This document shows positions 1 to 64,000 of a DNA stretch of 64,000 nucleotides, in pieces. Source of the stretch: Hygrocybe punicea (taxonomy: Eukaryota > Basidiomycota > Agaricomycetes > Agaricales > Hygrophoraceae). The first letter of the stretch is position 1; each line of letters begins with the position of its first letter. Position numbers and translations under genes: made by a program. Under the pieces are notes generated by a model. The model was given only the letters and a program-made list of their open reading frames with translations, searched no databases and was not told the origin of the DNA. The DNA lies in assembly GCA_963556145.1 (NCBI GenBank), contig OY744461.1:7388891-7452890 (forward strand), given 5' to 3'.

Positions 1-1700
1 CATGGGATCTCAGTCACACTTCAGCCATGCATACCCTACCTTTGCCAATGATGGCCTACAAATCTTTGGAGATATCATGACACACAAGAATTTCCTTGCA
101 CGTGATCTTGTGTGTAACTCTTGGAATAGCACCATCCTTGCTCGTATCAAGTCACCTGTGCATCCTTCTGTTATGCTGTCCAGTATGACTTATACCGATG
201 AGAATGGGGAGATTTGTAGGATGGCACCTCTTCCATTTGATCCAGTTAAAGACAGGTCTTTTGTGTGACGAATGAGAGGATACTACTTGTAGTATGTGCA
301 CAAGATATGTGATCCACATCATATTCCTATTATGAAGACAGCATATGGCAGTATTTGCAAGAATCATACAAGAATTCATTGGAATCCTCTTGCCCACGAC
401 TTGCACCTCTCAATGTCTGACTTTTCATCAAGTCACAACTTGCAGTTACTCCAGATCAGGATCCAGTTGCTGCTCATTTTATGCTCTCAACACCTTCGTC
501 ATCCTTCTAGCATCAGTGATAGATATCAATGCTGAAGAGCCTATTGCAGCTGTTGCTGCTAATGTCAGACAGTCAGGATCAAAGCAAAAGGCTCTTTCTC
601 CTGTGACTGAACGGTCAGATGACACTCATTTTCCTGAAGCAGATGGCACTTTAGAGATTGAGAATGATGATGGTTCAGAGTATGAGATTGAATCCATCCA
701 GGAGTTTACAATAATTGATGTAAGTATTCTCTGGATTCTTTAACTTGATTATTACTATTTTCTTTTGTAACTGAAGCTTTTTATTTAGGGGATTCCTCAA
801 TGGCATCTTAGATTTAAGGGTTACGGATCATCTGAAGACTTGTAGTATGAGCATAAGGGAATAGAGTATATGTTTCTTTTATTCAATACCAATATCTTTG
901 TAATCTGTTGGATTTAGAAAATCTACTCACTGTCTTTTGAAGGAGTTTTATAGGAATTCCCAGAACAATGTTTATCCCTTACATGAACTGGTGTCATCAG
1001 CTGGGTCCAATTATGATAGCGACACTTCGGATGAGAATTGGGTTGATGACCAAGACCCAAAGCCAAAGAATACATCTCCTGCATGCCCTCAACCCGACAT
1101 CATAACTGACCCACCCACAAAGCAACCAAGTTCCTCTGTAACTGCAAGCATGCCTGTTATGCTTGTGGTTTCACAGTTTCTGGGTCCTGTACCTGATACA
1201 TCCTTCAAGATGCTCGATATACTTCTTGATGTCGCCAGACTCTAAGACAAAGCTATTGCACTGGATGCTGGTTGGAACCTTGTTGGCAAGCCTATAAATT
1301 CCGATACCATTCTCAAGCTTCTTCATGATTGTCTTGACTTTTACAATCAGGTCACAGCATTCATAGAACTTGTACCAGAATCAAAGTACACTGACATGTC
1401 ACCAAATGATGAAGCCACCCTTATTTTGGAACAGATTGTTGGCTCAGTCGATATTCTCCCTGCCCTGATAGTGGAATATGAAAAACTGCATTTTCTCCAA
1501 AGAGCTATCCAGTGGCAGATGTGTCGTTCCTACTTGGTGTTCTTTCAGTGATATGAAGAAATTGGCCCACATCTGGTGTAACAGGTGGCTAACAGTTATC
1601 AAGCACATACAATTGATGTCACTTTCCCATCATTTGCAAACTGCATCAACCATATCGTACAATATGTTACAAGTTCTTTTAATTTATTAAAAGACTCGTT
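1..1700 (+). pseudogene. decayed protein-coding remnant, unknown origin
   Basis: Several broken plus-strand reading frames run in the same direction: 2-268, 345-743, 937-1245, and a frame continuing past the stop at 1245 to about 1500. The last reads like a normal globular protein rather than noise. Stops and frame changes separate the pieces, and I find no intron set that joins them cleanly. I do not recognise a domain. The surroundings are AT-rich and repeat-rich, so an old transposon-borne gene is the likeliest reading. Confidence 0.3.
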
Positions 1701-1727
1701 CTTTATCAGACCTGGTTCAGTGAGGGT

Positions 1728-1750
1728 TCGTAATTAATTAATTAATTAAT
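1728..1750. repeat. TTAA/ATTA microsatellite
   Basis: A short run of the tetramer ATTA at the 3' side of the decayed reading frames. The interval from here to about 2500 is AT-rich and shows no gene that I can support. Confidence 0.6.
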
Positions 1751-2550
1751 GTTCATGCATCACCTATAGAGAAAAATTTTTTGGGCAAGAGATATGATTC
1801 TACTTCTGATATTGGAAAATCAGATACAGTTGGGGCCATGTGTGGACAAGCTTACATAAGCATCCAAATATGGGTTGCCTCACAAAAGACAAATTACCTT
1901 CAAATTATATTCAAAATATTCGTATCGGCCTCAATTCTTGTTAGAATTAGCTCAAAATTGAACTGCTGACTAATATAATCATTTCGGGCAAGGTGTGACA
2001 GTCACATGTGACCAGTCTAATCATATAAGGGAATTTCTGATATTGTATACCAAATTTTATGCTGATCGTAACTGTGATAGTTACATGTGACTAGTCTAAC
2101 CATATAAGGCAATTTAACATAAAGTTTACGAAATTTGATGTTGATCACTATAACATTCATTGCACATAACAAATATAATTATATAACACAATCAGACAAG
2201 TTTTATCATATGTTTTGGTCCTTGTAGTCTAATTTGAGCTTTAGTAAACAAATACAAATAGATGTAAACAAAGACAAATAATGTGCTCTTTTATAAATAT
2301 TATCACTGGACATTTATGAGTGATGTTGCAACTTGGCCATATGACAAACAAATACAAATAAACAAACCCAATATGGTTAGAATACTTTTTGTATTCCAAT
2401 TTTAGTTTTGGTCAATTTTTTTATATAATCATAATTATATAATCATTAGTCAGATCACCATTTGAACCCAGACTTTGAACCTTATTGTGCTTTTGCCTCT
2501 TGAACCTGAACCACCAGCTTCTCCATTTGGTGCATTAAGTCCGCGTTTTT

Positions 2551-3340
2551 TGACCTTTTTTGACTTGTTTAAGCTCAGTTTTCCATATTTAGACTCCGAA
2601 AAAATGTTTTCTGGATCAGGCGATGTGCCTGGACCATTCAGGGTCCAATATTGACATAAGCTTTCCTTTTTTAGACATAAAACTTGAAAATTCTTCGGAT
2701 TTTCATGTTTTTTATGTCCTGTGGCTCTGTTTTATTTCCTGGACCATTGGTAATGTCTTCAATTTGTATATCATATTTTCTGTTAACATAAACTATCATA
2801 TAATAGTCCATCTTCCTCTCAATTTTAAAAGTATATGTAAATTTTGCATTTTTTGACCATTTTGGCTTGTTTAAGCTCAGTTTTCCATATTCAGACTCTG
2901 AAAAAAAGCGATCCGGATCAGGTGATGTGCCCGGACCAATCAGGGTCCAATGCTGACATAAGCCTTCCTTTTATAGGCAAAAAAATCGAAAATTCTTTGG
3001 TTTTTTGTGCTTTTGCTTTCATCTGGCTCTGTTTTGTTTCTTGGACCACTGGTAATGTCTTCTATTCATTCAAATTATCATGTTTTGACATAATCTATCA
3101 TTTGACAGCCAATCTCTCCATCAAAATTCAAAGTATGTGGAAATTTCACATTTTTTTCATCTTTTTGGATTGTTTAAGCTAATGTCTTCACATCTAGACC
3201 TTAAAACAATGCCTTCTGGATCAGGTATGGATCCCTCACCATTTTAAGTTAAATACTTATATAAGAATTCCATTTATAGCCAACACATGTGAAATTTCTT
3301 GGATTTTTGGCATTTTTTTAAGTATATATGCTGTCATTCT
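2551..3340. repeat. three diverged tandem copies of a ~302-bp unit
   Basis: The phrase TTGTTTAAGCT recurs at about 2565, 2867 and 3170, each time followed by the same order of blocks: an A-rich stretch, TCTGGATCAGG, a GGACCA-like block, then a conserved AT-rich tail. The period is about 302 bp. Copies 1 and 2 are closest; copy 3 is the most diverged. Short open frames inside them repeat the same peptide in two copies, which reflects the repeat and not a gene. Confidence 0.7.
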
Positions 3341-3499
3341 TATTGGTATGTGGTCTATTTGTTTGCTGCAGATACTTTTGACATCACCTATATTTTATCT
3401 AGTCATTCTTATCCAAAAACATCTAAAATTGTTGACAAAATTGGTAAAAATCTTATTTATGTTACAGTTTATTGCTAATTTGATTATTGCTAGCCATGT

Positions 3500-3670
3500 G
3501 GCTCCTTATGCTGACCTTATGGCTCCTTATGTTGGCCTTATAGCTCCTTATGTTGGCCTTGTGACTCCTTATAATAGCCTTGTGGCTGGCCTGATGGCTC
3601 TTTATACTGGCCTGATGGCTCCTTATACTGGCCTTGTGGCTCCTTATACTGGCCTGGTGGCTCCTCATAT
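3500..3670. repeat. ~24-bp minisatellite (GCTCCTTATRYTGGCCT units)
   Basis: About seven imperfect copies of a 24-bp unit, readable in frame as APYTGLV-type heptads and octads. It lies inside an AT-rich open frame (3348-4040) that overlaps another long frame (3811-4626). Both frames are low-complexity and I do not call either a gene. Confidence 0.65.
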
Positions 3671-4647
3671 TATTGCTGGTCAAGCAATGGAATTTGTCAT
3701 GCCAACAGTATCAAAAAATTGTCAAATATTAATTCCTGTTACATTGAAATTATCAAATCATTCTATTCTTTCAGTATCCAATTGTTCTATCTTAGATTAT
3801 AAAACAATCGATGACAATGTTACATCAAAATCTGTTGTTCAAAAGTTACCTAACTGTCTTATGCCACATGTTGAAATTCCTGAATTCTTTATCAAAATTT
3901 CAGGCTTTTGCATTGTTGATCAGGATTTACTTTATGCCAGAAATCATGTTAATACTCACTCTATATCAAATGATTGTCTGCAATCAGCGAGTCCTGCTAA
4001 TTGTATTAATTCAAATGTTGTCATGTTACTCTGTTCATAATAATTTTCTCTTTGAATTTTACTTCAGAACTTTGTGGTGTTTGCTTGACAATTTCTCTAT
4101 ATATTATTTTCAAAATAGCATTATGAACAAATGTTTGTATCTCAAATTGAAACTTCAACAGAATCTGTTCAGAAAACATGACTTCAGAGCTTACTTGAAA
4201 TATGTCACCAAACAACCTCTCTTAGCCAATGGATCAATTTTACTATTTTTCTTGGTTTTGTATCATATCTTAGCTTTTCAAATGTCTGCTCATTACATTT
4301 ACAATAAAACTTCAAAATTATTTGACATTGTCAAGTCTAAAAATGTACCTGTCAATGCTAACATTCATATTGAATGTATTGGTGGAGGCAAAGCAAACAT
4401 ATTCTCATTTCATGAACTAATGCCTGCTTCAACCAATAACAATGCTAGTATGGATGCAGCTAAATATAAATTCCACTCTTACATGCCAAAAAATGAAGCA
4501 CTCTCACTGGAATCATCATCTGAAAAGTCACTTGTAATTGTAAACCATCCATTTGAACTGTTGATTCCAAAGTTGACCATTGTAGATGCGGGTTCTTGGT
4601 GGCTTCGGAACTATATAAATAAATAAATAAAGATCCTAACCAGAGGG

Positions 4648-5458
4648 TGTCAGCATAGAAGTGACTGGATAAATCAGTGTCGGGAATAGAAGTAAAAAGA
4701 AGGGAATGTTAGTAAAAGTAAAGCCGCCGCGTAAAACTGGACTAATAACGACGAAGCCGGCGATGAACGGAGTGAAAACAGACAAATAATAAAGAACCCG
4801 ACGATGCCGACGATGTCGGGTACAGCGGGTCGGGTCGGGTTGGGTCAGAAACAATGAACGAATATATGGAAACAACAATAAAGACGACGAAGTGGACTAT
4901 AAAAAGCTAAGGGTCTATGTGGACGAGCATTTGAAGGGATTAAAAGGCGATTCTGACTAAAGGGAAACGGGGACTAAGGGTATCTTATTTTGTACGGTCG
5001 TCGGGGACCATTTTTATAGTACAGGAAACAGTAATCTACTTTTGGACATGTCTACTTCGGCCGATGGTAAGCTACAAAGAAAGGTTGGAATGGGGATATG
5101 GAAAAGGGGGGTTGCAAAGCAACGAAGACAGGAAATGGAGGGGAAAATGAATATGCAAGGAAAAGATCTAGAAAGTCCTACATATCTCCGAAAGGACGAG
5201 GGGATGCATAAATAAAGTAAATCCGAAGTCGGGGATTGAGTCCGAAGAGATCCATCTCCTGGAATTGGAACTCCGAGGAGTTTGAGGCTGCCGGATTTAG
5301 CCCAAAAGCGGCCGTCACAAAGCGGCATGTGTCAGGTTACGTCGGTCACGTCACGTCACGTCACGTCACGTCATGTCGGGTTACGTCGGGTTCAAATGCA
5401 AGTCGAATGGCGGCATTGGGTTGGTCCGGATTCGTGATATATCGATGATACGGACTCA
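4648..5458. mobile_element. solo LTR of a retrotransposon
   Basis: The 811-bp segment starts TGTCAGC and ends ACTCA (TG...CA) and is flanked by the direct repeat GAGGG at 4643-4647 and 5459-5463, the 5-bp target duplication expected of LTR integration. Its composition differs sharply from the AT-rich flanks. It contains a short array of CGTCA pentamers (about 5343-5375). No internal coding region or second LTR is present, so the element was probably lost by LTR-LTR recombination. Gypsy or Copia cannot be told from this. Confidence 0.75.
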
Positions 5459-5735
5459 GAGGGACGTCGACCCTCTACACCATTGCAAACTTGAAAGTTA
5501 TTGCAGCCAGTCATAGCATTCTTGTACACTCAAAAATGAATCATGCATCAATTCAAACTGCAATTCAGACTCATGTGTGTTCCAACTGCCCTGAATTTTT
5601 AGCTGTCTTTGAATGTCTTGAATTTGTTGATAAAGAAGCAATTGCAATTCACAAGAAAACCTTGAATATCAGAGCAGTCAATAAGTTTAAAGTCCAACAT
5701 CCTGACAAACATGCAACACAACATCTGGCTGCTCA

Positions 5736-6512
5736 GGTTCGGTTCGGTTCGGTTCAGGCCAAAAAAATCTGAACCTTGAACTGAACCTGAGGTTCGGTTC
5801 AGCTCATATGCTGAACCTTGAACTGAACCTTTGGTTCAGGTTCAGATAGGTTCAGTTCAGGTTCAGGCCAGGCTGAACCTGAACTGAACCTGTTAAAATA
5901 CAAGTATACTAGCTAATCAATTTTCTCAATCCAAATTTTTCCTTTATTTCCTACCACTCTACATTGTTGTTGTGCTAATGGTTTGACTCTTCAATTACAT
6001 GTACTGTGTCCATGTTCACTGTGAATGAATCAATAGAATCTTGTGTTAGATGTGTCTGAAGCACAGCAAGCATGAAATATCCTGGACAACTGTTCAGATG
6101 GTCATTGCAAATGTTTTGCTGTATTTTAACTTGCAATCAGTATAACTGAATCACACAACATGGCATCCTAGGCTGAATTTCAACTTTACATTTTAAAATA
6201 TATTTAAGTTTGCAAATATTCATGTTACAGAAGCACTAATTGCAACCATATAAACTCTAACTAATCTAGATTCTGTTATTAATGGTGCTGAAATTTCAAG
6301 TCAGTAAATAGTTGGACCAAAACTAAGTCTCTACTCAGCAGAAATTAGACTAATATGTGAAAGATTAGGTTCAGGTTCGAACCAGGTTCACAAGATTCTG
6401 TCCTTGACTGAACCTTGAACTGAACCTAAGGTTCGGTTCAGGCATTACCCCGAACCTTGAACTGAACTTAGGTTCGGTTCATGTGGGTTCAGGTTCGAAC
6501 CCAGGTTCAGAA
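5736..6512. repeat. GGTTCA/TGAACC-rich fold-back element
   Basis: Two clusters of alternating GGTTCG/GGTTCA and TGAACC hexamers (5736-5893 and 6367-6512) flank about 470 bp of AT-rich sequence. Within each cluster the hexamers occur in both orientations and can form stems. The block interrupts sequence that resumes in a transposase-like frame at 6537. I found no clean target duplication, so the exact ends are uncertain. Confidence 0.55.
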
Positions 6513-6529
6513 CCAAACTGTACCATCAC

Positions 6530-6764
6530 TACGCTGCAAGGTTTCTGGATGTTTTTATTTGAGCGATTGAACCATACCCTCAAGTCTTTCAAGACAAATA
6601 ATCATGCAAATGGCGAGCTTGAAACTATGTTCTTTCATGAGTTTCAACAGACATGCCAATCAGCCCATGTTGTGAGTACTGATCTTATGCTGCAGCTGAC
6701 ACAACACTCAATTGAATTAGACTTCAGCTCTGGCACAATGTCACCTAGACAGTCTACAACATGA
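6530..6764 (+). pseudogene. remnant of a CACTA/Plavaka-type transposon protein (DUF4218-like)
   Basis: The frame reads GFWMFLFERLNHTLKSF followed by a TNNHANGELETMFF-like stretch. This pattern (FERLN...LK...N.H..GE.E..FF.EF) is what I associate with the DUF4218 region of fungal CACTA/Plavaka transposon proteins. It is short, lacks a start, and is preceded by the GGTTCA repeat block. Attribution rests on motif memory only, without a search. Confidence 0.45.
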
Positions 6765-6925
6765 CGTCACCCAAATCATGCTCAAGGCTACCAATGAGGA
6801 ATAAGGAACCATAGCCTCCTTAGGTGCACTATCACGAGACTTAGATGAGGTTCACCAAGACAGCAAGTGTTGATCTTGTAACATTTATGATTGACACTGA
6901 CTCGGTCCTAGAAAATCAATGTTTC

Positions 6926-8591
6926 TGTTACGGATCGCTTCTGCAGCGGGCTCCGGCAACAATCAACTTAACTAGGAGGGGGGTTTCCAGGGAAGAAGAC
7001 AGCAGTTTTCATTGTTGCTTATAGCTAAGACAACACTGCTAACAGGGGGGGTCAAGGTCTAGTGTCATTGCGAGCCGTGGGGGTTACTCAAAACAAGATG
7101 AGTCTGCCCCAAGAACCAGACTAAACGTAAGGAAAGGAAAAGAAGAAAAAGTCCGAACCAACAACAAGAACAGTACATATAGTGGCTGGTCTTGAGGGGA
7201 GGTAAATAGGAATACAATCATGAAGCCACAACATGTCCAACTCTACCATGTGTTCACCATGAGGCGTACATGAGGCGTCCTCATGTCGATGTTCTCGCGA
7301 TCCAACTGGAGGCCCGGGTGTCGTTGAGGATAGAAGAGGTCCGGATGACTCGGATGATTTGTCATCGGATCATGTGACATGCAGAATTGCCAATTCGGGG
7401 TCTACACTTGCTGTAACGGGCAAGTGTGCAGTTTGGCAAGTGCATTGCATGGTTGGGTCGAAGATGGGTATCGTCTAGTGTGGGATTGGTGAAGGAGATG
7501 TCTTGAGGTGGTGTGAATGTAGCGGCAAGGTCGGGATGAGAGAAAACAAAGGAATGTATGGAGGGAAAACCAACTAGGACGGTGGGCTAATCGAGGTCAG
7601 TCATGTGAACAGCATAAGCTGTACCGGATGATGATGTCTGTGTTGATGACGTATCGAGGAGTGGTGTCTTGTCCTGTTTGTGGAACAATAAGGTCCATCT
7701 GATGTTGGTATCGTCCAAGAAAGGGTATCGTTGTAAATGAATGTGGGAGGTAACAAGGTTATGGATAAAAATAGATAAATGAACGTGGGTCCAGGTTTCG
7801 AGTCATGGCATGAGTGACAAGCTGTGGGAACAAGTCGTCAGGTACTGCATTGAAGCGGTGTCGTGCGAACAATATGCGATAGGGGTTGGTTCACTGTTTG
7901 GGAAGTCGTATGGTCTGTGGTCGAAGTCCAAAAGAATGTGCTTCGGCGATGGTCGGATTAGAGAGAACAGTGAAATGTCTCGTGATTGGGGATTGTTCAG
8001 AGTTCGCATGCAGGTGAGGAATGTCGTCGGATCGTCAGGGAGGATAATGGTGGGCACAGGGTATGAATATGGAAACCAAATATCCGGGAATGGCAATTGT
8101 CAATTATGTGTCGATATATTGTCGAGGTGGAAGTCAGAAGTATCAATGGCGGAAGGGTTTCGGTGCCGATGCCAAAGATAGATCATAACAAGGTAGAAAC
8201 TGATCAGGAAGGTGATGGCAATGCTGCCAATAACAATTACGGTAATGAGCTGTGTCGGGAGTACAGCCATTGTGATCGGTTTGTCGTGGGATAGCGTAAA
8301 CAAGATATCGAAGGGAAAAGACAATGTCGGTGACGTCCATCGGCAAGGAGACTATTCGGGTACAACAAGGTCACGTGGGAGATGTCCATGGTCGGTCTGG
8401 ATTGTTCTAGAAGAAGGGACAAAAAGAGAACAAGAATAAGAAAATACAAGGATGTCCAAATGAAGAAACAACGACGTTGAAAGGAAGACAAAGGACAAAA
8501 AGAAATGAAAAAGGAAGGTGTGCAGTGCAGAATCGTCATGGTGGGTATCGGAATGGGCATCGGGGTTGGAAGCGGAGTTGGAAACGTAACA
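6926..8591. mobile_element. probable LTR-type element, no coding capacity
   Basis: The segment opens TGTTACGG and closes CGTAACA, a 7-bp inverted terminus typical of fungal LTRs. The flanks are GTTTC (6921-6925) and GTTTT (8592-8596), a 4-of-5 match to a target duplication. Its GC-richer composition differs from the left flank. Open frames inside are short and overlap on both strands. It may be a long solo LTR; the imperfect duplication keeps this tentative. Confidence 0.4.
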
Positions 8592-8822
8592 GTTTTGCCC
8601 TGTCACCCCGCCACGAAGAAAAGATCATGGGTCAACAGACTTATCTCCAGCTAGCCAGCACGCTATTGGCTCTTTACCCTGAATTTCCGGCACATTGAGA
8701 ATGGAGCTCGCAGTGAAATCATTGATATAAAGCTACATCCCGAAGAGCCATGCACAGGGACAACTCCCATAGTACACTTAAAGCATGTACCCACCTATGT
8801 TCTGGTGAGGCTAGATCGGACA

Positions 8823-10116
8823 TAAGGCATGTCACGAGTGCACTCGTGGGTGATCTGGATCCAAACTCGCGAGTTTTTTTCATCAAAATTTACATACCCA
8901 GATCTGTGTGGGTTTTTCAATCCACTGGACTCGGATCCACGGGTCGGCTACCCGTGGATCCACGGGTACTCGCAGGTGACCTGGGGCTCGACGCGCTTTG
9001 GACCACGAACCATCCTCCTCCACCCTCAAATTTCCTCGCAAGCCACAGTGCCACGTCAACTGACGTGGGCCTGGGGTTGCGAGGAGTGGGGAGGAGTGGG
9101 GAGGAGGGGGGACCTTTCAGCGGCACCATGCCACCACCGCAGCTGTTGCTGTTGCGTTGCTGCCGGCGCTGTTGCTGCTGTGTTCTGCCGGTGCCATTGT
9201 TGATGCCGTTGTTGCTGCCGCTATCGCTGCTGCCGCCGTTCCCGCTGCTGCCATTCCCGCTGTTGCCGTTCCTGCTGTTGCCGTTCCCGCTGCTGCCGTT
9301 CCCGCTGCTGCCGTTCCCACTGCTGCCGTTGCTGCTGCGTTGCTGCCGTTCCCGCTGCTGCCATTCCCGCTGTTGCCGTTCCCGCTGCTGCCATTCCCGC
9401 TGCTGCCATTCCCACTGCTGCCGTTGCTGCTGCGTTGCTGCCATTCCCGCTGCTGCTGTCGTTGCTGCTGCCGCTGCAGCGGTTGTTGCTGCCACAGCTG
9501 CTGTGGTTGCCGTGGGCATCATGGAACTGTGGGGGGTAAGTATAGATAAATAAAATAGATGACAACGAAAACTTATCTTAGCAGCGGGGGTGGACGCACC
9601 ACTCCCCGCTGTGTCCTTGTGTTGCTACCATCCCCGGTTCCCGTCGTGAGTGTGGTGTTGGTGTGGGCATGGTGTTGGCATGGGTGTTGGCAGGCGTTGG
9701 TGTGGGCATTGGTGGTGCTGCTGTTGCCGCTGCTGTTGCCAGCTGTCCTCATCATGATTCTCTGTGTAATAAAATGTTAGTAAAGTGAAGTGTCCATGAA
9801 CGCTTACCGTTTTGTCTTGTGAGTGTTGCTGTTATTGTTGAGTCCACGTTTCGCGTCGTTGTTTAAGATCACATGATCTAAGTTCCCGCGATTTCATACA
9901 CACAAAAATTAAACATTTGACTATCTACAGAGAATGAGTTTTGGCTGTGTGACCCGCGAGTACTCACACGGGTACCTGAGAGATAATATGTGACACCCAG
10001 ATCCGTGAGTATTTCAGACAACAGGTAAATAATACTCATGAGTAAGATACCCACGAGTTTTCCCACGGGTAAACCCATTGTGACCCACGGGTTACCCAGA
10101 GTCGTGACATGCCTTA
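8823..10116. mobile_element. non-autonomous TIR element, 8-bp target duplication
   Basis: The ends are TAAGGCATGTCACGA and its exact inverse, flanked by ATCGGACA at 8815-8822 and 10117-10124. The 8-bp duplication and short inverted ends suggest a hAT-like or Zisupton-like non-autonomous element. Subterminal regions carry repeated CCCRYGGGT-like words. It interrupts the helicase remnant. It encodes nothing convincing: the long frames over 9120-9520 come from a 15-bp minisatellite. Confidence 0.8.
9130..9500. repeat. 15-bp minisatellite inside the TIR element
   Basis: More than 15 copies of a unit close to CTGCTGCCGTTCCCG, with variants. It gives open frames in all six directions (Leu/Pro-, Ala/Val- or Gln/Arg-rich), which is why none of them is called as a gene. 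Confidence 0.8.
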
Positions 10117-10287
10117 ATCGGACATGCGCAAGCCGTTTGCCAGGATTACACTCTGGAATAATACCAATAGAGCCCACAACCTGTCAAATGCAGATCAGAA
10201 TGAACAACGGCTTGAGCAATTTGATGAAGACGGTCTCCCAACTACAATTTGCGATAACTGGAAGTTATGCTTTTACGGATTACCGAG

Positions 10288-11569
10288 TAGTGTTGGGGAA
10301 GTTCGGTTTGGTCCGGTTTGGGGCCTTTTTGCCCAAACCGGAAACCGAATGGTCCGGTTTTCCACCCAAAGTCCCCAAACCAGACCGAAACCGATGCAAA
10401 CGGTTTGCATCGGTTCGGTTTCGGTCCAAACGCGGTCTGAACCGCGGACCGCTAGTGCTCAGTGCCCCTGCACCATTCTGACCTCGCAACAGTGCTGCGC
10501 ACGTCAATTGACGTGGCCAGCCTGTTTGCGAGGTGAGATTGGGGTGCTGGGGTGCTGGCACACCCTGCGCCGGCATTGAGCCGCACGCGGGCTTCTCCAT
10601 GGGTGTCCCGACGCGTCACACGCGTTGTACATGCGATGTGGGTTGACCGCGTTGGCCGTTTTCGGTGGACGCGTGATGGTGGTGGTGGTGGTGGTGGTGG
10701 TGGTGCCCCACGCGTCATACGCGTTGTGCACGCGATGACGGCTGGGCCGCTTTGGTTGTTTTCGGCGGACGCGTGGTGGTGGTGGCATAGGAGCCTCTTC
10801 GCGAGGGTGTCCGGACGCGTCATACGCGTTGTACACACGACGACGGCCGGGTTGACCCCGCGTTGGCCTTCCTCGGTGGTGTTAGTGTTGCGTGGTGGTG
10901 GTGGTACGGTGCCGCGTTCTATAATGGACGAATAAATCAGTGAAAAAATGAATAAAGGTACATACCACGAAGGAGCGGGGTGGATGCACCACCCCTGCTG
11001 CTCTTCCACCTTGTTGACTCCACCCCATTCACGTACGTTTGGCACACGTTTTGAACGCGTTTGGCGTGGCGCTGGGGGTGGGCCGTGGGCGTTGCTGTGG
11101 GCGCGTCCGGCGTGGCGTTGACGGTGGTTGTAACCGTCGCCGTTGTCGTTGCCGTTGTCGTGGTGGTGGTGGTGGTGGCTGTGGTGCATCAACCTGTAAT
11201 TTGTAAATGCGTTAGTTAAGTTCGAATAAATAAAAATAAAAAACATACGCGGGCGGCAGGGAGTACCCCGCCGCCCGTTTTGTCGACCTCGGGTGCTCCA
11301 TCGTCTTCGTTTGGCGTATATCGGGGGTGTTGTTGGTGGGGTTGGTGACTTTGGGTGACTTTCGAAGTCAGCCATGTAGCCGACTTTGGACTGTCGGTTT
11401 GCGGTTCAAACTGAGTTTGAAACCGTTTCGGCCCGCGGCCAAATCTCCAAACCGGAGACTGAACAGTTCGGTCTCAGCCGAAATTTCCCAAACCGAAACC
11501 GAAACCGGCGGTTTCGGTTCGGTCTAAACCGGGTTTGGGTCGGTCTGAGACCGAACTTCCCCAACACTA
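10288..11569. mobile_element. hAT-like non-autonomous element, copy 1
   Basis: The ends are TAGTGTTGGGGAAG and its inverse, flanked by the 8-bp duplication TTACCGAG (10280-10287 and 11570-11577). TAGTG-type termini plus 8-bp duplications fit hAT. Subterminal regions are packed with GGTTTGG/CCAAACC words in both orientations. The middle holds (GGT)n runs and repeated ACGCGT-rich blocks. It interrupts the helicase remnant in frame. A second copy lies at 19907-21254. No transposase is encoded. Confidence 0.88.
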
Positions 11570-11699
11570 TTACCGAGCACAGGGTCAGACAATACCCTAT
11601 GTGATCGCGGACATCAGATGTCCCCCAGTGCCGGGCACGTTAAGTCTCTTCAACCTCTATGTGGCTCTGTCCAGGAGCTCCAGACGTAGTCACATCCGT

Positions 11700-12360
11700 A
11701 TGAGTGTTTTCACTGGACAAAATTCATATGATCACTGGTGATAACTGGTGATAACTTGTTATCACCAGTGATTATCAGTGATCACAACTTAACACAAGTT
11801 ATCATCTATTTTCACAGTGCTGCATTGTGCAATACCTATTATATTCCATGATAACCCATTAAGATGAGTGCATGGCACAGGAAAGCACTGCATTGCACAA
11901 CATATGAGAACCAGTGAGAACCAGTGAGAACCAGTGATAGTAAGTGCACTTCAGTGCACACTAGTGCATTCTGTGATTCACAGTGCTTTCAAATGCTTTC
12001 CAATGCTTTCCAATGCTTTCAGAGTGAGAGAGACAAATTTTATGCATTGGAAAGCATTGGAAAGCATTTGAAAGCACTGTGAATCACAGAATGCACTAGT
12101 GTGCACTGAAGTGCACTTACTATCACTGGTTCTCACTGGTTCTCACTGGTTCTCATATGTTGTGCAATGCAGTGCTTTCCTGTGCCATGCACTCATCTTA
12201 ATGGGTTATCATGGAATATAATAGGTATTGCACAATGCAGCACTGTGAAAATAGATGATAACTTGTGTTAAGTTGTGATCACTGATAATCACTGGTGATA
12301 ACAAGTTATCACCAGTTATCACCAGTGATCATATGAATTTTGTCCAGTGAAAACCCTCAT
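11700..12360. mobile_element. palindromic MITE, 8-bp target duplication
   Basis: A near-perfect 661-bp inverted repeat: the left arm 11700-~12024 and right arm ~12042-12360 are almost exact reverse complements around a spacer of roughly 17 bp. It is flanked by ACATCCGT at 11692-11699 and 12361-12368. Each arm contains clusters of direct repeats (AGAACCAGTG, GCTTTCCAAT). It has no coding capacity. It sits in the last conserved block of the helicase remnant. Confidence 0.85.
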
Positions 12361-12475
12361 ACATCCGTCTATAAACAATTCTTGCAACCTCACGACATGG
12401 AGCTATATGTGGAAGACACGAGATTAGTGGAAAATGATAAGGAGACAAAGGATTGGTGGATGAAAATGAAGTGCT

Positions 12476-13025
12476 GACGGCAGCTTATTATGGTTTTTTC
12501 TCATTTGGAAGTAGTGTCCGCACATGAAAGAGATTCATTCTTTGGTGTGAGATCCAAGACATCGGCTTATTTTTAGGAGGCTGAAAATGGACTTAAACAT
12601 GCTAACGACGATGTTTACGTTGATTTACGATATCCAACCCCGATTCCCATCTTTTTCAAGAGCAAACAACCTTGCAAGCAAGGTAACTACGCAACAGAGT
12701 TTTCGGTTTGAAATCAACTCTGGAGTGATATACTGCACACTGGGAGTGAGTCAGGCTTCCGAAGTTGCTTTTGCCAAGCATTTCCGAAGCAATCCGCCAA
12801 GACCTTCGTAGAAGGGGCAGAATTGGGAAGACGATCGTACACTTTACTTGCGGTGTTATGAATCTGTTGCTAGCCTTGTATATGATAACGTAAAATTACA
12901 CAAGTTCCAATGTTGGCCCCAAGAATCAAAGTGCATCAAAGATATCTTCTCATCGCAAGTCGTAAAAAAACCCAAGAAAATCCAAACACTACCAGAAACG
13001 AATTATGAGCAAAAACTCCTGAGAA
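12476..13025. other. intergenic, no supported feature
   Basis: Short open frames only, none with recognisable content. The interval lies between the helicase/MITE block and the 3' end of the APP1-type gene. Confidence 0.5.
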
Positions 13026-14273
13026 TCAACAGTTACCTCCTGTGACATCAATGTTGGATAAAGAGAGTATGTCCGCGTCATGGTAGATTCTGATCTTCGC
13101 AGCTGGAACCCCAACGAACGCAGACGCGAACCTGGCATCAGTGTTGTTCGCCCCATCAACGTTCCTGATCCAGATGCAAGATATGAATTTGCCTCCGAAC
13201 TGTCGAAATCTGATCCATCCACATTCCTGAAAAATATATATATATGACAATTCACTGAGATGAACGCACGCTGCTCCGTATGCCTCCGGGTCTTTTTGAG
13301 TCGAGTCTCCAATGGCAACAAATGTTTTCTGAGGATACCACTGCTGGATCCTACTAATCATTGCAAACTTGTACGTTAGAATCTCATCAGTTGACGTGAG
13401 CCTGATCAACTTGGAAACATCGATAAACGTTATGTTCTGCAGGAGGATAGGACCAGCCGGGTACGTGGCATCGATAAACGAGTGCAGAAAGGGGTAGAGT
13501 TGTGAAGGAGAGGCGCTGACGTAGATAAATTGAGGATCGGAGAGTGTGGCCTTGAGAGATTTGTACAGATCCGGCATTCCTGCAACAGCCCTGGGGTCAT
13601 CAAGAAATGTCGCTTCTAAGGCCTCCGCTACCTGGAGCACGTTGGTAACCTTGATCGTGTCATCGATATCTGCAATAAACATAATAATGTTTCTTCCCAC
13701 ATCAGCATGCTAGTTGGTCGATCTGAGATGAATAAACGAACCCGATATGACACCGAATCCATCAGGGCGGGAAGGGAAAATCGTAGCATTAAAATGCCTG
13801 CTATCCACGTTGACGGTCCCGATCAAAGGCCTGCTCGTATCGCATGTCCCGAGCGATATATCCTTCCTGACTTGCCCCAAATCGGGCAGCCCAGACGTCC
13901 GAGGGAGCGTGAATTTGCCCACACTACATCCGTTCACGGTGACATCCACCTCCTTCCCCGACAGCCCAATCACGCCAAACAGCTGAATGCGGTCGGTGAG
14001 TGTGGAGGATCTATCTCCGATGTCAATGCCGAAGCTTCTGAGGAATGTTTCAAACGCGGCTGTTACTGGAGCGAGGCTGATCTGCCGAAGAGAGACGAAA
14101 GCAGGGAATGATACCGTCCACGAGCCTGAATTGTCCTGGAAGGCGGGAGAATCGAAGAGGACGACAGAGTCTAAGAAGTCCAAATTGGAACGGTAGTCCA
14201 CAGCCATCGACTGGGCTGGGCATGGATGAGGGACAAAAAACCCAGTCATGCAAAGGAAAGTGTAGAGTAACAT
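13026..14273 (-). CDS. secreted phosphatidate phosphatase APP1-type protein
   Basis: Exons 14273-13742, 13669-13270 and 13209-13026 join with correct phases to about 371 aa. The APP1 catalytic (DUF2183) domain fills the C-terminal half: DIDDTIKVTNVL carries the HAD-type DxDxT nucleophile motif, followed by PILLQN, then GDSTQKDPEAYG and CIWIR. The first ~22 residues form a hydrophobic leader (MLLYTFLCMTGFF), so the product is probably secreted. Family members dephosphorylate phosphatidic acid to diacylglycerol; yeast App1 acts in endocytosis, whereas secreted fungal versions are uncharacterised. Exon 3 needs the acceptor in ATCAG/ATTTCG, which restores the family sequence AFRQFGG. Confidence 0.85.
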
Positions 14274-14776
14274 TGCAGTATGAGAATCTGACTCGGAACA
14301 TGACATTGATTTAGTAGATTTACACAAGACGAAGACGAAGGCTTACAATTGAAGGGGGAAAGAATGGGTTGCACAGCGACTTCAGACATTGGGTGATACG
14401 GCGTGCAGTGGTCTGCGACCGCCATGACATCGTACGGCAAAGCTACCATCTTAAAAGCAACGACTGATCCTCGAGCAAGAGGTGATACAGCAACTCAGCG
14501 TGCTGTTCCTTTCAGGGGTCGCGAAACGCAAAGGGGAAATCGACGGCGAGTGCTCATGATCATTGGCGCCCAACTTGAATTAGTAGAACTAGCCGAGTAT
14601 GGAAACTAGACATACTAACGCTGATTGTGCCGACTCAGAACTGCTCTGAACTGCTTCAAACTGTCCATGATATTTGACCACGATTTCATGGTCTTCACTT
14701 GTACAACATATAATGATAATTCAAGGCAAAGTACCAGCTAATTGAGGGGGTATCGCAAATATGACGGGACTTGACT
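14274..14776. other. intergenic, no supported feature
   Basis: Promoter side of the APP1-type gene and 3' side of the KNH-like gene. No repeat or RNA gene seen. Confidence 0.5.
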
Positions 14777-15823
14777 TCAATAATGATAGAAAATGCAAAA
14801 CATCAAGAGAATGACTGTGGTGGGGGTGAAATGGGTTGCCCTATGGCCCGCATTGGAGTTGCTCCTAGTTGATGAAGGTGACAGAGATGGGGTGGCGCTC
14901 GAGGTTGGCGATGATGTCGTCAATATCATTGTTGTGAAGCTGGAAGGTGACGATGATGATGACGACGACGATAACGGCGGAGACGACGAAGAAGCGGGTG
15001 AAGATGAAGGTGCGTGTGGGGGCTTGCCAACGGTGACAGTCCCTGAGATTGTATTGGGTGGCGCGGATGAGACGGTGGAGGGTATCGCAATACTTGCGGT
15101 GGCGGAGGGCAACGGCGAATCGAACGAACCTTGCATGTTGTCAATTCTGCAGTCATGTGAGGTTTGACTGTTTAGAAGAGAGAGCGAGACGCTCGTACGT
15201 GAATGTAGGAGAGTATTCTAGATATGGTCCATTGCTTTCGAGGGTGGTTGATGTGAAGCCGATATAACTGGTGGACAAAAATTTGTTACACACGTCAAGA
15301 AGGACAAGGTTTCACTAACTATGTGTCGGATGTTGGCCCAGCCATCGGATTGGGCTATGCACAATTATGTTAGACTTGTGACACTGGAATGATGCAGCGC
15401 ATAAATCTCACCGTGAATGTGAAACCATGGACTCTCGACACATCCACTGGTTCGATTCGCTGAACGAGTTGCTGTTCAGCAGAAAATATCAGAGCCCACA
15501 CGCAACCTGCGCCTACGACAGCGAGTATCACCTGGTTTCCGGTATACAAGCCAATTGTACACGGCCCGATAGAGCCCAGGAGTGGAGATTTCCCGTCCTC
15601 CAACCAAGTAACGGTGCAGGCTTGGCCGCCATGACAAGTTTCTGAATGTCGAGGTTGTGTGACCTACGTACGAGGGGTAATCCATGTCAGTCTTCCCTAC
15701 AAACACAGCATAGATACCGACGTAGAGTGCGCCTTGTACGGAGGGAAAAATAGCCAAAGCCAGGAGCAGGAAGGCAAAACGCCACAGAATCATGAGTGGA
15801 AGAGAACACATGAACATGAACAT
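14777..15823 (-). CDS. secreted Kre9/KNH-like Ser/Thr-rich protein 1
   Basis: Six exons (15823-15722, 15663-15532, 15471-15412, 15354-15320, 15267-15199, 15146-14777) give about 255 aa. A hydrophobic signal peptide ends ...PSVQGALY, followed by ETCHGGQACTVTWLEDG and QLVQRIEPVDVS. This is the immunoglobulin-like KNH (Kre9 N-terminal) domain pattern common in basidiomycete cell-surface proteins. A long Ser/Pro-rich tail follows, and a hydrophobic C-terminus (VILLMFCIFYHY) suggests GPI or membrane anchoring. A start at 15793 is equally possible. Members act at the cell wall, linked in yeast to beta-1,6-glucan assembly. Confidence 0.75.
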
Positions 15824-16144
15824 GTCGGGTACGCCTGCGGAAGTGAAAGAGGTAAACGGGTGAGAAAAACGAGCGTGCCGTGATGAAGGAGTGTTTATCA
15901 TTCGCATCAAGTGGAGAACATGTGGAAGCTGGTCGTCGTCGTGGTCGTGGTCGTGAGGGTTCCCGTTGAATTTGGTTTGTGTTCGCCCACGGATTTATTT
16001 CCGGGTAAGTTTCGTAATATCTTCCCACGATATAAAACGTGATTGTCGTATGCCCGCGAGTCCGCGACCGTCGTACGGACTAACCTCATCATCATGCAGC
16101 AACCAAGATATTGACCGACTGCTCAAAGCTTAAGTGGATTTCGA

Positions 16145-17615
16145 ATGCCTCCGAACCCAGCCTCCCGGTTGCTCTCGCTCTCGAATCATCTTGTCCGGCC
16201 ACATTCTACCCCGAAACTTGCCAACAGAAAATTGGCCTCAAGTCCCCCAAGTCTCCATCCTCCAAATATCATCATTAATCCCGGCAAGGACTTTAACTTT
16301 CCCGTATCCCCTATTCCAAACAATCCACTGGGCCAGGGGAAGTACATCAAAACTGCTGCCGCCCTGATAATCGGGTACGTCCATTGCAAGTCATGCCACC
16401 CGAATATTCATTGCTCATGGTTGAACGGGCATCGGGAACCTGCACGGTCGCTTCCGAATTCAAAAAATGCACCAGTGATGAGATTCTGAACGGAAAAACG
16501 CTGGATCGCAACTCGAATTACTTTGCGCGTTATTGCTTCGAGCAAGGAATCGAGTTGTGCGTTTTGATTTCTCGGATCTCAGGCCTCCTGGGTTAACGGC
16601 ATCAGTGACCAGAAAGCGTATTGAGGTTATTGCAGACGATGAGGCGGAGATGTACGTACCCCGTCAACGTCCCCCTCCGGCTTTCTAGCTGAGTGGCGCG
16701 GAAAAACATGTGATAGCATCGAGGCAAGCCGACGTATGGTGCGAAATTACGACTTCGTCATCACGTCTGGAGGCATAGGCCCAACGCACGATGGTAATGT
16801 CGTTCGAGCACTTTCTTACCGCTTACCGCTCAACGCGACCGACAACCTACCAGACATCACCTACGGCGCCCTCGCAAAATCATTCAACCAGACTCTGGTG
16901 CACCACTCGGAAACGCTCAAGCGAATGCAAGAAATGTACAAGCACCGGCCGTGGGTGGCCACGCAGAACGAGAAACAACTCGCTGCAATCCAGCGCATGG
17001 CGCTCTTCCCTGACAGAGCAGAGGTATTATTCATCGCCAAGGACGTCTGGGTGGTGAGTGATTGGTCCCTCTTATGTCGTGGATACCGTGTCCTAGTAAA
17101 GCTTCCCCCCCTGGAATGCAGCCTGTTGTCCGACTAGAAGGCAAATTATGTATCTTCCCGGGCATCCCGGCATTATTCCAGAAATTGCTCAATGGGCTCA
17201 CTCCATTCCTTCCGCTCCCCCCTCCTGCTGAACGCCCACTCCGCCTGCAAATATTCACCTCGTGCGTACCCCCTGCAATTCACCGTTAATACCAACAGAC
17301 TCGATCTGTTGCAGCCGCCCTGAATCTATCATTGCCCCCTACCTAACCGCTCTCCAAGCGCGGCTGAAAGACGAAGGTATCCGCGTCGGCTCATATCCTG
17401 TCCTTCAAGAAGGTGTGTATGTGTCGTTAATTGGGTCAGATCAGAAGCGAGTGCAGGAGATTGGAACAGAAGTGGAAAAGGAGATTATGGGAAATATGGT
17501 GACTGAAGAGGAGGTGGTGAAGAAGAAGGAGGGCACAGGTGCCATGAAGAGGAAGGAGGTGGAAAAGGAGAAGGAGAAGGAAAAGGAAGTTTTGAAGAAT
17601 ACTGGCAAGTTATGA
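16145..17615 (+). CDS. molybdopterin-binding (MoCF/CinA-type) domain protein
   Basis: Seven exons (16145-16374, 16476-16556, 16613-16651, 16717-16793, 16854-17053, 17122-17261, 17315-17615) close in phase to about 355 aa. The domain opens with GDEILNGKTLDRN and contains the glycine motif TSGGIGPTHDD, both hallmarks of the MoCF_biosynth fold found in CinA and MoaB-like proteins. The N-terminus (Ser/Pro/Asn-rich, ~75 aa) may be a mitochondrial presequence. The C-terminus ends in a Lys/Glu-rich coil. The fungal homologues I recall resemble the domain attached to FAD synthetases, so a nucleotide or pterin substrate is possible; the reaction is not established. Confidence 0.8.
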
Positions 17616-17851
17616 CCCAACCAGGCAGCTTCCGGTGAAATCAATATCTTGTAATCGTTGTATAGCAAATCCCGCACTGAGATCATAAACTTTTACGCAA
17701 TGAAAACGAGCCATCGTCACCCGTGTTGCGCACCGTAAATCTCAGCAAGCAGCAAACAACAATGCACACTAGGTCGGATATGGCAATCCAAATCATAAAT
17801 CAAAATAGTAATAAAGGGATCAAGACAATAATAATGAACTGGAGACTACGA

Positions 17852-18846
17852 TCAGAGCACAAGACCGAAGATGGCGGCCACGCCGGTAAGCGCAGAGACG
17901 GTGAAGGTAGAGACAGAAAGGCTGCCGGCACCGCTAGTCTTCGTGGGCTTGGCAGAAGAGACGGTTGCAGTGCCAGAGGCTGACGTCGCCGCGCGCGAAG
18001 ATCCGGTTGTGGTCGCTGCTGCCGTGCTGCTGGGTTTGGCCGAGGCAGAGGAGCTTGGGCCGATGGGAGCAGTCGATTGGCCGTCAATCTGAGCCTGGAC
18101 CGTGGCGTTGAACGTACCGGTCATCCCAGCCATGCTGAGCGAAACCGCAGACAAATTAGATGGATAGGGATGAGATGGGAAGCAGATGAGATGAAACGTA
18201 CGTGAACTTGGAAGAGAAGGCAAGAGCCGGGTATTGGGGTTGAGCGGGGTCAGCGAGGCCGAGGGACTGGACGCGGATGAAGCTTGGAGGTAAATGATCA
18301 GTGTCAATCGAGGTATGACCAAAGGTTGGCACACTTACTACTCATTCGAGTTGGGGCCAATAGTGGAATCAGGAGTAAACTGGACGGAGGCAGTAGTTGC
18401 CACGTTAACGCTAGGCACGATATTTTGCAATGATGTCTGCGTAAAGATCCTTCGAGTCAGTTCATGTTGCAAGACAGGTGGGCAGTGCAACCCATGCATC
18501 AAACTGGCCAACTTGTCATTGGCTATCATGAGGGCTAATGCTCCGCGAGCCGGCTCGCTTTTCATGTAGCGGATGTGCTCACCTGCTGTTGTGCATTACC
18601 GACATAGATGGCAATACTCGCTGGGCCAAACGACTGAAGGGTAGGAGGTTTCCCGTCGTCCATCCAGGTAATAGCAGCTTGCTGACCACCAGTAAACGTA
18701 GTGGAAGCCGTAGGAGACGTGATCTACCGCAAAAAAAAAAAGCTGATGAAAAAAAAAAAGCTGAGATGTTGATGGGGACGACATACAAATACGGTGCCCA
18801 GGGCGGAGGCGGTGAGGGCAAGAACGACGCAAGCTGAAGAGAGCAT
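17852..18846 (-). CDS. secreted Kre9/KNH-like GPI-anchored protein 2
   Basis: Exons 18846-18787, 18723-18583, 18436-18339, 18282-18202 and 18134-17852 give about 220 aa. The signal peptide MLSSACVVLALTASALG is followed by TSPTASTTFTGGQQAAITW and FGPASIAIYVGNAQQQ, the KNH/Kre9-type surface domain. A Ser/Thr/Ala-rich linker ends in a hydrophobic stretch (ALTGVAAIFGLVL) typical of a GPI signal. It is a paralogue type of the gene at 14777-15823. Intron 1 is unusual in holding two identical T11 tracts separated by CATCAGC. Confidence 0.8.
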
Positions 18847-19492
18847 TGTGAACGTAGGGGTCAAGGGAAAGGAGTGTGTATTAGAGAATGTAAGGGTGCG
18901 CTGGTGAGCGAATGAACGTTTGGTGATGGTCCAAAGTAAGTATAAAAAAAAGGGTTCGGACTTTGAATTTATTCACGGGCGCCGAGGAACGGCAACCAGA
19001 AGCCGAGCGTCCGCCGCTGACCGGCGGCCTCGGCTGTCCACTCCAGTCTCTACGACGAGTCCAATCGTTCAGTTGTGGGCAGTGACCGCCAGTGAGCTGT
19101 TGTGAACAACCTCCTAGTCCGCAATTGACGTGTTCTGACAGATCCCAGCGAAATGAAAACCGGAGCCTATGTTGTTGAAATATTCATTCAATGTACCTGC
19201 CACCTAACCTTCCCACACTACAAGTCAAATGATACTATGGTGCGAATCATCTAGTCACCACCAAAATGTGACAAAGATTTGGGAGCTTTCATAAGTAGAT
19301 ATTTTTCTTAGTTGTCTTGCCAAAATGCTCCATTTGATGTAAGGAATAAATTCCCAAGACAGAATTTTTATTGGATCAAAATTGAGGGAGTTCAATTTTT
19401 TTTTTGAGGCTGAAATTGGCGTTTACCATATATAGTGCATTATATAATATATAAGTATATTACATAATATACTAAACAGGAAATAAGTCCCT

Positions 19493-19906
19493 TTAGACAT
19501 CAAGAGCCACAGCTACTGTCTCCGGAACATGACGATGAGACTTGTATTTAGTTGAACTGAATGCCTTTGCCTTTATTTGAGCCTCACGAGTCTCCAGACC
19601 ACCCTTGTAAGCTTCCATCCATCTGTACATCCGATGCTCCCATTTCTGGATAGTTTCCAAAGGGACAGATTTGAGTGTGATGGGCATATTGTTCTTGAGA
19701 GTGTCAAAGGACATGTCACAGTTCTCCCAAAGGTAACGCTTCACAACATCTGCCTTATCGAATTCTGATACTGACTCCCACCCAGCAACCAGCTCCATGA
19801 AGTCATCGTCGTCTTCCTCATCAGTGAGATTGACATTAACTCCACCTTTGTACCCACATTCAGATTCTGAAGAACTGTTGACCTCGATGACTGGGGAGAG
19901 CCATGC
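19493..19906 (-). pseudogene. transposase C-terminal remnant
   Basis: The frame reads MELVAGWESVSEFDKADV... through YRWMEAYKGGLETREAQ to TKYKSHRHVPET. The W-x-D/E-AY-x-x-GL and YxSHRxxP patterns recall the C-termini of agaricomycete Tc1/pogo-type DDE transposases. The upstream part runs into the hAT-like insertion at 19907. Family assignment is from motif memory and from the TA duplication of the host element. Confidence 0.45.
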
Positions 19907-21254
19907 TAGTGTTGGGGAAGTTCGGTCTCAGACCGATCCAAACCCGGTTTAGACCGAACCGAAACCGCCGGTCTCGGTTTTGGTTTGGGAATTTCCAGCG
20001 GAGACCGAACCGTTCGATCTCCGGTTTGGGGATTTGGCTGCGGGCCGAAACGGTTTCAAACTCGGTTTGAACCGCAAACCGACAGTCCAAAGTCGGCTCC
20101 TTGGCTGACTTCGAAAGTCACCCAAAGTCACCAACGCCCACCAGCAACACCCCCGATGTACGCCAAACGAGGACGATGGAGCACCCGAGGTCGACAAAAC
20201 GGGTGGTGGGGTACTCCCTGCCGCCCGTGTATGTTTTTTATTTTTATTTATTTGAACTTTAACTAACGCATTAACACATTACAGGTTGACGCACCACCAC
20301 CACCACCACCACCACCACCACCACGACGGCCATGACCATGACAGCAGCGATCAACGCCGCACCGGACACGCCAACTCCTCCAACGCGCGCGCACGCAAAC
20401 GAACGTGAACGGAGTGGAATGGTAGTCATTGAGCAGCGGGGGATGGTGCATCCACCCCCGCTCCTTCGTGGTATGTATTTTTATTGACTTTTTCACTGAT
20501 TTTATTTGTATATCACAGAACGTGGCACCGTACCACCACCACCACCACACAACACCACCACTACCACCATCACCACCACGCAACACCAACACCACCGAGG
20601 AACGCCAAAACGCAGGGTCAACCCGGCCGTCGTCGCGTGTACAACGCGTATGACGCGCCTGGACACCCACGCGAAGAGGCTCCTATGCCACCACCACCAC
20701 ACGTCTGCCGAAAACAACCAAAGCGGGTGCAACCCGGCCATTGTCGCGTGCACAATGCGTATGATGCGTAGGGCACCACCACCACCACCACCACCACCAC
20801 CATCACCACCACATGCCTACCCAAACCGGCCAACACGGCAATCGCGGGTCCAACCCGCCTTCGCGCGAACAACGCGTGTGACGCATCGGGTCACCACCAC
20901 CACCACCACAACAACACCCAAACGACAACAGCCGAGGCCGAACACACGCGTTCAACGCGTGTGTTTCGCTAGGACAGGGCTGGGCAGCCCACCAAACCCC
21001 CAATCCCACCTCGTAATGAGGCCGGCCACGTCGATTGACGTGTGCGGCACTCTTGCGAGGTCAGATGGGAGTGAGGGCCCCCAGCCCATATGGTTCGCGG
21101 TCTAGACCGTGTTTGGACCGAAACTGAACCAATGCAAACGGTTTGCATTGGTTCCGGTCTGGTTTGGGGATTTCGGGTGGAAAACCGGACCATTCGGTTT
21201 CCGGTTTGGGCAAAAAGGCCCCAAACTGGACCAAACTGCACTTCCCCAACACTA
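19907..21254. mobile_element. hAT-like non-autonomous element, copy 2
   Basis: The ends are TAGTGTTGGGGAAGTTCGGT and a matching inverse, flanked by AGCCATGC at 19899-19906 and 21255-21262. It is a diverged copy, in inverse orientation, of 10288-11569: both share the GGTTTGG/CCAAACC subterminal arrays, (CCA)n tracts, the blocks around ACGCGT and the internal palindrome (here 21009-21060). No transposase frame is present. Confidence 0.88.
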
Positions 21255-21999
21255 AGCCATGCACACAGGGTTGCAGATAATCTTGTGCTCGTGCTGTCCA
21301 TGCTCATTCAGCTGCTACCCTAAGATATTTCTTTGGTGGGATAGTCATGGTAGAGGGTTAAAATGTTTGCCGTGTTCAGACAAAGTTCCCATTTATTGTC
21401 TATTAACTATGATAAAAATCATTTATACAATCTCGCTGGTGATGAAAAGCACCCAGCCACCATCATTCAGAGTTGGCCATGCGAGATCTGATGGACCCCA
21501 ATTTGGCGTCTGTCACATTTTGGTGGTGACTAGATGATTCGCACCATAGGCGACGGCTGTTGCCGTCTAGTATGGTTTGACTTGATTGCCTTATTTCTCT
21601 ACTCCAGCAATATCCCCAGCAATACCGGGAACATCATTACTACTAAGTTGTATATCGTAGATTAGATAATGATATCTGTCCAAAACGGGGATCAGGTTCG
21701 GGATCTTTCCGCCGCTGTCAGGGACCCTCGAGCTCACTGTCAGCAACAGCGAGCTCGACTTACTCACTCTCCCCCGTCTTTTCAAGCTGATTTTTTTGTA
21801 TAATATATTTATTCTTGTACTTACTATAGATAGACTAATATACATGATAATACAGCAAATAAAACAGAAATAAAAGAAACAAAAAATAAGGATACATGGG
21901 GTGCTACCATTGAACCGGTGGGTACTCACCTTCGCGGGGGCGCCGGATGGGATCTGAAATTGGTGGCAAAGGGCATTAGAGGGCTGGGACGGATGATGG

Positions 22000-23300
22000 G
22001 GGGTGGGGAAGGTTGTATGTAGTGGGGGGTGGCAATGCATGGCAGGGAAAGGGCCTGGAAGTGAGGCGGATGAGTGAGATGGAAAGGGGATGAATGGGGG
22101 AGGGCTCCCGGCCACGAAAAAGCGGCAGGAAGGGGTAAGTACATGGGGAAAAAGCAGGAGGGGGATGGGTACTCACCTGTACCATTAGAAGCCCCCCGCG
22201 GCCCTCCCAATATCCCACCTTCAATGAAGCAAGTGGGGATGTCATCTCAGACAGCCCCATCATCCATTCCATGGGTTTTGCCGTCCCAATCGGTCCCGTC
22301 ATCGAGTTGCGCGAGGGTGGCGACTAGGGCGGTTGCGACGGCAATATCTCAATGACACCACTGCCATTAACCACACCATCGCCGGTGGCAACCCTCCATA
22401 TTGCCTTTGTCGTGTTCGTTGCTGTGCACCAAGCCCACCGCCGCTGGTTTCGACATTCAAGACCATTGGTTGAAAAAGTGGGGTGCGCTCCTGCGTGGCT
22501 TTGAGGACGTCCAGGGTGGTGGTCTCTGTGCCAATCGTCACCATTGTCATCGTCCTCCTTGTTTCCATCGTCATTGAGGGGGTGGGTAGTGGGAGCGTGG
22601 CAGGAGGCGAGTTCGGAGGCGGGCATGTGGTAGTAAAAGGTAAGTGAACAGTCACATGCCTTTTAGGCTTTTACCACCACCATCCCCCATTCTGCTGCGC
22701 TCCCACTCCCCACTGCCTCAACAACAACAGAAACAAGGACGATGAGGACAACAGCGACGATTGGCACCAAGGCCACCCCCCTGTATGCCCTCAAAACCAA
22801 GTAGGAGCGCCCCCGCCGTTTTCAACCAACGGCCTCGAACTTCAAAACTAGCCGCGACGGATCAGGTGTGCAGCAACGAATGCGATGGAAGCAATGTGGT
22901 GGGTTGCCCATGGCAGTGGCGTTGTAAACAGCGTCGTTGTCGTCGAGGTATCATCGCTGGAACTGCCGCCATCACCACCCTCGCGCAACTCGATGATGGG
23001 ACCGATTGGGACGGCAAAACTCATGACGGGGCTGCTGGGGACATCAAAGATGATGTCCCCCATGATTTTATTAATGGTGGAATACAGGGAGGGCCATGGG
23101 GGGCCCAATGGCACAGGTGAGTACCCGCCCATTCCTGCTCTTTCCCCCATTTACTGACCCCTCCCTGCTCCTTGTTTGGGGCCGGGAACCCTCCCCCACC
23201 CCTCTCCTTACTCTGGTCACCACCCATCTCATTTACCAGCCGCTTCCCCACCACCCACTTCCACCACCCCAGGCTGGCCATCCTCCCCCACTCCCCGCGT
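22000..23300. repeat. internal inverted repeat of the large element
   Basis: The sequence 22160-22325 is largely the reverse complement of 22970-23125, and the homology fades outward over 22000-22160 and 23125-23280. The ~650-bp core between the arms shows no gene. Short frames ending in GGTGAGTAC-like words appear on both strands but do not form a plausible protein. Confidence 0.6.
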
Positions 23301-23306
23301 CCTTCC

Positions 23307-23461
23307 CGCCGGAGTGGTACCTCGGTACCACTCCGGGGGCTCACGCAGGACTCAAGAGGTAGGACTGGGATGGATAGGATGATGGACTGACTACTACATC
23401 AGGAAGGCTACTAACTAGGTCAACCGTGGGAACCTGGTCACATGACTGGCAGGTCCCACTA
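23307..23461 (+). repeat. direct repeat copy 1 (~155 bp) with terminal palindrome
   Basis: It begins with the palindrome GGAGTGGTACC-TC-GGTACCACTCC and ends CCCACTACTCC. A near-identical copy lies at 25278-25432. The two could be short LTRs of a miniature retroelement or ends of a segmental duplication. Confidence 0.7.
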
Positions 23462-23999
23462 CTCCAAGTGCCCCTTTTCCTCATGGCAACGCCCTCGTCA
23501 CCAACTGCTACAGAAAAGAACACAAAACAAACAGAAACTGACCAAAAAACTCTAAAGCCACAACTCCCAGTCCCTCAGAATGCCTTGACTCAAGGCCAGG
23601 GCCTTATATTGTGAAGTGGGAAGTCGTCCTCGCGCAGGGGGCGGTAGATGACCAGACTCTACAAGACTCTCCTCAAACTCAATACTCTTCGAATGCCTCC
23701 CTCGCAAGGGTTCGGGCTCACAACGCAAGGCCAAAGATCCCTCGAATTGTCCTAGCAAGTACTTAGTGCAGTGTGAAGGTTTAGGTGGTCCAAAATATAA
23801 CTGTATTGGCAGAGATCGGGTAAACGGGTGCGTGAACATAGTGTAGTGACGGCTTGTAGGTAGACCTTAATTGACATCCAGTGTGGGGGGAACGGGGGAC
23901 AAGGCTATAATAAAAGCTATAATACTGACGGGGCATAGGGTTGTACTTAACGAGGCATAGTATCCTGATGTGAAGGGGGTTGGCGTATCACGCGAAGGG

Positions 24000-25000
24000 A
24001 TTGGGTGGCTCGTCCAGGTCGAGAACGATGCCACAGGGAGCTGAACGAGGGTTTGCGGGGCCAGGTAGGGTGTTAGGAACTGGCCGGGGGGTGGTGATGT
24101 GGCAGAACGCGGTGGGGGTCTGGGAACGGTGGGCACGGTCCATTCGCAGTATTGGAGTGAGGTGGGGTGCTCCGGGATGGTGAGCGGGTGTGCCACGGCT
24201 GGGTATGTTGGTAGAACGGGGCTGCGCGACAGTGACGTGGCGTGTGGCCTGGGTGTCTGAAAATGACGGCGGGGGCTCGTTTGGCGCAATGGAGGTGAAC
24301 AGGGGGTCCTGGCCGGTGGAACGAGGGCACAGGTGGTCGAATGGGTCCATGTGGGGCTGGGGTACACAAAAGAACGGGGGTCCAACGGGTGGGCGCGACG
24401 GATCCGTGGTGCGACCAAAAACGGTGGTGGGGGCTCGTTCGGGGCGTTAACGATACACAGGGTGTTCTGGGGGGTGGGCCGCGAGTTTGGTGAGTTGGTC
24501 TGGGCTGGTTGTGCTGGCAGAATGGGGCCACGTGATGGTGATGTGGCGCGTGGCTTGGGTGTCCGAGAACGACAGTGGGGGCTCGTCTGGGGCCAACGGG
24601 GGGCAACGGGGGGCCCTGGTGGATGGAATGAGGGCATGGGGGATTGAATGAACATGGGTTGGGAACGGGACATACGAAAAGTAGGGGGTTGAAGGTGATG
24701 ACGTGGCAGGTGCTCGGGTATCCAAAATGGACAGCAACGGGGGGTTCTTTCGAGCAGAACATGGGCACCGGGTCGTCGAGCATGAACGCGGGGGCCTGGA
24801 TGGATATGAGTGGGCTGGGGAATGCTAAAATATGAGGGGGTCAAAAGGTGGTGACGCGGCTGTACGCGGGTGGCCGTTGGGCGTCAAAAATGGACGTCGA
24901 TGGTGTTCCTGGGACGACGTGGGGCAGAACAGGGGCCGTAAGACGTCGAAGGAAAGCTTGAGAGGCCGTCCTTGGTCTGAGAAGAGGAAATGGGGCGCGA
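24000..25000. repeat. degenerate ~155-bp tandem repeats
   Basis: The phrase GGGGGCTCGTYYGG recurs near 24272, 24428 and 24578, with weaker forms near 24007 and 24738. The repeats produce a 325-aa proline/histidine-rich minus-strand frame (24844-23867) that mirrors the repeat period and has no recognisable domain; it is not called as a gene. Confidence 0.55.
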
Positions 25001-25277
25001 ACACAGGTGGCGTGGCCTGGGGCTTTTGGGTGCTCAAAAAGGGTTGAGTCCGCGTTTCTGGGTCAACAATGGTCGACGCGGGGCCCTGGTGGACTGAGCG
25101 AGGGTGCCGGGGGGTAACGCGACTGAGGTACGGCCGTGAATGAAGGGAAAATGCGCCGTCGTGCAGCAGGGGTGGTGAGGCCGAAAAAAGGTCGTCTCGC
25201 GAGAAAGTTGTAAGGAGTGGGAACCCGAGAAAAAAAAAAGAGAGGCGTGGGTCGAAGAACACTCTCATCACCACGTT

Positions 25278-25432
25278 GGAGTGGTACCGAGGTACCACTC
25301 CGGGGGCTCACGCAGGACTCGAGAGGTAGGACTGGAATGGATATGATGATGGACTGACTACTACATCAGGAAGGCTACTAACTAGGTCAATCGTGGGAAC
25401 CTGGTCATGTGACTGGCAGGTCCCACTACTCC
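25278..25432 (+). repeat. direct repeat copy 2 (~155 bp), palindrome centre inverted
   Basis: Same as 23307-23461 with a handful of substitutions, but the centre of the leading palindrome reads GA instead of TC, as if the hairpin had been flipped. About 1.8 kb lies between the copies. Confidence 0.7.
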
Positions 25433-25984
25433 ACCGCCCCTCCAGCGCCCTTACCCATCACCAGTGGACCCGATGCGACACCTCTGTGAAGGTTAGTACC
25501 CACCAGTTCAATGGTAGCACCCCATGTATCCTTATTTTTTGTTTCTTTTATTTCTCTTTTATTTGCTGTATTATCATGTATATTAGTCTATCTATAGTAA
25601 GTACAAGAATAAATATATTATATACAAAAAAATCAGCTTGAAAAGACGTGGGGAGAGTGAGTAAGTCGAGCTCGCTGTTGCTGACAGTGAGCTCGAGGGT
25701 CCCTGACAGCGGCGGAAAGCGAACCTGATCCCCGTTTTGGACAGATATCATTATCTAATCTACGATATACAACTTGTAGTAACAATGTTCCCGGTATTGC
25801 TGGGGATATTGCTGGAGTAGAGAAATAAGGCAATCAAGTCAAACTATACTAGACGGCAACAGCCATCGCCTAGTATCATTTGACTTGTAGTGTGGGAAGG
25901 TTAGGTGGTACCTGCAAACTGACACAGCCATACTTATGTAATCACAGTACATAGTGCAGTGTAGTATAGTTCAGGCTCCTACCC

Positions 25985-26114
25985 AAGCCGATGTAGAGAG
26001 GGTGAGGGCTGTATCCTAGTACCAGGTGAAGGATGTTTCCGAGACTTAGGACTCCGCATCAAAAAGTTTCAAACTCCATACTCTTAATCCCCTCGACCCT
26101 CTCTACAGCGGCTT
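25985..26114. repeat. left subterminal hairpin of the DUF6589-RecQ element
   Basis: Arms 25985-26008 and 26090-26114 pair over about 23 bp (core TGTAGAGAGGGT with ACCCTCTCTACA) with one mismatch and one bulged C; the loop is about 80 nt. The right end of the element has its own counterpart with a different core sequence. Confidence 0.8.
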
Positions 26115-26200
26115 GCGTCAAACGTTTGTAAACAATCAGCCACACCTGATTTGTAATTAGACAATACTTTGATAACCCAAATTTAGACACGATCGCAATC

Positions 26201-28868
26201 ATGCTCAATAGACAAGTCATAGCGTGTATTCTCCAGTGCTTCTCTGACAATAATGCAACCATTTGTGAATTTCTGGTCTCCATAATTCACTACCCGCACC
26301 TTCGAGAACATGCCCTCACACTCCAGTTCCTCCATGGCCTTACAGATGTCTTGACCAGCATATCCGAGTCTGATCAGCCTGGACGGCAGCCTATCATAGA
26401 TTGGGCCCTCACTCTTATCAATCGTAGCCATGCAAAATCGATCCAAGAACTCACGAGTGCTAAACACGGCTGGCATTTTTCTGCTAACAAAACCTCCGTC
26501 GAGCAGCTCCGTGAATTCCGTCTGGAGCATATGGTTAGAACAATCCAAAGTGTCGCACCTGGGCTATGGGGTACAGTTACAAACCTCCTCTCTGCCAACC
26601 CAAAGCTTGTGAAACGAAGATCAAGTGGTTATCTTGTTCCAGATGCCCCACTCACAGAACCTGAAGACTTGGATGAAGAAGATGAGACGGAGTTCTGGGA
26701 GGATGTTGACCGGAGCTTAGGACAGGAAGAGAACACTGCGGAAGCCAAACCTTCACGTCCTCGGTCCAAGACACCAGAGGAAAGGCTGGCCATCCTCAAC
26801 TTGGTGCATCATCAACTTGGAGTCGATGCTTAGATTTTTCATCTTGATGATGTTCCTCCTCACTAGAAAGCTACCTGCATAATCAGTATCATGATGCAGA
26901 GTTCCAATCAGAAATGCAACATACTCCAAAGCATCTTCAGCGTTTTTCTCCATTCTTGCAACGCGCCACAAAAAAGTCATCCAGTCCTTGGCACGGTTGG
27001 GAGTCTCGATCTCCAGCACCACTATCCTGCGTGCCATCAAATCGCTGTCAGCTGAGACCTACAAAACTCTCCGGACAATGGGTCAATCCTTAAATGTTGG
27101 TTACACGTACGACAATTTCGACGTCGACTTCAAAACAAATCAGCCCACGGTTGAGAAATCAGCCACAACCCTTACACATATGACATCTGGAACAATCACA
27201 TACCTCGATCATGGTGTCAGCGCGGATGATTTGAAGTGCTCGCAGGAGTTGTGGAATATCTCTTTGCTTAATCCCAAGATCGCAGCTAATGACCTTCCAC
27301 CGCCTCGCACCTACACCGATTTCATCAAGTTGCATCCAGAAGAATGGGATCCAAAGGGACTTACTCGTCGAGAGCGGTTTCAGGCATGGGTTTTCTACCG
27401 TGATCTCTGCAAGTACGGACCAAGTTACTTCACTCAATTCCATGAGTGCCTCGGTCTCCCTGAATTTGTTGACAAGATTCCCGTGGTCAAGATGCATCAT
27501 GCACCTGCAAAGGCAATGGATATCAACCAATCGCGTGTCTCTGGGAACATTCAAGCCATTGCAAACCTTTTGGACCAAGGCGGCGTCGGCGACATCACTG
27601 AAGATGAAGTCACACCAGATACTGTCGACATTAGGGATCATGTTATCATCTTCAATGGCGACCTTTCGACTGGGGAGCATTTGGACGTGGTTTTGGAGCG
27701 TCGCTCAATTGAAGACACGCCAACATTACGTTTCCAGTTCCTTATATTTGTATTCGGACTTTTCCACATGAAGATGGCATGCGCAGAAGCTCTCTGGCGC
27801 ATTTTTATCGAGAAGAAACAGTGTCGGGACGACGAAAACTCTCTCATGCAGCTTCTGGCACTCCATCGGTCGAGGGAGACTGGCAAGTTTGGTTCAAAGC
27901 CCGGGTTTCGTCGCATGCACGAAGTCATCCTCCAAGAGGGTGTTGCTCTGCGATTGGATGCTTGGCGTGTGCAAATCAGCAAGAACAATCCCGCGTGGAA
28001 ATCCCTTGACCTCTTCGCACAATCCAAACCATCTCATCAACTTCTCGTCAGCACTGCAACCGACTTGGCATGCCAATATGTGGCGGGTTCACGGTCCCCA
28101 GCAGTTGACGTCCACAAGCTACGTGAGCGCCCTCCTCAGGAACGCGACGCGCAACGCGAGAACATTCTGTTGATGCACCGCTACTTCTTACTCTATGAGG
28201 AGCTCACGCACGCGATGAACTACGGCGACATTGGACATCTCGAAACCCTCTTTCCACCTTGGATTGCGATCTTCAAAGCTACCGGGAAGCATAAGTACGC
28301 CGCCAGCCTCAGCAAATTCCTGAACGATGTCCATTATCATTATCCAGAGCCGCTCTGTCGCGCAATCCGGTACAACATCCTAGTCAATGTGAGTGGCAAG
28401 GCGGGTGCCTTTAGGGCCCCGGATTGGGTGCAGGAATTTCATAACTTAAAGACTAAGGTTCATGTTGTGACAATGTCAAGTTGTTCCGTTTTCTCATGCA
28501 CCTTGTAGGTCATCTTTGGGGGCAGCTATTCAAACTATACGAAGGATCGTGTCATCGACGAATCGTCCCTTACCGAAATATACCACAATTGCCATACAAA
28601 CATCGAACGGAACTTCCTGCTGCCAGGTTTGACGAGTCGGCACACCCCACCGGATCTCATGCGGACATTCGAGGTTCTGCAAGCATACATGCACGCACAC
28701 GGACCGAATGAATTTCGTGTCGGACGCAAATCATCTTATTCCATACCTGATATGTTGAACAAAGGGTTAGAGCTACTTTTACATCCAGATAGTGAATCGA
28801 CGACAGAGCTGGAAGGAGAAACAATGGAAGGAAATGTGGAAGAAGAGGACGTATTGGCAGATCTGTAG
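26201..28868 (+). pseudogene. DUF6589-domain protein, one-base frameshift
   Basis: Exons 26201-26803, 26867-28457 and 28509-28868 give about 850 aa if one base is removed from an A6 run near 26971-26976; the frame then reads NAPQKVIQSLARLGVSISSTT as expected. The C-terminal two thirds match my memory of the DUF6589 family: HPEEWDPKGLTRRERFQAWV, KMHHAPAKAMDIN, FNGDLSTGEHLDVVLERR, FGLFHMKMACAEALWR. The conserved D, H and E/D residues in these blocks could be catalytic, but no function is established for the family. It probably supplies the element's transposition function, by position and by being the only non-helicase gene. The frameshift suggests this copy is dead unless it is a sequencing error. 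Confidence 0.8.
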
Positions 28869-28885
28869 ACTACTGGTAATCTACA

Positions 28886-31328
28886 TTAAATTGAATAGAA
28901 ATGATTGGGAGGTTGTTGCCGAATCAAACTGGTTGAATCTATGAGAGAGGTGCTGACTGTTGGAATTGTCGGGGGTACATTCTCAGTGTTCGCGCGGACA
29001 GAGACTTTGGTCGGGTGGTTGGGACATTTTTCTCGGTTGCTCGCTGGTAAGGGCAGCAGAGCATTACAATACAACACAAAGACCACAGAAAACGAGATGA
29101 ACGCACCAATGTGTCCTTCTTGCCCACAGGCACTGCAACGATTACATCTCTTCACTTTCTGGATGATAGGACTGCTGTTGATCAATCCTTGCTGCGGAGG
29201 AGGTTGGCGTGGTTGCAATGGAGTCGTCATAGTCAACGGCGCCGCCACACGAGGCTGAAAGCGTCGAATTAGTCCCAATATTTCATCAATCTCGTCGTTC
29301 GTCCATGTCCAACGCGTCTCCCGTTTAAGATCGTCCGCGTTCTGGATCTTGCCAAAGTGAGTGCAGTCACTGATGCGTTTGAGGATTTCATCGGTCATAT
29401 ATAGGCTCAGACCTATATCATAAAGTGCAGGTGCGCCATATCTCTCCATCGTTTTGTGTTGGCGAAGCTCGTGTAGTTCCGAGCGCAGGGATCAATCCTG
29501 CGTGTCCGCCTTGTAATCAGCCAGGCGAGAACGACGAGAGGCTCCTTGGGACCGCTGAGGTGGGTCGACAACTGCAAAATCCATGAAAGCGGCTGGTGTG
29601 CAAGGTTCACAGCAGATCTGACTGCGTATGTAGACACAGCGTGGACAGCCAGTTGGTATGTCTGGGCGACACTGGAGGTGGTCGGACTCTGTTTTAGGTA
29701 AGCACGGAAGCAAATTCGCTAGCGTCACTTATGCTCACCCAGTCCCACATTGCCAAAATACGCATCGATAGGCAAGCGTTCACATCCAATCTCGGGCCGT
29801 GTTGCTGCATTCACGAAATCCTGCAAGACTACATCCAATACCTTCGACTTTTGCGTCGTTTGCACGGGTTGTCCTGCCACTGGGGTTTGGTTATAGAGAA
29901 GCTGTAAGTGGTTGTATTTCTCCTTCCCTTCGTTGGACTGAATGCCTTCATCCACTAACCCCACAGACAAGGTGCTGGATGAACCTGGCGCAACTGGAGT
30001 TTGATGAACCTTCTTGGAGGGAGGGGGATTTCCTGCCGGTTCGTTGTTCTTCCTCTTTTTCTGGTTAGCTTTAGTTGCTGCCCTCTCATTTGCTTTCTCA
30101 ATTGCACCGTCAAAGTACTTTTGCTCAGCAAGTAGTAACGCTCTCCCTCGTAATGCTGGATTGCGGACAGCTCGTCCAAATCTCTGCCAAAGGGTACACA
30201 TGTCGCAGGTGACCCTCCACGGGATGACTAGTTCAATGTCTGGTAAGTCTATGCCCTGAATGTGAATTAGAATGGCATATGGAGTGATGATCAATGCCTA
30301 GTGCGCACCATGCCAAAAGAATCAGTGCAGAGAAGTCCCCAAGTGCGTCCGTCTTTGAGGTCATCACACCCTTTCTCTCGAAATTGTGGTGACATATCAG
30401 AATTAAACCATTTTATTAGGTCCTGACGATTTTGGGGCAAGCGATTGCGGAGGAATTTGGCAGCTCAGAGAGATTCGGCAATATCATCAAAGAACACGAG
30501 GAATTTGGCTGGGTGCCAATCTGGTGCCGGATTCTCGGGCACCAGGAATGCCAGATCGAGAAAGCTATTTGCAGGGTGGGCAAGTGGTCGCACGGCAAGC
30601 TCTATGTTAGGCCGGTCATTGGAACGATGCATGACATACAAGTTCTCGTCTCGGATTCGCAGCGACTGCTTCACATCGGATAACACTAGGGGTGGGAGAG
30701 TTGCTGAGACCAGGTAGAAAGGGATGTTTCTTGGAAGGACATATCGCAATCTTTCAATTTGTCCATAATCCACACGGAATCCGGCCCACTTGGAGATGCA
30801 GTGGGCCTCGTCGAAGGTGAGACTGATTAATCTCTTTGTGAATTCACGCTTTTTCCATAACCCGGCAAAACCCCAGGTGTCTCGCATCAACATCTCAACA
30901 TTCGTCAACACGACGCGATATCGAAGGTCTTCAATCTCCTGTAGGCATGCCGATCAACTAATATTAAGTATGTGGATCAAATCTTCATCAAAAACACGTA
31001 CTTTGAACGTCTCCGGAGAGGCATTCTCAGCGGTGACACATATAGCCGATATGCCATGTGTCACAAGAGACTGGACATTCAGGGATCCAAGGACATTGAG
31101 GGGCACACATATGATCTGTATTCCGTCTTCTCGGAATAGCAGAGGCATCCAGAAGGTAAGGGTCTTGCCAGATCCTGTCGCAGAAATGAGAATGACATCC
31201 CGGTCACCTTTCATGACAGCCTGGACTATTTTGGCTTGCCATAGGCATGGTTTGTAGCCAAATCTTTTTGCAGTGGTTTCCCAGAGCTCTTGGATGGAGG
31301 GGACTGGCTTTGGAGGTTTTGCTACCAT
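28886..31328 (-). pseudogene. RecQ-type DEAH helicase with C-terminal zinc knuckle, two in-frame stops
   Basis: Exons 31328-31002, 30938-30309, 30255-29739, 29688-29107 and 29043-28886 close in phase to 738 codons. Helicase motifs in order: ATGSGKT (I), FDEAHCISKW (II), VSATLPP (III), FGMGIDLPDIELVI (V, across an intron) and QRFGRAVRNPALRGRA (VI), the superfamily-2 RecQ signature. A basic linker follows, and a CxxC...H...C zinc knuckle near the end (CSACGQEGHI) is split by the last intron. In-frame TGA codons at 30467-30465 and 29494-29492 break it; both are one C-to-T change from CGA. Otherwise the frame is intact, so decay is recent. Confidence 0.85.
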
Positions 31329-31410
31329 GATGCGTAGTGCACAGGGGTACTATTATACTATTTTGGACTTATCAGAAATGTGGCGCAGTTTGTTTACAAA
31401 CGTTTGACGC

Positions 31411-31538
31411 AAGCCGTATTGAAGAGGGTCGAGGGATTTAAGAGTACGGAGTTTGAAAAAAAGAACATGCGGAGACAAAAGATATCGGCTTCTCCCGCAC
31501 TGTAGGATGAAGTCCCTCACCCTCTTCAACTACGGCTT
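31411..31538. repeat. right subterminal hairpin of the DUF6589-RecQ element
   Basis: Arms 31411-31435 and 31514-31538 pair over about 24 bp (core TTGAAGAGGGT with ACCCTCTTCAA) with two single-base bulges. The C bulge before GAGGG is at the same place as in the left hairpin. Confidence 0.8.
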
Positions 31539-31559
31539 GGTAGGAGCCTGAGTATAGTT

Positions 31560-31971
31560 ATGGTTCTCTACGTGTTTACATTAGATAAACACGATATATT
31601 ACTTTCTCTATAGTCCCGAGAACTCAGTAAATTCAACATATGTCTCTAGTTTGGCCAATATAGATACAACCAAGTGTCCAAGACCAGTTAATGCCTCCTT
31701 TCCAAGTGAGAGTTTGACTAGCGGTCAGGGACATCGAGGGACATAGATGAAGAATCGGCTGTCTCAGGCTGATCCTCCGCGATGGGTATGGTTCGTCGAT
31801 TTCTCACATTCCACATTCTTGAGGCAGTGTTCTTAACCTAGTGCTGAGCGCGATGGTCTGATTTGCGGTTTCGCTGCCTACTCATTCCCACACAGTGTGT
31901 TGATTGGCGCCACGGAGAATGTTCTTCATAAATACCGTCGAAATCTGCGAGAATCCTGCGACTCGACCACC
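31560..31971. other. upstream region of a secreted-protein gene
   Basis: Sequence between the transposon and the start codon at 31972. No repeat or further gene seen. Confidence 0.4.
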
Positions 31972-32624
31972 ATGACGCCGTACTCCTACATCATGCTACT
32001 CCTGTATTCTGGGCTTGTTCATGCAAACATGTGCTTGAGCCCTGCCGATCTGTATGGCAAACACTCCGTTGGTGAGTTCTAGCCGTAGAAGCATCCAATT
32101 GTTGACTATTTTGATAGTCGGCCTCGTCTATACAGTGCTTGACTTCGTGGTCCCTGGCTATGTCAATACCCACTGCCATATCAAAGCCTCTGGAAGCGAG
32201 GGTATGCCTTTAACGAATATTTCGCAATTTCGAATTTGGTCGTGGACTTTCGTCAACAGCACAAAACTATGTTGTATCGTATGCAGACTCACCCAGTTCG
32301 CACCCTCCCGACACTATCACGCCCATAGTTACATCGTCCACCACTGGCAAGTCAGATGAATCGGAGGGAGTTGATGGCGACCCACATATGGATGACAACA
32401 AGCATGAATATTCAGACGACGATGCCGAAGACGACCCGTTTCAAGGAGCGGCTACATGTTCGCTGAAGAACAAAGGCCCAGGGCAGCGTTGCGAGGTCTT
32501 CACTTGCCGCCGAGGAGGGGGTACTTGCACCATGCAAGGAGGCCGGTGTAGAGGTCAAAACTTGTCGGGACCAAACGCCCCAGTTGCTTGTTTGAGTTGT
32601 AAGTGCACCAGAGACAGGGTGTAA
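31972..32624 (+). CDS. small secreted cysteine-rich protein
   Basis: Exons 31972-32071, 32118-32201 and 32260-32624 close in phase to 182 aa. It begins MTPYSYIMLLLYSGLVHANM, a short signal peptide. The middle is acidic and Ser/Asp-rich. The last ~50 residues hold eight cysteines, including CEVFTCRR, CTMQGGRC and CLSCKC, spaced as in compact disulfide-bonded modules. I do not recognise the family. Such proteins are typical candidates for effectors or hydrophobic surface peptides in basidiomycetes. It lies about 420 bp from the end of the DUF6589-RecQ transposon, an unsettled neighbourhood. Confidence 0.65.
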
Positions 32625-33394
32625 GTGCACCAGAGACCGTCATTGTTTCCTACAAGCGTCCGCCAGGAGTTATGTTTTGCTTCACCATCCGTGATGTACA
32701 AATAGTTTTGAATATTGAATAGAGTGACGGCAAAAATAATGGATAGAAATATGGCTGTGTGGGTCGCTGTAATCCCACCATTCCTCGCGAACTCATACGC
32801 CTGTCTTCACTATTGCCAGTGTTGTCTCCGCCCTTGTCCTTGGCCATCCGTCGTCTTTTCTTCGTAGTTGATATCGCCATTGTCCAGCAGTGGCTTACTT
32901 GAGCGCAAAATTTTATAACATGAAATTTGAACTTGGTTTCGCCGATGGCCGTCGAAGGTCTGACCAACTACCAGATATCATGGAGGCGAGAGGTCCTCGC
33001 CATCTTTGTCGTCCTTCGTTGTCTGCATCTGGGTCTTCTTCCGTCATCGTTCTAAGTTATTCATCTTATCGCAGCCCTTGCTGTTGCCTCTTACTCATCT
33101 ATGCCCTTGTGTCCTGTGCTTCGGTTGTGTGTGCTAGTGCATGATGTCGGCTGCGTTCAGTCGCTGGATGCAGTCATGTTGCGTGGTGCTGTTGGCCTGG
33201 TTTATTTATGAAAACTTACATTGGGTCCAGCTAGAGCACAGTCACGGCCCTGGGCAGGCGAAGAGCTGGTCGTCGTTTGGATTCAGAGCGTTTTTTCTTT
33301 GTCAAGACATATGAGATGTAAGGAAGGGACGGTGGAGCCAGTTCCAACTTTGAAAGTCCATTGAGGACTGCTAGAATCTATGCTGTAGAATGAG
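32625..33394. other. intergenic, no supported gene
   Basis: Several short overlapping frames on both strands (for example 32967-32650 minus, 32890-33144 plus), none with domain-like content or convincing splice structure. Confidence 0.45.
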
Positions 33395-36265
33395 CTAATC
33401 GATAATGTCAAAAACTGTTCTCATAACATGGTCTGCCTTTCTTCCCGTATGTTTGATGAATCCAAGATAGTCGAGCTCGTGCAATGCCCGAATAAACCGC
33501 CCTTGAACTTCCAACTTCCACTGGTCTTCATCCTCGTCACTTCCATCCTCGCCATCCTCTCCATCAAAGGGATCAGCCTGCTTTTGCTTCCCCTTCCCTT
33601 TTCCAGGAGAGGTTGACTTGTGAGGAGACCGACTTTCTTCTCTCCCTCTGCTCTTCATCTGCCGTCTCTGATCTTCTAGTGCCACCGCAAAGGATTCGAA
33701 CCAATCATACACGTTGATCAGCTTTCCGCTGTCCAAGTAACGCCTGAAGAGAATGCTGGTATCCGGGAGCTCCCACAACTCCGGATTCCCTGGGTCATTT
33801 GAAGGATCCGAGTACACGTAATCGAACGGATACAAAAGGCCGGACACGACGGACGCGCGAATCGATGGATTGATTAGCTGCAAGAGGAGAATAAAAAATG
33901 GCAACAAAACATTCAAGAATTAATGGGGCTAACCTCTGATGGGAAAGGGGATGAGCCAGTGTACCATATATCCCACAATTTGGTTTCTTCAAGACTTGCC
34001 CAGCACGCCCTGGCCAGGTGGTATTACTCAACAGTTGCACAGACTTTGGATACAAAATGTCGCTCACAACAAATACTCTCCAAGCCATTCCCCCAATTCC
34101 TCCGCCAGTTGACGAGAGGAGTGTGAACTATCATCATCTGCCAGCGCAGCCATCGAGGTTTCGATCCTAGACCTAACATCTTCCTCATCCCGGTGTGATG
34201 ACGTCTTCCAGAAGAAGGCACGCAGCTCGTCAAAAAACGTAGCCAATTGTGGCGCGGACAGCTTCCTATCCAATCCCAATATCAGTCTGCGCACATCACG
34301 GCCGAACCTTATGGACACACTTGACCATAGTCCCAAGGTATATCCCATCTCTCCCCAACTTTCCCTTCATTGAAGCGATCATCATCTCCGGCACAGTACG
34401 CTCAGAGGCCGCGCTTTTATACCCTTGCCGTAACATGAAACGTTGCACCGCCCTCATTAGCTGGAACGCTACTTTCATTTGCCTCGACCTACGCTTGTGC
34501 TCGTGGCGTGCTTCGTCGACTGAGTCAAGCAAGGCAGGGAGATCTTGGTTGAGCCATTCTGTTGCGTGATCGACAGGCGGTATGATTCCAGGATTGTGTA
34601 GTCGTGTCATTAAAGAATCTAAAAAGGCGAAGGATTCAGGCCGGGCGAGCTTGTCGAGGGCCAGATCGCGCCGAGCGGTGCCGAGCAGCGTGTCATGCGT
34701 AAATACAGTGAGGGGTTCTTGGAAATGCTTCATGTGCGCAAGCTGTTGTTATTCGCAACCCTATCAATGGTATTTTAGAAATATTGAAGTTGAACGAACC
34801 TGCAAGATTGTCATAACAGAGTCAACGGAAGGGCTATTCCGAGAAAAATGTTCTACAAGAAAGTTCAATGCGGTGGGCCCAAGTAGAATGTCTGGTTCGA
34901 AGTCGACATCGAAAAACGTCTGCATTCAAAGAGTTCGTCATGTACAGTACACTGACAGAGAAGTACACATACTTTCATCAACAGTTCTTCCAAGATGTCA
35001 TCTCCAGATGGAACGGTGAAGTCGCAGACGCGTAATAGTGCCAGGGTCGAACGTGGATATGCCATATGGAGGTAAGAGGGTGACGGGGGCGATGATAGGC
35101 ATAGGACGAAGACGAGGGGCAAGCGATGGATGTGAAGGCTAAGTGAAACAACAAAATCAGTCCTACCATTCACAGCTCCTCGTGCTGAACATGAAAACCT
35201 GCAGATATAGAACATGTCTTGCACCACCGTCGGATCGAACTGCTCAAAATCATACATCATTACTACCAGGCGTGGTAGAGCTTCGGGTTCCCCGTCTTGA
35301 AATCTCGTATCTCAATGGCCAAAAGGGGGCATACAGAATAGAATTACAATACCATGTGCCTCCCGGAAAACTTCGTACCAGGAATCAAGTAAATTGATGT
35401 CATAGCTGGCTAACGAAACTGTGGGTTTTCGTTTCACGTTTCCTGTTCCAAAGTAGGTATCAACATTGTGGAAACTTGTATATGTACCATTCACTAGTCT
35501 CACCGTTGCTGCCGTTGGAGGGTCTCTTCACGAAACCAGTTATTAATGCTTTCATTGTCAACATGACGCTAGTGCACTCTGTCGGATAGAGATGAGTTAC
35601 GATGGCATCAGGCTCGGAACCCTGAGAGAATAAATCGTCGTCGGAACTACTCTCTTCTAGAGGGGGGTCCAATTTGTTCAAAATCTCATTGAAAAGTGAC
35701 GGTCCTGCGGCTTGAGCTGTCCATATAGACATAATTAGAAGACGAATTGAAAACTCGAAATGACCAATATTGACCTGTCACAGATATTACAGGGAGCTCA
35801 ACATAAGGCAACCCTGGAAGAACGTTCGAGTACGCCCTGCGAACATCTTGCACGACAGCGTCTACTACTGGAGCTTGAAGTGTACTGACGATCGTCTAGC
35901 AAAACCAGTGAGTGAGTGAGTAAGTGAATGCAAAACAATGTATCCACGTTACCTGTACTCGGTCAAGGCACTTGTTCCAAGCCGTTCGGTACGCGTTCAT
36001 TCGTAATTCCAGACCGTCTGGCAAATCTCGCTCTTGGAATGGTGAATGTGAGAGTGGTTTTCTTGGTTCCTCAGTTTCACCATCGTCTGCCAGAAACACA
36101 TTGCGCTGTCAGCACAGTCATTTGTCCGAGATAACTAATATACTTTTGCTTGCTGGAGAAAATGGAATGTAGATGACTGTCTGTAGAGAATTGTCAGATA
36201 AAAAAAACCGATAAACCGCCGAAGCACACCTGATTGATGTCGTCAAGGTCGGGAACGGGGGACAT
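33395..36265 (-). CDS. ORC3: origin recognition complex subunit 3
   Basis: Thirteen exons (36265-36230, 36180-36144, 36086-35953, 35895-35775, 35716-35504, 35442-35353, 35310-35199, 35138-34973, 34919-34800, 34742-34360, 34307-34077, 34009-33934, 33877-33395) give 733 aa with all phases closing. Recognisable ORC3 blocks: FQERDLPDGLELRMNAYRTA near the N-terminus, VVMMYDFEQFDPTVVQDMF in the degenerate ATPase region, and the C-terminal winged helix ending ALHELDYLGFIKHTGRKADHV. A charged insert (KGKGKQKQ, EDGEDGSDEDED) interrupts the winged-helix region. ORC3 is part of the six-subunit complex that binds replication origins and helps load MCM2-7. It is transcribed divergently from MCM4. Confidence 0.92.
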
Positions 36266-36422
36266 GAGGTAAGTTGTACTGGCAGCTTGGTAGCAAAAGA
36301 GTTAGTCGCAGTGTGCAAATTGGCTGGTGGAACGAGAAAGCCTGCCCTAGAGTTCGTTAACGCCGCGACGCGACGCGATCCTGACTTCTTCCCTAACCAT
36401 CTCTTCCTTGAACCGCACAGTC
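36266..36422. promoter_or_regulatory. shared divergent promoter of ORC3 and MCM4
   Basis: Only 157 bp separate the two start codons. It contains GCGACGCGACGCGATC at 36365-36380, two overlapping ACGCGA words. These resemble the MCB/E2F-type core (ACGCG) through which MBF-like factors drive G1/S transcription in fungi. The regulatory reading is inference from motif and gene pair. Confidence 0.6.
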
Positions 36423-39761
<3,339 letters not shown>

Positions 39762-39921
39762 TGGTTGTTTTCATACAGTGTTTCAACGATTATTTTATCA
39801 GTTTACCAGCTGTTTGTTCCATTACGAATGTAAAAAGGCCGCCAATCGATAACCATGACTTGATATTGGCTCGTATTCAGTCAACCCAGCTTCATTGATG
39901 TCAGCGCAGAGTGCCGATAAC

Positions 39922-41600
39922 TTAAGAGGGGGGAATGCCCCCACGATTTCCACCCCGTCCCCGTCTTCTCCCCCGTTGACCTGTACCTCTTGCAGGGCCG
40001 CCATCCAGAGCTCCTCCCACCACAGGACTGGCTCTAGCTTCGTTTCCATCTCCAGGAGCGATTGTATGTGCAGGGTGTTGCTGTTCCTCTCGTTGCAAAA
40101 TAGTCAGGGGAGGGCCGTCTGTTCGCTGCAAGATGTTTGGTATCTTGATGGTCGGCTCCGCCAAATTCGGACGCACCGCACCTTCCCCGGAGATGTCCTC
40201 GTTCCGCCTTACATCACGTTCCTTGCCCTTTGATGTCCCCTTCTCTGTGGGAGCAGAATTACCGCCTTCCTTTTCTCTCTTCTCCTTTTCTCTTTCCCTT
40301 CTAGATTTTCGCTCACCGCTACTTGGTCCGACGGCAACACCAGCTCCACTTAAAGCGGCTTCAAATTGGCGGGATGCGGCTCCAATAACAGGGCGTGTTC
40401 TCCTAGAGGGTGCAGGTGCGGGTGCGGGCTGCTGACCATTTGGTGCCGTCACAACCGCGCCAGCAGATGGTGGAGCACTTGCATTAGGTTGAGCTGGAAC
40501 GGATGAGTTTGACGACCCTTTCGCAGACTGTTGGCGCGCATGTTGCTCCCGTAGAGCCCGAGGCGCCTTGGGAGTGGGAGGTTTAGGTATAGGACCCGTA
40601 CTTGATGGCCCGGCGGTCTTGGACGATCCGGCGGTAGTTGCCTGCGATTGAGCAGCGGCAGCCTTTTGCGCGGCGGCGGCTCTCTTTGCGGCTTTCTTAC
40701 TGATGTGGGGTGGTTCTGTTTGTTTTGGCAGGGCAGCCGTTGTTGCGGCGCCTTTCTTCTTCGACTCGTCCTTTTTTGAGACGTTGGGAGCTGAGGGTTG
40801 CTCCTTATAGTGAGCGTGATTGCGTAGAATGGTTTCCTTGTCTTTATGAGCAGCTTTTTCGGCTTTGAGGGCTTCGAGGAGTGGAGTAGTTTTTGGAAGA
40901 ACAGGATGTTGTGCTGCGGCGACTGTTACGGACAAGGTTACGGCAGATAGTAGTCCGTAACGGTAAAACTTACTTAATGCCTCCATAGATTGTAGCTCGG
41001 GATTAGCCGCTGGGGTGTTGAGAGACGCCAAAAAAGAAATATAATCTTCGTCTGGTAGGATGTCATTTCAGATAAATTATTTCAGAATACAACAAATGAG
41101 GCACCGTTTTCGATGGTAGCATTTCGAGCATCTGGTTTCTTCTTGTCGGTAGGGACCTTCTGGTACGGTGCAAACTCCACCACTGCCTGTGACTCCTTCC
41201 CTGATGAAATAATACAGAATCAGGCGTCTCACACGGGACACATAGAAACGGCGCACACCTGTTTTGTCTCTGAAAATATGGCCATCGAACTCTCGACTAA
41301 AGGACGCTAGTTGTTCCTCGCTCTTAAACGTGACGTACGCTCGTGATGGAACGTTTTCTTTGTTCAATCTATTGGAGGAGGAATGTTGCCTCGATGTGAT
41401 CTGGGAATCAAGCGTAACACCTACCGCTTCCGAAACTTTCCAGGGTAGAACATCCTCCACGACACCGCGTCGTCGGTGACCCATGGTTTTGCGCTGCTCC
41501 AAAAAACGTCTTCAGGAAGATTCGGAGGCAGTCTGCGTACCACTATTTTAAGACGTTCCGCCGTTGTCGAGGATTGGGAAACTCTCTTTTCCCTTTCCAT
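39922..41600 (-). CDS. UPF3: nonsense-mediated mRNA decay factor UPF3
   Basis: Exons 41600-41425, 41368-41259, 41200-41105, 41051-40974 and 40913-39922 close to 483 aa. The N-terminal SMG4/UPF3 domain reads KIVVRRLPPNLPEDVFW, then RAYVTFKSEEQLASFSREFDG, VVEFAPYQKVP and DYISFLASL. This RNP-fold domain binds UPF2. The long C-terminal part is Ala/Pro/Lys-rich and ends in an RG-rich tail (GQRGRRRGRGGNRGG), a possible RNA-binding extension. The intron after MEAL is 60 nt and in phase, so it reads through as open frame. Convergent with MCM4, 160 bp between stop codons. Confidence 0.88.
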
Positions 41601-42188
41601 CTGGTGGGGTTTTACTTGTCTTGTTTTTCGGTAAGGCTTGGTCTGTCCAACGATCCCGGGCCAATCAACACCACGGCGTGGTATAAACTTACTGTATGCC
41701 GCTATCGGCCGGCAAACCCCGGAAGGTTAAGAACCTAAACAATTTTCTTGCGTGAACTTTGTTTTCTGTTCTTTTTCTCGGTCTGGTGAGTCGATACGTT
41801 GCCCTCAGTAGCTGCAGCCTTCAATGGCTTTCGTATGATGAATACAAATTCACATATATATCAAGCTCAACAGTCTTATGGACCCATAATATTCCACTTG
41901 CTGATCGAACTTCTGCAATTCTGATCCTTTGCCTTCCTCGCACTCTGCTGTCGTTTGTCTCCCTTGCTTATTTGCTTCTTTTGCTTTAGATTTTGCACGA
42001 TGAGCTCGCCATGTCCTCCATTGGGCAACGAATCTTATTGGTCGCGTATTATGTGGAATGTTTTTCCAAGTAGTACATCGTTAAGCCTCACGGCTCATTG
42101 TACCCTACATTATCCTGAATACACACTGAATTACTACACCGCCTTCCGTACTGTAGATCGCTGGCCTGACCGACGATGTTCTATCCAA
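41601..42188. other. intergenic, no supported gene
   Basis: Promoter side of UPF3 and 3' side of SYF2. Short frames only; no repeats or RNA gene seen. Confidence 0.45.
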
Positions 42189-43425
42189 TCACAGCGCTGT
42201 ACCACGCTCGAAACTCGCCCGAATTTCTGCGGTATATTTGTCATAATATCTCGCAATCTAGATGAAGGCTTTCAATTCCAGCAGTACGAGCTTGCAAAAC
42301 GTTGCAACTGACCTTCTTGTTAAATACCCGATTGTGCTCATTGATGTACGTGATGTCGCCCTCATCCTCATTGGGCCGCTTACGGGAGAATTTACCCTTT
42401 TTGTCGATGCTAACATCGAAGATAAATACATAAAAATTAGGTCTGAGATGCAAGAGATGCCCACGTACTCGCGATTAATTTTGGAAACGACTCTGTCAAT
42501 GGCATCCTCCGTTGGTTTGTTGTCGGCATACAATAAACTATTCGCATCTCGGTATAGGCTTTCTGCTGCTAGCTGCTGCTGCTGAAGCGTAGGAACAACC
42601 TGTTTAGAACATGAGTGGGACCAACCAAGTGTGCGCCCAGAATAGATGTACCTGCATTGGCGGCGAGCCCGCTGTAGGGTTGAAATTGGTGACAGTAGAG
42701 GAGGCCGCTGGCCGGACAAGGGTACCCGGCGCTAAACCCATCGCAATCTCTTTCTGCCGATTATATGAGACCAGGTCCGGCTTGATGAGGTCAAGATCTT
42801 TCTTATACCGCCGGCGCGCTGCGTGTGCATCGTCTACAGCGAGACATGTCAGTAGATGTGAGTAAACGCCGATCGGCCTTGGAAAATGAACGCGCCATGA
42901 AACTCATAGTCCGCCCTCCTTGCCTTCCTTGCCTTCTTCTTCTCCCAGGCATCATTCTCTTCAATTGTCCATTCCCAATTCTTGGCCCGCTCCACATCTT
43001 CACCACGCTCTTCGGCATCTGCCTTCGACCGCAACACTTCGGCAAGTTTCCGCTGCTTCTCCAGACGGGCGGTTTCACGGACAGTCAGCTTTGCTTTGGC
43101 ACTTTCTTCGATGAGTGATGCACGGTTGGCAAGGGATGAAGTGCGCTGAAGAAAGGCAAATATCCGAGCAGCAAAAATAATAAGCACCATAAACGACACT
43201 GAAAGGTGTGCAAGAGAGATTGACCATCATTTTTCGTAATTTATCCATCTTGGCCTTTCGTTCTTCCATGGTCATTTTGGTTTCCAGTTCGTCTCCATCG
43301 CCCCGATTCCCAGTCGCATCGTCGGTAGTAGCGTCCACGTTCGCCTTTGTTTCTGCCTGGACTAATCGTGTGAATTCTGTTGTTTGAAGTGAGAGCTCGT
43401 CTGCGCCAGCCTGAACTGGTGGCAT
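42189..43425 (-). CDS. SYF2: pre-mRNA-splicing factor SYF2
   Basis: Six exons (43425-43225, 43145-42896, 42833-42652, 42599-42469, 42409-42313, 42257-42189) close to 309 aa. Typical SYF2 blocks are in order: ERGEDVERAKNWEWTIEENDAWEKK split over the domain, ARKARRADYEFH, RRYKKDLDLIKPDL, and the C-terminal NRDIDKKGKFSRKR, NRVFNKK, IARYYDKYTAEIRASFERG. SYF2 is a component of the Prp19/NineTeen-associated spliceosome. The intron after YEFH has a GC donor (GCGCGT at 42895), the only splice that restores the family sequence; all other introns are GT-AG. Confidence 0.9.
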
Positions 43426-44104
43426 CAGGCTCAAGCTCGGATTGGAGTAAAGAGTAAATGAGATTCCCACGCCCTATCCTCGTCAACGTAGCGGAACGCC
43501 TTCAAGCTTCAAGCTTGAATATCTGAATATTGACTCTGAATATCGACGCGTCATTGTCAACATTGTCAAGGTTAACGTGCAAGCATATAAATTCTAGCTT
43601 CAGGTCGAGCTTTGGGCTTCCGACAACGCCTCGAAATAACCAGACTTCAAGTTGTGTGCGCGAGCGTTTCTCTTTTATTCCATAATCCGAGCTCTCCCCG
43701 GTTCTCATTCATTCATCATTGTCCACTTATCCTTGCAGGGCTATTTGACCGATTTATCCTCTCGACATCTGGTGCTCATCAATGGCCATTCAACTGTCCG
43801 CTGTCCGGCGTCCCGCACAGGTTCCGTGGCCGTCAATTGGTCTTCGTCTCATCCCACAATTGTACCCTAATTGGCATATTTTAGGTGATTGTTGCCTCAT
43901 CTGCGGACCTCCGTAGAACCGCTTACCCTGGCATGATTTCGCTCACGTGAATTGCTCGACGTACTCCTCTTTTCGTGCCAGCTCTGACTTGCAGCTGGCG
44001 TCCCTCATCAACGATTTCCCTGTGCCAACCGGAGAGTTTACGCAAGCCGGGGGTCCATGCTTTTTTAGAGTTTCGGTCCTGCTTGCATCCGCCTTATTAT
44101 CTAG
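43426..44104. other. divergent upstream region of SYF2 and the kinase gene
   Basis: Contains a short direct repeat (TTCAAGCTTCAAGCTTGAATATC, broken here as TTCAAGC units) at about 43500-43545. Otherwise no feature that I can support. Confidence 0.4.
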
Positions 44105-47020
44105 ATGAATATCTTCGATTTCCTCCCGATCCCAGTCGATACCTTCGACTATTCCAACAGACACGACGAACTGACCTCCGAGAATTTCACTCAAATGGAA
44201 ACCACCTTCACGAATTTGCAAACGGGGTCTTGCTCCTCGCTGGCGTCTACGACCAAAGACTCCTCGAATATCAACTATTTACTGTCGTTCCCTCCTGTTC
44301 CGAAATTTGAAGATCCACGACTGTCTGGGTCTTCTGCAAGCACCGCCTCACCTTCAACTTCCCATCTTGAGGAAATTACAGTTGGCACCAACTGTAGCTC
44401 ATGGGAAGGTGTCTCAAAAGCTTCTGCGGATATGGAGTCATTCCACTCCATCAACCGATACGAGTCATTCTCTTCGAAATTTGCCTCTGATCCTAATGTG
44501 CACGCACAACATGGACGTCTAAATGCTGTCGCTTTCGCCGCCCAATCTTACCAGGACCTAGAGTCTCCCAAAATGCTAAATTCTGCCATATCAGTGCCAT
44601 ATAATGTTGAGCCTGTTGAGTTTTCTTTACCCTCAGGTTCATCGACCACATCTCCTCGGTTGACTGACCAACTTTACGTCAACGAGCCAACGTTGCCAAC
44701 TCGATTACTACACCGAGTCAATGCAGACTCCGTCGAGGGTTCTCAGCCGAGAAGAGAACACCCGGAAAATGCTTCTAACTCCATGGATCCTCCAACTATC
44801 TCGGCACACCTACCTACGACGATATCTAGTCTTTCACTGGACTCCCGCATCCACCTGGATCCAAACCACATCTCGTCCTACACCATCACCGGCACACAAA
44901 GTCGCAGGACGTACGGCCCAATCGTCCTTGCTCGTTTCGCGGGAGACCCAGATCGACAGTTGTGCTCGATGAAAATTGTGCCCAAAAAAGTGTTTCATGA
45001 ACAGAATGTGGAGAGGGAGCTGGATGTATTAAAATGGTTGGCTGAAATGGCTAGCAATGAGGAACACAGTTTGAAAAATCGGAACGATGGATCAAATTTT
45101 CTACAAAGAATGATGACAAGTTTCCACAACGACGACATGGTGTTTATCGTCTTGGTGAGTTTCTTTCACTTTTTCACCCACGATCCCATCCGAATATAAT
45201 GATCCTTTAGGACTATCACCCCGCACCGCTAACTCATCCTGAGATCGCTTCCCGTCTCCAACTCCAACTGCCCACCAGATTTGTCGACTCGACCTCTACC
45301 TTTGCTTCGTCTAGATCCATCGCGGCCAGACTTCGAGCAGTTCATCTCCTCGCTGCGGAGTTGGTTTTAGGCCTCCTTTTCCTCCACGAACATGGTATCG
45401 TGCATCAAGATATCAAGCCAGCCAATGTGATGATATCGACTGCCGGTCATGCAATAATTGGGGAATTTCGAGCTGCTAGCACGCTGCCACTGAACTCGTG
45501 TGACGACGAATCGCCGGTCCCTGGTTCCAGCTTGTCCTTGGGTGCGGCCGGCCCGATGACGTATAGTCCTATCGTGAGACTACCGACAGACGTTATAACG
45601 ATAAAGTCACTATACGCTGCTCCGGAGTTGTCTCAACCAACCAGCGATGGCCTGCTTGTGTATGACGAGCGGGTGGATTTCTGGAGTCTCGGTGTGCTCT
45701 TGCATGAAGTCGCTACAGGGTATTTGCCCTTCGAAACTGAAGGATACACCGGGGCATCAAAGAAGCTTGCGATTATGAAGAGTGTCGACGAAGGATGGGA
45801 CATGCATCTAGAGGACTTCGTGAGGCAGGCAAGTGATTTCACATGAATAGATGGGTTTTCTGGTCTTGAACGTCGATGCCCAGCTGCTGGTTGTTGACTA
45901 TCGTGCTCGGCTATGTGGTCCCGCCGTCAGGAATCAATCATTCTTCGATCAACTCACTGGAATATGGCATGACATTGCGTCGCTGAAGCATCCCCCACTC
46001 CCAAACCCTGCTTCAAGTCAAATGGAGGATGACATTTCGCTTTATCCCGATGATCAACTGACGGAGAGCAACCTTGATCTGGACTTGACCATGGTCCATG
46101 GATTAATCTTTGACGAAGAGCTCGACGGAAGAGACGGAAAAACCCTAGAGTTTCCTAAGAGAACGCTGAGCCCGATATCCCTTCAAAAGCGCAAGGCTCC
46201 AGTGCACAGCCAGCCAGCCTCCCCCTCAGTTAGGTCCAAACCCACTAGCCACCAGAATGCCGTACCGGACTACATTATTCCCTGGACAAACGAGCCACAT
46301 GTCAAATGTGAGGATTGTGTGTCAAGTATAGCCACCGAGAACGACAACAATCCGTCTCTTGAGGACAAATTTTGCGACTCTGGGCTGGTTATCGCAGAAG
46401 ATATCCCACCCTCTCATAAATTTCCAGGTCGACCCAATGACCTCGATGAACCTCATCCGTATGCTCATGGTTCCCCAAACTCTTCCCGTTCTTCTTCGAT
46501 TTCCACACCAAAGTCTCCTTTGATCTTGCCCGAGTCTGCGGACCCCGACATTGAACTGCTGTTAGCAGCCGAGACATATCGGCAATTGGAAGCACTGCTG
46601 TCTTCTGGGTCATATTTTACGGATCCTCCTCGTGACCAAGATAACACCGTCGTTGACGATATCGATGACGACAAGAACGTACCCTGGCGGCGAGATCGCA
46701 GCTCATCACATGTCTCTGCCATCTCCAGCGGGATTCACAGTACTACACACTCAGTGGTGGCGGATTCTGTTCTTGACTCCTGGCCCCCTCCGGGGCCTTC
46801 ACCGGAGTCGCCGAACCGCGAAGACGCGACAAAATGGAGTTTTGAAGATGAGATTACCGTGGCTGTGCTGGATGCTATGGATCAACGACCCCCGCATTTG
46901 GACCACGAGTTTGGACTCGGATCCTCTGGGGAAAGCCGAGACCAAAGTTCTCTGAAACGAACGAGCAAATCAATCAGGAGAACATTTGAACAATTCCGGA
47001 GAAAATTTGGATCACCTTGA
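44105..47020 (+). CDS. protein kinase-like protein with non-canonical DFG motif
   Basis: Exons 44105-45154, 45211-45828 and 45884-47020 give 934 aa. A ~260-aa Ser-rich N-terminus precedes the kinase domain: CSMKIVPKK (VAIK lysine), GIVHQDIKPANVM (catalytic loop, Asp and Asn kept), IIGEFRAAST where DFG should be, YAAPEL (APE), VDFWSLGVLLHEVATG and LLVVDYRARL (subdomain XI). The Mg-binding Asp of DFG is replaced by Gly. A ~330-aa acidic, Ser/Pro-rich tail follows. The second intron is GC-AG (donor GCAAGT at 45829) and is needed to join subdomain XI. Overall closest to AGC/Ser-Thr kinases; activity is doubtful. Confidence 0.8.
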
Positions 47021-47198
47021 GTGTGTTTGATCCATTTACGTGGCGGAACTTTCGTTTCTTCTTGCGAACTTCGTGGACTTGTAATTGTGATCATTTGCCT
47101 CTTGACCAGAGAGGACATTCTTTCGTTGCGTCTAAAACCCATGTTACGTCGTAAGGACATGTTTTGTGCTGTACCAAGTCGCTGTCACGCTTTCTCCG

Positions 47199-48487
47199 AT
47201 GCCCATGCGGATAGCCTCGTACAATATACGATACGATTCACTGCCAGATCCCATCACAGTGCAAGAATCTGTAGAATCACTTCCCGATCCACTCCAACAA
47301 CCTCGATTCTTGAGCAAGACCAAGGAACAACCATGGAGCTCCCGCAGAATTCAAATTGCTGAGATACTGCTGAGCAAAGATATCATATTGATAGGTTAAG
47401 AGAAAAACTTAGGCAAGGTAAAAACTGAAATTTCGACAGGCTTCCAGGAGGCACTCTGTAGGCAAGTCCAAGATCTGGCAGAACTTTTCGGAGAGGAGTG
47501 GTCTTGGGTAAGTACTAGTGAGAGTTTGAGCCAGTCGCTGCCGCTGACGCACGACTTGGCGGAAGGTGGGTGTAGGTCGCGATGATGGAGTGTCCGCTGG
47601 TGAATTCTGTCCAATATTCTTCAAGAAGTATCCAACATTGGCTATGTATTATGTCGCGATGTCCTGATCCGTGATAGATCCTCACTCACTCTCTTATCTC
47701 AAGACTCGTTCTGGCTCTCGTGCGTTGTCTGTCTGTCTGTGTTGTGCTTGCTAAAACCATTACTCCCTGATACTCAGGAACTCTCCGTTTCGCCCGTCCA
47801 AATTCCCGGGAGCGGGTTGCCTTAGAGTTTGCACCGTTGCACGGTTCTCTTCTATCTCCAAAGACACATCATCACCCTCAAAATATTTGACCTTGGCGAA
47901 CGCTCACCTGGATCATCGATCTGACGAACAGCGTCGTGTAGCAGCGTCTTTACTTCTTGCCAGGGCACGTTTTGAAGCTGTGACCACGAACAGTCCGGTT
48001 TTCGTCCTTGGCGACTTCAACAGGTTGGTGTGGGATCCACGAGACTAAAATATGGCGTCTTACCAACTTTCGCTAGTTCCCCGACAGGACAGAATTCTGG
48101 AGCATATAAAATTATCACAGGCGCTCTGTCCCCCGTTACTCTCGACCCCACATTTGCAGCGAGATATGCCGTGCCTGACAATAAATTGCCCGGTTTCAAG
48201 ATGCTTGACCTGCGGGGGCATACCCCACGTCGCAAGGTCTCGGGTAATTTTGCAACTTTCACGGGTTTCACTCCTTGTCAAGATACATCGAAGTGGGAAA
48301 GAGTGGACTTCATATTCGGTGGGAGCAATCTTGGTTGGTAAGTACAATCGTACAATCGAGACCATACGTTTAATACGGTTTTGGAATTGGCAGGTCATCG
48401 GATGGTTACGCTGTCACCACATCGCTCTCCGACGATGGTGTCCTGGCGAGTGACCATCGACCAGTTCTTGCCGACATTTCCATATAA
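47199..48487 (+). CDS. endonuclease/exonuclease/phosphatase (EEP) family protein
   Basis: Seven exons (47199-47394, 47440-47507, 47566-47627, 47678-47719, 47778-48023, 48077-48337, 48394-48487) close to 322 aa. Catalytic blocks of the DNase I-like fold are all present: ASYNIRYD, GFQEAL (metal-binding Glu), HLDHRSDEQR, LGDFNS and SDHRPVLADI at the end. These supply the His/Asp/Asn active site. The substrate could be DNA, a phosphoinositide or a nucleotide-linked phosphate; fungal homologues I recall are annotated only by family. No clear signal peptide in this model, though the true start could lie upstream. Confidence 0.85.
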
Positions 48488-48802
48488 CTTGCGCAAGTCA
48501 TTCACATCCCTGCCCATGCTAGAATAGCGGTGCGCTTCTGGCTTGTCTTGCCCGTGTATCTTCACATTTCTGCAATCGCCTTGACAGATAAATATGGTTT
48601 ATGAATTTCTATCTTTGTATGGGTTCTTCGGGTACTGGTTCGCAAACTGTGACATCATATTAATCACAAGTCTGCTAGTTGATCCGTAGAATGAGGTAGT
48701 ACATGTACGGTGGATGAATATAGTTTTGAACGCTGCCACTGGTAAGTTATGTCGAAGTGTGTGAAGTCTCGTACAACTCGCAAACTGATTATATGTGATG
48801 AA

Positions 48803-50425
48803 TCACTCCCGGTCGATTTCCCGCCATGTGAAGTAGAGATCCGGATCATTCAACTCAATCTCCCTTAATCTCACCCCGTCACATCCCCTGACCAGCTCAA
48901 GGATCCTACGCCTATGTATCCGGATCCGATGATTCCAATGCTCCAGATGCCGCAAATTGGGGCAATGAAGGGCGAGATCCATGGCGGTCTCCTTGTTTTG
49001 GTTAGGGATTTCTGGGTCAGTAAAGAACGACACGCCGAGGAAGACCTCCAGCTGAGGGAATTTTGAAAGGAAATCCCTCCATTCATACTAACCAGGAGAA
49101 TGAGGGGATTGTCAACAACAACAACAATAAATCGTGCAGACGCACCGTGCGTATAGGATATGCAGTCGTCAAGCCCCAGTCATAGTCGTAATCGATCGAC
49201 GGCACACGCAGCCAAACCAACCTGGGTAACAAATCTACCAGTTTCTGAAGGTACTCGAGGGACTGGAAGAATTGCAAGTTGAGCCTGCATATGGTTCCCA
49301 AGTTCACATTCACCAGCATGTTTCGGTATGCAGGTGTCAGGCGAAACGGCGATAGACTCTCGATCGGCCTGGGCGTCGACACATCAGCGGATAAAATGCT
49401 CGAGACGCCGTAATACCAGTCGGTGCAATGCAACCGTCGAAGAGCAGGGAGACTCCCTGTTTCCAGTTTGTCTGGGGAATAATTTGTCCACTCGAGATCC
49501 TCGAGCGCTGGGTGCCTTTCTAAAAACCGGGCGAAGGCGGTCGAGGTTATGCGTCCTCGATAGCGTCCAACGGTGATGGACAATTTTCGCAGTCGGGGCC
49601 ACAGGCCATCCGCCAAGGGTACCACAAATACACCGACATCCGAAGTAGTACAGAGAGACAGGCTCTGAAGGAGAAGTGAATGAAATGGCCAAAACACGCG
49701 ATGATGCATGATTTGACATACCTCCAAGTTGGGAGAATTATCCATAATAATTTGGAGGGGCTGAGCCACATTAGGCCCCATGTTCCGCATATGGGTGAAG
49801 GTCAGCGATCTCAAATCAGAGAATCCCCGTAGCTAAAGTTGCGGGAGAGAAAGGTCGTCGTGAGGACATGGGCCACCATATGAATGGAATTCGGTTGCAC
49901 CGTCGCACATACTGGAACATGTAAACTTTGGAGATCGGGGAACGTAAAATTTGCAAGCGAGGTTTGCTGCTGCAAAACTTCCCAGAAACCTTTTTCAAGA
50001 CTTCCCTGTGCGGGTTCAAGTTTAGGCCATCGAAAAGTCTTCAGCCCCTCCATCCTTGAAAATGCATCGGTTACTGCTCTGAGGATACGGTGAAGCCCAT
50101 CGCTTGAAGCATCGGATTCAGGAGAAGCAATGTCCACCAAGGTGGAGGGTAGCACTTCTCGAAGATCGCAAGCGAGGGTTACGGGAATAATGTGTACGAC
50201 CCGAACGTTACGTGCGAGATCTGGGCGTGCGTTGAGATGGGACCAGACTGGGGAACGAAGCTTGCACCTGATGACCCGATACTGGATATGGCGAGGGATA
50301 ATAATGTCCGTGCAAGAACGACAAGCGATGGCGAGTGAGAGCAAATCTGCGCGTGAGTCGAGACCTGACGCAAACTGATCTAATATCTCTGTAGGTAAGT
50401 CTGGAAATGCTGTGGACTTGGACAT
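48803..50425 (-). CDS. F-box/LRR-like protein
   Basis: Exons 50425-49913, 49832-49146 and 49087-48803 close to 494 aa. The start STAFPDLPTEILDQFASGL followed by LLSLAIACRSC is an F-box pattern (LPxEI...L...C). The remainder is leucine-rich with repeats such as LPALRRLHC and CPNLRHLEHW, as in the large basidiomycete families of F-box proteins. These usually act as substrate adaptors of SCF ubiquitin ligases. Convergent with the EEP gene; divergent from the NADH dehydrogenase gene. Confidence 0.75.
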
Positions 50426-50757
50426 CAGTGAAGAGAACCGCCGTGAATGACCACGAGCCTTATAAAAATATCTGAAGAAATGAACCGCAGCTCACAATGC
50501 CCGCAGTCATCGCAGCAAGATTCTGTTTGGAGTCACCCGTAATGCATGATGTGCTGATGCTAGTACTGTCCCTACCCGCAGCTAGCGACCTTAGACTCAG
50601 ATGTTTATTTTGCGTCGAGAGCGCATATAGTGATCCGCATCGATTGCATAATTACGTCATCGACATGATCAACTTCACCCGAACCGTCCCGCAAAAGTAC
50701 AAAAGTACTATGTGGCAGCGAAATATTACCGGTTACTTCTAGTCTATCGCCGTGCAC

Positions 50758-53191
50758 ATGTCTCCGGGTCGACTATGGTGCGCTCAAGCGCTTTCTCGCA
50801 CAGTTGCCCGTGAAGCTGCACAACGCATTCCTCGCTCCGTTAGGCACTTCAGCTCATCTACTCCAAGACTGAGGCAGCGACTTGTGATTCTTGGCTCAGG
50901 TTGGGGCGGATATGAACTTCTGAAGGGCGTCGACAAGAAGCGTTGGAGTCAGTCTTGGGCTGAATTTTTTTTATTAACGTGAAATTTATACACCCCCTGA
51001 ATTTCTATCGATATAGATGTCACGATATTGTCTCCAAACAATTATTTCAACTTCACCCCCCTGCTAGCCAGCTGTGCTGTCGGTACTCTTGAATTCCGCT
51101 GTGCCGTGGAGCCCGTGCGTTTTGCCAAAAACCTGGAAAGAACCAGCTAGCTAATTTGACGTTCCTCGCAAGGTTCGACGGTATTCACCTCGAGTTGTAT
51201 GCCATTCTTGCACCATCATCTAGCAGTATCTCCGTTATCTTAATTAACCGCATACATAGGCTGCTTTTCAAGTTTGGTGTGATGCCATTGGTCAATAGTT
51301 TCTCACCTGCTAAATAATTCCCCATTTGCTGATTCAAACTGATGCAGACTTCGAGAGGAAGAAATTGCATTGCGTATGTATTCATCCTTCTGATTTTTCT
51401 TCAGTTGCTGGATCCTGCATTCTTAGATGCCCGCCACGCCCCCGCTATCATTCCAAACAACAAATGCAGATGCGAGTAAGACACGATTCCCCGGCAACGG
51501 AACGCCATTTACCTTGCGGTACGACAAGCTAGTCATTGCCGTAGGAGCATACTCCCAAAGTCAGTTTCAGCTCCCATTACGATTACCAAATTACTATTGA
51601 GTATTTTCTTGCAACTAGCATTCGGGATACCTGGTGTAGAGGAGCACGCTCACTTCTTGAAAGACGTGAAAGATGCTCGTGCTATTCGAACTCGTATTCT
51701 TGAATGTTCGCGTCATTGATTCACTGTTTCGACTTGATTTTCTTGACAAGGTGTTTAGGCTTCGAGCAGGCCAGCCAGCCGATCCTTTCAGATGTTGACC
51801 GCCGAAATCTTCTCAATTTCTGTATTGTCGGTACGCCTTGTGACAATGCCCTAGCTACCATTAGTTCCTCAGTGTGCCACTCTATTCAGGTGGTGGACCA
51901 ACAGGTGTCGAGTTTGCAGCAGAATTACACGACCTTTTCCATGCCGAGATCGAGCAACATTACCCAACGTTAGCGCGGATGGCCAAGATCTCTCTATACG
52001 ATGTTGCTCCTCATATTCTTGGAAGCTTCGACAGCAGTCTTGTCCGGTATGCTTCAGATCTATTTTTTTCCTGTCAAAGGGCGCCAATGTTCGTTGTGTA
52101 GGTATACAGAGAAGACATTTCAGAGAGATGGCATTAGCATGTTTACAAGCCACCACGTTGAACGAGTTGAATCGGTAAATTTTTGTTATTTCTTGAGTGG
52201 CAAAATCCCTAACCCAATTTTCAGGGCAGGATGTTCGTTAAAGAGCAGGGGGAAGGTGATTACCTCTGCTTTCACGTCGAATTTTTGCCTCTCATTTTAT
52301 TTCTTCTTCCAGTTGCTTTTGGCCTCCTCGTCTGGAGCACTGGCCTTGCCCCCAATCCTCTCATACAATCCATCACCGACATATCCAAAGACAGTAAACC
52401 ACGTAGGTATGGCCGTCATCAATCACATTCTTGTCTTGAATTCTGTTGACAACAATTTTAATATAGTCTCATGACGGACGACAATCTCAATGTAATTAGG
52501 ACAGACGGGACGATTGATTACGACGTGTGGGCAATCGGTGATGCCGCCAGGATACAGAACATGCCACTGCCTGCGACAGCACAAGGTCAGTCATGCGACA
52601 TGCTTGTCAAGGTCATCACTGACCAACTGAGAGTGATAGTTGCCAACCAACAAGCCAAATATCTCGCCAAGAAGCTCAACAAGATCGTCAAGGACAACGA
52701 ACACACAAAACCATTTGAATTTCGTTATCAAGGTAGCCTGGCCTACATTGGGAACTGGTTTGTCCTCGATTCACTGTGTTCATATGGTTTCTTGCCCAAA
52801 CCCGTTACTCTTTCGCACAGGAAAGCCATTTATGATCGGTCTGGAGCAGAGAAGGGTCTGAAGACGAAGGAGTCGGGTCGGCTTGCTTGGCTTTTATGGC
52901 GGTCTGCGTACTTCACTATGACCTTGAGCTGGAGGAACAAGTAAGTGAACGGATCCGGTACCAATATCATGGTTATTTTGCTGATCGTTTGTCTGGCGGA
53001 AAGGATCCTGGTTCCTGCTTATTGGTGAGTTATTTGATCGGTGTTGATAATCTGTTTCTTATTACGCCTTGCCATGCGTGCTTTTCCAGGTTCCTAAATT
53101 GTATGCGCGTCATCTTCATTCTAAGCGGACCCCAAAAAATCTCATGGTTTTTGCTTTAGGGATATTCGGGCGTGACTTGACACGATTTTAA
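50758..53191 (+). CDS. mitochondrial type II (rotenone-insensitive) NADH dehydrogenase
   Basis: Eighteen small exons close in phase to 477 aa: 50758-50947, 51017-51114, 51173-51193, 51260-51290, 51348-51373, 51427-51559, 51619-51705, 51759-51830, 51890-52046, 52102-52174, 52225-52255, 52313-52406, 52467-52585, 52640-52757, 52821-52940, 53004-53024, 53090-53100, 53160-53191. The N-terminus is basic and Ser-rich (mitochondrial presequence). FAD site [18 protein letters not shown] site [14 protein letters not shown], and the second FAD motif VWAIGDAA are clear. It ends [10 protein letters not shown], like NDE/NDI enzymes. It passes electrons from NADH to ubiquinone without pumping protons. Exons of 11-31 nt make automated models likely to fail here. 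Confidence 0.9.
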
Positions 53192-53432
53192 ATGAACGGC
53201 TTCAAGTTGCTGCATATATTTCTCGCTACTGGACTCCTTCAACATGGAACTGTAGATGATAGATACACAAGGATATGGGATACAATCAGAAACCGGAATG
53301 CAATTCGGAACACGGCATGCAAACGGAAGCTGCTACTGAAGACTTGCACTAACCATTTTTTAACTCTCTTCATTTCTGCGGAACAAGCGTCATTTTCGGC
53401 TAAGGTCTAGTGCTGACGGAACATACGTTATG

Positions 53433-54202
53433 CTACTTGAAATTGTTCGCTGCAGCCTTGGCACCCTGCAAGAACCCTTCCACGAAATCACGATTTTCTT
53501 CCACCATGCGTTTGCTAACACCATACCCCTGCAGCTCGCGAATGACGACTGCCCACGATGGATCAAGGTTGCCAAACACTTCGATGACTCCCTCCTTGTT
53601 AATGCCCACATGACTGTGATGAACAAAGGAGTCGAGGGCAGGTAATGAGATCATGACGGTCGAGATTTTGCTCCTATGCGACGACTTGGGTTTCCCTGCG
53701 TCTTTGATGGTATGTTTTTTCGTGATCACTGTGAATGAGAGGGGAATATTCAGCGGAAGCATTTCAGGAAGGGAGAACGAGAATGTCCTAACATTTGGTA
53801 GACACTCGGTCCGTGACTTTCTGGAAGAATTCTGCAGCCTCGTCGTCGTCGTCAAAACGTAAGCCAAACATACGGCTCTAACAAAGTGTTTTTTTTTGTG
53901 TTTTCTTGCGAGTTCGGACAAAAAGAGAACAGGGGAGAAAAAAAGAAGCGTACTTTTCCAGAAAAGACGTGGAAGAACGGCTTTTCAATGCGGTAATCAA
54001 AACCTGTGGACAGCTTGAACTTCCACACGGTTTTGCCAGAAGCATTGTCGACGAGGCTGAACCAAAGATTTTCTGTGTCACTGTCGTCCTGTTGTGTCGT
54101 TTGATCAATGCTGAACATAAGCAGGCCCTTGAGCTGCGAGTATGTCCAGTCGTGGCTGGAGGCGCCAAAGGGAGTGTGGTACAAGCGCGCAGATGCCATC
54201 AT
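53433..54202 (-). CDS. short WASP-like protein: WH1 domain plus GTPase-binding domain
   Basis: Exons 54202-53954, 53877-53793 and 53728-53433 give about 209 aa; one more upstream exon is possible. The first 110 residues form a WH1/EVH1 domain (ARLYHTPFG, LWFSLVD, VWKFKL, KPFFHVFSG, SRMFGLRFDDDDEAAEF). The C-terminus matches the WASP GBD/CRIB region: PALDSFVHHSHVGIN, LDPSW, LQGYGVSKRMVEEN. No polyproline region, WH2 or Arp2/3-activating acidic tail follows. It could bind Rho-type GTPases and WIP-like partners without activating Arp2/3. Confidence 0.75.
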
Positions 54203-55063
54203 GATGATATGTGCTGTGTATGTATTTGATTCGAGGTCGGATAAGGTGATATACATCAGGAAATTGAAAACCATATGAGAAAGTCTTATAAGACCTGATC
54301 AGATAAATCATAAGTAACATCCAGTGCCACAATGATAACAACAAGGTCAACCCAGATAATTTATGGTTACCTAGATGAAAATATATCACATCAAGCATAT
54401 TGATATAAATGTAACATTGGTCACCAACAATGTCTTTCCCCCCAATCCAAGATAATTCATGGCTGCGAAGATCAATAACATCAGATATATCAGAAATGCA
54501 GCCCTAGTGTCATGACCACCTTAATGCTACAAGTGTTGAACCTGTATCATCTTGACTTCCCAGCTGAAACAATCTCAGCATGATATACAACGGTTCAGCA
54601 GTAGCCATGAATCTATGTGTGCCGCAACAATACTCAATCTGTCAATCATGACATGAAAGCAGCAGCTATATCATAATTTCAATACGAGGCTCAAAGATCA
54701 GCAGATGATGGCCGTTGATAAGATTATAGCAGGGTGATCCTCAAAGATGACATTTGTCATATTTGTCATAATGAGTGCCGGCGCAGCAGTGTAGCCATAA
54801 ATCTGTGGATGCTGCAAGGGTGCTGATTCTGTCAACCATGACACACAAGCAGCAGCTTCATCACAATTTCCAAACTAGGCTCAAAGATCAGCAAGCGACA
54901 AGCATTGATAAGATGATAGCAGATGGTCTTAGTGATGGATTTTGTTAGACGCATCATAATCGTCATGGTTGTTGCCGGCGTAACAGTCTGATAATGCCAA
55001 GCAAAATGGAAGCGGGACCGAGGAAATATAATATATTAACGAGAAAGCGAATGACACGTAGAG
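54203..55063. repeat. gene-free stretch with two ~190-bp tandem repeats
   Basis: The segment about 54597-54780 is repeated at about 54787-54975. Shared words include AAGCAGCAGCT, GGCTCAAAGATCAGCA and TTGATAAGAT. The remainder (54290-54590) is AT-rich and shows no gene. Confidence 0.6.
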
Positions 55064-56522
55064 CTAATATGCCTGGGGTTCACCAGCTTCATACGCCGAA
55101 GCCAGGTTTTCCTTGTAAGCGCGCCTCTTCTCCTTGATGCGACACAAAGCACTACCCTCAACTGGTACTCTAGCTTCCGAGAATGAATGTGGGAAGATTT
55201 TGCTACATAAAGATTAACAGTGAGAAGCATCATTTACAAACGGTGAATGACTTACCGGTTCCACCAGGTGAGGAGTTCCTCGACTTCTTCCTTCTCCTCG
55301 ACATCCTCAAGGAGATCTAAGAGACTGTTGTAGAATGTCTCGGAATCCGTGACCGTATCGGTGCGAGAGAAAGTGCTTGTGGAACTTAGAGCAAAGCGGA
55401 CCTGAATAATTATGAGAAGTAATCGTTTCTAACATCTGACAGCAGTACGAACCTGAGTAGCGATGTAAACCAAGGATGCTTTCGTCACACACGTCATACC
55501 ATGAATTCGGGCATTTCCCGACCGCGTCGCTTTCGGTTCCTCGTCATCGACCGAGCTCGGCGACGTGAAGACGTGTTTGAATCCCTATGTATCTTCAAAT
55601 AGGACGAAGGGATTTCATGAGATATTACGAACCGTGACTAAAAGCTGACTTCTCATTAAACCGTTCCAAGGGTCCTCTGGATCATAGGCGAGGTCTGCGT
55701 AAAGGAAGATGGGCCACTGATCACCACGGACGTGCATCTCGCCGCTACGAAGCTTCTCTTTAATACTGTACAAGATGTAGGGATTTCTTTTAATTTATAA
55801 TAAAAGGAAGGAAAACATGACGTACTGGGGCAAAGACCAATCTACTCCTGCAGGACAAAGGAGCGCACCGGTCTTCTCATGATGAAATCCACGTGTTGTC
55901 TTTATCTTACGACTGAGAGGAGGTTCAAGAGTCGGCCCGGGAAGCGTAATCCAGTCAATGATGGCGGACTTCATGCCTTTTGTGTCATCGGCACGGGCCC
56001 CGCTGACGCCTTTTCCTAGCTGAATGAAGAGATGTACAAGGAAGAAGTAAAAATACATTGAACGACTCACTAGGCCAGACAAGAGCTCGATCTCTTCTTC
56101 GGAGGATTCCAGAAGTCGTTTCTCAAGATCAGGACACACCCTGAGCAGATCCTCGAACACTCGATGTTCGCGACGTTCCCTGCAGAAGACCCAAAATTGC
56201 ACCATGGGGTTACAACGTGATAATAATATGTGCTTACTTCTGCGTTAAAGACTCGATGTCCACAGGCTCCGATTCACCCATGCGAGTCAAGCCGTTTGTA
56301 ATAAGAACATTCACGTTGCAGAAAGTGTGGACGACTCGACCGAAATGGCGTCCGTGGTGCACAAGGGGGTCGGTAATGGTCCTACTCATTGAAGTTAGCA
56401 ATTTGAGGAGTACCTGAAGAGAAGGGGAATCACGGTCGTTTCCTAGAGCCAAGCTGCAACGCATCGTCGCGCGTCCGTCGACCAGTGGATAGTGCAGGGT
56501 CGGACTGTGCGGGTTCAGACAT
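55064..56522 (-). CDS. DUF6698-family protein
   Basis: Eight exons (56522-56434, 56381-56238, 56179-56071, 56019-55826, 55765-55633, 55584-55453, 55401-55256, 55202-55064) close to 361 aa. The order HHGRHFGRVVHTFCNV, FHHEKTGALLCPAGVDW, GEMHVRGDQWPIFLYA, DPEDPWNGLMRSQLLV, KHVFTSPSSV, KATRSGNARIHGMT and RTDTVTDSETFYNSLLDLL fits the mushroom-specific family I know as DUF6698. No biochemical function is known. The family is often multi-copy in Agaricomycetes. It is transcribed divergently from a small coiled-coil gene at 56887. Confidence 0.75.
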
Positions 56523-56886
56523 TGGACGTTAAGGTCAAGACGATAAAGGAGAATGGTTTGTCTGGTATGATTTTATATGAAGACTGGTGGCGGAGATAGA
56601 CTGGGTATGAATTGTGTATGCATACGGCTTGTAAATGGGTATCATCTGCAATAACTGTCGATTGACCGGTCCCCAAATAGATCATAATTAGGATACCGGC
56701 CAGTAGAAGTAGAACGAACCGACCGTTTTTGTTAGCCGGCATATTATAATGGGCTGCGGTTGCAGAACTAGCGCGAGAAAATGACACAACATTTTGACCG
56801 GGCTGGCAACGTGATTAATAACTGAGTTTATAATCAATTTCTGCGGCCAAACCAGATATTCGAAGAAAACTACATCACTGTCAATC

Positions 56887-57402
56887 ATGTCCACTCGTCA
56901 GCGAAAAGGTAGCCAATCAAGGAAGCACCCCCGGGCCATTGATGAGGTCGAAGTCATTATCCGGTATGAAAAAATAATCCAACTAACTTGACTCTGAAGC
57001 TAAGTTAAAACATCTAGAAGTACTAGGGGCAAACGGACGTACCGTTTATTGGAGGAGGAAGACCTGGAGGACGAGAATGATTCGCTAGATTCTGACAACA
57101 TCGGCAAGCAAATGTTTTCTCACCTTTAGTGTGTCTCATACCACAGTACAGATCGTGACGCCATGATCCGGTTGCGAGACCGTCTTTTGAGGGCAGAAGA
57201 AGAACTGTTGACCGCACGCTGCAGCATTTCCGAGTTGACATTGAAGAACATGCAATACGCGGCCGAACTGAAGAGGGAACGTTACATCAACGAGATTGCT
57301 CAGCAGTATATTCCAGAGGATATGCTTGCCGAATATTATGCGGAGTACCCGAAAAATCAGCCTACATGGACGTCGTCATCACCTGCGCCTCGTAAGTTGT
57401 AG
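56887..57402 (+). CDS. small coiled-coil protein, unknown
   Basis: Exons 56887-56963, 57018-57113 and 57147-57402 close to 142 aa; the second intron would be only 33 nt, which lowers confidence. The N-terminus is basic (STRQRKGSQSRKH), the middle acidic, and residues ~65-115 are an Arg/Glu/Leu heptad-like helix (LRAEEELLTARCSISELTL). I do not recognise a family. It lies 364 bp from the DUF6698 start, divergent. Confidence 0.55.
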
Positions 57403-57434
57403 AATTCGTTGTTCAACATTGCTTGATTTTGCAT

Positions 57435-59200
57435 CTAGGTGGTGATGACTAACAATCGAGTTGGTATATAGTTACATAATGCATTCATTATCCTAACGCC
57501 ATGTAAACGCCTGCACGTAAATGTCTGCACTGATATCATCTTGATTCCACCTGACGGGTTCGAAGTATGTCTACGACTTCTGGTAAAGGCACTCGTTAAA
57601 CTTGTCCTAGTCGTGACGAGCAACCAACCTTTATTTGTCATCCGCTCAGATCCATCAAGACCCGATTTCAGAACCACCCATCTTTGCCGAAGCGCTTGTA
57701 TACTCCACAAATGTTGGAACAACTTTGCTATTTCACCCCAGACAATATTGTTATTATTTGAGACCATCTCGTGAATTCTGTCAAGGGTCTGAGTCAGAAC
57801 TAATACATCAATAGGCAGGATGCGTATACCCATTTAAAAGGGTGTATGTATCCTGTTGACTCCACTTAGGTTTTTGGCCCTGACGCTGCATTGTTGTTCG
57901 TAGTTCCGTCCTAAAAATGTACCCTAAAATCAGAATGGAAGTTGAACAGGGGTAGTTCCACAACCATTTGGTGCTGCATTGCTGTCTGCTACGCTTGTAT
58001 CCCATGCGTTCACTGACATCACCCCAAGGTATAGTGAACTTAGAGTCCTGGTTGGCGCTAATCTCCAACACGATTTTAGTCAGGTCTTCTTCTTCTACCT
58101 TTGTCCACCGGCCTGGCAACGTTCTAATGCATGTCTGATAGATTACGACTGCAGTCACTTACCACTTATTCGCGTGGCGCGATGTTTGAGATGATTCCTG
58201 TAGCGGTCTCGGCAGTCTGTCTCGGACCTGCCAACCATGGTGCTGACAACGGTCCATTTTTCGCCGTGTTGCGTAACATATCTGCAATAGTGGTCAGTAT
58301 ATTCTAGGATACGTTGGTATCAAAGGATCTTGCCGGATCAAATCGTTATCCTCAGATTTAGTCCATGAACCCTGCTTACCCCAAGGTTGATACGCTCTGT
58401 GAACGTGATGATAAACAGCGCCTAACGGACGCAAAGGGAGGGCAGAGGCTACACATCCAGTAAATAACGCCCCAAGGATTAAATAGCTCGTTGTCAACGT
58501 ACCTATCTTAGACCAAAACATATTATTACGTGTCGTTTTAGATGTGGTGAAGATCAGTTCTGCCAACTGTTCGGAGTTGATGTTGTTCAGCTGTGATACG
58601 AACTAATCAATGTGACAAGACGTCGAAGGTGGTCGAACCCGGGCCACCTCCTGGTATGAAGTGATCGCTTCACGCATCAAGCTATCCTCTTCCGCCGAGA
58701 ACTTCCCTTGTTTGTACACCAAACCCTCATTTTGTGCCAAATCTGCCAACTGTCGAGTAGATAACCATTTTGTCGCCAACATTTCCGCATTTTCTGGGGT
58801 ATTCTGCTTTCCGATGGCCAAAGTAGAATCCAGCGCCGATTGCTCATGACTTCCGGTCGTCTCAGACCCGGAATCTAGCATAGCAGATTAGGAATACAGC
58901 AGACAGCTAACTTGCGCCCTTACCATCGCCCAGAGTATTCACAACTTCACTGTCCATCGTATCTCTAATTTCTGCAGCAGCGGTAACGACTGCGTTAATG
59001 AACACGGCCGACTCGGATTTAGCACTGGAGTCGGATAATCGATTGGCCAGAGCCCCTTGGCCTTCCCGGGCCAATCTTGACCCCTTTGCCGGCCGCTGAA
59101 TCGATCAAGTAACCGAGTCAAGGTGGGAGCAAATAACGCCGAGCCAACGGCTCACCTGCTCCGTGTCTTCTTCTCGACGATGTTTCCCCAGGGATGACAT
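57435..59200 (-). CDS. Reb1/DMTF1-type Myb DNA-binding protein
   Basis: Nine exons (59200-59156, 59095-58924, 58874-58648, 58602-58503, 58421-58334, 58281-58163, 58112-57965, 57910-57830, 57777-57435) close to 440 aa. Successive SANT/Myb-like units are visible: QGKFSAEEDSLMREAI, IGAVYHHVHRAYQPWGKQG, GSWTKSEDNDLI with EKWTVVSTMVGRSETDCRDR, GRWTKVEEEDL with WGDVSERMGYKRSRQQC, and KPKWSQQDTYTLL. This layout resembles yeast Reb1/Nsi1 and animal DMTF1, which bind specific sites in rDNA terminators or promoters. The fifth intron has a GC donor (GCAAGA at 58333). Confidence 0.8.
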
Positions 59201-59465
59201 TTCCGAGTGCATAGCGAACTTGAAAGCGAACTTTGAAGGATTTGTGAGTAGCAATTTCATCAGTACTGACTCTCACTTCTTTTTTTGCAAAATGTATTTG
59301 AGAACACCTGACAACCTTCGCATACACTTCAAAAGACCAAGGCTATCTACTACAGTATTATCGACTTCGGAAGAAAAGAGACAAATGTGGCTGTGACCCT
59401 TGTTGGCCAGCTTTATGGAGCCCGTCTTGAGGGCAGTTTAAAACTGTCAGCCCGAACCGGGAACA

Positions 59466-60056
59466 ATGGATACTCCTATCATGATGCCTATGGATACTCC
59501 GATGTCCTCCGAGTCAAAGGAATCCAACACGAACATGAATCCTCACCAGGAGTTCATGGATTTCTCTATCGTAACGCACTATCCACCATCATCCTCTGAG
59601 ACTCGGAATCTAACATTCCCGCCCTAGTATCTAGTCAATTCCCACTATACTACACGATCCATGGAGTTTTGGCAATCCGTTGTCGAGTACAATGAAATGT
59701 TGGGCAAGTTACTTGAAGCTGAGGATGTGTTTTTGCGGCAGAGGTACGCCGTGATCAAGAAGGAATGCCAGCTCATCAACAAGGAGTTGGAGTATCTTAC
59801 CGAGGGCAAGATACAGCAACATCATAACATATCCCTGGCTTGCGCCAGGATGCAGCGCCGGGATTCAACAACATCTCCCCTTTTCCCACCCCATCTCGCT
59901 CCCATAATGCAGCTGGGGCCCGCAGAAAGGTTACGCTTACTCAAACGGAGCCAAGCCGACCAGGCTCGCGACGCCGAAGAAAGAGCGAGGCATAAGGGTC
60001 AAACTGGGTCAGAGAACATGGAAAATGCGGGCAATTTTCCGGAAGTCAGGTTGTAG
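59466..60056 (+). CDS. small coiled-coil protein, unknown
   Basis: Exons 59466-59570 and 59628-60056 (57-nt intron GTAACG...CCTAG) close to 177 aa. The N-terminus is Met/Ser/Pro-rich. Residues 50-100 form a charged helix (LEAEDVFLRQRYAVIKKE). The C-terminal part has an AERLRLLKRSQADQARDAEE helix. A shorter start at 59661 is possible. No recognised domain. It is divergent from the Reb1-like gene, 265 bp between starts. Confidence 0.5.
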
Positions 60057-60229
60057 GAGTCTGCGAGCCTATCTTTTTACTTTTTTAATGTATCACAATA
60101 ACACACTATTTATTATAAAGGTTACCGGGATTCTAATCAAGCACTTAAGTTTTTGTGCAAGCATAAGTGTACACGGTCGTAAGATGGCAACAAATAGTGC
60201 ATGATTTGCGAGTAATAGTATGTATCCTA

Positions 60230-62961
60230 TTAAAGCTTCAAGCTGCAAACAGCCAACTGTTGGCGAGGCACTTTGCAAAAAGGACTCTGACGACCAGAAG
60301 TCGTATTCAAGTCGAGGCCGCAAAGTGTGAGAATCCATTCACATTCTTTGGCCTGCAAAACGGCGGCTACTTTCCCTACATCATCACCAGCAATAATGAC
60401 CACTATTTCACCAACCCCATCAGGGTGAACGGGAACGAGCAAACGCAGTGGGACTAACATGGTGCGGGGAACCCTGCTCAACAATTTGACATTGATTGCT
60501 GGAGGGTCGCCTGTGACCGGAGTGCCCAGCGTATATGCAACCTTGTTCTCGTGGGTGCCATTTTCCCAGCTACAATCCGGCGTTCTGGATCCAACGATGC
60601 GCACTTTAATAGACTTTCCACGTAAGTGTTCTGTCGCAAGCCAATGTTCCGCAGGACCTGCGTGAGTAAGCCTGCGTCAAAAACAGGGGGGACAGGAAAC
60701 GGGAAGCCTTATACTAGATAATAGGGCCTGGGGAGGTGTTTCATCACGGTATTCTGGTGCATCAAGCCCTTGTTGTGCGTCTCGTAAATGCAGATCTTGA
60801 CCGGAAGCCGTGTTCCTGGGCGTCAACTCTGGAATGAATGCCGACATCTCATTTAGACATAGAGGCGGCCGTGGGGTTCGAGAGGAAGGATCCCAAGCCG
60901 GTGTCTGAGAATTAGACGAATCCTGCGCAGGCGTTGACAGGATAATCGAATCGGAAACAGCTGGCGACAGCAATTTCAAGTTGCTCGCGAGGATCTCTGG
61001 CTGGTGGGAAAGTGGCAGCCGAGTACTGCGTAATTCGGAGGTGCTCAGAATCAGGACAGTTACGGTTGGACAAATAAGAAAAATTTACTATTTATCAGCC
61101 AGAAAGTCTCCCCTGATTTGCGCAATCTTGCCGGTAGCTTCTAGATAGACACTGTACGTCTCGAGGTATGCATGACGGTCTTGAATTATCCCATAGTACC
61201 CTCTATAGCGGTGTGCTTTCACGACGAGAACATGTCTGCCGGCCATTGGATCTCTGCCCCGCACAAGACCCCGAGCCACTTCAAATTCACACCCCTTAGA
61301 TTGTTCTCTGACATAGGCCTCTGGCAATGAGATCCGACAATCTGCTTGAGCAAAGTCCACGTTGAGGGTATGTACCTGGAAGTCATACAGACTCGGAGGA
61401 GAGGGATCCTGCAGTAAAACAGTATAAGCTGCCATGGCAGGGTAAATGACATCACAAACCTCCGAATAGCTTGACCATGAATGATCAGAGAGGACTTTCA
61501 GCATGCTATCGCAAATCCCCAGTACATAACCGCGGCTTCCTGCCCAAAAGCCATCCCGCACCTCCACATAATCTCCAACTTTGAAGCTTTTGCTAACCTG
61601 ACACGCTAGCAAGTCAAGCAAAGGCTCGTCTTCGAAGGTAATTCTGGCATCAGGCTCCTTCCGTAGTTGGACTTGCACAGTATTTTCATGCTTGTCAACT
61701 ATGGTACCGAGGAAACCCTTCTGCTCCCCACTGATGACCCTGACGCGATCGTTAATGCATAGAGTAGCAGCAGCATAGTCAGTATTCCATCTATGCTTGA
61801 GTGCTTTGTCGAATCCCAGACTCTCGCTGAAGAGTCTGAGTTCTTCATAAGTTGGATGTACATTTTTTGTGGTCAAATCATTAAGGGCGAGCACTCGTTC
61901 CAATAGACCATGCTTGAAAACTTTGCCTTGGAATTTGAAACGATCAATCCGTTGCTGAACGGTGTCCGGGCCAAAAACCGTGCGAGCCCGGTCGGGATCG
62001 AAGAGTGACTGGTCAGAACGAGTGTAGCGCGTGCGCTTGGTATCAGAATAAGAGAGGCGGGGTATCACCCACAATCTCACCCTCGAGGTAAACGAGTCCA
62101 TGTCAGTGACAAAACCGAGGTCCTTTTTATACGTGCCTTTCTTAATGCGCACCCAATGACCAAATGCGACCACGTCCGTGTTTCGCATTTCCAGGAGTTG
62201 TACACGCTCAGAAATCGGCACAAGCATGATTTCCTCGTTCAGAAAGACAGTGTGCACATTTCGAAAGGCGCGCTGGATGTCTACCCTAGCAGGGGCTTCT
62301 ACGTATATCGTTCCAGGGATGGAGGGTTGTGAGAAAGCAGAAACAATCTTGAAGTTCTGGACGCGTCGACTTTGTCGAAGTACAAGTTCAAGACAGTCCG
62401 ATTCAAAGCCGTGCTGAAGATGTTGGATCAACCAATAGCATCGCAAGAGAGGATTCGCTTACCTTCACCCTGACACGCCAAAGGCTCACGTCCCCGGGCA
62501 TCGGTTTACGGAAAGCCGGCGGTTCATTGCTTGAACAATCACTCGGGTGGATGGTTAATCGTGGTAGATGCCGCTCCCGGTTTATCATGATGTGTGCCTG
62601 AGTTGACAGTTCAACGTGTTCCTCACGAGCAAGTTGCCAGTGATTGTCCCGGGGGTGACGATGACTCCTTGTGTACGGAAAGTCGTGATCGAGTGGTAAA
62701 GTCACGCTTTGATCATCTGAGTCGTCCCCCGAGACGAAATCTGTATGAACAGGTGCGTGATTCGGACTTGAAGGGAAGGGGAGATACAGCAACAACTTAC
62801 CATGAAGGCTTCCGTCGTCATGCTCATCCGAGTTGTCGCTGCGAACATCGGCTTCCAAGTCCAGGAAAGTGGATACCTATTGCCACCGTAGAACTTGGGG
62901 AATATAATAATAACACATTCTCAACTCTTACCGTCAGTCGTCGTTTCTTCAAGTTTAACAT
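60230..62961 (-). CDS. Spt5-like NGN/KOW-domain protein
   Basis: Six exons (62961-62932, 62876-62801, 62740-62463, 62413-61089, 61025-60715, 60657-60230) close to 815 aa. The start MLNLKKRRLT and acidic FLDLEADV region precede an NGN-type domain (PGTIYVEAPARVDIQRAF). KOW-type blocks follow: FGHWVRIKKGTYKKDLGFV, DRVRVISGEQKGFLGTIV, VGDYVEVRDGFWAGSRGYV, LVVKAHRYRGYYGIIQD, and a C-terminal unit (PDCSWENGTHENKV ... VGEIVVIIAGDDVGKV). Exon 4 appears to stop at TAG 61090-61088, but its last G is the donor of a GT-AG intron, so the protein continues. It differs from canonical Spt5 (no C-terminal repeat domain) and belongs to a divergent mushroom subgroup. Confidence 0.78.
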
Positions 62962-63517
62962 GATGCCACACTTGATGCCACATGCGAATATCAAACTTTA
63001 TGATCAGGAAGAATCCGAGTCCAATACAACAACGTCAACATGTACAATCAAGTGTTAAAAGAGATCGCGACAGTAATTTCTTGTTAAGCATAAATATATA
63101 AATTCATGGGATGAAAACCGGCAAAAAAATCACCTTGATTTAGTCCAGGATGATACCCAAATGGTCAGCAATTTGTTGTCTTCGGGCAGCTACTGTGGGA
63201 GCAGGGTGCTGGGGTAGCAACGGGAGGTTAAGATGGGTTGCGGCCGCGATGCAGTTCGCAGCTGGGGACGAGTCATTATCTCCTGTATTTTCTAAATAGA
63301 TTACATACACGTGAAGCCAATTAATTCCTCACGAGTCTTCGGCGCTGGTGGTTGGAGTAGTCCATGTAGGCCACGCAGTGGGGCACTCCGACCCGCACTG
63401 GAATTGGCAAGTCGCATGGGCAGGCTATGGCATTTGTGAGATATGCGAACATTACAAGAAACTGAATTTACGTTTGGTCAATCCTGTCGACTGTGGCCTT
63501 GACACCGTCAACTTTGG
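62962..63517. other. region before the assembly gap, no supported gene
   Basis: A plus-strand frame from 63348 runs into the N gap and cannot be judged. Nothing else recognised. Confidence 0.4.
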
Positions 63518-63717
63518 NNNNNNNNNNNNNNNNNNNNNNNNNNNNNNNNNNNNNNNNNNNNNNNNNNNNNNNNNNNNNNNNNNNNNNNNNNNNNNNNNNN
63601 NNNNNNNNNNNNNNNNNNNNNNNNNNNNNNNNNNNNNNNNNNNNNNNNNNNNNNNNNNNNNNNNNNNNNNNNNNNNNNNNNNNNNNNNNNNNNNNNNNNN
63701 NNNNNNNNNNNNNNNNN
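63518..63717. other. assembly gap (200 N)
   Basis: Exactly 200 N, the usual arbitrary length for a gap of unknown size. Confidence 0.98.
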
Positions 63718-64000
63718 GTGGGACTAACATGGTGCGGGGAACCCTGCTCAACAATTTGACATTGATTGCTGGAGGTCGCCTGTGACCGGAGTGCCCAGCG
63801 TATATGCAACCTTGTTCTCGTGGGTGCCATTTTCCCAGCTACAATCCGGCGTTCTGGATCCAACGATGCGCACTTTAATAGACTTTCCACGTAAGTGTTC
63901 TGTCGCAAGCCAATGTTCCGCAGGACCTGCGTGAGTAAGCTGCGTCAAAAACAGGGGGACAGGAAACGGAAGCCTTATACTAGATAATAGGGCCTGGGGA
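63718..64000 (-). pseudogene. duplicate of the 3' part of the Spt5-like gene, probably an assembly artefact
   Basis: Matches 60448-60734 base for base except for four single-base deletions, each within or beside a run of identical bases. These deletions break the frame. The copy begins immediately after the N gap and runs to the window edge. Confidence 0.85.

What the first reader, a model, noticed from the sequence alone, without database searches (positions are those of the whole stretch)
25972..31550. Candidate undescribed transposon class: a DUF6589 protein paired with a RecQ helicase
Seen: exact terminal inverted repeats, ~170 bp of end homology, a perfect 9-bp target duplication (AGTATAGTT), and only two genes inside, tail to tail. 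Known: RecQ helicases unwind DNA and are not usual transposon passengers in this arrangement; DUF6589 has no known function. Inference: DUF6589 is the transposase or an essential partner, and the element moves with help from its own RecQ. Conserved D/H/E residues in GDLSTGEHLDVV and GLFHMKMACAEALWR are candidates for a divergent RNase H-like active site.
Basis: partly seen in the sequence, partly recalled or inferred. Interest (0 to 1): 0.88.

Follow-up and report, generated by a model that had tools for sequence, protein, structure and literature searches.

The report
Decayed AcademH-like fungal DNA transposon
This is a worn-out copy of a cut-and-paste jumping gene that carries its own likely cutting enzyme and a DNA-unwinding enzyme; the kind appears to be already described (AcademH), but the copies here suggest what its 'unknown' protein does and how its ends are built.

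Summary
A 5,579-bp element (25972-31550) has 12-bp exact inverted ends, a perfect 9-bp duplication (AGTATAGTT), and a DUF6589 and a RecQ-type helicase gene tail to tail. In 22 copies of the same genome with both ends found, 17 duplications are perfect 9-mers, 4 have 1-2 mismatches, 1 is 10 bp. Of 72 DUF6589 loci, 52 have a RecQ within 6 kb, 50 of these tail to tail; random placement averages 1.2. DUF6589 is probably a DDE transposase: two models (pLDDT 84.7, 91.3) align best with P element, Hermes and other transposases or RAG1, and D42, D225, E419 are kept in two divergent lineages. It is not an undescribed class: papers citing Kojima 2020 describe AcademH, a helicase-bearing Academ lineage with 9- or 10-bp duplications, present in Basidiomycota; that paper itself was not available. 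The window copy looks dead (transposase frame change, helicase stop). Possibly new: the DUF6589 fold placement, and inverted repeats inside each end that tend to change together.

The parts
25963..25971 (.). left target-site duplication AGTATAGTT
   Evidence: sequence
31551..31559 (.). right target-site duplication AGTATAGTT
   Evidence: sequence
25972..25983 (+). left terminal inverted repeat, 12 bp exact (CAGGCTCCTACC)
   Evidence: end motif of the family 118 hits against 4 control
31539..31550 (-). right terminal inverted repeat, 12 bp exact
25981..26118 (+). left end region with an internal inverted repeat: arms 25981-26003 and 26096-26118 (23 nt, 91% complementary)
   Evidence: I4; co-variation test
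31410..31539 (-). right end region with an internal inverted repeat: arms 31410-31439 and 31510-31539 (30 nt, 70% complementary)
   Evidence: I5
26201..28868 (+). transposase gene (DUF6589): 5' ORF 26201-26833, probable unresolved intron near 26800-26870, frame change at an A-run between about 26970 and 27004, main ORF from 26988, exon end 28388, intron 28389-28508, last exon 28509-28868
   Evidence: exon structure inferred from splice signals and homologues
27111..27113 (+). codon of D42, candidate first catalytic acid (YDN motif, strand 1)
   Evidence: D in 46 of 46 lineage-1 and 23 of 25 lineage-2 sequences
27660..27662 (+). codon of D225, candidate second catalytic acid (GDLST motif, after the strand at 220-224)
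   Evidence: D in 71 of 71
28242..28244 (+). codon of E419, candidate third catalytic acid (GDIGHLE); D414 five residues before is the alternative
   Evidence: E419 in 67 of 71, D414 in 70 of 71
29725..31328 (-). RecQ-type helicase gene: exon 1 31328-31002, intron, exon 2 30938-30309 with in-frame TGA at 30465-30467, intron, exon 3 from 30255 to 29725 or beyond
   Evidence: exon limits inferred from splice signals

Best explanation
It is a probably non-functional copy of an AcademH-type DNA transposon (Academ superfamily, helicase-bearing lineage) in a fungal genome. Shown: copies of the family sit between 9-bp duplications at many places; copies share CAGGCTCCTNCCAAGCC ends, and the longer ones mostly carry a DUF6589 gene and a convergent RecQ-type helicase gene; short derivatives that keep the ends and the starts of one or both genes also sit between 9-bp duplications. 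Predicted: DUF6589 is a DDE transposase of the RNase H fold with a large all-helical insert before the third acid, as in hAT (Hermes), P element, Transib and RAG1. Inferred: the transposase binds both ends, perhaps at the two inverted sites that many ends carry, cuts the element out and joins it to target DNA with a 9-bp stagger, which repair turns into the duplication; the RecQ helicase assists, most likely by unwinding the ends or processing intermediates; the short derivatives are mobilised in trans by complete copies.
Confidence: 0.9

Rival explanations
1. A genuinely undescribed superfamily that only resembles AcademH in carrying a helicase and making 9-bp duplications.
For: Pfam still calls DUF6589 a family of unknown function; no paper in the library mentions DUF6589; no Academ reference sequence could be compared.
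Against: Helicase content, 9/10-bp duplications and presence in Basidiomycota all match the AcademH description in citing papers; a coincidence in all three is unlikely.
Confidence: 0.06
2. KolobokH: a Kolobok transposon with a RecQ helicase, known from fungi.
For: KolobokH encodes a RecQ helicase and is fungal (PMC9587614, passages).
Against: Kolobok makes TTAA 4-bp duplications; none of the 22 copies here does: the duplications are 9 bp (one 10 bp) and of varied sequence. In KolobokH the helicase lies downstream of the transposase domain; here it is a separate convergent gene.
Confidence: 0.01
3. The DUF6589-RecQ pair is a host gene pair or passenger picked up by an unrelated transposon, with the transposase elsewhere.
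For: The window copy is broken, so its own activity is not shown.
Against: No other Pfam family over its cut-off was found in the six ORFs of the element that were scanned; 50 of 52 pairs keep the same order; the DUF6589 model is transposase-like; a second, 22%-identical DUF6589 lineage in the same genome also sits beside a convergent RecQ-like gene (L067).
Confidence: 0.03

Closest known systems
AcademH (Academ superfamily of eukaryotic DDD/E transposons, Kojima 2020, Mob DNA 11:15; not read here, known from passages of citing papers)
   Same: transposase plus helicase, 9- or 10-bp target duplications, found in fungi including Basidiomycota
   Different: nothing tested differs; transposase homology, termini and gene order of the published families could not be compared
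KolobokH (PMC9587614, passages)
   Same: fungal DNA transposon with a RecQ helicase
   Different: TTAA 4-bp duplications; [quoted passage not shown] other transposase superfamily
P element, hAT (Hermes), Transib and RAG1 transposases
   Same: predicted fold: RNase H-like core with a large helical insert before the third acid
   Different: about 10% sequence identity; other duplication lengths (recalled: 8 bp for P and hAT, 5 bp for Transib and RAG); no helicase gene (recalled)
MuDR/MULE
   Same: 9-bp duplications (recalled)
   Different: no MULE domain found in the six ORFs scanned

Membership tests
AcademH | encodes a helicase beside the transposase | tested here: met
   RecQ-type helicase; paired at 52 of 72 DUF6589 loci
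AcademH | 9- or 10-bp target-site duplications | tested here: met
   22 copies: 17 at 9/9, 4 at 7-8 of 9, 1 at 9/10
AcademH | DDD/E transposase (Academ is listed among DDD/E superfamilies) | tested here: met
   by prediction only; Foldseek alone not significant
AcademH | transposase homologous to known Academ transposases | not testable with these tools
   no Academ reference sequence at hand; paper not held
KolobokH | TTAA 4-bp target-site duplication | tested here: not met
MuDR/MULE | MULE-type transposase domain in Pfam | tested here: not met
   six ORFs at E up to 0.1: DUF6589 and DEAD over cut-off; Helicase_C, ResIII and one unrelated family under cut-off
hAT / P | 8-bp target-site duplication (recalled) | tested here: not met

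The most novel reading that the evidence does not exclude
DUF6589 (Academ-type transposase) is a member of the hAT/P/Transib/RAG group of DDE enzymes with a helical insert, and each transposon end is a two-site module: two inverted copies of a lineage-specific 15-25-bp sequence about 90 bp apart that change together. The dedicated RecQ would open or refold these ends (for example extruding a hairpin) so that the transposase can pair and cut them, which would explain why the helicase is kept in the element and why the stagger is 9-10 bp rather than the 3-4 bp of the nuclease-bearing AcademX.
Probability: 0.25. Interest if true: 0.55.

Novelty: new member of a known kind. Interest (0 to 1): 0.35.

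Why it matters
It suggests a function for a large Pfam family of unknown function: two searches found 508 and 324 relatives (the sets may overlap; the best 120 of each are listed, and the named ones among those are fungi by genus). It supplies a genome with many helicase-bearing copies, well-kept ends and short derivatives in which the role of a transposon-borne RecQ could be tested. It does not add a new superfamily.

Tried and rejected
New superfamily: rejected because AcademH fits. KolobokH: rejected on duplications. Programmed frameshifting in the transposase: the window and L033 both change frame at the same place, but to different relative frames, so independent decay is more likely. PDB sequence search with the DUF6589 profile found nothing significant (best E 0.75, GabR). 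I tried to find the ends and duplication of the second DUF6589 lineage (L067/L068, 98.8% identical over 4.7 kb): a different terminal sequence was seen by eye, but one copy is cut at its left, perhaps by a Helitron (recalled CTAG end; the neighbouring ORF was not scanned), and the duplication was not determined. Description of DUF6589 or PF20231 in print: no paper for DUF6589, one irrelevant physics paper for PF20231. Gene order of published AcademH was not found in the listings or in the passages I read. Animal relatives of DUF6589 did not appear among the listed hits, but only 120 of 508 and 120 of 324 are listed, so absence is not established. An empty-site comparison was not made: no second strain is at hand.

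Limits of the counts: one search's 13 pairs were picked by eye as facing end motifs within 17 kb from the 100 of 118 hits that one search lists; all 13 are reported; a facing pair 19.7 kb apart on C7 was not tested; no cross-pair control was run on these 13. Hits are lower bounds by the tool's own note. One search merges exon-wise hits into loci, and two contig lengths (C35, C36) in its random control were my estimates. One search's permutation keeps neither relatedness nor end type, so 0 of 5000 is not a clean probability; 51 ends were collected (at most one mismatch in the motif, plus the window's left end) and 5 near-identical ones dropped; several ends (for example L055 +, L056 +, L063) score below the cross-pair median. 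The 752-residue model is of the nearest full-length relative (P0001), not of the window; alignment A1 used 75 of the 120 listed relatives (508 found) plus the window ORF; A3 used 45 of the first and 24 of the second list plus the window ORF and one L067 ORF.

Full report
Observation. Both 9-bp flanks read AGTATAGTT (25963-25971 and 31551-31559), the ends are inverted and identical for 12 bp, and the element is 5,579 bp long. Beyond the tip the two ends are alike over 165 nt at 76% identity. ORF 26988-28508 on the plus strand is DUF6589 (Pfam E 3.7e-82). The minus-strand gene is a RecQ-type helicase in at least three exons, inferred from splice signals: its first part matches the RecQ family model at 3.7e-29, under the model's full-length cut-off, and RecQ, WRN, RECQ5 and BLM structures (best 1.8e-17). 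The part after the stop matches helicase C-terminal domains weakly, DEAD-box RNA helicases slightly better than RecQ (1.9e-7 against 5e-6; best PDB match DeaD 1e-6). Both genes are damaged in this copy: a frame change between about 26970 and 27004 and an in-frame TGA at 30465-30467.

Copies. The window's genome (92.2 Mb, 42 contigs) holds many relatives, at roughly 64-74% DNA identity over most gene matches and up to 88% over the ends. The end motif CAGGCTCCTNCCAAGCC, one mismatch allowed, occurs 118 times against 4 for the reversed pattern. Among the window and 20 fetched loci, 9 showed both ends, and all 9 have a perfect 9-bp duplication; cross-pairing flanks of different loci gave 0 of 72 at 8 or more of 9. 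Thirteen further facing end pairs gave 8 perfect 9-bp duplications, 3 with one mismatch, 1 with two, and 1 ten-bp duplication with one mismatch. The 17 perfect duplications look, by eye, weakly palindromic with an A/T-rich centre (base counts). Three derivatives of 854-871 bp (L045, L047, L048) keep both ends and the start of the helicase gene, two of them also the start of the DUF6589 gene, and have perfect duplications; so the ends probably suffice and the enzymes can act in trans (inference).

Gene pair. By tblastn, the window and 12 of the 20 loci hold both DUF6589 and helicase pieces in tail-to-tail order (L031-L037, L039, L040, L042-L044); L041 and L050 showed only DUF6589, L038 and the short L045 only the helicase, the short L046-L048 starts of both, L049 neither. 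Genome-wide, 103 DUF6589 hits merge into 72 loci and 134 helicase hits into 89. Of the 72, 52 have a helicase within 6 kb, 50 of these tail to tail; random placement gave 1.2 on average and 5 at most in 200 trials. The remaining 20 of 72 have none that near. A second DUF6589 lineage in the same genome (L067; 22% identical over 297 alignment columns to P0001, E 3e-11) also faces a RecQ-like gene.

Ends. Many ends carry an internal inverted repeat. In the window the left arms are 23 nt, 91% complementary, and the right arms 30 nt, 70%. Arm sequences differ between ends, yet on average an arm matches its own end's partner better than another end's: over 46 non-redundant ends, same-end complementarity averages 10.6 against 8.8 for cross-end pairs, and 0 of 5000 permutations reach it. 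Relatedness is not controlled, and some ends show no repeat. The right end of the second lineage, with different sequence, has the same plan (a 14-nt motif, taken from that end itself, recurs inverted 78 nt on; 0.03 matches expected). This suggests two binding sites per end or a foldable end; it is my inference.

Comparison with the known. A paper citing Kojima 2020 states that AcademH makes 9- or 10-bp duplications while AcademX makes 3 or 4, and relates this to the helicase and nuclease that they encode (PMC10045372, passages); another states that AcademH occurs at low copy in Basidiomycota, Ascomycota and Mucoromycota (PMC10799480, passages). Academ is listed among DDD/E superfamilies, and KolobokH is a fungal RecQ-bearing lineage of Kolobok, which makes TTAA duplications (PMC9587614, passages). 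The Marasmius oreades genome paper reports putative non-autonomous Academ elements and a search for autonomous ones (PMC8290104, passages). I did not read Kojima 2020 (not held). All AcademH features that could be tested are met; direct transposase homology could not be tested.

Verdict. Real, well delimited, and very probably a member of a known kind. Within searches of this library no paper identifies DUF6589; the fold placement and the paired arms inside the ends are the parts worth following up.

Noticed in passing
window 28886-29449 (-): The region after the helicase core encodes a CSACGQEGH stretch resembling a zinc knuckle (recalled motif), perhaps split by an intron; Pfam reported no family there.
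   Followed up: no
L067 (G000:C33:1289500-1298500) and L068 (G000:C40:5220000-5229000): Second DUF6589-RecQ lineage: two copies 98.8% identical over 4.7 kb, other terminal sequence, duplication not determined; the L068 copy holds a further insertion of about 1.4 kb with its own 21-24-nt inverted ends.
   Followed up: partly
L067:89-2938 (+): A 949-aa ORF that looks PIF1-like by eye (not scanned) ends just before the left edge of the L067 element; the junction reads CTAG, as Helitron 3' ends do (recalled), so a Helitron may have cut this copy.
   Followed up: no
L059 (G000:C1:7780200-7783800): A 3.3-kb derivative with perfect 9-bp duplication that carries two inverted copies of the helicase start, one near each end.
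   Followed up: no
window 37625-38521 (+) and 61088-62446 (-): Ordinary host genes near the element: an MCM helicase exon and an SPT5-like gene.
   Followed up: no
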